Assembly: GCF_000760695.4 (NCBI RefSeq)
Contig: NZ_JHEG04000001.1
Coordinates: 4,174,895-4,238,894, forward strand
Direction: 5' to 3'
Origin: Tolypothrix bouteillei VB521301
GTDB taxonomy: Bacteria; Cyanobacteriota; Cyanobacteriia; Cyanobacteriales; Nostocaceae
DNA: 64,000 nucleotides
Each line of letters begins with the position of its first letter. The stretch's first letter is position 1. The notes under the pieces were generated by a model, which made no database searches, had not been told where the DNA came from, and was given only the letters and a program-made list of their open reading frames with translations. Of the stretch, positions 1 to 64,000 are shown piece after piece. The position numbers were made by a program, and so were the translations under genes.

Positions 1-115
1 GGGAACCCCGCCTGCAGGGCTGGTCTCACCAGTCCCCTACGGCGGGAAACCCGCCTGCAGGGCTGGTCTCACCAGTCCCCTACGGCCGGAAACCCGCCTA
101 CAGGGCTGGTCTCAC
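1..115. repeat. 43-bp tandem repeat, array 1
   Basis: Two full 43-bp units (30-72 and 73-115) and one partial unit (1-29) follow head to tail. Each contains a GC-rich stretch with gggaaacccgcctgcaggg and ends in ggctggtctcac. The last unit runs into attagctatta. The same units recur at 35195-35280, again followed by attagctatta. There are no unique spacers, so this is not CRISPR. The array may continue beyond the left edge. Confidence 0.85.
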
Positions 116-124
116 CATTAGCTA

Positions 125-2803
125 TTACAGCCAATTCCCAATTAAAACATAAGCTGACCAAAAGCTGGGTGTGTTAAAGTTGGGATGCTTCAACATTTGC
201 AGCTGGGCGCGGCGGAGAGCTTCGGCTTTTGAGATGTTGGGATTTTTGAGTTCCCGGTAAAAAGCACCAACAAATTGGGCTGTTGATTCATCATCTATTT
301 GCCATAAAGAAGCGACTGTACTGCGTGCGCCTGCTTTGATAGCAGCCCCAGCAAGACCGAGTGCTGCTCGGTTGTCTCCGGCGGCTGTTTTACAAGCACT
401 TAAAACTAGTAGTTGTACTGCTTCTGGTCTGATATCATCCCGACTGCGAAGGATACTACCAAAATGAGCAACGTCAATTGGTCCATCGGAAGCCAAAATA
501 AAGGTTTTATCAGCCCGCGAACTAAACTCACCATGGGTAGCTAGATGCACGATATTGAATGGAACATTACTGACCTTTTTTTCTAAAGCTTTGCTAGTAA
601 ATTCTCGATCTAGCAAGCTAGTGGTTGATACACCAGCTTGGGTAATTAAGCTTAATTCTGTTTTGATAGCTGGCAAACGTGAAAACCGACCGGAATATTC
701 TGGCGGTGGTTCGGTTAGTCCCGCTGTCAGAGCGTTTAGATGCTGTCGCACAAGTGGTTTGGGTTCAAAAAGTTGTAAACCCACGCTGAGGGCAACGGCG
801 TACTTTTCAACTAAGTACTGCTTACCATCATAAAGAACTGTTGGTGGTATGTTTCGCAAAGCTCCGTCTAATACAAAGACTAGGGTATTGACTCCACTTG
901 CTTGTAATTCTGACTCTATAGGTTTGATTAACCAATTATAAACCTGTTGTGACTTTGTTTTGAATGCTTTAATCGCAGATGGTTTGACCAGATTTTGCCG
1001 CAACTCACTTAATGTTTTTTCCACTTCTGGTTGGGAAATTTGCTGACCGTAGACTCGCAAGGGTTGTTTGGGAATTTTTACGATGACTTGGAGTTTGTTT
1101 TCCAAAATAATTGGATAGAGAATAGCTGCGGTTGGATTATCTTGGTCTACAACTTTATCAATAGGTACTCTCTGTCCTTGCAAACAAGCTTCCCGAAAGA
1201 AGTTATCTAGTTCTGCCAACTGTAGTGCTTCTATGCGCTGACGTGCTTTCTCTAGAATTTTTCCATCGGGTTGTCCTTGCTGAGATTGCAGGAGCAATTC
1301 TACTGATTGCCTGTAGACAGGTTCTACACTGTCTCGAAAAGTAAATTGCACGTTTTGGTTAACGGCTACAAGATCGCTGCGGAGTGACTGAAGAGTGTCT
1401 ACCGCAGCATCATAAGCAGCGATCGCTCCTTTAGTATCTCCTTGTGCTTTGAGCAATCTTCCCAACTGCCATTGCCATCGGTAAGTAATCTCTGGTGCAT
1501 TGCTTGTTTGTGCTAGGAACAATGCTTGCTGGGTCAGCTTTTGCGACTCCGACCACTGCTTGGTTTGTTCGTATAAACTACCCAAACTGCCCAAAGCATA
1601 GGCTTCTGCACGTTTGTCCCCTAAATCGCGGGCTTGTTGGACGGCGGTGGCGAGATTCTCGCCAATTTTGGATTTTGGATTTTGGGTTTTGGATTGAGAC
1701 TCTTGATTAATTTTGGATTGAGACTGTTGGGAATTCAAACTTGAAAATCTAAAATCTAAAATCGAAAGGCTTTGAGCAAAGTTAATTCGGGCGTAGATGG
1801 CAGCACGGCTCGGAGGAAGTTGGTCGAGTTGCGATTGAATTGAAGGTATTAAATTTTGGGCATTTGCAATTTGTTTGTCTTCTACAAATAGGTCTAAAAG
1901 ATTGAGTTGTGCTTGAATTTTTGTGAGTGGTGAAGGGGCGACTTCAACTGTTTTTTGGTAATAAGCGATTGCTTGTGGTTTTTGCGGCAAAGCACGGGCA
2001 TTGTTTCCCAAACTAAAAAGACTTGCACTAATTTCTTTTGCAGATTTAATGCGTTGGGCAACTTCCAAGCTTTGTTGTAAGGCAACATTGGATTTATCTA
2101 AATCGCCAACCAGTTGGAGAACATCACCAAGCGATCGCAAACCGACTGCTTTTTCTAAGGAATCTGGTTGCGATCGCAATGTTTCGTTAACTTGCACGAG
2201 TAAAGCCTCTGCACGACGATAAAATCCTTGGGTTCTGAGTGCTTGAGCTTGATTAATGCGCGATCGCACAACGCCATTTTTATCATTGGCTTGGTGGTAA
2301 ACTTTTTCTGCATTTTGCCAAGTTACCAAAGCTTCCTCTAGTTGTCCCATCCCCAACTGCATGCGTCCTTCAATATCCAAGGTTTGTGCAAGAATTGGTA
2401 AATTTTGGATTTGAGATTTTGGATTTTGGCTGATTTTGTTTTCCGAATCTTGCTGCGTGTAACCAAGGATATCTAAACTACTTGCGATCGCTTGTTTTGC
2501 CTCATTCCATGCACCAAGTTGTTGGTAAGCAAGGGAAAGATTGCTTAAAGTAGCCGCACGACTGATTGCATCCCCTTGCTGCTGGTATTGTTGTGCTGCT
2601 TGCTGCAAAACTTGCACTGCTTCAGAATAGCGTCCGCCATCGTATAGTACTTTCCCCTGTTGCAGTAAAGCAATCGGGGAGGCAAGAGAGTGGGGAAGTG
2701 GAGGGGATGGGGGGAGTTTTGCGAAGACTGGTGAACTAAAAATACATAATATAGCTGTCACAACAGCTAGAAGAGAATAACGAGTTAAATTTAATTTTTT
2801 CAT
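125..2803 (-). CDS. Secreted TPR-CHAT domain protein
   Basis: An 892-residue protein with an N-terminal signal peptide (hydrophobic core ending near SPVFA, about residue 28), then TPR-like helical repeats (about 45-480) and a C-terminal CHAT caspase-like peptidase domain (about 560-892). The caspase-type dyad is visible: His757 in HLATHGEF and Cys804 in SACKTA. CHAT domains are cysteine-protease relatives; in cyanobacteria such TPR-CHAT proteins are often found near two-partner secretion genes, as here, where tpsB and tpsA lie directly upstream on the same strand. A periplasmic or surface role in maturation or regulation of the TpsA exoprotein is inference. Two low-complexity linkers (about residues 125-135 and 355-380, QNPKSKI-like) are encoded by heptamer repeat DNA. 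The start is the ATG just before the signal peptide. Confidence 0.88.
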   Translation of the reverse strand: MKKLNLTRYSLLAVVTAILCIFSSPVFAKLPPSPPLPHSLASPIALLQQGKVLYDGGRYSEAVQVLQQAAQQYQQQGDAISRAATLSNLSLAYQQLGAWNEAKQAIASSLDILGYTQQDSENKISQNPKSQIQNLPILAQTLDIEGRMQLGMGQLEEALVTWQNAEKVYHQANDKNGVVRSRINQAQALRTQGFYRRAEALLVQVNETLRSQPDSLEKAVGLRSLGDVLQLVGDLDKSNVALQQSLEVAQRIKSAKEISASLFSLGNNARALPQKPQAIAYYQKTVEVAPSPLTKIQAQLNLLDLFVEDKQIANAQNLIPSIQSQLDQLPPSRAAIYARINFAQSLSILDFRFSSLNSQQSQSKINQESQSKTQNPKSKIGENLATAVQQARDLGDKRAEAYALGSLGSLYEQTKQWSESQKLTQQALFLAQTSNAPEITYRWQWQLGRLLKAQGDTKGAIAAYDAAVDTLQSLRSDLVAVNQNVQFTFRDSVEPVYRQSVELLLQSQQGQPDGKILEKARQRIEALQLAELDNFFREACLQGQRVPIDKVVDQDNPTAAILYPIILENKLQVIVKIPKQPLRVYGQQISQPEVEKTLSELRQNLVKPSAIKAFKTKSQQVYNWLIKPIESELQASGVNTLVFVLDGALRNIPPTVLYDGKQYLVEKYAVALSVGLQLFEPKPLVRQHLNALTAGLTEPPPEYSGRFSRLPAIKTELSLITQAGVSTTSLLDREFTSKALEKKVSNVPFNIVHLATHGEFSSRADKTFILASDGPIDVAHFGSILRSRDDIRPEAVQLLVLSACKTAAGDNRAALGLAGAAIKAGARSTVASLWQIDDESTAQFVGAFYRELKNPNISKAEALRRAQLQMLKHPNFNTPSFWSAYVLIGNWL

Positions 2804-2923
2804 ATAAAACTCCTATTTGATTTTTGAAACACAAGTAGGGTGGGTATTGCCAACCCAAAAATTTATACGATTGCCTGCCCACTCTATGAGAAGAGAATAA
2901 CGAGTTAAATTCAATTTTTTCAT
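2769..2923 (-). repeat. Duplicated 5' end of the TPR-CHAT gene
   Basis: The first 35 bp of the CHAT coding sequence (2769-2803) recur almost exactly 120 bp upstream at 2889-2923, including the ATG. The upstream copy leads into non-coding sequence. It looks like a short tandem duplication that left a decoy start. The rest of the 2804-3076 gap shows no gene. Confidence 0.8.
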
Positions 2924-3076
2924 TATATTTTGTTTAAGAGGAAGAAAATCTTGGAGGCGGAACCAGTCATATTATGTCTGGTTAAAGACTTATGATTAGG
3001 GCACATGGGGGACTGGGGAACGGGTTTTGCACGGAACCTTTAATCATCACTAATCAACCGGGCTTAATAGGATTCA

Positions 3077-4921
3077 TTAAAAGGGATTAGCAATAATGGA
3101 AAAATATAAACCGTTTTCTTGCCAAGTGTCCTTATTTCCAGAAATTGAAATTAACGGAATACCCCACTCTATGCGTGCTGTCAGCCAGTTTTCTAATTGC
3201 AAGCGCAGCCCAAATCCAACAGAGGCGAGTGTATTTTCTTCTAGTTCGGCATCTGGGCTGGGTCTACCGGAACGGTTCCAAACAGTACCTACATCAAAGA
3301 AAGGCGTCACTTGTAAAACGCTACCACGCCGCGAAAACCGTACAATGGGAATGCGGACTTCAGCAGAAGCAAAGAAGCCATTATCTGTAAGCAGCGCATC
3401 TTGGCGGTAACCTCTAACACTTTCCAAGCCACCCAAGCCAAATTGCTCAAATGGAACTAGGGGTCGATCTGCAAATTGCAAATCTCCTCGTAAGAGAAAG
3501 AGAGTATCGGGTGCTAGCAGCCGCACCCACTGTGCTTGTCCTCTCCAAGCAAAGAAACTATTGGAATCGAAAGCATCAAGTCCCAAACTGAACTGAGAAC
3601 GCACGGCAAATACCTGTTGGCTGCTGCGTTGAGTCCATTCTTGGAAAAAACGTAAGGCGGTTACTCGAGTTTCGCCCTCTTCATTTGCACCAAACGCTGG
3701 AAAGGGGATTTCCCCTTGATTGTCCGGGTTTAAGGTAGCTTCACTTTCCCGGCGAGTTGCTGTTAAACCTACAGCAAGTTCGCGAGTTGGAGTTTGGATT
3801 ACGGGTTGTCGTAGGGTTAATTCGTAATAACGGGAATTGGATTGAATGTCAAGGATATTAAAAGGTTCTTCTATGACGTTGCTATCAGAAATACCAAAAT
3901 TGAACGAAATAGTTCCATTCCGAGCATTGATAGGAAAAGTATAACCAAAGTCAAAGGCATTACTGCCATCAGTATTGGTATAGATAGCGCTAATGCTATC
4001 ACCAAATCCCAAAAGATTGGCTTCGCTGACTTGAATTTGACGGCGAAAACTACCAACAGCCGGAGAGCGTCCGTTATCTAAAACTAACTGAACGTTAAAG
4101 GTGTCTGCTTCCTTCACCCGTACTTCTAACAAACTCACTCCCGGACGCGAACCTGCTGATAATTCTGCTGACAAATTATCAATGAGAGGATTGAGTTGTA
4201 ACAATTGTAGTGCTTGAAGCAAGCGATCGCGATTGAGGGGTTTTTTTGTAGCAATAGCAAGTCGGCTTCGCACGTAGCCCGGTCTCAATCTGCGGGTACC
4301 CGTTACTTTGATGTCTTCTAAGGAACCTTCTACGACCCGTATTTCTACGACCCCATCTTGAAGCTTTTGAGTGGGAATGTAAGCTCCTGATGTTATATAA
4401 CCTTTTTTAACATAAAGTTCAGTAATCGCCGCACGTGCTTGGAAGAGTTCTGCTAGGGTTATGGGTCTATTTATATAGTCTTTGAGAACTTCTGCAAATT
4501 CTTTTTGACTAAAGACTGTGCTACCTGTTACTTTAAATTCTTTAACACTAATGGTTTGGGGAACATCTCCTGGAGTGGTGTCGGGAGTTCTCGGTGTGGT
4601 TTCCGGTGGGAGTAACTGTTCAGGGGGCGGTAGGCGGAAAGGTGGTTCTGGTGCTGGTTCTGGAGGTGGGGGTTCTGGTATAGGTTGAGTGGAAGGGGGT
4701 TCGATGTCTCGTGGGTCGATTGGTTGTACATTAATGGGTCTTTGAGGTTCTCGTGGAAGGGGAACTTGGGCAGAAACACTGGGAGTGAGATTTTGGGTTT
4801 GTGCTGAATTAGCAACCTGCGCTTGTACAGATTTTATTAACAAAGTGCAAGAAATTGCCACTGAACTTAAGCAACAGCAATACTGATAGATGCTTAATCT
4901 TTGGCGGAAGTTACGGGGCAT
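3077..4921 (-). CDS. ShlB/FhaC/HecB-family TpsB outer-membrane transporter
   Basis: About 614 residues from the chosen ATG at 4921. The frame stays open upstream to 5023, but the 4921 start begins MPRNF, leads into a hydrophobic signal segment ending near SVQAQ, and overlaps the upstream tpsA stop by 11 bp, the usual sign of translational coupling. After a Pro/Glu-rich linker come POTRA-type domains (ISVKEFKVTGSTVFS, then a second unit with EIRVVEGSLEDIKVTG) and a C-terminal Omp85-type beta barrel with the conserved GGLESVRGY motif and a barrel strand ending in F. The family exports TpsA exoproteins across the outer membrane. The adjacent TpsA is the obvious substrate. Confidence 0.93.
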   Translation of the reverse strand: MPRNFRQRLSIYQYCCCLSSVAISCTLLIKSVQAQVANSAQTQNLTPSVSAQVPLPREPQRPINVQPIDPRDIEPPSTQPIPEPPPPEPAPEPPFRLPPPEQLLPPETTPRTPDTTPGDVPQTISVKEFKVTGSTVFSQKEFAEVLKDYINRPITLAELFQARAAITELYVKKGYITSGAYIPTQKLQDGVVEIRVVEGSLEDIKVTGTRRLRPGYVRSRLAIATKKPLNRDRLLQALQLLQLNPLIDNLSAELSAGSRPGVSLLEVRVKEADTFNVQLVLDNGRSPAVGSFRRQIQVSEANLLGFGDSISAIYTNTDGSNAFDFGYTFPINARNGTISFNFGISDSNVIEEPFNILDIQSNSRYYELTLRQPVIQTPTRELAVGLTATRRESEATLNPDNQGEIPFPAFGANEEGETRVTALRFFQEWTQRSSQQVFAVRSQFSLGLDAFDSNSFFAWRGQAQWVRLLAPDTLFLLRGDLQFADRPLVPFEQFGLGGLESVRGYRQDALLTDNGFFASAEVRIPIVRFSRRGSVLQVTPFFDVGTVWNRSGRPSPDAELEENTLASVGFGLRLQLENWLTARIEWGIPLISISGNKDTWQENGLYFSIIANPF

Positions 4922-7739
4922 GACACAATAGTGATAGGGGAACAGAAGATTCACGCGGTGGTGCTTGAGCAACAAGGATAACATTGCCGTTTTTATCGAC
5001 AATCCACCCCTGTGCTTCGACAATTTTATGGGAATCAGAGTTTTTAAGAAAGGAATTGTGACGATTGTTGCTTGTTTGTAAAGATTCCTTTGAACTTAAG
5101 GGATTTCCCATAGCTGGGTCGAGAGCGATCCAGTTTGCGATCGTTGCTTCTTGTGTCAGTGGTTCTGTGGGGCTCGGCGCTACCCCTCCGCGTCCGATGG
5201 TAGTAAAAGAACTGCGTGCTTGTCTGTTTCCTGGGGTGCAACCTGTAGCAACTTTTTGAGATGCATCAACTAAGTTAACAGGTAGGGGAACTAACTCAAG
5301 GGGTTCTGTATCGGGTGTGTTAACACTTGTGTCACCGTTGAAATTTGGGTTTGTTTGGGAAATGGCGGTGATATCGTTTGTTGAAAGCAAATTGGGGTTA
5401 ATTTCACTTGCGTTTTTGGGATTGAGTAGCTTAACCAAATCTTGGCGATTGCGCTGCACCATACCATACATACCCGCAGCGGTTATGTTGATTTTTCCCC
5501 CACTCCCGCTATAGGCATTGGCGGTGATGTCGCTATTTTCGCCAGGGACAGCTACAATAAAGCCATCTTTTGCATTGATATTAATATTGCCACCATCACC
5601 ACCTTGTTCAGCAGTACCCGCACTTGTAGAGATTTGACTGCCATTACGCAGGAGTAGCAATTTTTGCACTTGCAGAACGATATCGCCACCATCACCGGAT
5701 GCTGTTTCGGCGTTGAATTTACCTTGATTATCTAGAAAGATATTATTAGCTTGAATTTGGAGATTGCCCGCACCTTTAGCGTTGCTGGTAGGATTAAGAC
5801 TGCTGACTGCCACTTGCGCCCCATCCCGAACCGTCAAATTGCCAGTTTGAATACTCACATTCCCTCCCTTACCAGTGGCTTCAGGAAATCCGACAAAGCC
5901 CGATCCGGTTACGCCTCCGGAAGCAGCAAGTATACTCGTAGGAAACAGTCCTCCCTTTGCAGTGCCAGTAACTTCTATGGAATCGGAAGCAAGAATAATC
6001 AGATTTCCTGCGTCACCTCTGCCTAAGGTAGAAGTTTGCACAATAGCACCATCTCGCAGGCTTAAACGCTGGGTTTCAATGGTTAAGTTTGCTGCATTGC
6101 CAGTTGAGTTGCGATCGGCACTAGCGAATAAACCACTGGGAATGACAGGATTTGTGTCAGTTGCAATGACTTGACCATCTCGAGTGAGGGCAATACCAGC
6201 CAATTCCACAGTGGAAGCTTTTGCCAACAGGTTTCCTGCCGAGCCACTATTAAATGAAATAGTGCTAATTTGGGCACCATTAAGGACACGCAATTGACCT
6301 GTCTCAAGCTTTAACTGTCCAGCAGTTCCGCCCCCATCTGTTTGAGTAAGTAATCCACTGCTCCTACCGCTGTTTTTGTTAATTCTAGAGGTACCTATTG
6401 CAGTTATAGAATCTGAAGCATTTATTGTTAAGTTACCTCCTTGACCAGACCCAGCAGTGGAGGAAAAGATTTGTCCTCCCTGTTGAAGAAGCAATTGCTG
6501 AGTGTTTATTATTACGCTGCCAGCATGACCAAGTCCCTGAGTTGCAGCCGATATACTACTAACAGCATCACGACGAGTACTGACAAAGCCGCTCACTTCT
6601 ATGGTAGTGGCATTGACAGTTACGTTTCCACCTTGTCCCTGACCAAATGTGCTGGAAGATATCCGCGCGCCATCCCGAATAATTAACTGCTTGCTAGTAA
6701 GTGCCAAATTATTTCCAAATCCTCCAGAGTCTTCTGCAACCTCACTAAACAAGGCACTGGAAAAAGTACCGTCATCTGAAGTACCTATTAACTCTACAGC
6801 TTCTGTTGCAGTTACACTCAACATCCCTCCTTTGCCCTCGGCAAAAGCAACAGATACAATTTGCGACCCACCTTGAACCCTTAAGTTCTTAGACATGACT
6901 GCAACATCACCACCTTCATTACCACTCACATCTACTGTTGCCTCTTGAGCAAGACTGATATCTCCAAAGTTTTGTATTTTTTCATAACCCAAAGCAAAAC
7001 TTGTAGCTGTTGGAGTGAAGCTAACTAAGCCAGAACTGGCAACACTCCCTAATTCGATACGACCATCAGGTGCTGTTAAGTAACCTCCTGGCAACTCTAC
7101 CTCCCCACCCACAAGTGCTAATGTTTTCCCTGTCTGTACGACGAGACCAACAGGGACACCATTAGCATCCTCAGCCTGTGACTGATTGACAATAGAAGCT
7201 GGATTATTACCAAACTGTAAGCCAAAAGGCACGCTGACTGTTAGCAAAGGTAGAGCGTTTTCTGGGTTAACTGCACTGAACTCACTGCCATCTGTAAATT
7301 TGATGCTATTGGCTGTACTACTGACAAACGATCCACCAAGATTGAGCGACGCTTTGGGGCCAAAAATAATGCCATTGGGATTGAGAAGAAACAGGTTAGC
7401 AGAACTAGGATTACCATCCGTTTGTAAGACTTCAATTAAACCGTTGATGTTAGATACAGACGAGCCAGTTACACGAGAAATAATATTGGCAATCCCCGGA
7501 GCGTGACGAAAAGAAGCAGTGTTACCAGTAAGGATAGAAAACTGTTTAAAGCTGTGAAATAAATTGCTTCCTGCCTGTGTACCGCCCGTAATAATCTCGA
7601 CTGTACCATTTTGTGTAACAACAGAGGAATTGGGCAGAGTTACATCCTCAACAACTTGTGCTTGTGTTCGGGATGTTGCTGCTAAGTAGAAGATACACAG
7701 ACTGCTAGAAACGCAAAACACAAAACGAAAAAATATCAT
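4911..7739 (-). CDS. Filamentous haemagglutinin-type exoprotein (TpsA)
   Basis: 942 residues. A signal peptide (about 1-27) is followed by the TPS secretion domain: VVTQNGTVEIITGG, LFHSFKQFSI, NIISRVTG and NLFLLNPNGIIFG (about 30-190) are hallmark motifs of haemagglutination-activity N-terminal domains. The remainder (about 200-800) is Gly/Asn/Thr-rich imperfect beta-helix repeat, with recurrent GGN(V/L)(S/T)I and ITATG-type motifs. The C-terminal ~100 residues are less repetitive and hold two cysteines. Secretion through the TpsB gene that overlaps its 3' end is expected from family knowledge. Ligand or adhesion target cannot be read from sequence. Confidence 0.93.
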   Translation of the reverse strand: MIFFRFVFCVSSSLCIFYLAATSRTQAQVVEDVTLPNSSVVTQNGTVEIITGGTQAGSNLFHSFKQFSILTGNTASFRHAPGIANIISRVTGSSVSNINGLIEVLQTDGNPSSANLFLLNPNGIIFGPKASLNLGGSFVSSTANSIKFTDGSEFSAVNPENALPLLTVSVPFGLQFGNNPASIVNQSQAEDANGVPVGLVVQTGKTLALVGGEVELPGGYLTAPDGRIELGSVASSGLVSFTPTATSFALGYEKIQNFGDISLAQEATVDVSGNEGGDVAVMSKNLRVQGGSQIVSVAFAEGKGGMLSVTATEAVELIGTSDDGTFSSALFSEVAEDSGGFGNNLALTSKQLIIRDGARISSSTFGQGQGGNVTVNATTIEVSGFVSTRRDAVSSISAATQGLGHAGSVIINTQQLLLQQGGQIFSSTAGSGQGGNLTINASDSITAIGTSRINKNSGRSSGLLTQTDGGGTAGQLKLETGQLRVLNGAQISTISFNSGSAGNLLAKASTVELAGIALTRDGQVIATDTNPVIPSGLFASADRNSTGNAANLTIETQRLSLRDGAIVQTSTLGRGDAGNLIILASDSIEVTGTAKGGLFPTSILAASGGVTGSGFVGFPEATGKGGNVSIQTGNLTVRDGAQVAVSSLNPTSNAKGAGNLQIQANNIFLDNQGKFNAETASGDGGDIVLQVQKLLLLRNGSQISTSAGTAEQGGDGGNININAKDGFIVAVPGENSDITANAYSGSGGKINITAAGMYGMVQRNRQDLVKLLNPKNASEINPNLLSTNDITAISQTNPNFNGDTSVNTPDTEPLELVPLPVNLVDASQKVATGCTPGNRQARSSFTTIGRGGVAPSPTEPLTQEATIANWIALDPAMGNPLSSKESLQTSNNRHNSFLKNSDSHKIVEAQGWIVDKNGNVILVAQAPPRESSVPLSLLCHAP

Positions 7740-7927
7740 GGTTTTAGCTTGATACTTTGCCTTTGGGCAAGGGCGATGTCACGAATCTGTAGATTTACGG
7801 TGATGGTGAGCTAATGCATTTTTCAATTGCATAACATGGGCAGGGTACTCACCCCACAAGAGCTACATCTCAATGCAATATGCCAGTTCAATGAAGGGCA
7901 GCACAGTAGTCGATCGAGAGCCTGCTT

Positions 7928-9538
7928 TTAAAAGATAATGTCACTACTAGCAATGAAACTAGTCCCTGGTTTGAGAGAAGCAAACTGAATGGCCGCCACG
8001 CTATCAAAAGGAGAAGCATCAAAAGATAATGCTCCAGTGCTACTGTTGTAAATAAATTGATTAGTAGAGATAGCGCCGAAACCAGAGAAAATTTGTATTT
8101 TATCGCCCTCACTCCTATTGAAATCTTGAATGATATCAATACCTTCAAACTTGGAATTGAAGACGAACTTATCTGCACCAATTCCACCTGTTAGGGTGTT
8201 ATTTCCTGCTCCTCCAATTAACGTATCATTACCACTTCCACCGTTCAGGGTATCGTTTCCTTCTAACCCTGTTAAGATGTTATCGCCTCCATTACCAGTA
8301 ATAGTGTTATTCAGATTGTTGCCAGTACCATTGAGGTTGCTCTTGTCACTATCTGCAAAGCCATCAGCATATTGATTAAGATTTAGGTTATCTAGTCCCG
8401 ACCCCAGTGTCCAAGAAATCTTTGCTTTGACAGTCTCTATTCCAGTACCTGGTGAGTCAATAATTTTGTCGTTCAGGTCGTCAACAATGTAGATATCATT
8501 ACCTGTACCGCCCTCTAAGGTATCAGCACCCCATCCACCATCTAGTATGTCGTTACCGTCTCCTCCAACTAAAGTGTCATCACCACTACTGCCATCTAAT
8601 TTGTCGTCTCCTTCTGCCCCATTCAAGTAATTGTTTTTATCATTCCCCTCAATTTTGTTATTGAGATTGTTACCAATCCCCTTGATAGCAGAGCCAATAA
8701 GATTTAGATTATCCAGCCCTGAACTTAGTGTCCAGTCAACAGAAGCTTGAACTGTCTCTATTCCAGTACCTGGTGAATCAATAATTTTGTCGCCTGTATT
8801 ATCAACCACGTAAATATCATTACCTGTACCTCCCTGTAAGGTATCAGCGCCGAACCCGCCATCTAAATAATCATTTCCATCTCCACCAATTAGGTAATCG
8901 TTACCGGATTCGCCATATATTTTATCGTTGTCAGCTCCACCATCTAGAGTATCATTGCCATCACCGCCAAACAGCGCATCTTTGCCTTCCTGTCCTCGGA
9001 TTATATCGTTGCCCTGTTGACCAAGGACGATATCGTCCCCTTGACCCGCATCTACAGTATCGTCTCCAGCTCCAGCATAAACCGTGTCATCACTGGTGTC
9101 GTTATTATTTACACCTTTTAAATTAATTGTGTTATTCTGACTATCTCCTTGTGTCTTCCGGCTTGGCTTCTCATCATCTAGAATGACAACGTAAGCGGTC
9201 TGAATTGAAGATTTTGTTGTTAGTCCTATCCCAAAACCTTTGTCATTGGATAATTGTGCCGATCCATCAGCAGATAAAGGAATTCCATCCGCTTCTTTAA
9301 ATTCGTAGATTTCTTGGCTAAAACCAGAAGCAGGATTGGTTGGTTCATTAATTGTCAATAAAAAGATATTGTCCCCATCATTTTTTTGGTCGTTGTATAT
9401 CTTGATAGGAACATTCGCGTTACCACTGCTATCGAGCTCAATATTGTCGGAATCAAAAGGAATTTCAAAATCTGCGGGAGCACCTGGTCCTGGATTCCCT
9501 TCCTTACCCCATATTTCATCCCTGTTTATTCTTGGCAT
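7928..9538 (-). CDS. RTX-type calcium-binding repeat protein
   Basis: 536 residues. There is no classical signal peptide, consistent with type I secretion. Residues about 20-115 look like a partial Calx-beta-type region ending in a VVILDDE motif. Residues about 140-460 hold many GGxGxDxLx nonapeptides (GGDGNDTLDGG, GGTGNDIYVVD) of haemolysin-type Ca2+-binding beta rolls, with an internally duplicated block containing DSPGTGIETV. The C-terminus resembles the serralysin-type tail with DKFVF and IDIIQDFN. The ATG at 9538 has a good Shine-Dalgarno (aaggag, about 9 nt away). No enzymatic domain is seen, so it may be a structural or adhesive exoprotein. No ABC exporter gene lies in the window. Confidence 0.9.
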   Translation of the reverse strand: MPRINRDEIWGKEGNPGPGAPADFEIPFDSDNIELDSSGNANVPIKIYNDQKNDGDNIFLLTINEPTNPASGFSQEIYEFKEADGIPLSADGSAQLSNDKGFGIGLTTKSSIQTAYVVILDDEKPSRKTQGDSQNNTINLKGVNNNDTSDDTVYAGAGDDTVDAGQGDDIVLGQQGNDIIRGQEGKDALFGGDGNDTLDGGADNDKIYGESGNDYLIGGDGNDYLDGGFGADTLQGGTGNDIYVVDNTGDKIIDSPGTGIETVQASVDWTLSSGLDNLNLIGSAIKGIGNNLNNKIEGNDKNNYLNGAEGDDKLDGSSGDDTLVGGDGNDILDGGWGADTLEGGTGNDIYIVDDLNDKIIDSPGTGIETVKAKISWTLGSGLDNLNLNQYADGFADSDKSNLNGTGNNLNNTITGNGGDNILTGLEGNDTLNGGSGNDTLIGGAGNNTLTGGIGADKFVFNSKFEGIDIIQDFNRSEGDKIQIFSGFGAISTNQFIYNSSTGALSFDASPFDSVAAIQFASLKPGTSFIASSDIIF

Positions 9539-9707
9539 AACTTCTCACTCCTTGAAGTATGTAAAAGAGATGTGTTTATGTATTCAATGTGAATTGACTT
9601 CTTTATTTACCGACAGTTGTTACAGACCTTTACTTACTAACAACACGGAAGTTGATTTCCAACCCACTATCATGATTTACATTAATATGTTTCTGCTCTT
9701 GCACAGC

Positions 9708-10108
9708 CTCTAAGAGGTTGTTTGAAAAGTGGTTCGCTGTGTTTTTAAGCACCTATCGCTCCCCCCCAGATCCCCTTTTAAAGGATATCCATTACCCGGA
9801 TCTTTCTCAACATTTACCAGAGTAATCACTCTCGTTTTTTCTAACCCTGATTCGTTCGTTGTTCATTCTCAATAAAAATGTAATTTTTGCGAGAAGAATA
9901 AGTGCCATTTTGGCAAGCCCGGTGAAAATCTCAGCGTCCAGAATGGATTGTAGGCAGGGTTTTCAGGATTGTAAAGAAAGATGTGACTAATGCATAGCTT
10001 TTAAGGGAGGGGGAAAAGACCTCTTGAAGCCCCCAATTTATGGGGAGATTTAGGGGGATATAAACATTTTGCTACCAACAAGAGGCCTTTTAAAACATCC
10101 TCTAAGAG
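9708..10108. mobile_element. MITE-like element with 22-bp imperfect inverted ends
   Basis: The ends CTCTAAGAGGTTGTTTGAAA.. (9708-9729) and its inverted partner (10087-10108) match at 19 of 22 positions. The roughly 400 bp inside has no credible ORF. Such ends resemble IS termini common in cyanobacteria, so this is probably a non-autonomous derivative. A target-site duplication is not obvious. Confidence 0.6.
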
Positions 10109-10654
10109 AGTTGGTATCCTTGCTTAATAGGTAGATACCATACATATAGAGAGTTTTGCTTTCAGAAGTGTAGTAGATGGCCATTTTGATTACCCTTAAA
10201 ACTTTATCTGGCGTTAGGCTGAGGTTCAGTGTGAATGATGCAGTATGTTATTCTGCGCTCGACTATAGAGTTATCTGCGAGAGGTGAGGAAGTTACGCAA
10301 ATTTTTACACTTCTTTACAAGAAAATTTGCTTACGATCGCAACAATTGACTTACGACTACTTACGATCGCACTCTGCGATCGCACTCTCTTATGACTCTG
10401 AGAAGATAAAAATACTATTCGTCGAAATCATTACCACAGGCGAGCGCACCAATTCAATGAAAAGGAAAATACTGCTCCTTGGGGAGAAACGCTATCATCA
10501 ACTAACATGAAAGAATATCTTGCTGTTACCAGGCTTCGCAAGCAAATTTATTGCCGTTGGCGCAAGCGAAGCTATAGCGCTTGCTTAACGCTGGTTGATA
10601 GAAGCTTTGCATTTCTACTACACTTTGATAACACGGGAAGCGAGTAGCCCCGAA
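10109..10654. other. Non-coding interval with clustered HIP1 sites
   Basis: No gene is supported here. Around 10335-10390 several gcgatcgc/cgatcgca sites cluster with repeats of the form acttacgatcgca. The only plus-strand frame (10235-10510) lacks a ribosome-binding site and recognisable protein features. Confidence 0.6.
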
Positions 10655-10692
10655 GTATGAGTATCAAGAAATTAATTTCTTGATACTCATAC
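10655..10692. terminator. Perfect 38-bp palindrome
   Basis: gtatgagtatcaagaaatt followed directly by its exact reverse complement: two 19-bp arms without a loop. It lies 134 bp beyond the stop of the minus-strand gene ending at 10826. It could act as a bidirectional terminator or extrude a cruciform, and a binding site for a dimeric regulator is also possible. The role is inferred from symmetry only. Confidence 0.5.
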
Positions 10693-10825
10693 GGCATTCA
10701 TGTCGGGGAGAGGCTCAAGTAGCCCACTATGGAATGAAACTGATAAAAAAACAGGTGGAAGATAATGCCCATCGCAGCTTAATCTTTCCACCTTATGATT
10801 ACCGAACACAACTAAGCAGTTAAAA

Positions 10826-11029
10826 TTAACGCTTCTCAGTTCCCTGATTGCCAGCACCTTCAGTAATTTGGTCGCTGTCTCCAGATTCAGGAACCGCAGA
10901 GGGCTTACCTTTGCTTTGCACATCCATACCAGTGTGGCGTGCTTCTTCATCAATAGGAGTTTGGTATCCACCAGAAGCTTCTGGTACTTGAGCGTCGTTT
11001 TTTACTTTTTCATTCTCTGGATTAGCCAT
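10826..11029 (-). CDS. Small hydrophilic protein, unknown function
   Basis: A 67-residue, highly charged, probably disordered protein (MANPENEKVKNDAQVPE...) with no hydrophobic segment, cysteine or recognised domain. A good Shine-Dalgarno (cggagt) precedes the ATG. Its composition (many Glu, Lys, Asp, Gly, Ser, Pro) resembles the small protein at 14616-14834, and the two flank the response regulator gene. Such small polar proteins are common and uncharacterised in filamentous cyanobacteria. I do not assign a function. Confidence 0.6.
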   Translation of the reverse strand: MANPENEKVKNDAQVPEASGGYQTPIDEEARHTGMDVQSKGKPSAVPESGDSDQITEGAGNQGTEKR

Positions 11030-11276
11030 AACGTGACTCCGATTTATTTAACGTTGGCACTATTCTATGAAGCTTGGCAGTGCAAATTCTTCTGTCTCAG
11101 ATGTCATTTTTGTCGGTTATTTTATCTGTCTATGGGATTAATTTTAACTTGGCTGCGAGATTTTTCTCTAAAGCTTAGGCTGTCAACCGTATTTATACTA
11201 ATGTGAAAAGTTAAATTATTAACATTATTGTAATTGCGATCGCAATCACCAGTGATTTATAGATACATATAAAAAC

Positions 11277-11427
11277 ATATATAGCAGTCCTAAATGAAAT
11301 ATAAGAATAAGAGTGAAGACTGCTAATAGCTCATAGCTAATAGCTAATAGCTAATTGCTTTTTGACCATTAGCAATTAGCTATTAGCAATCCAAATTTTT
11401 TACAAATGATTTAGGATTGCTATATAT
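11277..11427. mobile_element. 151-bp MITE with 19-bp inverted ends
   Basis: The ends atatatagcagtcctaaat (11277-11295) and its inverted copy (11409-11427) differ at one base. The interior holds short repeats of tagctaatagctaattg. A related left end and interior occur at 35086-35170. The right end lies 35 bp before the start of the response regulator gene, so the element may supply promoter sequence (TATATATA-rich). Confidence 0.8.
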
Positions 11428-11462
11428 ATAAAGTAAGTATTTTAAGAAAGACAGTTTTAGCA

Positions 11463-13805
11463 ATGCGAATTTTACTAGTTGAAGATGATGAAGTTTTAGT
11501 AAATATTTTATTGCAGTGTCTAACAAAACAACTTTATGTAGTAGATACAGCAAAAGATGGAAGAATTGGTTGGGAGTACGCAGTCGGCGCAAATTATGAC
11601 CTCATCTTAATGGATGTAGAATTACCAAAGCTAGACGGTATCTCTTTATGTCAGAAACTGCGTTCTCAAGGTTGTTTGACACCAATTTTGTTAATGACAG
11701 CGAGAGAAGCAAGCAGCGATCGCATTCGCGGATTAGACGCAGGTGCGGATGATTATCTCATCAAACCCTTAAATTTAGAGGAACTCCAAGCAAGAGTCAG
11801 AGCGCTATTACGTCGGGGAGAAGTTCCTCATACCCCAGTACTAGAAGTAGGAGTCTTACAGCTCAATCCAAGTAGTTGTCAGGTAACCTATGCTGGAAAA
11901 GAACTCGTACTCACACCTAAAGAATACAGCTTGCTAGAGCTATTTATGCGAAATCCTTCGCGAGTCTTCAGTCGGGGAAACATTATCGAACATCTCTGGA
12001 CTTTTGACGATCCTCCACAAGAAGAAACCGTCAAATCCCATATCAAAGGTTTGCGACAAAAACTAAAAGTAGCTGGAGCAGTTGATTGGATTGAAAACGT
12101 TTACGGCTTGGGCTATCGCATCAATCCAAAGGTTGTGGGGGGGGTAGAGGGGATAGGGGAGATGGGGGAGACAAGGGAGACAGGGGAGACAGAGATTGCG
12201 GTTCCTTGCTCCTTATCTCCTTCCGTCGAACAGCAATTTAACGAAGCAATGGGCGGTTTGTGGAAGCAGTATGAAGGGCTGATGGTGGAAAGGATGGAAG
12301 TTTTGCAGAAAGCCGCAGTTGCTGTTGCAGGTGGAACGCTTACAGTTGAGTTACACCAGTCAGCACAACAACAAGCCCACAAGCTTGCAGGTGTTCTGGG
12401 AATGTTTGAGCTAGAAACTGGTACTCAAATCGCAAGGCAAATTGAGGAATTGTTGGCGGAAAATAGTGAGTTGCTTTCACCCCAAAAACATCAACTGCGA
12501 TCGCTCATCCAGCAGTTAACAGACTTATTAAATCTCAACCAACAACCCATCTCTCCTGTCTCTTCAATCCCCAATTCCCAATCTCCAAATCGCCTTCTAC
12601 TCATCGACCCCAATACAAAATTTGGTTTGGAGTTACAACAACTAGCACAATCTGTAGGGATGGGATGGCAACAAGTAACAACTCTTAAGGAAGCGAAAAC
12701 TTGGTTGCAGACAACATCACCAGACTTAGTAGTTCTCAGTATTGAGGAAGTAGGATGGCGGGATGAGAGTTTGGCATTGTTGCTAGACTTGGCAAAGCGA
12801 ACTCCTCCCATACCATTTGTTGTACTTGCGACAGTAGATGCTTTAGTGGATAGAGTGACAGCAGCGCGTTCTGGAGCGCGAGGATTTTTAGTAAAACCAG
12901 TGACAGCAGAGCGAGTTTGGGATATCTCGTATCAAATATTACAACAGCATCAGTCTCAGGGGACAAATCTACTGGTTGTTGATGACGATCCAGTCATTCT
13001 AGCAACACTGCGTTCCATGCTGGAACCTTGGGGTATTTGGATGACCGGGTTAGAGAACCCACTTGATTTTTGGGAAGTGTTGCAAGCAACAAACCCCGAT
13101 CTCCTGATATTAGATGTAGAGATGCCACATTTAAATGGTATAGAACTTTGCCAAGCTGTTCGCACTGACCTGAATTGGCAAGGATTACCAATTTTATTTT
13201 TAACGGCTCATCGAGATTTAGAAACGGTGCAACAAGTGTTTGCGGCTGGAGCAGATGATTATGTGGTTAAACCTGTTGTGGGTGCAGAACTTATGGCTAG
13301 AATTACCAATCGCCTGGAACGCGCTCGCCTGCTTCAGTCTTTTTCAAGCAAAGATCCGCTGACCGGGCTGGCAAATCAATTTCAGTCTAGCCGCGATCTC
13401 AATAACCTGATCGATCGCGCAAGAGTTAATTGCCATCTTGTTTGTCTGGTGTTACTGAGTGTAACAGAATTACATCAAATTAATATCCAGTACGGTCATG
13501 AAGCCGGAAACCAGGTAATACAACGGTGGAGCCGCTATTTACAATCTGCATTTCGAGGTGGCGAAGCGATCGGTTATTGGGGTCATGGAGAATTTGTAGT
13601 GGGGATATCTGGAATGACAAAAGAAGAAGCTAGCGATCGCCTCTGTGACATTTTGACAGATCTTCGCCAGCAAATATTTATAACACCAGAGGGAATTCGC
13701 TACCAAGCTATCTGCCATTTTGCGGTTGTTGAGTATCCTAATGATGGATTGACAGTGCGATCGCTTTATCAAGTTGCTAGTTTGAAAATAGGGGTTAGGA
13801 GCTAG
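11463..13805 (+). CDS. Multidomain response regulator: REC-wHTH-Hpt-REC-REC-GGDEF-like
   Basis: 780 residues. REC1 (about 1-118) has the acidic pair D8/D9, phospho-acceptor D51 and a K near 102. An OmpR/PhoB winged helix follows (about 125-222; TPKEYSLLELF, VKSHIKGLRQKL). After a Gly/Glu-rich linker comes an Hpt-like helical domain (about 250-340) with AHKLAGVLGMFEL carrying the phosphotransfer His. A second REC (about 375-490) has SIEE where the acceptor Asp is expected and looks degenerate. A third REC (about 495-615) keeps VVDDD and LILDVEMP. The C-terminal domain (about 625-780) resembles GGDEF but reads WGHGEF at the active loop, so diguanylate cyclase activity is doubtful. It combines a phosphorelay and DNA-binding output. 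The cognate kinase is not adjacent. Confidence 0.9.
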   Translation: MRILLVEDDEVLVNILLQCLTKQLYVVDTAKDGRIGWEYAVGANYDLILMDVELPKLDGISLCQKLRSQGCLTPILLMTAREASSDRIRGLDAGADDYLIKPLNLEELQARVRALLRRGEVPHTPVLEVGVLQLNPSSCQVTYAGKELVLTPKEYSLLELFMRNPSRVFSRGNIIEHLWTFDDPPQEETVKSHIKGLRQKLKVAGAVDWIENVYGLGYRINPKVVGGVEGIGEMGETRETGETEIAVPCSLSPSVEQQFNEAMGGLWKQYEGLMVERMEVLQKAAVAVAGGTLTVELHQSAQQQAHKLAGVLGMFELETGTQIARQIEELLAENSELLSPQKHQLRSLIQQLTDLLNLNQQPISPVSSIPNSQSPNRLLLIDPNTKFGLELQQLAQSVGMGWQQVTTLKEAKTWLQTTSPDLVVLSIEEVGWRDESLALLLDLAKRTPPIPFVVLATVDALVDRVTAARSGARGFLVKPVTAERVWDISYQILQQHQSQGTNLLVVDDDPVILATLRSMLEPWGIWMTGLENPLDFWEVLQATNPDLLILDVEMPHLNGIELCQAVRTDLNWQGLPILFLTAHRDLETVQQVFAAGADDYVVKPVVGAELMARITNRLERARLLQSFSSKDPLTGLANQFQSSRDLNNLIDRARVNCHLVCLVLLSVTELHQINIQYGHEAGNQVIQRWSRYLQSAFRGGEAIGYWGHGEFVVGISGMTKEEASDRLCDILTDLRQQIFITPEGIRYQAICHFAVVEYPNDGLTVRSLYQVASLKIGVRS

Positions 13806-13929
13806 GAAAGACTTGGAAGTTGATGCTGAAAAATTAATTCAATTCATTGAGAAAATTCCTCACACCCATCTTGCTTTAAAAAAAGAATTAACACGGTTGT
13901 GCATAACTTCTATTTTGACAAAATTCTGA
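13801..13929 (+). other. Possible remnant coding stretch
   Basis: In the frame starting at 13801 an open stretch reads KDLEVDAEKLIQFIEKIP and ends in LTKF before a stop at 13927. It has amphipathic, protein-like composition but no start codon and overlaps the end of the response regulator gene. It may be the tail of a lost gene. Weak call. Confidence 0.2.
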
Positions 13930-13962
13930 AACTAGCGGCAGAGGTCAATCAAAAATACTGTT

Positions 13963-14349
13963 TTACCACCAACTGCATTGTGTTGTAGTATACGGCAGAA
14001 CCGTATTGGGAACTACATTTTTTTGACCTTTAAATTCCCTTCCGTAATAACCGTCATCAAAACCGCGTGCAAATTCACCCCCAGCAGTACGAGATTTATA
14101 CGCATTGCCTTTTCTAGAACTTTGTTGTCCTTGGCGGTATCCATCAGCATAAGCTTGAGGATGATAAGCGGGATCTTCGTCTACTTGCCATTGAGTGACA
14201 GGGTAGCAGTAGCTGATTGATTCTCTGTACCTGGGATAGCGATGATAACGGTAATAGCGTCCGTGGTCTGCTTCAGCCGCTTCATTGTTCAGTAAAAATC
14301 CAGTTGTAGTGGCTAAAGTTAATAGACTGGCAATAATAATTTTTTTCAT
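13963..14349 (-). CDS. Small secreted Tyr/Arg/Gly-rich protein, unknown function
   Basis: 128 residues from the ATG at 14349, which has a strong Shine-Dalgarno (ggaggt, about 6 nt upstream); the frame is open to 14388 but without such support. A signal peptide (MKKIIIASLLTLATTTGFLL, cleavage probably after EAAEA) precedes a mature protein rich in Tyr, Arg, His and Gly, with YYRYHRYPRYRES, a GYRQGQQ stretch and FARGFDDGYYGREF. Two cysteines are present. No enzyme motif is visible. Exported to the periplasm or beyond; function unknown. Confidence 0.8.
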   Translation of the reverse strand: MKKIIIASLLTLATTTGFLLNNEAAEADHGRYYRYHRYPRYRESISYCYPVTQWQVDEDPAYHPQAYADGYRQGQQSSRKGNAYKSRTAGGEFARGFDDGYYGREFKGQKNVVPNTVLPYTTTQCSWW

Positions 14350-14615
14350 TCTGACCTCCGTTGGAAGCCCTACGAGCACCAAACACAAAGTAAAGGGAGG
14401 AGTTTACAACTTTAAAGAACTCTCCTTATTTTTAAGATAGCGCTTATAGTTGTTCTGTAACATCACCTAAAAGTGTGGCTGGTTGGGTTTTATAGTAGTG
14501 AAATCCCCCTAAAGTTAAGGGAAGGATTTGAGAGAGTTTAAGACTTGTGACAGTGTATTCCGCATAATAAGTAAGTTTAGGCTGATGGTATATTTATAAG
14601 ACTGAGGAAACAACT

Positions 14616-14834
14616 ATGCCTGGTGGTCATGCCAATCACAAAGGAAGTGCTGATAAACCTAACGTTAATGCAAACGGTCAAATTAACTTATCAGCAGCCG
14701 ATAAATCATCAGATCCTGAAGATATTTTGCAAGAAGGCGTTTTAACAACTGAGACAATCAGAACTGACGAATTTGTTGATTATCCTCCTGCTCTTGAGCG
14801 CCCCGATCGGAAACCTCAAAAAGACGAAGAGTAA
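14616..14834 (+). CDS. Small acidic protein, unknown function
   Basis: 72 residues (MPGGHANHKGSADKPNVNAN...), strongly hydrophilic and probably unstructured, ending in KPQKDEE. The Shine-Dalgarno gagga lies about 9 nt before the ATG. There is no membrane segment or known domain. It is compositionally similar to the minus-strand protein at 10826-11029. A hairpin about 30 bp after the stop probably ends the transcript. Confidence 0.65.
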   Translation: MPGGHANHKGSADKPNVNANGQINLSAADKSSDPEDILQEGVLTTETIRTDEFVDYPPALERPDRKPQKDEE

Positions 14835-14860
14835 ACGCGATCGTGTACTGGAACTGCAAG

Positions 14861-14890
14861 AGCCCCGGCTTCTTTTAGGAGAAGTCGGGG
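14861..14890 (+). terminator. GC-rich hairpin after the small acidic protein gene
   Basis: ccccggcttc and gaagtcgggg form a 10-bp stem with one G-U pair and an 8-nt loop. It lies 29 bp beyond the stop at 14834. The following T tract is weak, so it may be a repeat-derived hairpin with terminator activity. Confidence 0.5.
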
Positions 14891-14947
14891 ATTTGAGCAA
14901 CCGGAACATCATAATTTGGAAAAAATATCGGGCGATTGGAAATCACG

Positions 14948-14991
14948 GCTATACAAACTAAGCCCATGTAGGTGAACTTAGTTTGTATAGC
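14948..14991. repeat. 15-bp-stem hairpin of the TATAGC repeat family
   Basis: gctatacaaactaag and its exact inverse cttagtttgtatagc enclose a 14-nt loop containing cccatgtaggtg. The tttgtatagc edge is shared with repeats near 24312, 25613, 38239 and 47464, suggesting a dispersed family of small palindromic elements. Confidence 0.65.
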
Positions 14992-15139
14992 TTTAGAATA
15001 GAATTCTGGAGGCAAATTACTGCACCAAAGTTAACTTTATCTGATGGAAAAGTATCCTAACAGCAATTTTAAGCTACTTTATTACTGAGAATCCTTAGTT
15101 TGAGTAGGTCATTGGCTGTCATGCTGCCATAAACATAAA

Positions 15140-16441
15140 ATGTGTCCATCAGGTGCTACAAATCAAGAAAAAAAGCAAGACCTTTTCCTAGTATGCGGGC
15201 TCAAAGGTTTAGGGCAACATTGTGTCGCAGTCCTCAAAAAGTATGATGTTAAAGTCAGCGCCATTGACGATATAGAGCCCGAACATTGGGAAGTCTCAGA
15301 ACTATCCAGCTTGCTGGAAAACTTGATCGTAGGAGACTGTCGCCAGCCAAGTGTTTTAGAGCAGGCAGGTATACGTCAGTGCCGTTCTATACTTTTAGTA
15401 ACAAGAGATGAGCGGATGAATATAGAAGCTGCGTTTGCAGCACGGCGTATCAATCCGCAAGTTCGCCTGATTGTACGTTCTGACAAACAAAATTTTAACG
15501 AGCTCTTGTATGAAAATTTAGGAAATTTTGTTGCCTTTGAGCCTACCCATCTTTCGGCTCATGCCTTCGCTCTGACAGCCCTTGGATCTGAAGCTATTGG
15601 ATATTTTACGGTTGAAGGGCAACTGTTGCGAGTTATAGAACATCAAGTAAAACCACAGGATAGCTGGTGCAAGGGCAAACCAGTCTATAGACTTAATTTA
15701 ACAACTCGCTGTATCTTGAGTCACACACCCGTTTCATCTCACCCACCGAAACAATTTTATGACTGGAATCCAGAAGCAGAAGTACAGGTAGGAGACACAC
15801 TGGTTTATATTGATGTTGCAAGCGAACTGACTTTATTTGAGCAACATACAACAAGATCTCGCAACCTTTGGTGGCAGTGGCAACATTTTCTCCAAGGCAT
15901 CACGGCGAAGAATCTCAGGCAGAAAATCGTGCGATTTTGGCAATCTTACTACCAAAGTCAAAATCAAATCCGGCGAATTGCGACAATCTATGCAATTACC
16001 GTATTAGTCTTGTGGCTTGTTGGCATAATTCTTTACTGCTTGTATTATCCTCACATCACCCTCCAAGAAGCGTTTTATGCAACAGCCGTCTTACTTTTAG
16101 GAGGATACGGAGATTTATTTGGCAGTGTTAAGTTTGTATCTCAATTACAGGAATCAGATTCTATACCTTGGTGGTTGCGGTTGTTCAGTTTGGGATTGAC
16201 GCTAACAGGTCAAGCTTTCGTAGGAGTCCTGTATGCACTGCTGACTGATGCTCTTGTGACTTCAAGATTCCAGTTTTTTAATTCCGCTCCTCCCATCCCA
16301 CAACGCAACCATGTAGTGCTCATTGGCTTAAATTGTCTGGGACAGAGAGTGGCTGCTCTTTTGCAAGAACTCAACCAGCCGCTAGTGGGGATTCATCCCA
16401 TCGCCCACGACAAACATATTTTACCAAAAAACTGGGTTTAA
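15140..16441 (+). pseudogene. 5' part of an RCK-channel-RCK gene split by a TnpB element
   Basis: 433 residues: an N-terminal RCK/TrkA-N nucleotide-binding domain (about 10-130; LVCGLKGLGQHC fits a Rossmann GxGxxG-like loop), a TrkA-C-like region (about 145-230), two membrane helices (about 276-296 and 350-375) flanking a pore-loop motif GGYGD, and the start of a second RCK domain (NHVVLIGLNCLGQRVAALL). The frame ends about where the TnpB element starts, and the missing part of the second RCK domain continues in the same frame after the element from 17801. The intact gene would encode a ligand-gated potassium-type channel. A truncated channel lacking most of its second RCK domain might still be made. 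Confidence 0.85.
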
Positions 16442-17800
16442 AGCCCCGTCCTTCAAGGACGGCTTTACATTATTTTATCTAGCAATATAGCAGATAAAAT
16501 ATGTTATAATCAGGACATGATAGTAAGAGAAGCCAAGCTAAAAAACGGAACCAAAGAGCAATACTTAGCCCTTGATGAGGCTATCAGAACAACGCAGTTT
16601 ATTAGAAATAAAGCTGTACGGTTTTGGATGGACAATAAAGGAGTTAGTAAAGCTATTTTGTACAACTTATGCAAAGATTTGGCAGCAGAGTTTCCTTTCG
16701 CAAAGAAGTTAAACTCTGCTGCTAGACAAGCTAGTGCTGAACGGGCTTGGGCTGCTATCTCTACGTTTTATTCACGATGCAAAAAAGGTTCGGGGAAGAA
16801 AGGCTATCCAAAATTCAAAAAACATTGCCGCTCGGTAGAGTACAAAGTTTCGGGATGGAAGTTATCAAGTGATTGTAAATCAATCACCTTCACTGACGGC
16901 TTTGAGGCTGGAACTTTTTCTATATTTTGCAACAATGAAACTCAAGAAGACTTGCACAGATTAAAGATTAATCGGGTGCGAGTAATTAGAAAAGCAGACG
17001 GTTATTATGCTCAGTTTTGCTTTGATGCTGACCGCAAGGAAACAGGAAAATATACGGGTAACGTTGTTGGGTTAGATTTGGGGTTAAAGTTTTTCACCAA
17101 AGATCAACACGATAATGCCGTGATATATCCACAATTCTTGCGTTCGTCAGAAAAGCGATTAAAGAAAGCCCAACGCCGTCTGAGTAAGAAATTCGTCAAG
17201 GGTGCTAAACCCCAATCAAAAAACTATCACAGACAAAGGAAAAGACTGGGTAAAATCCATCTAAAAATTCAGAGGCAGCGTCAAGACTGGGCAATTAAGC
17301 AAGCTCGGTGCGTAGTCCACTCTAACGATGTGGTTGTCTATGAAGATTTAAAGATTGCCAATATGGTAAAAAATCATCAATTGGCTAAGTCCATTTCTGA
17401 TGCTGGTTGGTATCAATTCACTCAATGGCTAGACTATTATGGCAAGATTTGGGACAAAGCAGTTGTGGCGGTGTCACCTAACTACACATCACAAGATTGT
17501 TCTAATTGCGGTCATAGAGTGAAAAAATCTCTCAGTACCAGAACGCATTCCTGTCCTAAGTGCAAAATTGAACTATGCCGAGATACCAATGCGGCTCTGA
17601 ACATTTTGCAAAAAGGAATGAAGATACTCGGTACTGAGTGGCAACTAAACGGTACTTCTGGGCAAGAAGAATCCGCCTCTTGCGAGGGAAAGCATGGGGA
17701 GAAGACCGCCTCTACTATTGAAGGGAAACTCGATATAGCAAGTGGACTTCTGTGAACCATGAACTAGAATCACCGTGGCTTCAGCCCGGTGAGTATGTCA
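16432..17800 (+). mobile_element. Solo TnpB element (IS200/IS605-type, IS1341-like)
   Basis: The element lies inside the ion-channel gene. The left end has a hairpin (agccccgtccttcaaggacggct, about 16443-16465); the right end has caccgtggcttcagcccggtg followed by agtatgtca, typical of IS605-type right ends. It has no TnpA Y1 transposase, so it depended on one elsewhere to move. No target duplication is expected for this family. The exact left boundary is uncertain by several bases (about 16430-16442). Confidence 0.8.
16517..17755 (+). CDS. TnpB RNA-guided nuclease (OrfB transposase family)
   Basis: 412 residues, the normal length for TnpB. An N-terminal OrfB helix-turn-helix region (about 1-110) precedes a RuvC-like nuclease fold with all three acidic residues: D187 in GLDLG, E276 in VYEDLKI and D356 in CRDTNAA. 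A zinc ribbon sits between the last two (C328, C331, C346, C349). TnpB proteins cut DNA at sites matching a guide RNA made from the element's right end. A TATAAT box lies just before the ATG (around 16502-16510). The protein looks catalytically intact. Confidence 0.93.
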   Translation: MIVREAKLKNGTKEQYLALDEAIRTTQFIRNKAVRFWMDNKGVSKAILYNLCKDLAAEFPFAKKLNSAARQASAERAWAAISTFYSRCKKGSGKKGYPKFKKHCRSVEYKVSGWKLSSDCKSITFTDGFEAGTFSIFCNNETQEDLHRLKINRVRVIRKADGYYAQFCFDADRKETGKYTGNVVGLDLGLKFFTKDQHDNAVIYPQFLRSSEKRLKKAQRRLSKKFVKGAKPQSKNYHRQRKRLGKIHLKIQRQRQDWAIKQARCVVHSNDVVVYEDLKIANMVKNHQLAKSISDAGWYQFTQWLDYYGKIWDKAVVAVSPNYTSQDCSNCGHRVKKSLSTRTHSCPKCKIELCRDTNAALNILQKGMKILGTEWQLNGTSGQEESASCEGKHGEKTASTIEGKLDIASGLL

Positions 17801-17822
17801 ACTGATATGCCTCTGGTTGTTG
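17640..17822 (+). ncRNA. Probable omegaRNA/reRNA of the TnpB element
   Basis: By family rule the guide RNA overlaps the 3' end of tnpB, ends its scaffold at the element's right end (hairpin about 17771-17790) and carries about 16-20 nt of flanking DNA as guide. Here the guide would start at about 17800 with actgatatgcctctgg, part of the interrupted channel gene. Boundaries are inferred, not read from a promoter. Confidence 0.4.
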
Positions 17823-18568
17823 GTAATATTACCGAAGCACTGGCTAAGGTGAATCTCCCTCATGCCAAAAGCATCGTTTTAGTGGGGGACGATAATATGG
17901 AAAATCTGGAAATTGCTCTGGTGGCTCATGCAATGAACCCCACCAGTCGCTTGATTATCCGCACTCAAGATCGCCAATTTTGTGACAATATAGCTCCTCT
18001 ATTTCCCTATGCCCAAGTTCTGTGTGGTGCGGTGTTCTCTGCGGAAGTCTTTGCTTGTGCTGCTTTTGGAGAAAACGTTCTCAGTTTCTTTCACTTGAAT
18101 GCTCAAATAGTTATGGTGACAGAATACAACATCGAAGAAGGCGATACCCTCAATGGGTTGCTTCTTTCTGAAATAGCTCACGGCTACGGTGTTGTTCCAA
18201 TTCTCTACCAAAAGTATCGGCAAGAAAATTACTCGTTAATGCCTTGGGATGACGTGACGCTTTATGCAGGCGATCGCTTGATTGTTTTAGCGACAAGCAG
18301 TGGTTTGCAGCGAATTGAATGGGGTGAAATGCTTCCTCGCCTTTGGCAAGTGCAGGTTGAACAAGCTCTGACTCAAAATGCTATTGCTAGGGGTGCAGAG
18401 AAAATCAGTTTGATTGCGGGATGCAGTTCTACTCATGCTAGGCAATGGATCGATAATTTGCCCGGAGTGTTGCCAACACCACTTTATAAATATCAAGCTC
18501 AACGTCTTGTACGCGAGCTTAGAAAAGTGCAGGTTGTGGCAAGTGCAATCTTCAATGAGCAGCCATGA
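17801..18568 (+). pseudogene. 3' part of the split RCK-channel gene
   Basis: About 255 residues continuing the second RCK/TrkA-N domain (MPLVVGNITEALAKVNLPHA, SIVLVGDDNMENL, AHAMNPTSRLIIRTQD) and a C-terminal TrkA-C-like domain (about residues 105-170, with a VTLYAGDRLIVLA strand). It is in the same frame as the upstream part, so precise loss of the element (a multiple of three bases) would restore a gene of roughly 690 codons. Start codons inside the element end (ATG near 17789) could allow separate translation, but no clear ribosome site is seen. Confidence 0.82.
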
Positions 18569-18637
18569 AATCGCTAACTTTAGTATCGATCGCAACCTTT
18601 ATGCTATTTAGAGTATGCGTTTTCACTTAGTTTAGTA

Positions 18638-18865
18638 AGAGCTAGCCTTGAGCAGAACACTTTAGACTGACAAAATCTGAAAATCTATTGCTAGTAAACT
18701 TTGCAGACGTTGGAACTGAGAGCTAGCTAAGTAAAGCAAATCCCCCTTCCCAAGTAAGCGAGCAGCATCCGTTTGTTTGCCACCCAAAATAATTGCTGAA
18801 TCCGCCTCACTTGCTGTTCGGAGTGCAACCCGTCCCGGTAAATTAGAACGGATAATGGGAGTAAC
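18638..18865. repeat. 228-bp direct repeat, copy 1
   Basis: Matches 22635-22862 without gaps and with few substitutions (constant offset 3997 bp). It covers the last 68 codons of the FtsK-like gene plus 24 bp beyond its stop. The two copies bound the island with the ParA and ParB-like genes. Confidence 0.95.
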
Positions 18866-19510
18866 TACTCCAGCTTCTGGGCGTTGAGTAGCAATAATCA
18901 GATGAATTCCAGCAGCCCGCGCCATTGCACCCAACCTTTTAATGCTTTGTTCTAATGCTGCACGAGATTCTTTTTCTGCCATAAAGTCAGCGTATTCATC
19001 GAAAATGCAGACGATACGAGGTAAAAACTGACGAGAACGTTGATTGTAAGTTTTTAGATTGGCACACCCAGCTTTTTCAAATCGCTGGTAACGCGATTCC
19101 ATTTCTGCCACCAATTCATTCATAAGTTCGATCGCACGTTCGCTATCTTTAACAATCGGTGAATGCAACCACCGCATCTCCTCAAACTCTGGGAAGGTGA
19201 CTCTTTTAGGATCGACAAGGGCAATCTGTAGGTATTCTGGGGAATGACGAACAATAAGACTGAGAAGGAGCGATCGCAAAAACTCACTCTTACCACTTCC
19301 TGTGGTACCACCAACTAAGAAATGACAGGTATTTGGATCGGACAAATCTGCTTCTACGAGTTGTCCATCTAAATTAACTCCGATCGCAATTTTCACAGGT
19401 GCTGAGAGCGTCGGTACAGTAGTCACAACAGGAGCAAAAAACACGTTTTCTCTCTGCTGTAAAAGTCTCTGCTGTAAAAGTTGATATTTCGTTAATGTAG
19501 AGACTAGCAT
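18662..19510 (-). CDS. FtsK/SpoIIIE-type ATPase, short form
   Basis: 282 residues. Walker A is VGGTTGSGKS (about 66-75), Walker B CIFDEYADF (about 168-176), and the FtsK-type IIATQRPEAGVVTPIIRSNLP segment (split here by description only) follows. The domain is a RecA-like DNA-translocase motor used to pump DNA in division or conjugation. There is no membrane region, no gamma domain and little sequence before the motor domain, so it is either a compact soluble form or a 5'-truncated copy. The ATG at 19510 has a weak upstream ggtgaag. It lies divergent from the nuclease-ParA/ParB-like pair, and its 3' end is duplicated at 22659-22862. Confidence 0.85.
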   Translation of the reverse strand: MLVSTLTKYQLLQQRLLQQRENVFFAPVVTTVPTLSAPVKIAIGVNLDGQLVEADLSDPNTCHFLVGGTTGSGKSEFLRSLLLSLIVRHSPEYLQIALVDPKRVTFPEFEEMRWLHSPIVKDSERAIELMNELVAEMESRYQRFEKAGCANLKTYNQRSRQFLPRIVCIFDEYADFMAEKESRAALEQSIKRLGAMARAAGIHLIIATQRPEAGVVTPIIRSNLPGRVALRTASEADSAIILGGKQTDAARLLGKGDLLYLASSQFQRLQSLLAIDFQILSV

Positions 19511-19766
19511 GGCTAGTCTTCACCAAAAAACTGACTACTATATGTTGGTGTAAGTATTTTTACTATCTTACCCCCTAGTTTTGACCATAATTTCAAGTTT
19601 TCAAGAATGGGATTTCTCTTGACGCTATGCGGTACTACTTTATTAAGTATAAAATTATACTTAATAATATTAGTGAAACTTGGGAGTTTAAAAAATATAC
19701 TTATGCCATAATGAAACAAGTATTAAAGTTTTGATAATTATTCTATTTTATACGAGGTAAAATAGA

Positions 19767-21146
19767 TTGGCTTTTAATCCTGAACTTTGCCGTAATGAAA
19801 GTGAAGTCGAAAGCAAACTTATAGTCCAGTACTTGCTACCACAGCTAGGATATACTCCTGATACCTGGCATCAAGAAGTTACTGTAGGCAGTATCCGGCT
19901 GGATTTTTTAGCATTTGCTGTACAAGTAATCCCCTTTGTACTAGATGCTAACTCTCCATTAAGTGTTGTGATGGAGGCAAAACACCCTCAGCAAAACCTG
20001 AATAATCATGTCCCTCGGCTCAAGCATTATTTAATAACGCTAAACGTTGCATATGGATTATTAACTAATGGTAAGGATGTGAGAATATATCAAAATCATC
20101 AAAATAATATTCAACTAGTATTTCAATGTACGGGTAAAGAAGTTGAAAAAAATCTAGATAAAATTTCCAATTTAATAGGCAGAGATAACTTGAAACTAAG
20201 ACAGACTCTAAATAGGGACGTAAAAATAACTGAATATAATTATATTTCTGAAACTAAGAGGCAAAAAATCATGAAAACTATTGCAGTTTATCATAACAAA
20301 GGTGGAGTAGGCAAAACAACTATTGCAGTCAATTTAGCAGCAACATTTAGAAAAAAAGGCAAAAAAGTTCTTCTAATAGATATAGATTCTCAAGCCAATT
20401 CTACTTTTGCTACAGGTTTAATTAAATTTCAGTTTGAAGAAGATGACGATTTAAGAGATAAAAACGTATACCATTTAATAGAATCAGGTGATTTTAACTT
20501 TATTCCCGATATTGTGCGTCAGTCTCAGTATTTTAATAATCCAGAATTAGATGTAATTCCATCTCATATAACATTAATTGAAGCTCAGGAAACACTTAAT
20601 AAAATACTTGCCAGTAGAAAAAGACTAATTGCTAAACTAAAACGGGTAGAGCAAAATTATGATATTGTAATCATTGATACACCACCCTCTAGAGATTTGT
20701 ATGCTGAAGTCGCCTTAATTACTGCTGATTATTTGATAATTCCTTCAGATCTAAAACCATTTGCTAATCAGGGGTTACCAACAGTAAAGAATTTTGTTAA
20801 TCAAATAAATGAAAATAGAGAAGTTATAGGAAAGCCACCTATTCAGATATTGGGAGTATTAGCCTCTAAAATATCAACTAATTCAAAATACTTACAATAT
20901 ACTTTTCCCAGACAACGGAGTGTAATTACAGAAAGATATCAACTACCTCTTATGGAAGCTGTCATATATGATAGAACAGTACTATCAGAATGTTTAAATC
21001 AAAGTATAACAGTTGGAGATTTAGAGTATCCCGACCCAAAATCTGTTATTAAATATGGAGAAGAAGTTAAAACAGAAGCTCAAAAATCTGCCATGGAATT
21101 TGAGGTTTTAGCGAAAGAAGTTCTCCAAAAAATGGGAGTTAAATAA
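19767..21146 (+). CDS. PD-(D/E)XK (HsdR_N-like) nuclease fused to ParA ATPase
   Basis: 459 residues from a TTG start with gaggt about 10 nt upstream. Residues 1-125 match the type I restriction HsdR N-terminal pattern: E15, D46 in IRLDF, E70 and K72 in VMEAKHP, then a LLTNG strand. Residues 169-459 are a ParA/Soj-type ATPase with deviant Walker A KGGVGKTT (178-185), a DIDSQAN motif and Walker B IVIIDTPPS. An in-frame ATG (20271) with agagg about 9 nt upstream exactly at the ParA boundary could yield a free ParA. The next gene overlaps by one base (taATG) and encodes a ParB-like protein, so they form an operon. Partition, anti-invader defence or element maintenance are possible; the function is not known. 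Confidence 0.85.
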   Translation: MAFNPELCRNESEVESKLIVQYLLPQLGYTPDTWHQEVTVGSIRLDFLAFAVQVIPFVLDANSPLSVVMEAKHPQQNLNNHVPRLKHYLITLNVAYGLLTNGKDVRIYQNHQNNIQLVFQCTGKEVEKNLDKISNLIGRDNLKLRQTLNRDVKITEYNYISETKRQKIMKTIAVYHNKGGVGKTTIAVNLAATFRKKGKKVLLIDIDSQANSTFATGLIKFQFEEDDDLRDKNVYHLIESGDFNFIPDIVRQSQYFNNPELDVIPSHITLIEAQETLNKILASRKRLIAKLKRVEQNYDIVIIDTPPSRDLYAEVALITADYLIIPSDLKPFANQGLPTVKNFVNQINENREVIGKPPIQILGVLASKISTNSKYLQYTFPRQRSVITERYQLPLMEAVIYDRTVLSECLNQSITVGDLEYPDPKSVIKYGEEVKTEAQKSAMEFEVLAKEVLQKMGVK

Positions 21147-21856
21147 TGATTAATTTTTCACTTGTAGATGTAAAAAGTATATCTTCTGATGTACCTAGAT
21201 CGAATTTCTCGGAGGCTAATTTAGATACTCTAGCAGACATTATTATCGAAAGCGGAGGATTGATTAGACCTTTAATTATTAAAGCAACGGGAGCAGAAAG
21301 TTATAGTGTAGTTGATGGACATCTTGAATATCACGCTGCTGTCAGAGCAAAAGAAAAAAATCCTCGTAAAGGGGAAATGGTGAATGCATTTGTAATTTCT
21401 CCAAAAATAGAGGATACAGTTGTCAAGCAAGCTGAAGTTCTCAGAGATGACGAATCATCTGGAAAAATAGTGAAACCACCTATAGAAGCAACAAACTTAG
21501 AACAACGTTTTTCAAATCTAGAATTACGGGTTGAAAAACAGATGAATGAGTTAAAGTCAGAACTAGCTAAAGAACGACAAAGCGTAGACGATAAGTTAAA
21601 AGAAATTCAAAATTTGATTCCTCTACGACTCGACCCGCTCAACTTATTAAACACTTTAAGTCAGGAAGAGTTATCTATGAAATTACAACGTTCTAGAATT
21701 CCCAGTGCTGAAAAACTTGCCAAAGCTATCTTTGATGCTCGAAATAGTAAAAAGGCAAAGCATGAATTTGAAGATTACCGTGATGTGGTAAAATCTGTTA
21801 AAGGATTGGGTGATAAAACAATCGTGACTATCATTGATGAGTGGTCAAGAAGTTAG
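21146..21856 (+). CDS. ParB-like protein with coiled coil and HhH-like C-terminus
   Basis: 236 residues. The N-terminal ~85 residues resemble the ParB/Srx fold (LIRPLIIKATG, SYSVVDGHLEYHAAVRA), the domain that binds CTP or acts as a nuclease in relatives. Residues about 115-160 form a likely coiled coil (LEQRFSNLELRVEKQ...), and the end (VKSVKGLGDKTIVTIIDEW) looks like a helix-hairpin-helix DNA-binding motif. The classical ParB helix-turn-helix is not evident. Its start overlaps the stop of the nuclease-ParA gene by one base, implying translational coupling and a physical partnership. Confidence 0.75.
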   Translation: MINFSLVDVKSISSDVPRSNFSEANLDTLADIIIESGGLIRPLIIKATGAESYSVVDGHLEYHAAVRAKEKNPRKGEMVNAFVISPKIEDTVVKQAEVLRDDESSGKIVKPPIEATNLEQRFSNLELRVEKQMNELKSELAKERQSVDDKLKEIQNLIPLRLDPLNLLNTLSQEELSMKLQRSRIPSAEKLAKAIFDARNSKKAKHEFEDYRDVVKSVKGLGDKTIVTIIDEWSRS

Positions 21857-21939
21857 TTACTAGTAAAATGAAAAGAGGGCAATGTCCACCGTTCAAGGTT
21901 TGTGAGCAATGTTCACCCTACACTCATAGGTAATCTTCT

Positions 21940-22106
21940 AGGGGAAGAAATTAAGTTTTCTTGCCCAACGTCATGAAGTATTACTGCAGCTAGTCGTGCA
22001 AGTTCTGAATCTGCCATAAAGATGGGGATCGCGTTGCTGTTCCCATTGTTCGTGCTTGTAAGAGCAGTTGGGATTGTTCAAGTGTAAGCCGTTTGTCTCT
22101 ACTCAT
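21940..22106 (-). pseudogene. Frameshifted remnant of a small gene
   Basis: On the minus strand an ATG at 22106 opens MSRDKRLTLEQSQLLLQAR and then loses frame; an overlapping frame continues MADSELARLAAVILHDVG. Together they look like one small gene broken by a frameshift. Family not recognised. Two diverged ~55-bp repeats (about 22104-22158 and 22178-22232, containing aaaaacagc) lie next to it. Confidence 0.3.
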
Positions 22107-22269
22107 GACTTTCTTCTGCAAAAACAGCTCTTAAACAAGGTTAGACATTAAGGATTGCCAATAATAGAAGTGCCCCATAACTTTCTCCTGTAAAAACAGC
22201 GCTTAACCAAGGTTATACGTCAGGGATTCGAGTAAAGATTCAGTATGCATTAGAGCAGGACTCAGTTTA

Positions 22270-22366
22270 GCGATCGCTCTTGAAAAACCAACTCCACAGC
22301 TTCTTTTGCTGTTTTCGACTCGTTCAAAATAAATTCATTAGGTCGTTCATACTCATGGAATATGGT
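22270..22366 (-). pseudogene. Fragment of a polysaccharide pyruvyl transferase gene
   Basis: On the minus strand this encodes HEYERPNEFILNESKTAK and a further EAVELVFQERS, nearly the same as the C-terminus of the gene at 52326-53435 (HEYQRPSEFILNESKTAK). Only about 32 codons remain, so it is an orphan gene tail about 30 kb from its relative. Confidence 0.8.
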
Positions 22367-22479
22367 TCTTCCGCCATTTTTACGGCATTAATAATTTTCG
22401 ATTACGCAGTCTATTAAACTGTGTGTAAGGATTTTAGCTTTTCCGTGCCTGTTGACCTTCATCACTCAACTACCGAAAT

Positions 22480-22662
22480 ATGTATAAAAAAATATATACT
22501 AATAAAGAATCAGAACAGCAACAAAATGTAGAATCTGCGACTTCTTCAGTAAAATCAGATATTAAGAAGTCTGACGCTTGGAAAGCTTACCAGGCTTCTA
22601 AGAAGGAGCGTTTTGAGGTTTATCGTCGTCTTGTAGAGCTAGCCTTGAGCAGAACACTTTAG
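22480..22662 (+). pseudogene. Small gene with 3' end replaced by the direct repeat
   Basis: 60 codons starting MYKKIYTNKESEQQQ. The first ~51 residues are hydrophilic with a KSDAWKAYQASKKERFEVYRR helix, resembling short cyanobacterial regulatory or antitoxin-like proteins, but no family is certain. The last codons (VELALSRTL) lie inside the 228-bp repeat, so the original C-terminus was probably cut off by the duplication. Confidence 0.5.
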
Positions 22663-22862
22663 ATTGACAAAATCTGAAAATCTATTGCTAGTAAACTTTG
22701 CAGACGTTGGAACTGAGAGCTAGCTAAGTAAAGCAAATCCCCTTTCCCAAGTAAGCGAGCAGCATCCGTTTGTTTGCCGCCCAAAATAATTGCTGAATCC
22801 GCCTCACTCGCGCTTCGGAGTGCAACTCGTTCCGGTAAATTAGAACGGATAATGGGAGTAAC
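22635..22862. repeat. 228-bp direct repeat, copy 2 (FtsK-like gene tail)
   Basis: A copy of 18638-18865. On the minus strand 22659-22862 still encodes 68 in-frame codons of the FtsK-like C-terminus (SAIILGGKQTDAARLLGKGD) with a few substitutions and a stop. There is no start or motor domain, so it is a non-functional gene fragment. It ends six bases before the Rpn-type gene's stop. Confidence 0.93.
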
Positions 22863-22868
22863 ATTATC

Positions 22869-23843
22869 TTATTGCAAAGTGCTTTGTCCAAAGCGCGTTA
22901 CCAATTCCTCACGGGAAGAGGTGAGCAAAAGGTTGGCGACTTCATCATCCGGCAATTGTGTCAGTGGCTCAACGATTAATGAAAGCTCCTCGTTAAGAAC
23001 ACCAAACCGACTCTTGAGCAAGCTTTGAATTAAATTCTTTGCCTTTTCGTGTTGTCCTTCTTGTCGTCCTTCTTGTCGTCCTTCTTGTCGTCCAATGCGC
23101 TCGATGCTGCTAATGTAGGGCATTTGATTTTCCTCCTCGAATTGTCTCAGTTCGTCCCGAAAGGTAACTTCCAATGGTTCCGGCAGGCGCATCATGCTAT
23201 CCAGTACCAGGAATATATTGATAATATCTTGTCGGCTATACCCGCGTCTGTAAAGACCTTTGATCAAGCGTAGTTTCCATTGCAACCGCTCTGGGGCGGC
23301 TTGGATCGTAGCTTGGGTTTTGCGATGCGCCATCACTACCACAGCGAACGGGTTACTGCTCGCCTCCAGCGTTTCCCAGGTATAGTCTAACAATTTAATG
23401 ATGGGAAACCGCAGTTGCATAGAGCAGCCCCAGCGCCCGTAACCATATTCCTGGGGTCGCCAGTTGGGTTGTTCGTCGCCCAGCACGGCTAAACTTACCA
23501 CTTCTCGACCATAGCGGTCAAAAATTTTATAGTTATAGGTAAAGATTCGTTTTGCAAAACCGCTGTCCGTTTGACTTTGTATTTCGATATGCAGGAGAAG
23601 CCACGCTTCAGAGCCGTCTCTGAGCCAGACCTTAAGAAGCTTATCAACGAAGCGCGTGCCAATTTCAGCATCCCGAACAATCTGGGTAAACTCTTTGTCG
23701 AGGAATTCGTATCCCCGCTCCCATGCGATTTCCCGATGTGCTTCTGGGAAGAAGAAGGCAACAAATGCCTCAAAATACTGTTCAATCGCTACTTTCCACG
23801 ATTCGTCGTAATTTGCAGGAATGTTGGTTTCTGGTTCCGTCAT
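22869..23843 (-). CDS. Rpn-family/PD-(D/E)XK nuclease-transposase protein
   Basis: 324 residues. The N-terminal two thirds match the large cyanobacterial family annotated as Rpn or PD-(D/E)XK nuclease family transposases: FFFPEAHREIAWERGYEFLDKE (described, not full), an LLHIEIQSQ strand with the E-x-Q form of the catalytic motif, and YNYKIFDRYGREVVSLAVL. A GRQEGRQEGRQEGQ repeat (about 253-266) precedes a C-terminal DUF4351-like helical region. RpnA-type proteins stimulate recombination in bacteria. It ends next to the 228-bp repeat. The start is the ATG at 23843, with no strong ribosome site. Confidence 0.85.
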   Translation of the reverse strand: MTEPETNIPANYDESWKVAIEQYFEAFVAFFFPEAHREIAWERGYEFLDKEFTQIVRDAEIGTRFVDKLLKVWLRDGSEAWLLLHIEIQSQTDSGFAKRIFTYNYKIFDRYGREVVSLAVLGDEQPNWRPQEYGYGRWGCSMQLRFPIIKLLDYTWETLEASSNPFAVVVMAHRKTQATIQAAPERLQWKLRLIKGLYRRGYSRQDIINIFLVLDSMMRLPEPLEVTFRDELRQFEEENQMPYISSIERIGRQEGRQEGRQEGQHEKAKNLIQSLLKSRFGVLNEELSLIVEPLTQLPDDEVANLLLTSSREELVTRFGQSTLQ

Positions 23844-24311
23844 GCCGTTAGAGTCAATACAGTCCTAAATGTTACTAGGACGTTTTACCACAAGACTTCG
23901 CCACCTTCAACAAATCCACGCTATATTGCGTAAGGAAACTTTTCTAAAGCACGGTTAAAACGTATCTATCGATAGATGGCAAGAAAATCAATGATGTAAC
24001 TGCTTGCAATCAGCTTAACACCATCAATAATGTCAATGTCACAGCCACAAGGGGCGGAAATACATTTTTGAGATGAATTGCTATAGATGATGTGTTACCT
24101 GAAAACACGTAGCGATCGCGGAAAGGTCAAAGACGAGCACATTCGCGTTAAGTTAACCTACACTCAGTACTGGTTTTAGACTAGCTAACAATATGCCTAT
24201 CAATAAACCTCCCGCACCTGAAAACAGAGAAATAATTCCTTTAGATATACTCACAGTTTAACTATATTTTTTGACTTTACGCCTCTGAATTCATAACACA
24301 AGTCCGGATTT
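23844..24311. other. Intergenic, no gene seen
   Basis: About 470 bp with stop codons in all frames. A tcctaaatg stretch near 23863 resembles a MITE end seen elsewhere. One gcgatcgc-like site is present near 24113. Nothing else is supportable. Confidence 0.5.
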
Positions 24312-24426
24312 ATACCAATTTTCTATGAAGATGCATACAATTAGCCTGCGAAGGCAGGCTTTGTTTGTATAGCCCCACATTTCCAATGTGAGGGCAATAA
24401 TGTGCAACTTCACATAGAATTGGTAT
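24312..24426. mobile_element. 115-bp MITE-like element with internal palindrome
   Basis: The ends ataccaattttctatgaag (24312-24330) and the inverse of cttcacatagaattggtat (24408-24426) match apart from one or two bases. Inside is the palindromic motif agcctgcgaaggcaggct followed by ttgtttgtatagcc, shared with the elements at 38239 and 47464 although the outer ends differ. Confidence 0.7.
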
Positions 24427-24432
24427 TAGACA

Positions 24433-24984
24433 TTAGGTATCTATTATTTGGTTATCCAAAGTAAAATCGTGAGGATTCTTGAGAGTAAAGGTATTATTTT
24501 CTTTAATTAAATCACCCCTGCAAAGAATAGGTAATCGATCTTGATAGGCTTTAAGAGCCAAAATATAACTATGGTCGTTTAATTTCGTTTTTATTTTTCT
24601 TAGTTTATTAATTACAACACCAAGAAGTATAATTTCACCGCTTAATTTGTCTACTAATGGCTGTTCAATTTGCATGATAATTCCCTGAATAAGGGTATTT
24701 GGCACAGTGGTGATAAGTTCATTAATAATCTCTAGCTGAGAGCGATTTTCTACTAACGCTAAAGTTTCTGTTGCTTCGCTAATTCTAGTTGCGTAGTCTC
24801 CCAAATTTTTTCTACTGGGTAGCAATATTTCAAATTCACCTCGTTCTAGTTCTTGTTTCAGCCAAATCGTGGCATTATTCATAAACGACCCATCTTCATG
24901 CCATCCATGCGTTTGTAGATAATTTCTGAGTTCTTCGGGTTCTATATTTTGAAAAATTTCAATATCCCGCACAGTAACTTTCAT
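24433..24984 (-). CDS. Conserved-looking hypothetical protein
   Basis: 183 residues, soluble, mixed helix and strand (MKVTVRDIEIFQNIEPEEL...). A strong Shine-Dalgarno (aaggag, about 8 nt before the ATG) and cyanobacterial codon use support a real gene. No catalytic motif, membrane segment or cysteine cluster is apparent. The middle part (IINELITTVPNTLIQGIIM) is hydrophobic but not a clear membrane helix. It stands alone between repeat debris. The product is not recognised. Confidence 0.7.
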   Translation of the reverse strand: MKVTVRDIEIFQNIEPEELRNYLQTHGWHEDGSFMNNATIWLKQELERGEFEILLPSRKNLGDYATRISEATETLALVENRSQLEIINELITTVPNTLIQGIIMQIEQPLVDKLSGEIILLGVVINKLRKIKTKLNDHSYILALKAYQDRLPILCRGDLIKENNTFTLKNPHDFTLDNQIIDT

Positions 24985-25290
24985 GGTTGTACTCCTTGAC
25001 TAAGCCCTTGCATAATTAATTGAAGGGTGCTGACTGTGAATTGGTTACTTCTGGGTCAGGTAATGGTGAGTAGAGAATTTTCATTCTAGAAATATGCAAT
25101 TCCTTGTCAGGTTAATGATTGGAGCATAATAAGACACAAGCTCTATATATCCGCGTAATTGTGAACAAGTAATGCTTATTTAAGTTTCATGTCTATAGTA
25201 TGGCTTGTAACTCATTGTATATTGAATTTTTTTAAACTACTGAGAAAAGTGTATATAAAATAGTACAATTAGATGACTCATGGTGCTAGT

Positions 25291-25410
25291 ATGACTGTTG
25301 ATTCCGGTTCAACTCTGCAAGATATTTTTAAAGCGATCGCATTTGACAGTAGCGAATCCTATGTACAACAAAAGGTGGTAGTACCTCTTTTGCATAGCCT
25401 CCTTTTTTAA
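25291..25410 (+). other. Short ORF, possible 5' gene remnant
   Basis: 39 codons starting MTVDSGSTLQDIFKAIAFD and ending VVPLLHSLLF. The start of a protein is plausible (agtgctagt precedes it but no Shine-Dalgarno), yet it stops early in a T-rich run. The rest of 24985-25856 contains no other gene apart from the hairpin repeat at 25613. Confidence 0.25.
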
Positions 25411-25612
25411 GAGGGTTGGGAGATCTGCAACGCGTGAAAAACCCAAAATACTCTTGAGATTGCGTAAGAATCTTGTAGACTCAACTTAAAGAAACCTGGT
25501 TGTTGGGATTACTTTATCGGCGTTATAGGTTGGGAACCCCGCCTGCTTTATTTGAACTCACTACTACACAAACGAAGTCCGCAAGACAAGGAGTAACGAA
25601 AAATCAAGGTTC

Positions 25613-25672
25613 TGAAACCCACGTAGGTGGGTTTTGCCTTTATAGCCGCGATTTTAATCGCTAAGGCAAGTA
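25613..25672. repeat. Palindromic TATAGCC-family repeat
   Basis: aaacccacgtaggtgggttt forms an 8-bp stem and is followed by tgcctttatagccgcgatt and a second small stem (gcgatt/aatcgc). It is related to the repeats at 14948, 24312, 38239 and 47464. Confidence 0.6.
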
Positions 25673-25871
25673 TTAAAATAAGACTTCTTAGACATCCTCG
25701 AATTTCACTAAAATACATAACACTTTTTGTCATTCAGTTGATTGAACACACCAACTTATACTGAGTTTAGTAAAAACTTTATAAACTTTATGCGGAAAAT
25801 AACTATATTTAAATGAATCACGATATATCAAATCATCAATATATCCAGTATTTTCCGTGGGGAAGGCTGTT

Positions 25872-27206
25872 ATGGGGCAACAAGTTTCGTCATTGGCTCA
25901 AAAGTTAGTTGTCGGCATTTTGCTAGCGCTATGTTGGACAACAACCGTGCTGGCTGAAAAGAACCCCGAGCTAACCCGTGCGGAAATTGACAAGCTGTTG
26001 CGTATGGGGATTGCAGAGTTGTTACTGAAAAACCAGTCTCCACGACGAGCCGCATTGAAAGATGTCATCGTTCCTCAAGATGCAATCAAGACAGGAACAA
26101 ATTCTGAAGCCCAACTTCTTTTCAATGAAAAGACTGTGGCTAGGGTCGATGAAAGTACCACCTTCCGGTTTGAACCTGGGTTGCGTCGCTTTCAGGTTCC
26201 AAATCGCATCGCCTTAAATGAAATGATCTTTAAGCTTGAGAATGGCACGGCATTAATTTTGAGTCCACCAGGTAGTGTTGGTACTGAAGTTGCAACACCT
26301 CAAAGCCAAATCAGCATCCTAGCAGCACGCCCCGCAACCACATCTTCCTCAACTTCAAATCTGCCAGTACCAGCACAGATTCTCAGTCTCGCCGCTAACA
26401 AAAGCATCAAATTAAGTCAAAATAACAACGACACTGTTAAACCGCCATCACCCACGCCCAATCTCTTTCTACCAGCACAGAAGGGGAGCGCAGTTATGGT
26501 CGTACACAACGCTACAGATAACACCACACAAGTTTTTGCTCTTACGGACGGGGACATCAAAATATCCGATCGCCAGTTGAAAAAAACCGTTTCTCTCCTT
26601 GGCGGTCAAACAGTCGCAGTCAAAAATGGATTGGTGGGAAATGTTCAGGAATTCGACTTGCAGGGGTTTTATAAAATCATTGCACTAACTGCCGGTCTTG
26701 GAGCAGGGCAAGAAAACCTTGTAGCACAAGAATCTCCTCCCGTGCAGCAGACACTGCAAGCAGTTCGGATTGAAACGTTGGCAGCACTCAAGAATCAAGC
26801 TAAAAGAATAAAGGGATTTACTAGCACATTCTTAAGAGATGCACTTGGTGGAACAGAAGGTGACTTAAATCCCCGCCAACCAGCAACAGTTAGGATTAGA
26901 AACCCACAAGTTATTACTGGTATTTTTAGAAGAACTGGCAACAATACTGCTGAATTTATACCTGATAATAATCCCAACTCTCCAATTCCCATTGGAGTCG
27001 ATTTTGACAAGCAAACCATCAACATCAATGGTAGTACAGGTATATCAAATTCTGCTGGTTTAAGTGGAAACAACGCGAGTGGTACAGTGATTGAGCGTAA
27101 CGGTCAAGCTAGGCGCATAGAAGTTTTTGGTGTCAACGGTGAAGAACCAGCTGTGGGCGCTCCTTTTCGTGGAAGTTTAACTACTGGAGCAATTCGCGAT
27201 CGCTAA
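25872..27206 (+). CDS. FecR-domain exported protein
   Basis: 444 residues from the ATG at 25872, chosen because ggggaagg lies about 8 nt upstream (a GTG five codons earlier lacks this). Signal peptide: LVVGILLALCWTTTVLA. A FecR-type domain follows (about 60-150: GTNSEAQLLFNEKTVARVDESTT in pattern, with FKLENGTALIL). The middle is Ser/Pro-rich with DGDIKISDRQ and VSLLGGQTVAVKNG strands; the C-terminus is Asn/Gly-rich. In cyanobacteria stand-alone FecR-domain proteins of this size are common and poorly characterised; they are not necessarily anti-sigma factors. The porin gene 48 bp downstream on the same strand suggests an envelope operon. Confidence 0.85.
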   Translation: MGQQVSSLAQKLVVGILLALCWTTTVLAEKNPELTRAEIDKLLRMGIAELLLKNQSPRRAALKDVIVPQDAIKTGTNSEAQLLFNEKTVARVDESTTFRFEPGLRRFQVPNRIALNEMIFKLENGTALILSPPGSVGTEVATPQSQISILAARPATTSSSTSNLPVPAQILSLAANKSIKLSQNNNDTVKPPSPTPNLFLPAQKGSAVMVVHNATDNTTQVFALTDGDIKISDRQLKKTVSLLGGQTVAVKNGLVGNVQEFDLQGFYKIIALTAGLGAGQENLVAQESPPVQQTLQAVRIETLAALKNQAKRIKGFTSTFLRDALGGTEGDLNPRQPATVRIRNPQVITGIFRRTGNNTAEFIPDNNPNSPIPIGVDFDKQTININGSTGISNSAGLSGNNASGTVIERNGQARRIEVFGVNGEEPAVGAPFRGSLTTGAIRDR

Positions 27207-27254
27207 TTTCTAATTTTTCCTAATTATATAAATATAAGGTGTGGGGGTACGATT

Positions 27255-28988
27255 GTGGTCAGAAAAGATTTATTACTCCTATCAGGAGTTTCTCTATTTT
27301 TTTTATCTACACCAGTTCTAGCAGCCAATACAACTGAAGACGTAGAAAACAATAACAAATTCATTCAGGAAAATTTGCCAAAGCCTGATTCTTTTTCACC
27401 ACAGCAAAATATTGTTCAAAGCACTGAGCCAGAACAATTTGAACCGAATTTTTCATTTCCCATAACTTCCGAGGATAAGATAAAGAATTTCACTGAAGTC
27501 GCTCAAAGTGGAGAAGAATCTAAAGTTCCAGACACAAGTAGCATGGAACGATTAACATCAGTATCGCAATTGTCAGATGTACAACCTAACGACTGGGCTT
27601 TTGCTGCTTTGCAATCCTTAGTAGAACGATATGGTGTCATTGCTGGTTATTCTGATGGCACTTTCAAAGGTAACCGTACCTTAACTCGTTATGAGTTTGC
27701 TGCTGGATTGAATGCAGTATTGGATAAAGTCAATGAATTACTTGCTGCTGGGTTAACAGAAAAAGTCAACAAAGAAGATTTAGAAAAGATACAACAGTTG
27801 CAAGCAGAATTTGCACCAGAACTAGTCACTTTACGAAGTCGTATAGATACTCTTGAAGCTCATACTGCAAACATACAAGCACAACAATTTTCAACTACAG
27901 CCCGCTTGGGAGGACAAGTTATCTTTGGACTAGCAACGGGGTCTGGAGGTGACCCACCAGGGAAAGGAGAAGCAAATACAATTCTCAGTCACTTGACACA
28001 ATTACAACTTGTTTCTTCTTTCACCGGAAAAGACCTATTTCGTGTGGGGTTGGTTGCAGGTAATACGGCTAATGATGGTTTTGGGAATCCTGATGCATTT
28101 AACACCAACATGGCTAGGCTATCTTGGCAAGCAGATTATAACAACGATGTATCCTTGGATTCTCTAGAATACCGATTTGCGGGACTGGGCGATCGCGTCG
28201 TTTTCACCTTCAAGCCTGTTGGCTTTAGTTTAAGTAGTGTTCTCACCCCCAACTCTTCACCTTACGCAGATGCTGGTTTGGGAGCGCTTTCCCTGTTTGC
28301 TAGTTCAACTCCCGTTTTTAAAATTGGGAGTCTTGATGCTGGTTTGGGCTTTGACTGGTTAGTTTCCGATCGAATGCGCCTGCAATTGGCTTACGGTACT
28401 AGAAATAGCAACAGTAGTAGAGACGGTGTGTTTGGTGCAGACCACAGTGCTTTAGGAGTACAACTTTTGTACAAACCAACAAGCTCATTCGTTGCTGGTT
28501 TAGCTTATGTGAACGCTTATTCTAGTGACGGTCAATTAGACACCGGTACGGGTAGCAGCAATGCTGATACCTCTGGGGGAATCAACGAACCCTCTCAGAT
28601 TCACGCTATCAACACAAGCATAAGATGGCAATTAACAGATCGACTTATTCTTGGTGCTTGGGGCGGTTTAATGGTAACAAACTCTTTAAAGTCAGATGCT
28701 GTTGTATTAAGTAGTACTTATTTGCTGTCTTTAGGGCTGTACGACCCCTTTGGTAGAAGAGGCGATTTGTTTGGATTTTTAGTCGGTCTACCCCCAAAGT
28801 TAAATGCTGGTTATTTAATTGAACAAGCTGATACTGGAAATTCCACTCACTATGAAGTGTTCTACCGCTTTCTTGTCAGCGAAAACATCGCAATTACTCC
28901 TGGCTTTTTTATCGTCACCGATCCCGGACATATTTCTGGAAACAACGACATTTTTGTAGGAGCTATTCGTACAACTTTTAACTTCTAA
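27255..28988 (+). CDS. Iron-uptake porin (SLH + OprB type)
   Basis: 577 residues, GTG start, signal peptide (LLLLSGVSLFFLSTPVLA). An SLH domain is clear at about 100-155 (LSDVQPNDWAFAALQSL, YGVIAGYSDGTFKGNRTLTR). A coiled coil (about 165-205, LEKIQQLQAEFAPEL) and a C-terminal OprB-like beta barrel (about 215-577, ending in F) follow. This is the usual architecture of cyanobacterial outer-membrane porins implicated in iron and small-solute uptake, anchored through the SLH domain to cell-wall polymer. It probably shares a transcript with the FecR gene. No Fur box was identified. Confidence 0.92.
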   Translation: MVRKDLLLLSGVSLFFLSTPVLAANTTEDVENNNKFIQENLPKPDSFSPQQNIVQSTEPEQFEPNFSFPITSEDKIKNFTEVAQSGEESKVPDTSSMERLTSVSQLSDVQPNDWAFAALQSLVERYGVIAGYSDGTFKGNRTLTRYEFAAGLNAVLDKVNELLAAGLTEKVNKEDLEKIQQLQAEFAPELVTLRSRIDTLEAHTANIQAQQFSTTARLGGQVIFGLATGSGGDPPGKGEANTILSHLTQLQLVSSFTGKDLFRVGLVAGNTANDGFGNPDAFNTNMARLSWQADYNNDVSLDSLEYRFAGLGDRVVFTFKPVGFSLSSVLTPNSSPYADAGLGALSLFASSTPVFKIGSLDAGLGFDWLVSDRMRLQLAYGTRNSNSSRDGVFGADHSALGVQLLYKPTSSFVAGLAYVNAYSSDGQLDTGTGSSNADTSGGINEPSQIHAINTSIRWQLTDRLILGAWGGLMVTNSLKSDAVVLSSTYLLSLGLYDPFGRRGDLFGFLVGLPPKLNAGYLIEQADTGNSTHYEVFYRFLVSENIAITPGFFIVTDPGHISGNNDIFVGAIRTTFNF

Positions 28989-29140
28989 GATCCCTGCAAG
29001 GGAAACGCTACTGAAAAATGTGTGAGAGGGATGGAGCGGGATACCTTCAGAAGGCGATCGCTTTCTTCAACTTGCTTGTCTTGTCTGCTTCTTCTATCTG
29101 CCCAATAGTCCACAAATGTTTTAGGTGCGTGCTACAAAAC

Positions 29141-29665
29141 TCAGAACGATAAATTCCACAATTGTCCCGAGAAGTTACCACACCCAGCCATCCTAGGTTG
29201 ATTGTTTATCCCATCATTAACGATATCCAAACATTTGTTATTGCCTGTAAATTGTGTTTTTAGACGATAAAAACCTGGAGTCGCTGTAGCTTCTATGTTC
29301 CACAATTGTCCTGAGAAATTCCCACAGTCAGCCATCCTAGGCTGGTTGTTTATCCCATCATTAACGATATCCAAACATTTGTTATTGCCTGTAAATTGTG
29401 TTTTCAAACGAAAATAACCGGAATACTCTGTCGGTTCTACACTCCACAATTGCCCGGAGAAATTCCCACAGTCAGCCATAATAGGTTGATTGTTGACACC
29501 ATCGTTAATGATATCCAAACATTTGTTACTTCCCGTAAATTGCGTTTTTAAACGATAAGTTGATTGAGCGGTTACCTTTTGTACTAAGGGTAAAGTTACA
29601 GTCACAGAAGTTACTGTAGCCAACAAAGCAATTTTAGCCAAGTGGTTGCCGATCGTTGTGTTCAT
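29141..29665 (-). CDS. Secreted beta-trefoil (ricin-like) repeat protein
   Basis: 174 residues from the ATG at 29665 (a GTG ten codons upstream is possible but less typical). A signal peptide (LAKIALLATVTSVTVTLPLV) is followed by three near-identical repeats of about 46 residues: RLKTQFTGNNKCLDI, NDGINNQPRMADCGN and FSGQLWN. The GQLW box is the QxW motif of ricin-type beta-trefoils and three repeats make one trefoil. Two cysteines per repeat could form disulfides. Sugar binding is expected from the fold but not shown. The repeats are nearly identical in DNA too, so the expansion looks recent. Confidence 0.8.
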   Translation of the reverse strand: MNTTIGNHLAKIALLATVTSVTVTLPLVQKVTAQSTYRLKTQFTGSNKCLDIINDGVNNQPIMADCGNFSGQLWSVEPTEYSGYFRLKTQFTGNNKCLDIVNDGINNQPRMADCGNFSGQLWNIEATATPGFYRLKTQFTGNNKCLDIVNDGINNQPRMAGCGNFSGQLWNLSF

Positions 29666-29836
29666 TGATTTTCGTTCGCCAATTAGTGTTGACACAAAAA
29701 GTTTCTGTATAACAGCAAGGGATATACAGAAAGCTCATATAACGTGCAGATTTAGGTATTATACAGAGTTTTATCCTATAAATAACAAAAAATTAATTTA
29801 TTTTTAGCTTTATTAGCCCATTTTGAACGATTCCGG

Positions 29837-31036
29837 TCAATCGGGCTTATAATTAAAAATCCAATCTTGAAATTCTTCACGACTCATCTGTGACTGCTCC
29901 TGCATTTGCCGATCCGCAGTCTCTGTGTCGGTTGCATAGTACCGCATTTCACCCAATGCGCTACGGGTTTGGATGAGATGCATGCGGGGGATACGGCGTT
30001 GTTCGTAGGTAGCCAAAGCTTCTTGAATGCTAGATGCTTGTCCCAAGCACGACGCTAATTCATAAGCGTCTTCAAACGTGCAATTTGCCCCCTGTCCCAA
30101 AGCAGGTGCCATTGGATGAGCAGCATCACCTAACAAAACCACTCTTCCTTGACTCCACGAATTAAGTGGTAAGCGATCGCAAATTGGTGCTTCCAAAATT
30201 TGCTCGGCTGGAGTTGCTTCCACGAGAGCTCGCAGCGATTCTCCCCAATCCGCTAATCGAGCGAGAACCCTAGATTTGACCTCAGCTACATTTTGGGAAA
30301 GAGTAAAATCTGGTAATAGCCTGCGATACAGCCACGAAATATACCCATTACCAACATTCAGCAGATACATAAATTCTTGATTACCTTGAACAAATCCGAG
30401 TTCACCTGGATTAAGGGCTTCTTGTTTGTAATTGATAACAGTACGCCAAGACATACTTCCTAAATAGCGGGGTTTGCCGTCTCCAATTAAAGATTCTCTA
30501 ATCGCTGAGTTGATACCATCGGCTCCAATGAGTAAATCTGCACTCACCCGTTTCCCATTCTCAAAATATATTGACACGCAGCGATCGTCTTGTTCAAAAC
30601 CGATGCAGCGATGGTCAAGATGAATGCTCTCAGATGGCAGTTTAGATGCAAGAATTTGCTGCAAATGCCACCACCAAACGGTAATAAATGGCCGACCGTA
30701 TTTATCCTGATATCTACTTGCTGGATTAGTACGGATTGTTTCACCTTGAGTATTCTTTAAAAGGGTTTTGCTAACCTCACAACCAGAATTTTTGATAGTT
30801 TCTACTATCCCTGGTTCAATAGCATCTAGAAAATTTAAACCATTTGGTAGCAATCCCAAGCCACCACCAATAGGACGAAAATCTTGTGCTTTTTCATACA
30901 CTTGAACATCACACCCCAACTTTCGGAGTGCGACAGCAACAGCCAAACCTCCAAGTCCAGCACCAATAACAGCTACTTTTTCTATCAATGGTTTAGACAA
31001 CTTCTTAAATTTGAGTTTTTTCCTATGCGATCGCAT
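29837..31036 (-). CDS. FAD-dependent aromatic-ring-type monooxygenase
   Basis: 399 residues. The N-terminal Rossmann motif is GAGLGGLAVAVALRKLG with YEKA about 30 residues on; the DG motif is IGADGINSAIR (about 172-182) and the GD motif VVLLGDAAHPMAPALGQGAN (about 290-310). These define class A flavoprotein hydroxylases (PHBH fold: salicylate hydroxylase, zeaxanthin epoxidase, UbiH relatives). There is no signal peptide but a basic N-terminal extension of about 18 residues. It uses NAD(P)H and O2 in the family; the substrate cannot be predicted. No pathway partners lie next to it. Confidence 0.9.
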   Translation of the reverse strand: MRSHRKKLKFKKLSKPLIEKVAVIGAGLGGLAVAVALRKLGCDVQVYEKAQDFRPIGGGLGLLPNGLNFLDAIEPGIVETIKNSGCEVSKTLLKNTQGETIRTNPASRYQDKYGRPFITVWWWHLQQILASKLPSESIHLDHRCIGFEQDDRCVSIYFENGKRVSADLLIGADGINSAIRESLIGDGKPRYLGSMSWRTVINYKQEALNPGELGFVQGNQEFMYLLNVGNGYISWLYRRLLPDFTLSQNVAEVKSRVLARLADWGESLRALVEATPAEQILEAPICDRLPLNSWSQGRVVLLGDAAHPMAPALGQGANCTFEDAYELASCLGQASSIQEALATYEQRRIPRMHLIQTRSALGEMRYYATDTETADRQMQEQSQMSREEFQDWIFNYKPD

Positions 31037-31203
31037 GATACTCCATAATTCACTTCATGCGATCGCTTTCACTTCCACACGACATGAAGTGCGATACGGA
31101 TGGTGCTGTTCAGCCAATTGCATAAATCTCCAACCCACAACATATAAATTCATAACTCAATCAACTTCGCCCCACATTAGGTAACGGAGCAAAAGATAAC
31201 TTT

Positions 31204-31629
31204 ATGAAAAATACAACTTGGTTTTTAGCTTTAGCAGTCTTTGCGATCGGTTTTTTTACAGCATCCGGTTCGGCCAACTCATCTTTAGTTGTTAGGGAAT
31301 GGTTCTTTGGATTTTGGGATTGCAATATCGACGGGCGTCCCGCCAAAATGCAGTGGTATACGGTTAACGATCCGCAAACCACCTGCGACGGTGATATCTG
31401 CTCGAGTACGAGCGGTGTAAAAGTTGTAGGGCGTTTTAGCGATAATGGCACTCCTTGGGTTCCTCTGGCAAAGAGATGGTCCAGAAATTCAGAGCTTGCT
31501 ATTCGCTATTTGGGCAACGAACAAGACAATTGGTATCTCAACTACAACAGCAGTACGCGCTCTGCTAATGGCTGGACGACCTGGCGGGGTAAACGCTACT
31601 CCCTACAATGCCGGAAGATTAACCAGTAG
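31204..31629 (+). CDS. Small exported protein, DUF6006-like
   Basis: 141 residues. A signal peptide (MKNTTWFLALAVFAIGFF, cleavage near GSANS) precedes a mature domain with WFFGFWDCNIDGRP, TTCDGDICSSTSGV, VGRFSDNG, LGNEQDNWYLNYN and ANGWTTWRGKRY. This matches my memory of a small cyanobacterial family of unknown function (DUF6006). Four to five cysteines suggest disulfides in the periplasm. It stands alone. The family assignment is from memory of sequence pattern, not a search. Confidence 0.8.
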   Translation: MKNTTWFLALAVFAIGFFTASGSANSSLVVREWFFGFWDCNIDGRPAKMQWYTVNDPQTTCDGDICSSTSGVKVVGRFSDNGTPWVPLAKRWSRNSELAIRYLGNEQDNWYLNYNSSTRSANGWTTWRGKRYSLQCRKINQ

Positions 31630-31796
31630 TAGCCAAACAACCGAACGCAGACGCCTTCCCATACTTCGTTGTCACCGAATAGCGATGCGGCAAAGCCGCC
31701 GATAAAGCGATCGCTCTTCACGCACCGTCTGTCAAATCTGATATACAAAATACCCCCACGACTTACGTGAGGGTTATGAGACTTGTTCTCTAACAA

Positions 31797-32112
31797 CTAC
31801 AGCATTTTGACGAACTCGGGGTAAAAAGTCCGCAAGTTGCGATCGTTTAGGCTGCGGAACAAAGACAGGTTGTAAAGAACTTTATTAATTTCCGCCTTCT
31901 TGGGTGCAAAGACATCATTTAAAAACCTTACCGTTCCCTTCAAACACAAAGTTTTCATCAAGATAGTACTTGTACCAGAAGTGATAACCTTGATTCGATG
32001 ACTGAATTCTTGAAGTGCATCTTGCACCCGGTCTGATAAACCCCGATACTGCCTGGTTTAATCTTACATAGAGCGAGAATATGAGTGATAGTACCCCAAT
32101 GGGTGCTTGTTA
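31797..32112 (-). pseudogene. Decayed copy of the gene at 32888-33262
   Basis: The sequence repeats 32885-33440 but lacks an internal block of about 185 bp (33030-33214 in the other copy) and a further ~40 bp. The first deletion is not a multiple of three, so only the 3' part (FLNDVFAPKKAEINKVLYNL) stays in frame. The two copies flank the GNAT gene. Confidence 0.85.
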
Positions 32113-32345
32113 CTCTTAAAAAAGACGATTCGATCGCAACACCAAACGATAAGCGCTTCGATTGCGGAGGAAAGCCGTATAGATTCCTACAATTGTAGGA
32201 GCAGTCTCAAATACGTGACAAAAACGATCGGTAAGCTTTGATAGTGCGATAGCATAAGCGCTAACGGCTGAAGCCGTATCGCTTAGGGGGAAACTGAGCG
32301 AGCGTGCTTATTGCTGAAGCACTGGTAGAGATAGAGGAAACTAGC

Positions 32346-32870
32346 ATGAATATTGAAATCATTGAAGCCCGTCCACAAGATCGGTCGATTTTGAGTCATT
32401 TGATAGAACTTTACTTTTATGATTTTAGTGAGTTCATGGGGTGGGATGTTGGGAATGATGGTCGGTTCGGGGACAACGCTCTTAAAGGTTGTTGGACTGA
32501 GCCGTGGCGGCATCCGTTTCTTGTCAAGGTAGATGGCTCGATCGCAGGGTTTGTAATTGCCGACGGGCGCAGCCATTTTTCAGGAGACGAACACACGATG
32601 GACATGGGTGAATTCTTCATCCTACGCAAATACCGCCGACAAGGTATTGGCTATCGGGTAGCGACCGACATTTTCGATTTGTTTCCCAGTCAGTGGGAGG
32701 TACGACAGCTAGACTTGAATGTAGATGCACAAACATTTTGGCGCAAGGTTATCAACCGATACACCAATAACCAATTCTATGAGATTTCTTGGAATGATGA
32801 GCGTTATTGTGGTGTGGCTCAATTATTTAACAACACCATTAAAACCCCCAAGCAACTCATGAGCGTTTAG
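32346..32870 (+). CDS. GNAT-family N-acetyltransferase
   Basis: 174 residues from the ATG at 32346, which has gaggaa about 8 nt upstream (an in-frame GTG at 32304 lacks this). GNAT signs: an N-terminal MNIEIIEARPQD strand, a central MGEFFILRKYRRQGIGYRVAT block, which is motif A with the acetyl-CoA pyrophosphate loop (R/Q-x-x-G-x-G/A), and a C-terminal aromatic-rich segment. Substrate unknown. It sits between the intact and decayed copies of a duplicated gene, so it may have been brought in or bypassed by that rearrangement. Confidence 0.85.
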   Translation: MNIEIIEARPQDRSILSHLIELYFYDFSEFMGWDVGNDGRFGDNALKGCWTEPWRHPFLVKVDGSIAGFVIADGRSHFSGDEHTMDMGEFFILRKYRRQGIGYRVATDIFDLFPSQWEVRQLDLNVDAQTFWRKVINRYTNNQFYEISWNDERYCGVAQLFNNTIKTPKQLMSV

Positions 32871-32887
32871 ATATTATCCCTTAATGC

Positions 32888-33262
32888 CTACAGCATTTTG
32901 ACGAACTCGGGGTAAAAAGTCCGTAAGTTGCGATCGTTTGGGCTGCGGAACAAAGACAAGTTGTAAAGAACTTTATTAATTTCCGCCTTCTTGGGTGCAA
33001 AGACATCATTTAAAAACCTTACCGTTCCCATTGCCATGAGTCCTTCAGCACTAGGACCGACCCAAAATCCACCAATGGGTTTGGTCAGGGGACGAAATTT
33101 CTTGGCCTCGTAATCAAACGCACGCCACCTGTAAGATAGCGTCACAACATCCGGTGTTTCATCGCCCTCTTTACCTTGCCAGCTCAAGAAGTCGATAGAG
33201 TCTGACATCTTGCCTTCAAACACAAAGTTTTCATCAAGATAGTACTTGTACCAAGAGAACAT
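32888..33262 (-). CDS. Hypothetical protein, intact copy of a duplicated gene
   Basis: 124 residues (MFSWYKYYLDENFVFEGK...). It is rich in aromatic residues, with SYRWRAFDYEAKKFRPL and GGFWVGPSAEG. No signal peptide, membrane helix or known motif. The close copy at 31797-32112 shows it is a real sequence unit. The start is not well supported (no clear ribosome site), so it could itself be a 5'-truncated gene. Product not recognised. Confidence 0.5.
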   Translation of the reverse strand: MFSWYKYYLDENFVFEGKMSDSIDFLSWQGKEGDETPDVVTLSYRWRAFDYEAKKFRPLTKPIGGFWVGPSAEGLMAMGTVRFLNDVFAPKKAEINKVLYNLSLFRSPNDRNLRTFYPEFVKML

Positions 33263-33712
33263 ACACTGTTACTCCAACCCCTTCCACTTCCATTGGGTCT
33301 TTTACTTTGATTCGATGACTGAGTTTTTGAAGTGCATCTCGCACCTGGTATGATAAACCCTGATACTGCCTGGTTTAATGCTACACAATGGAGAAATGCG
33401 AGTGATAGTACCCCGATGGGTGCCTGTTACTGTTACAAAAGACAATTCGAGCGGTAGCGAACGATGAAGGAGTTCTCAGCAAGCTATTTGTAATTCTCAC
33501 TACACTAGTCTACTGGTAAGAGTTATGCGATCGCTCGCACTTTAATCAATTAACAAACGTTTTTTAAATCAAGTCACAATCAGCCAACTTTTGAGTGCAG
33601 GTTGTGCGATTCTCAATTTCTGCATCATCTCAAGTAAGTGAGACTGCATATTCCTCAGAAAGACACATATAAATCGATATTGGTTTAGTGCAATAAGTTT
33701 TTCTGAGGAAAC
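33263..33712. other. Intergenic, partly duplicated sequence
   Basis: Positions 33290-33440 repeat 31995-32110 (gattcgatgactga, gcctggtttaat, gatagtacccc). The rest, to 33712, holds no gene. Confidence 0.6.
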
Positions 33713-33955
33713 ATGAGATATAAATACTTAATTGCTTCAATAGTAGCTATAGGAATAATGGCTATATCTGCTTATCCTTCAAACAAATACAATTCATTTT
33801 CATATATACAAAACATAGATAAAACACCTAAAATTGTGAACTTGAAACAAATGCAAGCTCGAAGACCTCTAAATTGTGATTGTGGAATTCCAACACGTCG
33901 AGAAAGCGGCGCTACCCGTATGAGACAATCTATATTAGTTAATTATTATAGCTAA
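33713..33955 (+). CDS. Small exported peptide, unknown
   Basis: 80 residues with a strong ribosome site (ctgagga, 5-6 nt before the ATG). The N-terminus (MRYKYLIASIVAIGIMAISA) is a signal peptide or membrane anchor. The mature part is basic and contains LNCDCGIPTRRESGATR with a CxC pair. A terminator-like hairpin follows at 34048. It could be a small secreted peptide with metal- or disulfide-binding cysteines, but no family is recognised. Confidence 0.6.
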   Translation: MRYKYLIASIVAIGIMAISAYPSNKYNSFSYIQNIDKTPKIVNLKQMQARRPLNCDCGIPTRRESGATRMRQSILVNYYS

Positions 33956-34047
33956 GCTTTGCAAATATATAGCGATCGATTCAAATTATTCAATACCTAC
34001 AAAATTTTATTTTAATTTTTATAAAGCAAAAAATCCTAATTCCTACT

Positions 34048-34077
34048 CCCATGGTTTAAAGATAATGAAACCGTGGG
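34048..34077 (+). terminator. Rho-independent-type terminator
   Basis: cccatggttt and aaaccgtggg form a 10-bp stem (one G-U) with a 10-nt loop, followed by attcttatttt. It lies 93 bp after the stop at 33955. Confidence 0.6.
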
Positions 34078-34261
34078 ATTCTTATTTTGCCTGAAGTTTG
34101 TGGTTGGCGATCGCTTCGTTACAGCATAAGTAAATCGAGAAAAAATCAAACCATGTAACGAAACTTAAATATTCTAGATCTGTAGCAAGCCTAGCGGCGA
34201 AGGTATGCACCGCCACTACATTATTATTTCCACTGACTTACTTAGCAACAAAGCACTACTT

Positions 34262-34380
34262 GTTAAGCTGTCGTGCATATAATTTGGAGATTCTTAGATT
34301 GGGGAAAAATGAGTCAAACTCTCCCCCATTCTCCCTTTCCCCTCCTCTCCCTCTCGGTCAACATGAGAAAATGAAAGGCA
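34262..34380. repeat. Diverged direct repeat (partner at 36268-36360)
   Basis: Shared blocks aagctgt, gcatataattt, gattgtggg/gattgggg, gtcaaac, ctcccc and agcatgagaaaat occur in the same order and orientation about 2.0 kb apart, flanking the 123-residue and CPBP genes. This copy has extra ctcccc/tctcc tracts. Confidence 0.6.
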
Positions 34381-34470
34381 GCACAGCTTATCCTGCAACG
34401 GGACTAACAGTTCCCATACGCGTCTTGCAACTGGATTGAGAAAAAGACCAGCGGGCGAAAAGCTGGGTAT

Positions 34471-34533
34471 GTCCCCAAATGGCACCAATGTCGAAAAAAT
34501 TTCAAAAGTGCCTTGTCCGGGATGCATAAACAA
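34471..34533 (-). pseudogene. 5' fragment of a sigma-factor-like gene
   Basis: Read on the minus strand, MFMHPGQGTFEIFSTLVPF followed by GD matches the start of the sigma-like protein at 44776 (FMHPRNNLVEIFSTFLVFAD) at 11 of 21 positions. The similarity then stops, so only the gene's beginning remains. Confidence 0.45.
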
Positions 34534-34614
34534 TAGGAACCAGACATAGAAACAAATGAAGGGGTTAAACCAAACCCAAACAAACTGTACTACAACAAAT
34601 CCAGATAGAGTTTT

Positions 34615-34986
34615 ATGATAAACCGCATTCGCACAGCAATTGTAGGTATGAGCATCCTTGCAACTGCGCTAGTCTCCACAACAGCAACAGCGATACAACC
34701 CCAAGCGGAAGTTGTATCTCAAAACTGTACTGATGCCGTTCGCTTCGCAAAATATACCTTAGCCAGTTCACGCCCAGCGCAGCCCAGTTCCAACTTACCT
34801 ATTGCAGCGCCACAAGAGGGTCCAACAGAAAAGAAAACTTGTGAAACCACTAATTCTCCTGGCACCAATAAACAGGGAGAAAATGGTACTAACCGTTGTA
34901 CAACTTGCACTTACTCTTCTAATGGTCATGTCACGGTCAATTGTATTTTTATCAAAACTAAAAATCCAGGTTCACCTCAAAACTAA
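34615..34986 (+). CDS. Small secreted cysteine-containing protein, unknown
   Basis: 123 residues. A signal peptide (MINRIRTAIVGMSILATALV, cleavage near TATA) is followed by a Pro/Ser/Thr-rich stretch and a C-terminal part with TCETTN, RCTTCTYSSNG and VNCIF: five cysteines in the mature chain. Likely a disulfide-bonded periplasmic or extracellular protein. No family is recognised. The start has no strong Shine-Dalgarno. Confidence 0.65.
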   Translation: MINRIRTAIVGMSILATALVSTTATAIQPQAEVVSQNCTDAVRFAKYTLASSRPAQPSSNLPIAAPQEGPTEKKTCETTNSPGTNKQGENGTNRCTTCTYSSNGHVTVNCIFIKTKNPGSPQN

Positions 34987-35085
34987 AGATCCTGTAAGTC
35001 TGCGTAAATAAACATAACTTCTGTTAGGGCTGTTAGTGATTGGTAGTAAGTAGTTACTGGGCTTTAAGGCTCTTAACAGAAGTTA

Positions 35086-35294
35086 ATATATAGCAGTCTT
35101 AAATGAAATATAAAAATAAGAGTGAAGACTGCTAATAGCTAATTGCTTTTTGACCATTAGCTATTAGCCCTTCGGGTTCGCCCTTCGGGTTCGCCAGTCC
35201 CCTACGGCGGGAAACCCGCCTGCAGGGCTGGTCTCACCAGTCCCCTACGGCGGGAAACCCGCCTACAGGGCTGGTCTCACCATTAGCTATTAGC
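35086..35294. repeat. Composite repeat: MITE end plus 43-bp tandem array 2
   Basis: The left part (35086-35170) matches the MITE at 11277 (atatatagcagt, gagtgaagactgctaatagc, tttttgaccatta). It is interrupted by two cccttcgggttcg units and two 43-bp units (35195-35237, 35238-35280) identical in type to those at 1-115, then resumes attagctattagcc. The right MITE end is not found, so the array appears inserted into the element. Confidence 0.8.
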
Positions 35295-35364
35295 CATGAG
35301 CCATTCAATTTTTTAATAAATATTTTCTGATTGATATATCAATTAAATTCAAACAGCAAAAACA

Positions 35365-36261
35365 ATGAATAAAAATATAAAAAAAGCTTTGTTGCTGATT
35401 GTTTTTACATTTTTAATTAATTATTCTTTGATAATTTTTTATTTAGCAATAGGTGGCAAATGGGTTATACCTGGTTCATTTATTGTGACAGGAGTTTATA
35501 TGTTCGTACCCATGCTTGTTGCTATTATTATTCAAAAATTATTTTACAAGCAATCTTTAAAATCATTAGGGTTATCTTGGAATTTAAATACGTGGTTTTT
35601 AGTAGCTTGGTTACTACCTTTAATTATTGTATTTGCAACATTAGGCATCAGCTTACTATTTCCCGGCGTTAAATACTCTCCCAACCCGATCGCAGCATTA
35701 GAGCAATTCAAATCTGTAATACCTTCAGAAGAATTGCAACAAATCGAAAGTGATTTAGCTGCCGTGCCAGACAATGCTTTGATCTTCACAAGCATAGTAC
35801 AAGGTTTAATTGCAGGTGTAACAATTAATGCAGTTTTTGCTTTTGGTGAAGAATTAGGTTGGCGAGGACTTTTACAAACAGAGCTAAATTTTATAGGTTT
35901 CTGGAAGTCATCTGCAATTATTGGTCTCACTTGGGGGGTATGGCACGCTCCACTCATTCTACAAGGACATAATTATCCCCAGCATCCTCAAATTGGTGTT
36001 TTTATGATGGTCGTCTTGACTTTATTGTTATCCCCTATATTCAGTTACATTACAATGAAATCGAAATCAGTAATTGCTGCTGCTATTATGCATGGCACTT
36101 TAAATGCAATTGCTGGGCTCCCCGTCTTATTGACTGAGGGAGGAAATGATTTGACAGTTGGTATGAGTGGTTTTGCGGGATTTATTGCGATCGCCATCGT
36201 CGTCATATGTCTTTTTACCTATGATTATTTCTTAGCTAAAGAGCCTTTAATGTCAAAGTGA
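35365..36261 (+). CDS. CPBP-family intramembrane metalloprotease (CAAX-like)
   Basis: 298 residues, about eight predicted membrane helices. The CPBP/Abi motifs are present: FAFGEELGWRGLLQ (motif 1, about residue 160-173, with the EExxxR core), GLTWGVWHAPLIL (motif 2 with His) and IMHGTLNAIAG (motif 4 with His and Asn). The family includes CAAX prenyl endopeptidase relatives and bacteriocin self-immunity proteins; a small secreted peptide gene upstream (34615) is a conceivable partner but this is speculation. The 43-bp array lies directly upstream. Confidence 0.92.
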   Translation: MNKNIKKALLLIVFTFLINYSLIIFYLAIGGKWVIPGSFIVTGVYMFVPMLVAIIIQKLFYKQSLKSLGLSWNLNTWFLVAWLLPLIIVFATLGISLLFPGVKYSPNPIAALEQFKSVIPSEELQQIESDLAAVPDNALIFTSIVQGLIAGVTINAVFAFGEELGWRGLLQTELNFIGFWKSSAIIGLTWGVWHAPLILQGHNYPQHPQIGVFMMVVLTLLLSPIFSYITMKSKSVIAAAIMHGTLNAIAGLPVLLTEGGNDLTVGMSGFAGFIAIAIVVICLFTYDYFLAKEPLMSK

Positions 36262-36374
36262 AGATCTGTAAGCTGTTCTTGCATATAATTTGCACATTCT
36301 AAGATTGTGGGAAAATCAGTCAAACCCTCCCCTCTCAGTCAGCATGAGAAAATTAAAAATGGTAGTGCAAAATT

Positions 36375-38210
36375 CTAACTACTTGTACTGTTAGCCATGC
36401 GAGAAGGTAAAAAGCCAGAATAGCTTTCCTCTCGATGTTTATTGCGCTGTTCGATCTGTTTTTCTACAACTTTCAGACGGTCTTGCAAACCTTTAAGAAC
36501 CGCAATCGCTCGCGGATCGTAAAAACTATTGACACCGAAATCTGTAAATGCTTTTACATCAAGCTTGACACCAGTTCCCTCTATGACGCTAATTTGTGCG
36601 AAGGTTGGTTCTATGCCAGGAAGAAAACTGGTTAAATTTTTCTCCAATTCTATCGTCCCTTTAACCGTAGGAATAGGCTGATAAATCGCTCCAGGCATAT
36701 TAGGAACAAAAGACATATACTGATATTGAATCCACGCAATGGCTGAGTGTTGCGGACCTGCTGTGAAAATAATTTGTGTCAGCAAGTTAATCAACTGGTC
36801 GCGATCGCTCAACTGCTGAGGTAAGGAAGCTACACCAAAGCCTCTATCACTTACGGGTTTCCGTAAAGCTGTTAACCAATTTTGCAACTCGAAATCCTCT
36901 TGAATATCTTGAGAAGATTTGTAGTAAATGTCTATATACCGATTGACATACTCAAACAGAGCATCCCAAACGAGCAAACCGTCATCTCGATAGGGAAAAT
37001 TTTTTAATATAGAGCGATCGCCTACACCACGCAGACGTAAATTGTTTGGGAGTGCATAGTTGCTAAAGTTGTCAAACATCTCGGAGACACCAAGATTAGC
37101 CAGATGAAGCGAGCTTTCAAGAGTACTTCCTAAAAGGATATCTACGTATCCTCCTGGATTAATCAACACTCGATCCCCAAAGGCATTGATTGCCATTGTA
37201 AACTCAAAATGCGGTTTCAATAGCACGTGTACTGGATGAAGATCGGGGAGTTCGCGTACAGTTGCTAGTGCAATTGGTTCCAGAGCAAGATGGGTTTGAC
37301 CTAAGTGACGTACCAATGCATGAACGGAAAAGTCAGCCATTTGAGCGATTAGCTTGGCTAAAGTCCAGTCCACTCCATCCATAGGAGTACAAAGCAAACT
37401 TTTTTGGGGTATTTGTCCCAGTTGAATGGCAATGGGGATTAAACGCCAACCAGCCCGGTTGCGATCGGCGTAATAGAGAGCGATGGGAGCGCACAGATAT
37501 TGGTTTTCTTTTGCCGTAACGCCATTGGCATTAAGTATTGCATAGTCGGTTACAAACAAACTGCCATTTGTGGTAGCACTTTCGAGGGTTTCACTGGCGT
37601 ATCCCGTTCCTCTAGCAGCACTGAGAACGGTTTGAAAAATATCATTCGTTATCCCAAGTTTTTCTTGGAGATTATACTTGAGTGCCAAAACGTTGGTAAT
37701 TTCCATGGGATTGGGACCCCAAAGTCTTTGTCCTGCAAATGTAGCATCGCTGCGAAAGGTTTTGGCAATATCTGGTAGGGGTAAGACTTTAAAAACATTT
37801 GTGTAGTCTTCTAGTGTTAGAAAGGGTTTGGGGTTTTGTAAAAATGCTTGTTGATTCTCTGTAATTTTCTGGCTTATGCTTGCTTGATTCTTGCTATATT
37901 CATCATCAAAAACCTCCTGGGTTGGTAAAGTTGCTACGCGAATAGAGTTTGGTAGTCGAGATGTTAATTTATATTCAGAGCGTGCAATCTCAAGCTGCTG
38001 TTGGCGTTCTTTTTGGGCTGCTAACGAATTTTTTTGAGGTAAAGTTGGGATTTGAGAATTCTTGGGAAGTTTGGGTTGAGTTTTGCTTGCTAGGAAACGT
38101 TCCAAGCCAAGCGCACACGTGAAACCTAGGATCGCTAACACGGTTCGACGCGGGAGAACGTACTGCTTGATTAATTGTTGGAGTTGTTGTTGTCGGTTAG
38201 GCGATCCCAT
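36375..38210 (-). CDS. Lipoxygenase-family protein, atypical iron site
   Basis: 611 residues from the ATG at 38210 (gggaga about 10 nt upstream; the frame is open to 38255). The N-terminus has PRRTVLAILGFTCALG, a Tat-like signal or anchor. The lipoxygenase domain shows HALVRHLGQTHLALEP with iron-type His297 and His302, RELPDLHPVHVLLKPH, and PQHSAIAW with His488. The residue usually Asn (His+4) is Ala492, and the C-terminus is NSTSS instead of ending in Ile. Other family motifs (FVPNMPGAIYQP, SFYDPRAIAVL) are intact. Lipoxygenases oxygenate polyunsaturated fatty acids. Two of five ligand positions are changed, so activity is uncertain. Confidence 0.88.
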   Translation of the reverse strand: MGSPNRQQQLQQLIKQYVLPRRTVLAILGFTCALGLERFLASKTQPKLPKNSQIPTLPQKNSLAAQKERQQQLEIARSEYKLTSRLPNSIRVATLPTQEVFDDEYSKNQASISQKITENQQAFLQNPKPFLTLEDYTNVFKVLPLPDIAKTFRSDATFAGQRLWGPNPMEITNVLALKYNLQEKLGITNDIFQTVLSAARGTGYASETLESATTNGSLFVTDYAILNANGVTAKENQYLCAPIALYYADRNRAGWRLIPIAIQLGQIPQKSLLCTPMDGVDWTLAKLIAQMADFSVHALVRHLGQTHLALEPIALATVRELPDLHPVHVLLKPHFEFTMAINAFGDRVLINPGGYVDILLGSTLESSLHLANLGVSEMFDNFSNYALPNNLRLRGVGDRSILKNFPYRDDGLLVWDALFEYVNRYIDIYYKSSQDIQEDFELQNWLTALRKPVSDRGFGVASLPQQLSDRDQLINLLTQIIFTAGPQHSAIAWIQYQYMSFVPNMPGAIYQPIPTVKGTIELEKNLTSFLPGIEPTFAQISVIEGTGVKLDVKAFTDFGVNSFYDPRAIAVLKGLQDRLKVVEKQIEQRNKHREESYSGFLPSRMANSTSS

Positions 38211-38238
38211 GATAGTGTTTCTCCCAAAAATTTGACTC

Positions 38239-38393
38239 CTTACATCTGGCACCAAAGTATGAATACTGAATTTTTATGTATTCAATAGACATATATTTTT
38301 ATCAATAACACGAAAAATCGGAGTTTATAGCCTGCGTAGGCAGGCTTTGTTTGTATAGCCTCATCCTTTTAGGGTGTAGGTGCAAGATATAAG
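38239..38393. mobile_element. 155-bp MITE, copy A
   Basis: The ends CTTACATCTGGCACC and the inverse of GGTGCAAGATATAAG match at 13 of 15 positions, and actc flanks both sides (38235-38238, 38394-38397), a likely target duplication. The interior has cctgcgtaggcagg and ttgtttgtatagcc. A second copy lies at 47464-47615. Confidence 0.8.
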
Positions 38394-38466
38394 ACTCCAG
38401 ACTAACACCAATAAAACGTGGTTGGCGAGGCTAAATACGGGGACTGTAAACTTTGTAGATTTTTAC

Positions 38467-38507
38467 CATCAATCAAAGCCCCCCGTCCTAAACAGAGGGC
38501 TTTTATT
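38467..38507. terminator. Hairpin downstream of the 205-residue protein gene
   Basis: aaagcccccc and gagggcttt pair around cgtcctaaaca. It is 32 bp past the minus-strand stop at 38539. The plus-strand side ends in ttttatttta, so it may act in either direction. Confidence 0.5.
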
Positions 38508-38538
38508 TTAGCTAGCTAGAATAACCAAAACTTTGATT

Positions 38539-39156
38539 TTAAGGAACGGGAGGTAAAGGGAAGTTAGTATCGGTATAAGTCACTGGAAGAGTGACAACAA
38601 TGGTTTGCTTTTGTTGAGTATTTTGTCCGGAACATTGCCCCCAAACATCAATAGAATCAGTAAGAGTTGTCTGTACAGTTTTTGTTTTATTATTATGAGA
38701 GTTAGGTTGAGCCCAAGTACCACCTAGAGCTTTATTTCCAGCATCTTCCAATTCTTCTAGAGAAAAAGGTTGTATAACAACATTTTGCGAGTAGGAGATA
38801 GCGTTAGTTGGTTTGTCAATTAAAACCGTTAATTGCTGAGCTTTTGGTTGAAAGGAAAGATGAGCTACCTTTTGTCCGGGAGGACAACTCATCTTTACAC
38901 TAAACTTCATATCTAAATTCCCTGACTTATTCGCTAGCACGTGTTGACCGCAGTCTAAACCACAGCTACCATGCTTCATAGGAACATTGGCTTTGGCATT
39001 ACCAATCTGCACTATAGTTGGCTGATAACTGGACTGAGGTGCTTTGAAATCTTTTAAATCTTTTGCCTGGGGAATTAAAGAAAGTGCAGATGCATGAGTA
39101 GAAATTGAGGCTATAGTTAAAGCTGTTAGTGTTAGGGAAGCGATTGTCGATCTCAT
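38539..39156 (-). CDS. Exported protein of unknown function
   Basis: 205 residues. Signal peptide MRSTIASLTLTALTIASIS with cleavage near ASA. The mature protein has four cysteines (GSCGLDCGQH, MSCPPG, VWGQCSGQN) and beta-rich character (KFSVKMSCPPGQKVAHLSF, TIVVTLPVTYTD). It ends in a Pro-rich FPLPPVP. No family recognised. It lies upstream of the large caspase-WD40 gene on the same strand but in front of it by gene order, separated by 187 bp. Confidence 0.7.
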   Translation of the reverse strand: MRSTIASLTLTALTIASISTHASALSLIPQAKDLKDFKAPQSSYQPTIVQIGNAKANVPMKHGSCGLDCGQHVLANKSGNLDMKFSVKMSCPPGQKVAHLSFQPKAQQLTVLIDKPTNAISYSQNVVIQPFSLEELEDAGNKALGGTWAQPNSHNNKTKTVQTTLTDSIDVWGQCSGQNTQQKQTIVVTLPVTYTDTNFPLPPVP

Positions 39157-39343
39157 ATTTATCTATCCTAATGAATCTTGTTAGAGAAGAAAGTTTTTCT
39201 TTCCCCTTCACTTTCCCCATATGTTCGCCTCTATTGTTTTATGCATGTCAACTTTAGAGCATTGGTAAATGACTTCCTTGGTACTCGAAAAGCTTAAGCG
39301 ATCGCTGTAATACCCATCACCCAGAGCGATCGCTCAATCTAAA

Positions 39344-42300
39344 CTAGCTCAATGCTTTACAAATCTTGCGATCGCTCTCACTCACGTTTGGATTATTTTC
39401 AAGGTAATTCTTGAGCTTTTTGCATCCCTGCTGCACGAGATCGTCTAAGTCTAAATTCCAAAGCATCATGCCAGCATTCCCACCACTGACCAACAGTTTA
39501 CCATCCGGACTGAAGCTGATGCTATTCACTTCACCTCTGTATCCCGATAGTGTTTTTAGCAACGTACCATTCATGGTGTTCCATAGCTTGATAGTACCAT
39601 CAGCGCTACCAGAAGCAAGTATCTGACCGTTTGAACTGAAACTCAAACTTTTTACACCGTTTGTATGTCCTGTTAGCGTACTTATTAACCCACCATCTGT
39701 AACTTTCCACAGTTTGATGGTGTTGTCCCAACTTGCTGAAGCTAAGATTTTGCCATCTGGACTGAAACTCAGGTGTGCGATCGCTAAACTATGACCTTTC
39801 AAAGTTTTCACCAAAGTGCCATCTACACGCCAAAGTTTCACAGTATTATCATAGCTACCAGAGGCTAACATCTTACCATCCGGGCTAAAATCCACACTAG
39901 TTACCTCATCATTATGCCCTAACAGTGTTTTTAATAACTTGCCATCAGCAAGACGCCACAGCTTAATTGTTTTATCTGCACTTCCAGAAGCGATGATTTG
40001 ATTATCTGGGCTGAAACTGATACTATTGACTCTTTTTTCATGCCCCGTTAATCTTTGAATGAACTGGTTATTTATTAAATTCCAAATCTTAATACTTTTA
40101 TTGTCACCTGCTGTTGCTAAAGTTTTGCCATCAGGACTAAAGACCGCATCATAAATAATATCTTGTTTGGTCTTAAAAACTTTAACTAAAGATGCATTTA
40201 CAATTTGCTTTTGCTGCCATAATTTGACTTCTCCATTCCATCCAGCAGAGGCAAAAACTTTTCCATCCGGGCTAAAACTTACACTATAAATACCTTCTTC
40301 TTGCGATATTATACTATTGTTTAAGTTCCAAAATCGAATTGTTTTATCATCACTGGCAGAAGCAAGAATTTTACCATCAGGGCTAAAATTCACATCTCTA
40401 ACTTGTTCATCATGCCCTTTAATAGTTGCTAACAAAGTACCATCTATACTCCAAAGCTTAATAGTACCGTCAGCAGCAGCAGAAGCAACAATCCGACCAT
40501 CTGGGCTAAAACTAATACCGTTGACTGGCTGAGTATGACCCTTTTGACCCCCCAGAGTTTGCCATAATTGACCGTCGAGCTTCCATAGATTTATAGTTCG
40601 ATCGCCACTAGCAGAGGCGATGGTTTTACCATCAGGGCTAAATTTGACACGGGTAACTCGGTCTGTATGTCCGGAAAAAGTTCTCATTAACTGACCATCT
40701 GCTACATTCCACAGTTTGACAATGTTATCTTCCCCACCAGAAACAAGAAACTTTCCATCCGGACTAAAGCTAACACTATTCACCCAACCGTTATGGGCAT
40801 TCCATGTCTTAATTAGCTTGCCATTCATGCGCCAGAGTTTCACAGTTTTATCTCGGCTTGCAGATGCAATTATAAAATCTCCTCTTTGTTTTACCTTTTG
40901 AGATTGAGACACCAGAGAAGTCGTGACATTAGGGCTAAAACTAACACTTGTAACGATATCGCTGTGTCCTGTCAAAATTTCAACTAACTTGCCATCAATA
41001 GAGTATATTTTGATAGTTCGATCGGTACTTGCAGAGGCGAGAAACTTCCCATCCGGACTAAAAGCGATACTCGTCACTCTATCTTGCTGCGCTGGGAAAG
41101 TAGAGATTAATTTGCCCTCAGCACTCCATATCTTTATAGTAGAGTCATCGCTAGCAGAGGCGAGAAGTTTACCCCCCGGACTAAAACTTACGGCGTTCAC
41201 TTGTTGGGCGTGACTTTGCAAGCGGTTAATCTCTTGAGTTTGGTAAACTGCTTGCTGGAGAGTCGCCACAGTTGCTAGCTCGACATCTCGTGCAGGTGCA
41301 AAAACTTGCTTAAACTGTTCCCCAGCTTTCACGCTTGCGATTAATGCTTCCATCTGGCGATTGGATAACAGTAGCGCTTCAGACGATGCATTCAAAGCAG
41401 CAACTTCCCCAACCTGGGCTGCTTGTTGTTTGAAGTAAGCCAATCCACCAAAACCCGTTGCAGTCACTCCAAGTACGCCGATCGCAGCAACAGCCCTTTG
41501 AGCTTGTCGCAATCGCTTTTTCTGCTCGAGTTGTTGTCGCTGTCTTTCTTCCAGACAAGCCGCAATATACTGTTGGACATCGTGAGACAATTCATCCGTG
41601 TATTTGACATAGATATCTTCCGCCTCAGCCAGACGCACGCCCCGCAATAAAAAATCAGATTGTTCGTTATTGTGCTTCCACAAAACAGCCGCTTGCTCGA
41701 TTTGACGTTGCAACCGCAATTTACTGCGATTTTCCTCCAGCCACCAACGCAATGTTGACCAGTGACGAATGAGAATTTCATGAGCAACTTCTACAGTCAC
41801 TGCATTTGTAGGTAGAGACAAACCAGGTAATATTTCCCCCTCATCCCCCTTGTCTCCCTTGTCCCCCCTATCCCCCCTATCCCCCTCTTCCAAATCCATC
41901 ACTACTAACTTCGCCGCAGTTAAAGCTTGCAATGTTCTGTCTACCAAAGGAGCGGGATATTTTTTTACAACCAAATCCGATTTCAACACCCTTCGCTTGG
42001 TATCTTCCGTACCCTCTCCTAATTGAGTCAGCGACAGAAAAATCCAGCGAGCGCAATCCCGTGCAAGGCGATCTAAACCATCGTAAACTGCTTGTGCTTT
42101 GTGTTCTAGCGCACCTTTAATCCCCCCAAGATGCTGCTGATACGCTGCTAAAGTTAGCTCACCCTCCTGGCGGTATTCCCACAACTGTTGCAGTACAAAT
42201 TCTAAAAGCGGTAAATTTCCTACAGAATCGTTTAACTCTTGTAAAAGAATTTCTACAAGTCCAGATTCGACTTTTAGACCCACTTGTTCGGCGGGGTTGA

Positions 42301-44572
42301 CAATAACACGGTGGTAGTCATCGCGATCCAATCGGGGAGGAACCAGTACACTTGAGTGTTGCAAAAGCAAAGCCAGTTCTGGTACTTCCAAACAGGGGGC
42401 GATGAAGTCTGCTCGCAAAGTAATCACTAATTTAAACCTGTCAGAAGCATATGCGATCGCACCCAACACAAGTTCTAGAAATCGCTTTCTCTCTTCATAA
42501 GAAGCCAGAGTGAAAAGTTCCTCAAACTGATCTATCACCAAAACTACCATTGGTTCCGGTCGGCTGCGTACCCAGTAAACAAAACCCTCTATCCCCTGGT
42601 ACAGCAATCCTTCTAATATAAGCTTGGGAGACGAAGAGGTCATTTCTCCCGCGATTTCCCCTCGTCCCCCTATCCCCTTGTCCTCTTGTCCCGAAGCAGC
42701 CAATCGGCGCGATAAAGCCTCTAGAGGTTGTGCGCCCGGTCTCAAACTTTTGATCCACCAATTTTCGCTACCCGGTAATTGTTTACCCGAACGCAATTGA
42801 GTCATCAATCCCGCTTGTACGACAGAAGATTTCCCACTCCCAGAAGCTCCTACCACAGCTAGGAATGAATTGCGTGCTAAGTCATTAATTAACTGTTGGG
42901 TTAAGGTTTCTCTACCGTAAAAATACTGAACATCTTCTTCCCCAAACGCTTCTAAACCTTTGTAAGGGCAAATTCCTAAGTCCAATGCTACAGCTTTGCG
43001 ATCGCTGCGCGTATCGGTAAAAGCTGGTATAATTTCGATAATACCTTGCGTACCTGACAGCCAAATGTGGAGTGGAAAAGCTCCTGCTAGGTAGACTTGC
43101 AATTGAGTAATCCAACCCGCTATTGATAAGCCACTTGGTTTAGAAGCTGTTGTTAAAGTATTGACCAGAGCATCTGCAAATTGTTCTAAATTGTAACGGG
43201 GCGAATTGGCTGCAATAATACATTGCGCTTTTTCAGAACCGACTTGTAAATCTTCAATCCATTCGTGTGGGGTAAAGCGATCGCTCTCCCCCGCCAAAAA
43301 GTCTAAAATGATAATCTGTTGGGCTGCTTGAGAGCGACGCAACTGCTGTCTCAACCAAGCACGGCTCAACCAAACATCTTCAGACAGTACTAAAGCCACT
43401 TCTCCTGTCGGAGTCTCCTCCAGTCGTCCGCGCAAATATAACAATACTGTTGCTGGTTTTTCAGCTTTCTGTTGTTTTTGGTTTGGTAAATACAAAAATT
43501 CTTGAATTGCTTCTCGAACCTCTTTGGCAGTTGCTTTCCCCTGTCGGGGTAAATACTCCAACTCAAAGCCACCAGCACTACGCAAAACTTTACAAAAAGC
43601 CAGTGTTATTTGACTACCGCTCAATCCTTCAACGACAAGTGCTTGCCTTATGGGACGCGGTTCTTCAATCGCCCCAATGGAACCAATAATCAGTTCTCCA
43701 ACGCCTTCTACAATTCGTTTGGGAGTTTGTAAGGGATATTCCCGAAACAACTGCGTGTCCCCTTTGCCGCGTTTTTGCTGATTGATCAGGCGCAGTTGTT
43801 GGTTCGTTTTATCTATATATTGTAGGGTTTGGTGATAAACATAGCGATAAAGACCATCAGCAGAAATTGCTCCTTGTAAATCTGCTGCTTCACCTTGCAA
43901 TCCGCGCATCAAATAATAAGTAAATACTCCATGCCCTAGTTCTGGAAACTCCCAAGATTGCTGATCGGTATCGCAAGAAAGCAGGGCATAAAATCCCTTA
44001 CTCATGGCAGCGACTTTCTGCAAAACTTCCACCAGTTGACGCGTAGCATTCAGTAAAGGTTCTGCTACAGTTGCGCCCCTAAGTGTCATACCGCCACTAT
44101 GACATGCATCGAGCCATACAAGCTGATTTTGTGCATTACATTTCCCCAATAATTGCAAAAGTTCCTGTATGGCTAAACCCGTATTGAGTATGTCATCTTT
44201 TTGAGTATTTGCCAAACATAGGAATGTTTGATGAGTGTTTGGCACGAATATCCCATGACCGGAGAAATAAAAGAGAATTGTGTCTTGTGGGCGAGCCGCA
44301 GTAGAGATTTCTTGAAGGCTAGCACGGACAGTTTCTAAGTAAGGTAATTGTGGGGCAAAATCATGGTAAATTTTTATTTCTTTTTGCGGAAAATGCTCGG
44401 TTGCTCCCACCAAAGCTTTCGCTAACCCCTGACAATCCACTGCTGAGTAATTCAAATTTGGGAGTCGCTCATCTTGGTAGTGGTTGACTCCCACCAATAG
44501 CAGCCAAAGTTTGGCAGCACTTGTTTGTTGAGTGTAAGTTGAGCGACTCGTACCAACTGCACGCGGACACAT
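39344..44572 (-). CDS. Caspase-like/nSTAND/WD40 protein
   Basis: 1742 residues. N-terminal caspase-type peptidase C14 domain (about 20-270) with His106 in YFSGHGIF and Cys157 in [10 protein letters not shown] central nSTAND NTPase (about 535-960): [21 protein letters not shown] lead-in, Walker [10 protein letters not shown] near 575 and Walker [12 protein letters not shown] single membrane-like helix near 1075-1090 is followed by at least 13 WD40 repeats (about 1130-1715; [20 protein letters not shown]). STAND proteins switch on oligomerisation; this architecture fits signal-dependent protease activation as in bacterial cell-suicide or stress systems. A divergent sigma-factor gene starts 204 bp away. 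Confidence 0.93.
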
Positions 44573-44775
44573 TTTATTCTATAGGTCTCCTATTCTATAC
44601 GTAGCTAAAACGACTAAAAGGGGCAAGACTCCGAGCTACAAGACAATTCTTAATGTATTGCAGCTTAACTGAGAACCGCTATATTTCGGAACAAATTATA
44701 AGCTCTTTGTAGTAAAGTTTTGGGGAAGCGTCTTTGCTCGACCCATTTGTTCTTTAGGTCAGCTTGCGTATTTTT
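44573..44775. promoter_or_regulatory. Shared divergent promoter region
   Basis: This 203-bp gap separates the caspase-WD40 gene (minus) and the sigma-factor gene (plus). It contains a cttaatgtattgcagcttaactgagaaccgctatat stretch in two parts (about 44649-44685) that resembles one half of a MITE-type repeat. No -35/-10 pair is certain. Confidence 0.4.
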
Positions 44776-45963
44776 ATGCACCCTCGAAATAACCTTGTTG
44801 AAATCTTTTCGACTTTTTTAGTATTTGCCGACGATCGCTTCTGTCGTTGGGTAACGGATGCTAAGCTCCGTCGTAGTATAGCAAATGCACTACAGCAAAC
44901 TCCACAAGAAACGGACGAAGACGTTTGGATTGGCTTTTTTTACGATCGATTACACAAATCTTCATCAGCAAGACTTGCCAAAGAACATACTATCGCTTAC
45001 TTACAAGAACCCTGCTACTGGACATCTCAAAAAATAGTTGCTAGCTTTGCCACAACCCAGTACAAGCTATCGGACTGTTTTCAAATAGCAATTACCCAAG
45101 TTGATAAAATCCTCAAAGGTTTTAACCCCAATAGCGGTTCTAGGTTAAAAAACTATGCCAGTACAGTCTTTGGGGCTGCTATTCGTGAAACTTTCAGACA
45201 GCGTCATGAAATAGATATTTGTACGGATTGGGGACTCTTAAGAAAAATTAGTAAAAAGCGTTTGGAAGAATCATTGCAAGCCGAGAGCTTACCTAAAGAC
45301 AAGATTGTTGCTTACATGAGTGTCTGGAACTGTTTCAAGTTGCTTTACGTACCGAGTCAAGCTCATAGCAGCCGTCAATTATCGAAACCAGATAATCAAA
45401 CTTGGGAAGCGATCGCTAAAGCTTACAACTCACAAACCCATCAGCAAGTTAATCCCCAAATGTTAGAAGCTTGGCTGCTTGCTTGCGCCAAAGCTGTACG
45501 TAGGTACCTTTATCCCAATGTTGCTTCTTTCAATGCTCCCATTAATTCAGAAGATTCTGGTGAGTGGTTAGATAATATACCAGCCGATGAACTAGACTCG
45601 CCCCTCGCTTATACGATCGCCCAAGAAGAACAACAGTTAAGAGTCTCCCAACAATCTGAGATTCATAACGTATTGAGAGAAGCGCTGACCCAATTAGATC
45701 CGCAAGCTAGAGAAATTTTGCAACTCTACTACGCTCAAGGATTGACTCAACAACAGATTGCCAAACAACTCCAAGTTCAGCAATATACTGTTTCGCGCCG
45801 ATTGACCAAAACTAGAGAAACCTTGCTGAAGTCTTTAGCGAATTGGAGCCAAGAACACCTGCATATTTCTATTACACCAGACATACTTAAAACTACGAGC
45901 GCTGTAATGGAGGAATGGCTGCAATTTTACTACACCCAAAATAAAAATCAAAAAGCTGTTTAA
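44776..45963 (+). CDS. Sigma-70 family RNA polymerase sigma factor, cyanobacterial type
   Basis: 395 residues from the ATG at 44776 (an in-frame TTG four codons earlier is less likely). The N-terminus HPRNNLVEIFSTFLVFADDRF is typical of a cyanobacterial sigma-like family. The C-terminal region 4 helix-turn-helix is clear (about 300-370: LTQLDPQAREILQLYYAQG, LTQQQIAKQLQVQQYTVSRR). Region 2 is weakly recognisable around YASTVFGAAIRE. The next gene, 45 bp downstream, encodes a DUF1822 protein, a frequent partner. It is probably a specialised or ECF-like regulator; targets unknown. Confidence 0.88.
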   Translation: MHPRNNLVEIFSTFLVFADDRFCRWVTDAKLRRSIANALQQTPQETDEDVWIGFFYDRLHKSSSARLAKEHTIAYLQEPCYWTSQKIVASFATTQYKLSDCFQIAITQVDKILKGFNPNSGSRLKNYASTVFGAAIRETFRQRHEIDICTDWGLLRKISKKRLEESLQAESLPKDKIVAYMSVWNCFKLLYVPSQAHSSRQLSKPDNQTWEAIAKAYNSQTHQQVNPQMLEAWLLACAKAVRRYLYPNVASFNAPINSEDSGEWLDNIPADELDSPLAYTIAQEEQQLRVSQQSEIHNVLREALTQLDPQAREILQLYYAQGLTQQQIAKQLQVQQYTVSRRLTKTRETLLKSLANWSQEHLHISITPDILKTTSAVMEEWLQFYYTQNKNQKAV

Positions 45964-46008
45964 CCTTTTCTTGCTCTGTAAAAACACTTAATCCCTAAAA
46001 TAATCGCC

Positions 46009-47187
46009 ATGACTGGAAACCCCACTGTTTTTACCTTTACTTCACCGACTCACCTGATTTTGGAAGTACCAGAAAACGTTCAGAATCAGATTTGGCAAGA
46101 AAACACGTCTTTTTCCAATCAAACTTCTCGCTATCAAGCGTATATCAATCAAATTTGCCTTTTTGCTGTCTTAGCCTGGTTGCAAGAAGACTTAGCACCG
46201 CACGCAAAGCCTTGGCTGGGTAGTGCTGCTTTACCCAGTTTCTGGGAATTTGTCAGTGGAACTGCGATCGCCATCAATGAAACTCGGTTGATTTTGGTTC
46301 CCAGTGAAGAAATGGATATGAGTGAATTGCGAATCGCACAAGAATGGGTAGATATACCAAGTTGGGCTGGGGATTATTATCTAGCAGTACAAGTCGAACC
46401 AGAGGATGAATACGTAAAAGTTTGGGGCTACTGTACTCACGAACAACTCAAAAGAAAGGGGAGTTATGACGCCAGCGATCGCACTTATTCTTTAGAAGCA
46501 ACAGAGATTGTTGAGGACATCAGTACTTTAGCAGTCGCATATCAACTTTGCCCGCAAGAAGTGACACGGAGTACCATCCAACCATTACCGACTTTATCAC
46601 AAGAGCAAGCACAGAACCTCATTTCTCGTTTGGCAACAAGCGAGATTGTTTCACCAAGGATGGAAATCCCTTTTCAACTTTGGGGTGGATTAATGGAGCA
46701 TGGGGGATGGCGCAAAAGCTTATACCACCGACGCTTGGGACTGCAAGAAGAGTGGTCGCTTCTCGCTTGGCTGGAAAACGGTATTTCTCAAGTGGGGGAA
46801 GCCCTTGGATGGGAAAGGTTCAATTTACAACACAGTGCAGCCGGAGCCAGAAGTACGGAAGAAGAAAGACAATTAGATACCTTCTTCTCTCGTCAGTTGT
46901 CCATCGCAGGTCAATCTTACGAACTGAGGATATCACCAAAACAACAAGAAGAGGCGATTGTTTGGCGCTTTGAGTTGCGTAATGCTGTGGAAGAATTGGC
47001 TATTCCTGGTGGTTTTACACTCAGACTTTTGACCGAAGATTTGCAGCCATTTCCCAATAATGAAGATGTAGCGACAACTACGGTCAAACAACTGTTTGTG
47101 GAAGTCGCTCTAGAACCACAAGAAGGTATAGTTTGGGAAATAACACCTTTTCCTGAAAACTATGAGCGAGAAATTCTGAGATTTTAA
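46009..47187 (+). CDS. DUF1822 family protein
   Basis: 392 residues, soluble. The pattern VLAWLQEDL, LVPSEE, QEWVDIPSWAGDYYLAVQ, VKVWGYCTHEQLK and SYDASDRTYSLEA is the signature of cyanobacterial DUF1822. The second half (about 210-392) adds a beta-rich region with LRISPKQQEE. The function is unknown; members commonly sit behind the sigma factor seen here and near CHAT or caspase-type genes, matching this locus. Probably co-transcribed with the sigma gene. Its 3' flank runs into MITE copy B. Confidence 0.9.
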   Translation: MTGNPTVFTFTSPTHLILEVPENVQNQIWQENTSFSNQTSRYQAYINQICLFAVLAWLQEDLAPHAKPWLGSAALPSFWEFVSGTAIAINETRLILVPSEEMDMSELRIAQEWVDIPSWAGDYYLAVQVEPEDEYVKVWGYCTHEQLKRKGSYDASDRTYSLEATEIVEDISTLAVAYQLCPQEVTRSTIQPLPTLSQEQAQNLISRLATSEIVSPRMEIPFQLWGGLMEHGGWRKSLYHRRLGLQEEWSLLAWLENGISQVGEALGWERFNLQHSAAGARSTEEERQLDTFFSRQLSIAGQSYELRISPKQQEEAIVWRFELRNAVEELAIPGGFTLRLLTEDLQPFPNNEDVATTTVKQLFVEVALEPQEGIVWEITPFPENYEREILRF

Positions 47188-47463
47188 AAATTTTTTGATT
47201 CCTAGTATTGAAAATTGCTTTCTATTGCTATTCTGTTTGGATTTTTTATGCAAAAGTTTAGTAAGATTTAGTGTATCATTGCAGATTTTTGAGAAAATTA
47301 AGAATTTTTAGAAAAATTCAGGTCAGAATTGGTCATCTTTAAGCGTGGGATGGGTGCGCTTGCGGTTGCAGCCGAAGAGCGATGGCATACACAGCGCCTA
47401 AAATGAAAAAAATGTGCGTCTTTCATACATTACTAGCGGCGATTTTTGCGGCTAGTCGGAGGC

Positions 47464-47615
47464 TCACATCTTGCACCAAAGTATTAATACTAGATTTTTG
47501 CATTTTTAATAAACATATATTTTTATCAATAACACGAAAAATTGGAATTTCTAGCCTGCGTAGGCAGGCTTCGTTTGTATAGCCTCACCCTTATAGGGTG
47601 TAGGTGCAAGATATC
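47464..47615. mobile_element. MITE, copy B
   Basis: Close copy of 38239-38393: acatcttgcacc start, taataaacatatatttttat, cctgcgtaggcaggcttcg and ggtgcaagatat end. It abuts the decayed formylglycine-enzyme fragment. Confidence 0.78.
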
Positions 47616-47624
47616 GGTTAGGGG

Positions 47625-47765
47625 GGAGCGAACATTTATTGGTGCGTCTATATAATTATTATGCCAGTCATCTTCACACCATTGCCACACATTCCCGTGC
47701 ATATCGTACAAACCAAAAGCGTTAGGGGGAAAAGAACTTACATCTGTGGTTTGATCTCGCAACTT
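47625..47765 (-). pseudogene. Fragment of a formylglycine-generating-enzyme-like gene
   Basis: On the minus strand [20 protein letters not shown] and [15 protein letters not shown] are diagnostic of the SUMF1/FGE-sulfatase domain. Only about 45 codons are recognisable; the 3' side ends near the MITE and the 5' side runs into HIP1-rich DNA. It is a relic, not a working enzyme. The remaining interval 47766-48100 shows no gene. Confidence 0.75.
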
Positions 47766-48100
47766 TCCCTTTGGTGCAGCACCTAATATATAGTGTGTTT
47801 GAACTCGCACATCTAGCAGCACTTCGCGATCGCGATCGCCAAACAACAACAATGATGTTCTTGACCGACTTAGCACATCGTTGTTTAGTTTTCCGTATAT
47901 TCAAACAGGAGTTCCTGAGAATGCTTGATATATTAGGATTGAAAAAAGATTATACCTAAACTTTCCGTATAATAAATAGCTAGGCAGCGAGAAAAAGCCG
48001 AACATCTCGATCGCGGTTAAGCGTTCATGGACGGCACGACAACTGTTTCACAATCTGCTGGGGTGTTAGTACACTTGTCTTGCAAGGGAGCAGTAAGCAC

Positions 48101-48391
48101 ATGGAAAAGATCGTTATCGTGAAATGGAGAATTAAGGAGTCGGAAACGTCTCGGGTCCTGAAATTGCTACCGGAACTGGCCGAGAAGACCAGATCGGAGG
48201 AAGGCAACATTGCCTACACAATTTATCAGTCGGAAAACGATCCTTGCGAACTCATTCTTTGCGAACACTACACCGACACCGCTGCCGCAGAATCTCACAG
48301 GCAATCGGAACACTATAAAAGAATCGTTGCAGAAGAGATAATCCCCTATCTTGAAGACCGCGAGGTGATATCGGTGAAGAAGCTTGTTTAA
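48101..48391 (+). CDS. ABM-domain monooxygenase-like protein
   Basis: 96 residues from the ATG at 48101 (ggagca about 10 nt upstream; the frame opens at 48080). The ferredoxin-like ABM fold is indicated by KIVIVKWRIK, SEEGNIAYTIYQSENDP, LILCEHYTDTAAAESHRQSEHYKR. The family includes quinol monooxygenases such as YgiN and small antibiotic-biosynthesis enzymes. It lies 39 bp ahead of a DJ-1/PfpI-type gene, a pairing that suggests reactive-carbonyl or quinone detoxification. Codon use looks more GC-rich than its neighbours. Confidence 0.85.
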   Translation: MEKIVIVKWRIKESETSRVLKLLPELAEKTRSEEGNIAYTIYQSENDPCELILCEHYTDTAAAESHRQSEHYKRIVAEEIIPYLEDREVISVKKLV

Positions 48392-48430
48392 AGCTCTGTC
48401 CTAAACCGAACCAAACAATAAGGAGAAACT

Positions 48431-49105
48431 ATGTCAAAGAAGATTCTTATTATCGTATCGAACGCATACACCATCGGTCCGAACAACCGAAGGACGGGAA
48501 ATTTCCTGCCGGAGGTCGCACATCCTTATGCTGAATTCGACAGAGCAAAATACCAAATTGATTTCGCAAGTCTCACCGGAGATACACCGTTTTTGGATGC
48601 GCTCAATCTTGCTGACGATCCTGACAACCTAGCCTTTTTGGTAGGAAAAGGGTGGGCCGCAATGCAGAAAGCGAAGAAGCTCTCAAACGTGGACGTTAGC
48701 CAGTACGATGCCATCTTTATACCTGGCGGTTTGGCACCGATGGTCGATATGCCTGAGCATCCGCTCCTCAAAAAGGTTGTGAAAGAGACATACGAGCGGG
48801 GTGCTGTTGTTGGGGCCGTTTGTCATGGTCCAGTTTCGTTGCTGAACGTCAAGTTGAGCAACGGCACTCTCCTGCTCGCTGGGAAGAATATCAGTTCATT
48901 TACAAACGACGAAGAAGAAAACTACGCAAAAGATGATGTGCCTTTCGAGTTGGAAACGGCGCTCACCAAACAAGGCGCACTTTTCCACAAGACGGCACCC
49001 TGGCAAGCATTCAGCATTGCCGATGGAAATCTCGTTACCGGACAGAATCCTGCTTCTGCCAAAGGTGTCGCAGAGAAGATGATCGCGCTCTTGGAGTCTG
49101 CTTGA
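48431..49105 (+). CDS. DJ-1/PfpI-family type 1 glutamine amidotransferase-like protein
   Basis: 224 residues with an excellent ribosome site (aaggag, 6-7 nt before the ATG). Signature: the nucleophile elbow GAVCHGPVSLL with Cys131-His132, PEVAHPYAEF with Glu28, and DAIFIPGGLAPM. It resembles Hsp31-like glyoxalase III/deglycase proteins, which convert methylglyoxal or act as chaperones. Probably in one transcript with the ABM gene. GC-rich codon use and absence of HIP1 sites suggest transfer from another lineage. Confidence 0.9.
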   Translation: MSKKILIIVSNAYTIGPNNRRTGNFLPEVAHPYAEFDRAKYQIDFASLTGDTPFLDALNLADDPDNLAFLVGKGWAAMQKAKKLSNVDVSQYDAIFIPGGLAPMVDMPEHPLLKKVVKETYERGAVVGAVCHGPVSLLNVKLSNGTLLLAGKNISSFTNDEEENYAKDDVPFELETALTKQGALFHKTAPWQAFSIADGNLVTGQNPASAKGVAEKMIALLESA

Positions 49106-49262
49106 GGCAGCATCGTTAAGACGGTGCTCGGTCGCTGCATAAGGGTGACCGCCGAGAGGTAGAGTTGAGGGGAGAAAGAAATATTTGATTGTTATCTAAT
49201 GTGCGTTCATCGCACCTATTCCTAATAAGAACGTTAACTGTAGGTATCTTCAAACGCACAAA

Positions 49263-49292
49263 GCGCCCTCCTTTTAGGAGAGCGCCTTTTAT
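49263..49292 (-). terminator. psbA terminator
   Basis: gcgccctcc and ggagagcgc form a stem (one mismatch) with a ttttа-type loop; the hairpin lies 37 bp after the psbA stop and may serve both strands (T tracts on each side). Confidence 0.65.
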
Positions 49293-49328
49293 CTAGTCTT
49301 GATGCTTTTTAGTCGCGTACTGCTATGA

Positions 49329-50411
49329 TTAGCCGTTGATAGCAGGAGCGCTTTGAGCAACAGGTGCAGCTTCAGTTGCAGCTAAGTCGAGAGGGAAGTT
49401 GTGAGCGTTGCGCTCGTGCATCACTTCCATACCGAGGTTAGCGCGGTTGAGGATGTCTGCCCAGGTGCCGATAGCACGACCTTGTGAGTCAATTACCGAC
49501 TGGTTGAAGTTGAAGCCGTTGAGGTTGAACGCCATGGTGCTGATGCCCAGTGCGGTGAACCAGATGCCTACTACTGGCCATGCTGCCAAGAAGAAGTGCA
49601 AACTGCGGCTGTTGTTGAATGATGCGTATTGGAAGATCAAGCGACCGAAGTAGCCGTGTGCTGCGACGATGTTGTAGGTCTCTTCTTCTTGTCCGAACTT
49701 GTAACCGTAGTTCTGTGACTCGGTTTCGGTTGTTTCACGTACCAAGGAAGAGGTGACCAGAGAACCGTGCATTGCACTGAACAGAGAACCACCGAATACA
49801 CCTGCTACACCTAACTGGTGGAAGGGGTGCATGAGGATGTTGTGCTCTGCTTGGAACACCAACATGAAGTTGAAGGTGCCAGAGATTCCCAAAGGCATAC
49901 CGTCAGAGAAAGAACCTTGACCGATGGGGTAGATCAAGAATACTGCAGTTGCAGCAGCAACAGGTGCGCTGAATGCTACGCAGATCCAAGGACGCATACC
50001 CAAGCGGTAGGACAATTCCCACTCACGACCCAAGTAGCAGAATACACCAATCAGGAAGTGGAAAATCACTAACTGGTATGGACCACCATTGTAGAGCCAC
50101 TCATCTAAGGAAGCGGCTTCCCAGATGGGGTAGAAGTGAAGACCAATTGCGTTAGAAGAAGGAACAACTGCACCTGAGATGATGTTGTTGCCGTAGAGCA
50201 AAGAACCTGCAACAGGTTCGCGGATACCATCGATATCTACAGGAGGTGCTGCGATGAAGGCGATGATGAAGCAGATTGCCGCCGAGAGCAGTGTAGGGAT
50301 CATCAGTACGCCGAACCAGCCGACATAAAGGCGGTTTTCGGTGGAGGTGATCCAGTTACAGAACTGCTCCCATACGTTGGCGCTTTGGCGCTGCTGTAAG
50401 GTTGCTGTCAT
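49329..50411 (-). CDS. psbA: Photosystem II D1 protein, Glu130 (high-light type)
   Basis: 360 residues, the full D1 length. All key residues are in place: Tyr161 (TyrZ), Asp170, His190, His198, His215, Ser264, His272, His332, Glu333, His337, Asp342 and Ala344, with a 16-residue C-terminal extension removed by CtpA. Position 130 is Glu (LGREWE), the hydrogen-bond partner to pheophytin found in D1:2 forms made in strong light, not the Gln of D1:1. D1 binds P680, pheophytin, QB and the Mn cluster in the thylakoid membrane. Cyanobacteria usually have several psbA copies; this is the only one here. Confidence 0.99.
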
Positions 50412-50472
50412 GGTTTTATGATTGCGGTTGTTTTATATGAATGAATCAGGCTTTTTGTGCGCCTGTATCTTT

Positions 50473-50501
50473 AATTTACATCTGTTTACACAACTTTACA
50501 A
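50473..50501 (-). promoter_or_regulatory. Candidate psbA promoter
   Basis: On the minus strand TTGTAA (50496-50501) and TAAATT (50473-50478) are spaced by 17 bp, a sigma-70-like arrangement about 60 bp before the psbA ATG. Typical for psbA in position, but no start-site data exist here. Confidence 0.4.
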
Positions 50502-50517
50502 TACTCTTCTCTTTATT

Positions 50518-51071
50518 AGAAGTGATATAAAGTATTAGCTTGAGTTATGATTCGCGATCGGGCGATACCCACGCTCGCGTGGATAGCCATCTTTAAGATG
50601 GCATCAACCTCCTTATAATGTTCAAATCCCAAGCGAACAGTAAAGCTATGCAAGCAAAACTTTTGGAGCAATTTTCCTCCTCTGATGCTGAAGTCATCTT
50701 GGAACGCTTACCCGAACGAATTCGAGCTGCCCTAATTGCCCGTGCTACTGAAATTGAGTATCCAGTTGAAGCAGTCATTGAGATGGCGATCGCCAGCTTC
50801 CTCGATACGGAGGCATTAGGTTTTGCAGATTGTAAAGTAAGCCCAACTTATGAGAGTGCCTAGAACGATCGCTAAAACCGCCAGCCGAACCAGGGCGGCT
50901 CGTGAGAGTAGTTGAATTGCAAACAGATGGTTTCTCTTTACCTTAGCCATCACACAATACCTTAGCCAAAAAAGGAGTATGAAGAGAGAGGGCTGTCATG
51001 CGATCGCACTTTCTCAGTAAGTAGCATACAGTGATGAATCATAACTCAAGCTAATACTTTATATCACTTCT
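50518..51071. repeat. 36-bp perfect inverted repeat framing a small ORF
   Basis: agaagtgatataaagtatta and the next 16 bases (50518-50553) recur exactly inverted at 51036-51071. The 482-bp interior holds the 81-codon ORF, a gccatctttaagatggc hairpin (about 50585-50601) and HIP1 sites. The left arm lies 17 bp upstream of the candidate psbA promoter. Terminal inverted repeats of this length suggest a mobile unit or an inverted duplication. Confidence 0.85.
50618..50863 (+). CDS. Small hypothetical protein inside the inverted repeat
   Basis: 81 residues, or 71 from the internal ATG at 50648. A helical, acidic protein: AKLLEQFSSSDAEVILERLP, ERIRAALIARATEIEYPVEA and VIEMAIASFLD. The composition is protein-like and cyanobacterial, but ribosome sites are weak for both starts. 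It could be a small DNA-binding or regulatory protein of ribbon-helix-helix type, since the EYPVEAVIEMAIASFLD helix pattern fits that loosely. Unproven. Confidence 0.5.
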   Translation: MFKSQANSKAMQAKLLEQFSSSDAEVILERLPERIRAALIARATEIEYPVEAVIEMAIASFLDTEALGFADCKVSPTYESA

Positions 51072-51498
51072 TACTTTTAAAAACCAATACAAAATGAATG
51101 TTGTGGGTCATCACGTCATTTTTTACCAAACATTTAAAGTAACGTGAGTTTGAATAAGAACCCAAGGGTAAAAGTGGCGGGCGTGACACGAGCCGCGCCA
51201 TAATCTTTGAAAGCCTTTTTACTGTAGGGTTATAAAAAAATTGCTTTAGTACCCGAAAATCGCATAAAAACCTTATTGTTACCATTTGTCACAAGTTGAG
51301 CCTGTAATAGCATTTCACCAAATAATTGCTGTATACGAGCCCCCCAAACCCTTATTAGTAGAGGGGTTGGGGGGCTCGCATTTGTCTCAAAGATTTCGGG
51401 AATGGGTATAAGTAATCGCCAAGAATAGTAAAAATGAAAAATTTCCAAACATCCTCTTACAAGCAACTTTCCAACCCTTAAGAAGAAAGGGTAAATTT
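50864..51498. other. Intergenic, no clear gene
   Basis: Contains the right arm of the inverted repeat. 51338-51380 has an imperfect palindrome with cgagccccccaaacc and ggttggggggctcg (14-bp stem around cttattagtagagg), likely a terminator-like or repeat hairpin. No ORF with supporting features. Confidence 0.5.
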
Positions 51499-51687
51499 TC
51501 ACTCTTGGATGCTCAGAATTTTCTGCTCCAAATAATGCTGAAGCAAACGATCGCTCTTAATAAATTTCCGTATTTCACTTACTTGCTCGCTGCTAATTTC
51601 AGTCGCTCCAGGGACAAAACATATTCCCAAAATACATATTTGCGGTGGGAGATATTTCCCGGTTAGTTTATAATTTAGTGTTGCCAT
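51499..51687 (-). CDS. Small hypothetical protein
   Basis: 62 residues from the ATG at 51687 (MATLNYKLTGKYLPPQICILG); an ATG seven codons upstream (51708) is also open. It has a short hydrophobic strand ICILGICFVPGATEIS and a charged helix. Neither start has a strong ribosome site. It resembles the small beta-type proteins seen in phage-like or unknown operons, but no family can be named. Confidence 0.4.
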   Translation of the reverse strand: MATLNYKLTGKYLPPQICILGICFVPGATEISSEQVSEIRKFIKSDRLLQHYLEQKILSIQE

Positions 51688-51708
51688 AAGTTCACCATTT
51701 CTGTTCAA

Positions 51709-52009
51709 ATAATAGAAAGCTACTCGTCTTCGTCTTTTGGCAGTCGCTCATTTGACAGAACCGTATTCTGCAAACACAGTATTCAGACTTTTTTCTGTCA
51801 CTTTATAAAAAAGATTGCCTATATAAACTGACATACAAGGTCTCCGAAATTATAAATGTGTGGAGACTTAAGTTTCGGAGAAAAGTTTGCCAATACCAAA
51901 AACAACAAAGCCTGTTAATACTAAAAACAAAAGCTGTTAACCGAATTAACTCTCATCTACTATCATGGCATAGTGAATAACTTTACACACAGGTAACGAG
52001 AAAAACGTT
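51709..52009. other. Intergenic, AT-rich
   Basis: No gene seen. Repeats of aagtttcggag and ctccgaaattataaatgtgtg (around 51842-51885) form a loose inverted pair. Otherwise unremarkable. Confidence 0.5.
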
Positions 52010-52325
52010 ATATAAAATAATATAAACAATTAAGAGCTAAGTATACATCCAGATAGAAACTTTGATGCGGTACGACGATAACCGCTCGCGTGTACGGGGA
52101 GAAGATATGTTGGACACAATGCTTTAAAGAGGAGTGTCTGAGCCAATAGATAGCAGAGTTCATCCAGATTAAAGTGATGTGTCTGGTGCAAACTCCCTGG
52201 TTTGGTAATGGTGTTGGCATAAATTTCACATGGCGGTTGAGGACATAGGAGCAATTCAAGGACGCAAGCCCAAGATGAGGTGAGCTTCTGTAAAGTTGGG
52301 AGCCCACCGCTCCTTGTGGGGTCGT
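52010..52325 (-). other. Unassigned open stretch with two overlapping frames
   Basis: On the minus strand two overlapping frames (99 codons each, 52008-52307 and 52030-52329) stay open, rich in Cys, Leu, His and Pro, unlike the neighbouring genes. The base composition is more GC-rich than the surroundings. It may be a fragment of a mobile sequence or a structured RNA. It abuts the end of the pyruvyl transferase gene. No call is justified. Confidence 0.3.
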
Positions 52326-53435
52326 TCACGAACGCAATCCAACTAGTACGGGAAATATTGAAAAACTCGTTTGCGATCGCTCTTGCAAAACCAACTCTAC
52401 CCCTTCTTTTGCTGTCTTCGACTCGTTCAAAATAAATTCACTGGGTCTTTGATATTCATGGAATATTTTTTCAATGACACAAATATCTATTGGCTCCATA
52501 AAATTCAACATCCTGTGTAGGGGTAACATTTCTGTTTTATCAATATAGTTTTTTATTTTAGAGGTTTTAGAAACATACTCATCAATACCTATATTGGGTA
52601 TTCCAAGAAGATCGGCAAGCATGACAGAGTGAAGCCTATTTCCAAAGTGAAAATCCATTTGGCTGAGAAGTTCCACAAAATCTTGTGGCTGGCTCCATGA
52701 GTGGATCTTGCAATTTCTATCAGGTAAGTAGTTCTTCAGTAATTTATGAAATTTATTATCGTTTTTTTCCACACCCACTTGAGCAGGTAATAAATGAATC
52801 ACTGCATTAAACTTTTCAATCAATGGAAGTAGCTGTTGTGAATAGAACTCAGCCCTTCCTTCACCCCACCAGAAATTGCCTGTAAATGAAATATTTTGTA
52901 TTTGATTTGCGCGATCGCTTTTAATCCACTTTTCATATCTGTCCGGATTTAAAAATGCTAAATAACCTCCTAAATAGGCTTTAATAGAATCCATTTTAGA
53001 AACAGCCAAGTTATAGGAATTTTTATCTCTTAAATACAAGATATCTGCATTTTTCAAAACCTTTGCTTTCGTTGTCAATTCTTCGATACTAAAAGATTCT
53101 AAACCTACACCCAAATAACAGAAGCGCTTACCTACCAATTTAGCAAATTGTTGCATCATCAGCAATTTATTAGAACTGTCTTTTAAGTTATAAGTACTAC
53201 CGCCCCAAATTAAATAATCGCTTTGAAAAAGTATAAAAATTTTTTGAAGGATTGATAATTTACGAGTATTGCAAAAGACAACTTTAGTGTTTGTGCTTTC
53301 ATAAGATGTATCTTCACAAAACACAAATATATTTTTAATAATTTCTTGACTGGCGAAAATTTCAATCAGTTCTTGGATAGATAAATCGTCCCCAATATTC
53401 TTAAATCCATAATAACCCAATAAAAGAATATTCAT
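52326..53435 (-). CDS. Polysaccharide pyruvyl transferase family protein
   Basis: 369 residues. The N-terminal GYYGFKNIGDDLSIQELI, the central GVGLESF and LYLRDKNSY, and the FHFGNRLHSVMLADLLGIP motif are characteristic of CsaB/WcaK-type enzymes, which add ketal-linked pyruvate to sugars of surface polymers using phosphoenolpyruvate. The last ~12 residues (SIFPVLVGLRS) look unrelated to the related fragment at 22270, so the 3' end may be altered by the adjacent stretch. It belongs with the two following minus-strand glycan genes. Confidence 0.9.
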   Translation of the reverse strand: MNILLLGYYGFKNIGDDLSIQELIEIFASQEIIKNIFVFCEDTSYESTNTKVVFCNTRKLSILQKIFILFQSDYLIWGGSTYNLKDSSNKLLMMQQFAKLVGKRFCYLGVGLESFSIEELTTKAKVLKNADILYLRDKNSYNLAVSKMDSIKAYLGGYLAFLNPDRYEKWIKSDRANQIQNISFTGNFWWGEGRAEFYSQQLLPLIEKFNAVIHLLPAQVGVEKNDNKFHKLLKNYLPDRNCKIHSWSQPQDFVELLSQMDFHFGNRLHSVMLADLLGIPNIGIDEYVSKTSKIKNYIDKTEMLPLHRMLNFMEPIDICVIEKIFHEYQRPSEFILNESKTAKEGVELVLQERSQTSFSIFPVLVGLRS

Positions 53436-53741
53436 ATGTTTTCTATAGAGAATAAAGAACGGGAATTTTCCGTTCCTCGTTCCCTATTCCCTGTCTCCTT
53501 TCTGTGTAATTTCTTCCTTTTTAATTGATATTTAAAGTTAGTAACATCGGGAGGAGTACGGAAGTATATTGCAAAGATTGGCTCGTTGATGACAACTTAA
53601 AAACGAGTAGATTTTGTCAAGACTCAGCTTGGAAAAATTTACGTACACTTAAGTAATAATATTTAGATTGATGTCAGGATTCTCCCAAACCTTGGTCTTT
53701 TTGACTTTTTTTGTAAGGACACTGTTGGCGATCGCGCAACC
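53436..53741. other. Intergenic, no gene seen
   Basis: 306 bp with a ttccctattccctgtctcc tract near 53482-53500 of the kind found in cyanobacterial low-complexity repeats. No ORF or hairpin of note. Confidence 0.5.
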
Positions 53742-54689
53742 CTAGCCCCTAACCCGTCTTAACAAACCAAATGCTTGAGGACGTAACTTGACAGGTAAAA
53801 CTGACAAAGTTAATCCAATCCATGCTTTAGCTGTAGAAAAAGATTGACCAGCCAACACTAACTTGCGTCCTTTTTGTGTTTCCCCCTTTTCAATTAACCG
53901 CAAACCTAATAACAATTGGGTTTCTGCAAGACGCTGTTGCCTAATTTTTTCTAATTTTTCAGTCTCAAATTTATAACTCTGCAAATACCGGATTTTATCG
54001 CTGAGATATGGAATTGCGCGATCGATACCTTGCTGTTGTGGGTGGAAACGATATTCCATTAATAACTCTGGTAGATAATAACCCTTTTTTCCTGCCAAAG
54101 CCAGCCTGACAAACAAATCGTTATCCTCGCAATTCTGCCAATTGGGTTGCATAAATCCCAACTCCTGTAAGGTAGCACGTCGAAATAAAGTGGCTCCTAT
54201 TTGAAAACTTTGGTTAACAAACACAACTTCTAATAAATTATCGATCGCACCCTCTGACAAACTCGCCCTACCCCAAGAGCGAGAATTTTCTTGAGTTCTG
54301 GTTTCATCCCGCAAATTATTAATATCAATAATCCAATGATCTGTACCAACAAAATCTATACTCAAATCTTTATCGAGAATAGCAGCAGTCCGTGACAGAA
54401 ATTCTGGAGTTAAGCGATCGTCATCATCAAATTTAATAAAATAGTCACCCGTTGCTGCATCAAAGCCAGAACGCATATTATTGCTTTTACCAATATTTTG
54501 CGAATGACGAATATACTTGATACGGCTGTCTGTGTACTGGGACATGAGGTTAGGTGTACCGTCTTGAGAACCGTCATCACACACAATTAATTCAAAGTCT
54601 TGGTAAGTTTGCTTGAGTACACTTTCAATAGCATGTGGTAATAGATTCATTCGATTAAAGGTTGGTATACAAACACTAATTTTAGACAT
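53742..54689 (-). CDS. Family 2 glycosyltransferase
   Basis: 315 residues. GT2 GT-A fold: ISVCIPTFNRMNLLPHAIES, ELIVCDDGSQDGTPN, GDYFIKFDDDDRLTPEF with the DDD nucleotide-sugar/metal motif, and NCEDNDLFVRLALAG with the ED acceptor-side motif. A short C-terminal helical tail replaces a membrane domain. It transfers sugars from UDP- or GDP-sugars, probably in extracellular polysaccharide synthesis. The next gene (54711) starts 21 bp upstream on the same strand, suggesting an operon of two or three genes. Confidence 0.93.
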   Translation of the reverse strand: MSKISVCIPTFNRMNLLPHAIESVLKQTYQDFELIVCDDGSQDGTPNLMSQYTDSRIKYIRHSQNIGKSNNMRSGFDAATGDYFIKFDDDDRLTPEFLSRTAAILDKDLSIDFVGTDHWIIDINNLRDETRTQENSRSWGRASLSEGAIDNLLEVVFVNQSFQIGATLFRRATLQELGFMQPNWQNCEDNDLFVRLALAGKKGYYLPELLMEYRFHPQQQGIDRAIPYLSDKIRYLQSYKFETEKLEKIRQQRLAETQLLLGLRLIEKGETQKGRKLVLAGQSFSTAKAWIGLTLSVLPVKLRPQAFGLLRRVRG

Positions 54690-54710
54690 ATATTATATTC
54701 CGATAAAAAA

Positions 54711-55730
54711 TTAGATAATTGATCTTTTTACTTTACTGACAGCTTTTTTGATATACCAATAAGTTTTTGACCAAACGCCAGGAAGTTTTAATTTTAATGG
54801 TTTGAGTTCTGGCTGTTTGAGAAAGCGGTAATGCAAAAACTCATCTTTATAACAAATCTCAACATCTTCTCCTTTACACAATCTAGAAAAATCATTGGAG
54901 GAGTAACTCATATAGTGAAGGCGATGAATTGCTTTTAACTCCTCTTGATTGTAAAGAACATTATTAATATTGACAAACTCATCTGCATTAGCACAGTTAC
55001 CGGTTCTATCTTGACTGTTAGCACTGAGGGTATAGTTAAACATGGAGTATTTACAATCAATAGTCATGTAATTAAATAAAGCCGAACTCGACCACCAAAA
55101 CTTGCTTTTAATCCATTCAATTTCCCGTTTTTCAATCAGACGTTCTTTGAAATCATTTAATTGTGTACTATCAAAGAGCTTTTGATGGGAACCAAAAAAA
55201 CTATTGCAGTGAATTCTAGATCGTAATTGGTCTTCTGTAAAATGAGTGACACTAGAAATATCCTCTAATTTGATATCTATAACTTTTTTTGGCTTAGCAT
55301 GTTCCCAATCATCAAAGACTAAGTCGTAGCTGTTTAATTTGGCAAACACATCATTTAAATGTTTCATTGCTAAACTATCAGCATCATAAAAAACAAATTT
55401 TTCAAATTTTCCATCAAATGCAGCCAACTTTCTATGAACAAATCCTTTATACCAGCCCGGACGGTTTAATTTAGATTCTTTAGCTCTTGGATGAGCATCC
55501 CACACTTGGTTGACAAAATCGTCCCATCGCTGAAGGGCTTCAGGATCGTCAAAAATGGTTACATTTTTTCTAGATTGAATTTCTTGCTTGACAAGCTCTA
55601 GTTTGTCATCATAAGGAATAATACAAATAGGTATATCCGGGCTAACATTGACTTCAATACTATTAAGTAATGCTACAAGTTGGTCGTAAGTTTTGTCATT
55701 AGCTAGAGTATAAATACCGATATTATTCAT
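54711..55730 (-). CDS. Npun_R2821/Npun_R2822-type protein (GT-A-like)
   Basis: 339 residues starting MNNIGIYTLANDKTYDQLVA. The opening strand IGIYTLAN, IPICIIPYDDKLELV and FVFYDADSLAM (a DxD-like metal motif) point to a GT-A-type glycosyltransferase fold. It matches my memory of the family named after Nostoc punctiforme Npun_R2821/R2822. The domain fills the protein with no membrane segment. It lies in the glycan operon with a GT2 and a pyruvyl transferase; the donor and acceptor are unknown. Confidence 0.8.
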   Translation of the reverse strand: MNNIGIYTLANDKTYDQLVALLNSIEVNVSPDIPICIIPYDDKLELVKQEIQSRKNVTIFDDPEALQRWDDFVNQVWDAHPRAKESKLNRPGWYKGFVHRKLAAFDGKFEKFVFYDADSLAMKHLNDVFAKLNSYDLVFDDWEHAKPKKVIDIKLEDISSVTHFTEDQLRSRIHCNSFFGSHQKLFDSTQLNDFKERLIEKREIEWIKSKFWWSSSALFNYMTIDCKYSMFNYTLSANSQDRTGNCANADEFVNINNVLYNQEELKAIHRLHYMSYSSNDFSRLCKGEDVEICYKDEFLHYRFLKQPELKPLKLKLPGVWSKTYWYIKKAVSKVKRSII

Positions 55731-55921
55731 AATAAGACTTCATATAAATATAATAGTGTTGTAACAAGATAAAGTCTCTACATAAAAACATTTGCATTAT
55801 CATTTTAATTTATCCAAAAACTAGGGTGCTTTAATAACTGACTTGTCAATATTAACAAAACTGATTTAAAAATAGGGTGTGTTGTCCTCTTACTAGCGAC
55901 CTTTATACAACCTAACACTCT

Positions 55922-57151
55922 ATGAAAATTGTAATGGTATCTTCTACTTTTCCCTATCCGCCAACACGTGGTGGAACTCAAGTAAGAACATATAATTTAC
56001 TGAAATACCTCTGTCAACAGCATAATATCACCCTAGTCACTCAAAGAGAACCTGACGTTACAGAGACGGAAATAAAAGAATTGCGAGAGAGTGTTTCTCA
56101 TCTTGTTCTTTTTAATCGCCCGCAAGACGTAAGTACATCCGGAGGAATACTGAAGAAAGCTCAACGTTTTGCTACTTTCCTCTCTAAAGGTACGCCACCT
56201 AGTGTTTTAAACCGTTACTCTCCTGAAATGAGCAATTGGATTGAAAGTTTTGTACAAACAGGAAAATGTGATGTCGTAACGTGCGAACACAGCGTGAATG
56301 AAATTTATGTGCGTCCCTATTTTCAAAAACAGATTAAAACAGTAGTTAACATTCACAGCTCTGTCTATGGGACTTGTCGCAACCAACTAGAAACTGGTAT
56401 CTCAGAAAATAAACTAAGAGATAAACTCTATCTACCTCTTTTACGTCGCTACGAGCAAGGCTACTGCTCTAAATTCTCAGACATTGTGGTTACGACGGAA
56501 GAAGATAGGGTGCAAATGCAGGAGTTCAAGCCGAATTGCGATATTGCAGTGATTCCCAATGGAGTTGATTTAGATTCATTTCCTCAACGGACTACCGATC
56601 CGGGCGGACATCGCTTAATTTTCATAGGGGCGATGGATAATCTAGCAAATATTGATGCTGTTTGTTTCTTCAGCAATGAAGTTTTGCCAGAACTGCGAAA
56701 GATTTACTCAGATACAACTTTCGATATCGTTGGTTCTCGTCCCGCACCAGAAGTTTTAGCACTTAGAGATAAACCCGGAGTTACCGTTACCGGACGCGTA
56801 CCTTCAATGGTAGATTATTTACATCAAGCAACTGTCTGCGTTATTCCCATGCGGACGGGATTTGGTATCAAAAATAAAACCTTAGAAGCAATGGCTGCAG
56901 GTACACCGATTGTTGCAGGCGATCGCGGTTTAGAAGGACTTGCTGTGGATCGAGTCGGTGTACCACTCAGAGCATTACGAGCCAATCAACCAGCTGAGTA
57001 TATTAATGCCATCAGCCAACTCTTTGAAAACCCGCAGTTACGCTCGGAATTATCACAGAACGGCAGACAGCTCGTAGAAACAGATTTTACTTGGGATACT
57101 GCTGGTAAAAGATACGAACAAGTTCTGTTGACAGTGACCGCGAAGAGTTGA
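55922..57151 (+). CDS. Family 4 (group 1) glycosyltransferase
   Basis: 409 residues. GT-B fold signs: the N-terminal MVSSTFPYPPTRGGTQVRTY, VNIHSSVYG, VIPNGVDLDSF at the domain junction, LIFIGAMDN and the GFGIKNKTLEAMAAGTPIVA donor-binding E(x7)E-type motif with GLEGL. Such retaining enzymes use nucleotide sugars to build capsule or exopolysaccharide. It is divergent from the minus-strand glycan genes across a 191-bp gap, so the locus is probably controlled from a shared region. Confidence 0.93.
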   Translation: MKIVMVSSTFPYPPTRGGTQVRTYNLLKYLCQQHNITLVTQREPDVTETEIKELRESVSHLVLFNRPQDVSTSGGILKKAQRFATFLSKGTPPSVLNRYSPEMSNWIESFVQTGKCDVVTCEHSVNEIYVRPYFQKQIKTVVNIHSSVYGTCRNQLETGISENKLRDKLYLPLLRRYEQGYCSKFSDIVVTTEEDRVQMQEFKPNCDIAVIPNGVDLDSFPQRTTDPGGHRLIFIGAMDNLANIDAVCFFSNEVLPELRKIYSDTTFDIVGSRPAPEVLALRDKPGVTVTGRVPSMVDYLHQATVCVIPMRTGFGIKNKTLEAMAAGTPIVAGDRGLEGLAVDRVGVPLRALRANQPAEYINAISQLFENPQLRSELSQNGRQLVETDFTWDTAGKRYEQVLLTVTAKS

Positions 57152-57442
57152 CCGCTTAATGCTTTTGCCTTCGTAGTTCTGGCTTTTTAATTTGCGAAGG
57201 CAACATTAGCTATCAAATAAACGTCTCATGATGCACATAAGTGTCTACCAGGCAGAAACCTATATGCTAACTCATGATTTTCTAATTGATTTTATTCAGT
57301 CACGAGAGTTTTTATATCATTGAGTCTATAAGAATCAGTGTAACTTTTTTTAGGGAAAGATCTTGCTATTTGGAGACAAATAGTATACTCTTTTCGCCTA
57401 TAATCTACGTAAAACTCCCGTGTTGTGAGAAATACCACTACT

Positions 57443-58831
57443 ATGTCTGCCAAGAAAACAGACCCTTTAAAAATTTGGTTGATAGCGCTCGCCGCGACGT
57501 TTAGTTTATCACCAATCCTCATTTGCTTAGCATTTACCAAAATGGAGGGCTTGTCAACAGAACAAAAAATAGAAACTAGAACACAAGCAATATCAACAAC
57601 TGCCACTTTCTTTCTGGGATTGGTAGTGATGATGAATGCTTACTTTGCCGCAAAACGTGTAGAAGCAAGCAGAGCAGGAGCGATCGCAGCAGAAAAAAGC
57701 AATGAAATTGAGATACAAAACACTCAACTAGCCAAAGAAAAGCTGATTGCAGAAAAATTTATGACTGCAATTACTCAACTCGGTCATGAAAGTGTTGCCA
57801 CAAGAACAGGTGCGATTTATACCTTAGAAAGAGTGGCTCAAGATTGTCCCAAAGAATATTGGACAATTATGGAAATACTCACTGCTTTTGTGCGAGAGAA
57901 TTCCGTCGAGCAATATCAACATGCAAGTTTTGAGAAAAGATTAAACATTCGTACAGATATTCAAGCAGCGCTTACTGTTATTGGCAGGCGCGAAGCAGAG
58001 AGAGATTTACCCAACCAAAGAATTGATTTGCGGAATGCTGACATAAAGAGGGCTGACCTGCACAAAGCTAACTTGCAACAAGCAAACCTGCGGGGAGCCG
58101 ATTTAAGTGAAGCAGACTTGCGCGGTGCGGATTTGTCCGAAGCAGATTTGGAGAATGCAAAACTCTGCGGATCTGTGTTGTACGAAGCCAACCTGCAATC
58201 AACAAATTTGGAGGAAGCCAATCTTTCCGGGGCAAATTTAAATCGTGCTTGGGTATGTGGGGCAAACCTACGCTCAGCCTGTCTTTCAGGAACCAGTTTG
58301 CGTGGAGCAAACCTACAAGGAGCAAATTTATATAAAGCGAATTTGTGCGGCTCCAATTTAAAAGTTGCGAATTTACAAGGAGCAAAGCTATTTCTTGCGA
58401 ATTTACAAGGGGCAAAACTTGGAAAAGCCAACTTACAGGGAACGGGATTGATTGGTGCGAACCTGCAACAAGCAAACTTGAATGGAGCGAACCTGCAACA
58501 AGCAAATTTGAATGCAGCCAAACTACAGCACGCAGAAGTCTTTTTTGCCAACCTCTCGGAAGCTAGTCTTCGCGAAGTTGACCTCTATGGCGCGAACCTT
58601 ATGGGGACAAACTTACAAATGGCAATTCTGGATGAAGCAAATCTTTGCGGGGCAAACCTTCTAGGAGCCAATCTCAGTATGACAAACTTAAGTGATGTCA
58701 AACTTGAAGGAGCCATCCTTACAGGCGTTAAAAATTTAGAACCGCATCAGATTACAGTCGCTTCCGGTGATGTGACAACCCGCTTACCAGAAAATGTCGA
58801 TCTACCAAATCATTGGACGCAAATCAGCTAA
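57443..58831 (+). CDS. Membrane-anchored pentapeptide-repeat protein
   Basis: 462 residues from the ATG at 57443 (a GTG six codons earlier is possible). Two N-terminal membrane helices (about 10-32 and 52-72) and a coiled coil (about 73-105) precede a helical linker and a long A(D/N)LxX pentapeptide domain (about 190-430: ANLRGADLSEADLRGADLS, ANLQGANLYKANLCG). Pentapeptide repeats form a right-handed quadrilateral beta helix. In cyanobacteria such proteins are numerous; function is rarely known. The TM-plus-coil head may be a sensor or anchor. Short linker repeats show recent internal duplication. Confidence 0.92.
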   Translation: MSAKKTDPLKIWLIALAATFSLSPILICLAFTKMEGLSTEQKIETRTQAISTTATFFLGLVVMMNAYFAAKRVEASRAGAIAAEKSNEIEIQNTQLAKEKLIAEKFMTAITQLGHESVATRTGAIYTLERVAQDCPKEYWTIMEILTAFVRENSVEQYQHASFEKRLNIRTDIQAALTVIGRREAERDLPNQRIDLRNADIKRADLHKANLQQANLRGADLSEADLRGADLSEADLENAKLCGSVLYEANLQSTNLEEANLSGANLNRAWVCGANLRSACLSGTSLRGANLQGANLYKANLCGSNLKVANLQGAKLFLANLQGAKLGKANLQGTGLIGANLQQANLNGANLQQANLNAAKLQHAEVFFANLSEASLREVDLYGANLMGTNLQMAILDEANLCGANLLGANLSMTNLSDVKLEGAILTGVKNLEPHQITVASGDVTTRLPENVDLPNHWTQIS

Positions 58832-58978
58832 TTCACAGCAGGTTAATACTTAACAAGCTGTGTCAAAATTTATTTGCACGGTATGTGCAACAGGGTGCGT
58901 CCCTCATTTCATGAATTCAAGGTATTGAAATTTATCATTTACATAATCTCACGTTAAGGCAGAAATCAAACAAGTTAA

Positions 58979-61774
58979 CTATTGGTTTAGATTCAAAGGT
59001 ACACTGCCAAACAGAGCATTCATAAAACTCCACTGGCTAAAGAGAACTTGCAAGACAAGAGTGCAGAAAATGCCGATAACGATCGCAGGAGAATTTTGAA
59101 TTGATATTGCCTGACTTTTGAGTTTGGCAGTAATAGTACTCCCTAAGTTACTGATACTTAATAAATGTATAATTCTACTAGCCATGAACATCTGGATTGC
59201 AATTGTCCGAGCTAGTGCAACTTGTCCTGTCTTCTGAAATATCCATTCATACATTCCAAAAAGCAGTATGCCGTTGAACGCAGACACAATCAAAATCTGC
59301 CAGAAAATCTGCTGGGATTGCAAAGGTTTGTGACAACGGCGTGCATCTGGAAACATCATCTGACGGGATTTAGGTTCAAACGCCAAAGGGATAGCCAAAG
59401 CGGTTGAGTTAACTATGTTCAGCCACAGGATTTGTAGAGGTAAGAGTGCGATTTCTCGTAACATGAGAGCGCTGAGTAAAACTGCTATTAACTCTCCACC
59501 ATTCATAGGTAGGATAAATGCGATCGCACGACGCAGATTCTGGTAGATTGTTCGTCCTTCCTCAATGGCTGCTTCAATAGAGGCAAAATTGTCATCTCCT
59601 AGCAGTACATCAGCCGTTTCTTTAGCAAGATCCGTTCCCGCATCACCCATTGCAATGCCAATGTTCGCCTGTCTTAAGGACGCAGCATCATTCACCTTAT
59701 CTCCTGCAATTGCCACAATCTCACCCTCAGACTGCAACGCTTCCACAAGACGTAGCTTTTGAACGGGAGTTACCCGAGCAAAAACGACTCCCGCTCGTGC
59801 AGCTTGTGCGAGTTCCCTTGCATTCATACGTGCTAGCTGTTGTCCCTCAAATGCTAACAATTGATTTTTGTTTTGCAGCCCCAGTTTTTTGGCAATTGCT
59901 ACCGCCGTAACGATATGGTCTTTGGTAATCATCTTTACCTGAATTCCCGCAGAATGGAAAGATCGGACGGCGGTAAACACTTCCTTTCGCAGTGGGTCAA
60001 ATATGCCTTGCAATCCTATAAAAATGAGATCTGATTCTAGATGTTCGCGAGCTAGGGAGTTACAGTTATCTCCCATCAACTTTTTGGCAAATCCCAGCAC
60101 CCGCAATCCCTGCTTTGCGAGCGTTTCGACTTCAAGCTCCACAGATACGCGGTTGAAGGGAATGAGATTTCCGTCAGAATCCAACATTTGCCGACATCTG
60201 TTGAGAATGACTTCCACCGAACCTTTTACATAAATCCTTTTTTCTGAAGAATCGGAAATAAAGGATGATATGTTTTTACGCTTGTCATTGATTTTTGTTC
60301 CATGTAAAGTTGCCATAGATTGGAAGTTAGATTCAAAAGGAATCACATCCAGCTTGGGCATGACTTCTGTAAGGCTAGATTGACTTAAACCAGCTTTGCG
60401 GGCAACAATAATTAACGCGCCTTCAGTGCGATCGCCGACCACAACCCATTGATTTTGTTTGGGTTCTAGGTGAGAGTTATTGCACAGCAAACCAGCCATC
60501 AAGCATTCGCGTAGGGCAATGTTGATTTTAGGATTGTGCTGTTTGAAGTTAAGGTCGTTCCCTGACTCACTTGTTTTTCCCAAGCCAAAATTCAAAAATC
60601 GTCCGCCAAAATGAACGGGTTGACGATTTCCAGTTTCCCAGATTGTCCCATTTGAGCTGTAACCCAAACCATCTACTACATACCTTTGCTCACCAGCCCA
60701 AATAAGTTGTACAGTCATCTGGTTTTCTGTCAGCGTTTCCGTGTCAGAACAGATGACAGTAGTACCGCTCAGTTTTTCCACCACAGGAAGTTTGCAAATA
60801 AGGACATGACGACGCGCCATTCGCGCCACCCCAATGGCTAGAGTGATGGTTAGTACTGCAGATAATCCTTGAGGAATAGCACTCACTACCAGCGCCACGA
60901 CCACTTCAAACATCTCACTCCAAGAGCGTCCTTGTCCCAACCCCAATACAAAGGTTAAGCTTGCCAGTACCAGCACCATATAGAGCAAAATTTGGCTGTA
61001 GTAGTTAAACTTCCACATGAAAGGTGTACTCAAGCGAGTTTGTTGCTTTACGCAACGAGATACTTTCCCCAATTCGGTACTGTTCCCTGTGGCTACAACA
61101 ATCCCCTTTCCTTGTCCGGAAATGACAAAGCTTCCCGCATAAGCCATGTTACAGCACTTAGCCAAAGGCGTATTTTCATTGAGAGAAATAGTGCTTTTTT
61201 GAACGGGCTCTAATTCACCAGTGAGAGAAAACTCATTTATTTGCAAGTTGTGCGTACTCGCAAGCCGCAGGTCAGCCGGAACCAGATCGCCTGCGTTCAA
61301 GAGTACTAAGTCACCCGGTATTAATTCTTGAGCGGGGATGCGAACTTTTTTGCCATCACGTATTACATTTGCTTTTTTTGCTACTGCTTCTACAACAGCA
61401 GCAATTGACCTTTCCGCACTCGATTCCTGTAGATCCAAAATCACAGCATTGAGGATTGCCATACCCCAAAATGCGATCGCATATGTCCGGAAACCAAGTA
61501 TAGCTTCGATGGCTCCCAAGAGTACTAAAATATACAAATTAGGCTGAGAAAATTGCATTTTTAAGCGCAACCAAATGCTTTTACCTTGTTTGTTGGTAAA
61601 TTCATTCAGCCCAACTTCAGTTTGTCGGCGTTCAACTTCAGCAGACGCCAAACCCGTTTCTATATTTGTATCAAGCAAAAAAGCAACTTCTCTAAAATGA
61701 ACGTGATGCCATTGAGTGCGAGAAGATTGATAAGTATTTATAACTGATTTGTCTAGAGATATTGCCATACTCAC
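58979..61774 (-). CDS. P-type (P2-like) cation ATPase, probable pseudoenzyme
   Basis: 931 residues with a complete P2-type layout: cation-ATPase N-domain, two membrane helices, A domain, M3-M4, P and N domains, six C-terminal helices. The reading frame is intact, yet nearly every signature motif departs from consensus: TGES is TGEL (185-188), PEGL is PQGL (301-304), DKTGTLT is DTETLT (from Asp344), KGAPE is KGSVE (517-521), DPPR is DPLR (593-596), TGDH is TKDH (617-620) and GDGVNDAP is GDKVNDAA (691-698). The phosphorylated Asp344 itself remains. Transport is therefore doubtful. It lies behind a response regulator on the same strand, separated by a terminator. Confidence 0.9.
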   Translation of the reverse strand: MSMAISLDKSVINTYQSSRTQWHHVHFREVAFLLDTNIETGLASAEVERRQTEVGLNEFTNKQGKSIWLRLKMQFSQPNLYILVLLGAIEAILGFRTYAIAFWGMAILNAVILDLQESSAERSIAAVVEAVAKKANVIRDGKKVRIPAQELIPGDLVLLNAGDLVPADLRLASTHNLQINEFSLTGELEPVQKSTISLNENTPLAKCCNMAYAGSFVISGQGKGIVVATGNSTELGKVSRCVKQQTRLSTPFMWKFNYYSQILLYMVLVLASLTFVLGLGQGRSWSEMFEVVVALVVSAIPQGLSAVLTITLAIGVARMARRHVLICKLPVVEKLSGTTVICSDTETLTENQMTVQLIWAGEQRYVVDGLGYSSNGTIWETGNRQPVHFGGRFLNFGLGKTSESGNDLNFKQHNPKINIALRECLMAGLLCNNSHLEPKQNQWVVVGDRTEGALIIVARKAGLSQSSLTEVMPKLDVIPFESNFQSMATLHGTKINDKRKNISSFISDSSEKRIYVKGSVEVILNRCRQMLDSDGNLIPFNRVSVELEVETLAKQGLRVLGFAKKLMGDNCNSLAREHLESDLIFIGLQGIFDPLRKEVFTAVRSFHSAGIQVKMITKDHIVTAVAIAKKLGLQNKNQLLAFEGQQLARMNARELAQAARAGVVFARVTPVQKLRLVEALQSEGEIVAIAGDKVNDAASLRQANIGIAMGDAGTDLAKETADVLLGDDNFASIEAAIEEGRTIYQNLRRAIAFILPMNGGELIAVLLSALMLREIALLPLQILWLNIVNSTALAIPLAFEPKSRQMMFPDARRCHKPLQSQQIFWQILIVSAFNGILLFGMYEWIFQKTGQVALARTIAIQMFMASRIIHLLSISNLGSTITAKLKSQAISIQNSPAIVIGIFCTLVLQVLFSQWSFMNALFGSVPLNLNQ

Positions 61775-61816
61775 CTCTTTAACAGTAACCAGTAACTGGT
61801 AACAAAAATAAAAAAA

Positions 61817-61840
61817 GATTCTTGCATTAACACAAGAATC
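61817..61840 (-). terminator. Rho-independent terminator of the response regulator gene
   Basis: gattcttg and caagaatc form an 8-bp stem with an 8-nt loop; on the minus strand it is followed by ttttttatttttg. It lies 93 bp after the regulator stop and ahead of the P-type ATPase gene. Confidence 0.85.
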
Positions 61841-61932
61841 GAGTGTGATGTTAGAGGAGTTAATTCTATGTTGTTAGGTTATTCAAAAAAAGTTGAAAAT
61901 GTAGGGAGAAATCGGGTAAAAATCGGGTAGAA

Positions 61933-62634
61933 TCAAAGCTGCTTGAGACGGTAACCCAGCCCGTGAACTGTCTCAATAAAATCATCTGGCGCACCAACTT
62001 CCCTAAGTTTTTGCCGCAAACTTTTGATGTGGGACTTTACCGTTTCCTCACTGGGTGGATCTTCTAGCGACCAGACTCGTTCAATAATTCCCGGTCTACT
62101 TAAGACTCGACGACCGCTAGAAACCAGTAGCTCCAGAATCGCATACTCCTTTGGAGTCAAATTGACAAACCGATCTTCATAGGTAACTTCGTAGGTACTC
62201 GGACTGATGCACAAATTCCCCCAAAAAAGTTTGGCTCCGACTCTAGAACTTCCTCGACGCAAGAGCGCCCGCACGCGAGCCATAAGTTCCCCGAGGTCAA
62301 AGGGCTTGACCATGTAGTCATCTGCTCCAGCATCCAGCCCTGCAATTTTATCTGCTACGGTATCGCGAGCGGTAAGCATGAGGATGGGAATGGAAAAGTT
62401 ACACCCATCATCTGCGATCGCTCTAGCACCATGACGCACTTGTTGACAGAACCCAATTCCATCTAGTTTCGGTAAAGTTATATCTAGCAGAATTAAGTCA
62501 TAATTTAGAGTTTGAACATAGTTCAATGCTGTTTCGCCATCCTGTACCACGTCCACCACATACTGACGGTTGGTTAGAGCCTCCGCTAGCATATCAGCAA
62601 TTTGGGCATCATCTTCAACTACCAAAATACGCAT
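61933..62634 (-). CDS. OmpR/PhoB-family response regulator
   Basis: 233 residues. REC domain (about 1-122) with D8/D9, phospho-acceptor D51 in LILLDITLP, Thr in LMLTARD and Lys in YMVKPFD. Winged-helix DNA-binding domain (about 135-230; LTPKEYAILELL, VKSHIKSLRQKL, VHGLGYRL). The N-terminal region is close to that of the hybrid regulator at 11463. A CHASE3-type histidine kinase gene starts 55 bp away in the opposite direction, the likely partner. The intergenic gap carries ttttggatttcgga heptamer-type repeats. Confidence 0.95.
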   Translation of the reverse strand: MRILVVEDDAQIADMLAEALTNRQYVVDVVQDGETALNYVQTLNYDLILLDITLPKLDGIGFCQQVRHGARAIADDGCNFSIPILMLTARDTVADKIAGLDAGADDYMVKPFDLGELMARVRALLRRGSSRVGAKLFWGNLCISPSTYEVTYEDRFVNLTPKEYAILELLVSSGRRVLSRPGIIERVWSLEDPPSEETVKSHIKSLRQKLREVGAPDDFIETVHGLGYRLKQL

Positions 62635-62689
62635 TATTGAGAATTTAAGATTTTGGATTTCGGATTTTAAATTTTAGCAGGCATAAAAC

Positions 62690-64000
62690 ATGATGAAGTG
62701 GTCTTTTGAGGGAAAGTGGATTGCAGGTGGGTTTGGTCTCGCAATGGCAGTTATGGCTGTCATAAGTGGTATTTCTTACCAAAATGCAACTAGTTTAGAA
62801 AAAAGCACAGACAAAGTCAAACAAAGTCATGAAGTGCTAGAAACTCTAATTGGCATTACTGCCACCTTAAATGATGCTGACTCAGGGCGACGCGGTTATA
62901 TTCTTTTGGGAGATAAGTCAGAGTTAAAGCGTTACTATCAGGCAACTCAAACAATCGAACTAAAACTTAAAAAATTGCAAAAATTGTTAGAAAACAATAT
63001 CAAAAGTGACGAACAGATAACAAAGCTAGAAGCCCTTCTACAACAAAGAATTGCTATTGCCCAAAAGTCTATTGAACTTTACCAAAAAGGTAATTATTTT
63101 ACACCAGATCAGACCACTCTCGCCGCTTCTAGCAAGCGCAATTTAACCGAACTGCAACAAATTATTGACCAAATGCAGCTTGAGGAAAAACAGGCACTAG
63201 AAGTGTGGGTGCAAGAATTTCAGTTCATCATTCAGTCTAGAATGCTAATTGAAATATTAGGAACTTTTTTCACTTTTGCTATTCTATTTGGGGTTTACAG
63301 CCAACTCTATCGACAAATGAATAAGCGCCAGCAAGCAGAAAATCTTAAAAACAAGCTAGCTCAAGAAAAAGAACTAGGTGAACTCAAGCTTCAGTTTTTC
63401 TCCATGGCTTCTCATGAATTTCGTACTCCTTTAAGCGTGATTTTAGGTTCGGCACAACTTTTGGAAGAAAGCCTTCAGTTAATCGTTGAAAAGCAGAAAC
63501 TCAAAAATCTTTATCGCATTCAATCTTCAGCTAAATTAATGACTCAACTGCTCTCAGATATTCTAACTTTAGCAAGAGCAGAAGCGGGAAAGGTGGAGTA
63601 CAAACCCGAACTCGTGGAAATGCAAACTTTTTGTCTTAATTTAATTGAGGATATGCAAATTATGAGTCCCTCTCAGTCTGTTATTAGGTTTGACAAACAA
63701 GGAAACTGCACTCACGCTAGAGTCGATGAAAAGTTACTTTACTCTATTCTGAGTAACCTACTTTCCAACGCTATTAAGTATTCTCCTCAAAGTAAAGATG
63801 TTTATTTTACTTTGAAATGCGAACCTGAAGCAGTGACATTTCAAGTGAGAGACTTTGGCATTGGTATTCCAAAAGAAATTCAACAAGAATTATACGAGCC
63901 TTTCAAGCGAGGCAGTAATGTGAAAGGAATTCTCGGTACGGGATTGGGGTTAGCCCTGGTGAAAAAATGTCTGGATTTGCACCAGGGAGAAATTTTTGTT
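62690..64000 (+). CDS. CHASE3-type sensor histidine kinase (partial, 3' end cut)
   Basis: 437 codons reach the window end without a stop. Membrane helix 1 (about 10-30), a periplasmic CHASE3-like helical domain (about 35-180; ATLNDADSGRRGYILLGD is the tell-tale motif), membrane helix 2 (about 186-206), HisKA with His242 in SMASHEFRTPLSV, and HATPase_c with SNLLSNAIKYSP, RDFGIGIP and GTGLGLALV. It would autophosphorylate at His242 and pass phosphate to a regulator, most likely the divergent OmpR-type gene. The stimulus is unknown. Further domains could follow beyond position 64000. Confidence 0.95.
   Translation, partial: MMKWSFEGKWIAGGFGLAMAVMAVISGISYQNATSLEKSTDKVKQSHEVLETLIGITATLNDADSGRRGYILLGDKSELKRYYQATQTIELKLKKLQKLLENNIKSDEQITKLEALLQQRIAIAQKSIELYQKGNYFTPDQTTLAASSKRNLTELQQIIDQMQLEEKQALEVWVQEFQFIIQSRMLIEILGTFFTFAILFGVYSQLYRQMNKRQQAENLKNKLAQEKELGELKLQFFSMASHEFRTPLSVILGSAQLLEESLQLIVEKQKLKNLYRIQSSAKLMTQLLSDILTLARAEAGKVEYKPELVEMQTFCLNLIEDMQIMSPSQSVIRFDKQGNCTHARVDEKLLYSILSNLLSNAIKYSPQSKDVYFTLKCEPEAVTFQVRDFGIGIPKEIQQELYEPFKRGSNVKGILGTGLGLALVKKCLDLHQGEIFV

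Follow-up and report, generated by a model that had tools for sequence, protein, structure and literature searches.

ParA and ParB proteins are known for moving chromosomes and plasmids, and ParA systems of the McdA/McdB type position cargo. Among HsdR_N and type IIG restriction enzymes, the closest known nuclease domains to the one described here are those of HsdR (3h1t), DrdV and BpuSI. The predicted counter-invader capture systems of PMC10853773 contain HerA/FtsK, an Orc/CDC6 ATPase, nucleases and wHTH proteins, and a 3'-5' exonuclease is fused to HerA/FtsK in some of them; PMC12839542 extends this account. PMC12704722 reports that only a ParB-DUF3850 fusion is consistently encoded with a neighbouring parA.

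We analysed a stretch of 64,000 nucleotides from Tolypothrix bouteillei VB521301 (hereafter the window), in which an initial annotation had noticed a nuclease-ParA fusion followed by a ParB-like gene. The observation is confirmed, and our computations show a conserved gene pair made up of an HsdR/type IIG-like nuclease whose catalytic residues are conserved, an intact ParA and a ParB-fold adaptor that co-evolves with it. Where the HsdR_N and type IIG enzymes have a helicase motor or a methylase, the nuclease here is joined to a ParA ATPase, and the pair comes without a specificity subunit or methylase. A search of titles and the beginnings of abstracts returned no description of this architecture.

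A nuclease-ParA fusion and its ParB-like partner

The fusion gene (19767..21146, + strand) encodes 459 aa from a TTG start and is supported by Pfam and homologues. Fold and conservation assign its residues 1-142 (19767..20192, +) to a PD-(D/E)XK nuclease domain of the HsdR/type IIG type, which carries E11, E15, D46, E70-x-K72 and Y88. The proposed HsdR_N-like domain is borne out by structure comparison, which matched the N-terminal part to PD-(D/E)XK enzymes with a restriction-endonuclease fold. By profile, Pfam HSDR_N_2 scores 24.4 bits on the window fusion against a curated cut-off of 25.0, and HSDR_N scores 26.9 bits on one relative (L078) against a cut-off of 25.1. A PDB search with the N-domain profile returned one repeat protein (E 1.9e-7), which we took as designed, and ubiquitin hydrolases, which we took as chance matches. 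The fusion alignment contains 220 rows, equal to 200 distinct proteins: 163 rows come from protein searches, 56 from loci whose frame exceeds 400 aa, and one is the window. E11 and Y88 are invariant in all 200, as are E70 and K72, whose conservation the initial annotation had proposed to check; D46 is kept in 198 and replaced by G in two Laspinema proteins.

Residues 168-459 (20268..21143, +; Pfam and alignment) form the ParA ATPase domain, which matches Pfam AAA_31 with 182 bits. The KGGxGKT motif is present and K178, K183, D205 and D304 are invariant in 200/200 distinct proteins, in line with the complete ATPase that had been claimed; we take K178 and K183 to be the signature and Walker A lysines, and a conserved Asp to be Walker B. 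PADLOC has no model for the gene pair. Its only good match, PDC-M28B, aligns to the ParA region alone (E 1.1e-9, positions 99-226 of 438), and an ordinary 294-aa ParA also matches it (E 1.6e-7); we thus rejected membership of PDC-M28B. In two relatives the fusion is split into two frames early in the ParA domain, with the break at the P-loop in L074 (G021) and somewhat 3' of it in L106 (G064); the cause may be a sequencing slip, decay or something else.

The partner gene (21146..21856, +; 236 aa) has the anatomy first proposed for it, as far as modelling can tell: a predicted ParB/Srx fold in residues 1-104 (21146..21457, +), a long helix, likely a coiled coil, in residues 118-157 (21497..21616, +), and a tail that models as helix-hairpin-helix (HhH)-like in residues 160-236 (21623..21853, +). 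At the place of the GxxR motif the window protein has G58-H-L-E61. Across the partner alignment (181 rows, 176 distinct), G58 is invariant and the R of GxxR occurs in 0/176 distinct proteins. Because this arginine is never present, and its change to A served as the negative control for nucleotide binding in PMC12704722, we predict that the partner forms no CTP clamp; the missing motif suggests a fixed adaptor instead of a sliding CTP clamp. A Pfam scan up to E 1 gave no HTH family match in the partner. Residues 1333-1404 of a 1717-residue tail protein (PDB 9k3a, chain B) resemble the ParB-like family (E 1.5e-6).

Tail kinds differ among relatives: HhH-like in the window, they are Rho_N/SAP-like or HeH-like elsewhere, with Rho_N above cut-off in L075 (E 1.2e-9), L099 and L077, and HeH just below cut-off in L110 (E 2.9e-6). 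Among 41 type-A loci compared in 820 pairs, with one locus entered twice as L050 and L056, the nuclease is the best conserved part, with a median identity of 72%, followed by ParA (58%), the partner N-domain (46%) and the tail (31%). Distances of ParA and the partner N-domain correlate strongly (rho 0.86, 820 pairs), those of the nuclease with either less so (rho 0.38-0.52), so that the partner co-evolves with ParA. A restriction-like system would be expected to show just this combination of a constant cutter with a recognition tail that changes and is swapped. The conservation also bears on another reading, in which the nuclease domain would be a non-catalytic arm that binds DNA, and the task of the pair would be to position DNA or protein cargo in the manner of McdA/McdB. 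A ParA with a GxxR-less ParB-fold adaptor does resemble cargo-positioning pairs, and nuclease-less relatives exist (see below), but with E70 and K72 invariant in the 200 distinct proteins and the nuclease the slowest part to change, we regard this reading as very improbable.

With ParABS the pair shares an intact ParA and an adjacent, co-evolving ParB-fold gene. Unlike in ParABS, the partner lacks GxxR and a match to the ParB HTH and carries an HhH-, Rho_N- or HeH-like tail, the nuclease is fused to ParA, and no conserved parS-like repeat was seen between 19400 and 22900 of the window. The label 'partition-linked', in its ParABS sense, is therefore not upheld. No conserved repeat was seen in 12 aligned upstream regions either; a 13-bp perfect inverted repeat at 19640-19667, a candidate operator or parS, is not conserved in the other 11 and was set aside.

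Distribution of the gene pair

Whole-genome searches covered one phylum. Far from being unique to this genome, as the initial annotation had allowed, the fusion occurs in many cyanobacterial genomes. It is found in 27 of 60 relatives (own genome included), 24 of type A and three of type B, a count that includes the disrupted fusions of G021 and G045. All 43 proteins found by the type-B N-domain alone also have ParA families, and their named organisms are cyanobacteria. The partner adjoins the fusion in 27/27 loci retrieved via the fusion (window included). Fusion and partner are the sole genes common to all loci compared, so an integrase is not part of the unit.

Class-wide, the N-domain is found at E<=1e-14 in 111 of 388 genomes (29%), with a frame of 400 aa or more in 98 of them. 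Among the matches listed, at least 97 of the 111 are followed on the same strand, no more than 2.6 kb downstream, by a ParB-like match. Some of the 14 misses are short frames, and on direct inspection three of these genomes (G173, G203, G222) do have the partner; in G082, a direct look at the locus found no partner downstream of the N-domain match. Phylum-wide, 66 of 386 genomes give a match at E<=1e-10, two of them weakly (G031, G399) and one from outside the class (G436).

The pair is chromosomal. Among the best 5000 plasmid records, none has one place covering 80% of the fusion, and the partner has no match in the plasmid collection; plasmid matches of the nuclease domain are limited to HsdR-N, methylase, restriction or DUF5655 proteins and one unnamed place. 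We accordingly rejected plasmid maintenance as a function, and the suggestion that the nuclease protects its own plasmid becomes unlikely. A phage origin is not supported: no related locus was found in 195 viral stretches matched by N-domain (A3) patterns, and of two weak phage matches one is a type IIG restriction-modification enzyme and the other a hypothetical protein.

Exchange with a predicted capture module

At many loci the pair is flanked on one side by a divergent ParA gene of 294 aa, which lies near an ileS-like gene, and on the other by glycosyltransferase-like genes (ileS and glycosyltransferase names were read by eye). In genomes without the pair, the same site often holds three genes, c9, c5 and c6. 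The c9 protein combines a 3'-5' exonuclease, a weak Cas4-like part, FtsK-alpha and FtsK; c5 is an AAA ATPase that reaches Pfam AAA_16 just below cut-off. PADLOC matches neither c5 nor c6, and c6 has no Pfam match. Because of c9 and the AAA ATPase, c9-c5-c6 fits the description of a capture module in PMC10853773, and we label it a predicted capture module by this analogy. Like the capture systems described there, the pair brings together a DNA-moving P-loop ATPase, nucleases and variable DNA-binding parts, and in many relatives the capture module occupies the pair's chromosomal site. Unlike them, it has ParA in place of HerA/FtsK, consists of two genes and seldom co-occurs with the module (3/60, 0/388).

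Hand-counted site classes in 38 genomes retrieved with the 294-aa ParA were: pair only, 12; pair followed by c9-c5-c6, two; pair inside c9, one; c9-c5-c6, 13; decayed c9, two; neither, eight. Across the 60 relatives, with presence calls set by us from the search results, three genomes have both, 24 the pair only, 26 an intact c9 only and seven neither (Fisher's exact test, p = 1.2e-7). Here G002 (half-length c9) and G015 (pieces) are placed under neither, and neither the window's own c9 stump nor the half c9 of G030 counts as intact; counting G002 as c9 gives p = 5.6e-8. The same pattern holds within the window's own family (both, pair only, c9 only, neither: 2/15/17/2, p = 4.7e-6) and across 24 other families with one genome each (1/9/9/5, p = 0.013). 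In the class set of 388 genomes, which partly overlaps the 60 relatives, 111 have the pair, 26 have c9 and none has both (p = 1.7e-4), leaving 251 with neither at the thresholds used; c9 was called here by its N-terminal 342 residues at E<=1e-70, with the split copy of the window's own genome left out and one 288-aa fragment kept. On a tree of the neighbouring ParA (38 rows, G002 as c9), the pair changes 12 times and c9 13 times. Over nine independent pairs on supported branches, c9 is opposite in 7.9 on average, the same in 0.0 and without difference in 1.1 (median p = 0.008). The traits are scarcely more clustered on this tree than shuffled labels are (for 'pair only', 12 changes against a shuffled mean of 13.0), which would mean fast turnover or a one-gene tree that follows the species poorly. 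These computations show that the pair replaces, and is replaced by, the predicted capture module; the exclusion may partly reflect a common insertion site.

The main rival explanation starts from this exchange. The pair and c9-c5-c6 would be interchangeable for genome maintenance in polyploid cyanobacteria, that is, for copy resolution, break processing or DNA positioning, with the nuclease trimming DNA at ParA-organised sites. Exchange without losing both suggests a shared, needed job: 50 of the 60 relatives have exactly one of the two, both often lie beside the conserved 294-aa ParA near ileS, and the pair is chromosomal; the 29% share of class genomes, together with near complete one-or-other occupancy in the relatives, also fits. 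We nevertheless consider housekeeping unlikely, as seven of the 60 relatives have neither intact, as do the 251 class genomes above, the pair is often gained and lost (12 changes over 38 tips), the tail evolves fast and relatives lie inside BREX operons.

Remnants of the exchange lie in the window. A stump of c9 (18662..19510, -), containing the C-terminal FtsK part only (residues 612-857, 81% identity), flanks the fusion on its 5' side, and a second C-terminal fragment (residues 794-857; 22671..22862, -) lies 3' of the partner; the window unit has no intact HerA/FtsK translocase gene. A 228-bp direct repeat (18638..18865 and 22635..22862, 96.5% identity) brackets the pair, and 25291..25422 (+) holds the decayed N-terminus of a second, type-B nuclease-ParA gene with an in-frame stop. 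Elsewhere, one locus (L056) has the order c9 remnant, pair, intact c9-c5-c6, and in L078 the pair sits between two parts of c9. We infer that the pair has repeatedly inserted at the capture module and displaced it. The same remnants, with the repeat bracketing the window pair, c9 split in L078 and left on the pair's other side in L056, would suit a mobile module, either selfish or domesticated: a partition cassette that came from a plasmid or integrative element and now persists in chromosomes, turning its nuclease on rivals; position and subtype do differ between genera. The plasmid and viral searches above and the lack of an integrase in the unit speak against such a module, and we judge it improbable.

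Other features of the window are recorded as observed. A putative nuclease-transposase gene of the Rpn/YhgA-like kind (22869-23843; TIGR01784, E 1.2e-6, below cut-off) adjoins the right c9 fragment. By eye, the frames at 15140-16441 and 17789-18568 look like halves of one TrkA/ion-channel gene, with an IS200/IS605-type tnpB-like frame (16517-17755) between them. Two stretches of a 183-aa protein (24433-24984) match the PADLOC candidate PDC-M02B (E 4.3e-42); the protein has about half the length of this candidate, as if shortened internally.

Nuclease-less relatives and their neighbours

The same ParA clade includes members with the same partner and no nuclease. In 23 class genomes a partner match was listed with no strong N-domain; we examined 17 of these loci (G116, G160, G233, G258, G277 and G281 were left out) and three extra stretches from outside the list (G082, G370 and the placeholder G060). 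A nuclease-less pair is present in 12 loci, 11 from the list and G082; a further one in G022, near a c6 gene, is outside this count. In the remainder, ParA is in pieces (L140), only a tail fragment is left (L156), or the partner lies beside a 277-aa gene not of this ParA (L141-L143; in L142 an enoyl-CoA hydratase). Two ParB-like genes without this ParA adjoin the capture module, one beside c9 (L143) and one beside c9-c5-c6, next to c6 (L144). On the ParA tree, nuclease-less forms are interspersed with fused ones, and the supported branches require at least four changes.

Six of the 12 nuclease-less loci lie with defence genes, a count made without a random-locus control. L147 and L151 have the order PglZ-BrxL-ParA-ParB-DndA-like, so that the nuclease-less sister pair lies between BrxL and the DndA-like gene; PglZ is fused to a kinase in L151, and the DndA-like gene could be an ordinary cysteine desulfurase. 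PglZ and BrxL were found only in these two relatives, and the five window proteins scanned include no PglZ, BrxC/BrxL or other BREX core gene. The other loci hold a DrmMI/IIG-type methylase, GmrSD and UvrD (L146), UvrD, a DruE-like helicase and a methylase at a distance of four small frames (L145), UvrD, GmrSD, kinase and OLD-like genes (L148), or a methylase and UvrD (L158). PADLOC matched none of the one to three neighbours scanned per locus in L149, L150 and L152-L155; some of these neighbours are ordinary, which we count against a defence reading. The genome neighbours of the pair suggest a so far unrecognised defence against invading DNA.

Possible function of the pair

We consider the pair most likely (probability about 0.63) to be a compact anti-invader, restriction-like system, in which an ATP-gated nuclease would be delivered by the ParB-fold adaptor. 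Of the functions initially guessed, defence has gained real support, from the reciprocal replacement with a predicted capture module and from nuclease-less relatives in BREX and restriction-like operons. The absence of a methylase among the window neighbours scanned counts against the restriction-like reading. Anti-plasmid and anti-phage action fit the sequence alike and cannot be told apart.

In such a system, the ParB-like protein would use its variable DNA-binding tail to mark DNA or a nucleoprotein complex of foreign origin, and would recruit ATP-bound ParA to the marked site. The ParA nucleotide-sandwich dimer would then join two nuclease domains on the foreign DNA, and the dimer would cut. 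Release and re-delivery of the complex would come from ATP turnover, which the partner may stimulate as it does in ParABS. Inside a larger restriction operon the operon might supply the effector, and the fused nuclease would be lost. More tentatively, at slightly worse than even odds, the ParA and its CTP-independent ParB-fold adaptor could be a portable 'find and deliver' unit for immunity driven by a partition ATPase, plugged into its own fused nuclease, BREX, or methylase/GmrSD/UvrD operons; this would be the ParA counterpart of HerA/FtsK capture, perhaps intercepting invading DNA during its partitioning.

If the pair restricts invaders, ParA/ParB machinery would have become a weapon, and a very common unnamed cyanobacterial gene pair would be explained. 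The repeated exchange with the HerA/FtsK module also provides matched sister genera for direct functional comparison, and the nuclease-less forms embedded in BREX operons suggest an unrecognised BREX accessory part.

Two minor observations concern individual relatives. At L149 (G308), a 1118-aa Tubulin_2 protein (2944-6300) is encoded near the nuclease-less ParA/ParB-like pair. At L159 (G370, 7774-9345), a ParA of the same clade carries, in place of a nuclease, a fused helicase domain (AAA_12, Mokosh MkoA-like), and a ParB-like gene follows this fusion.
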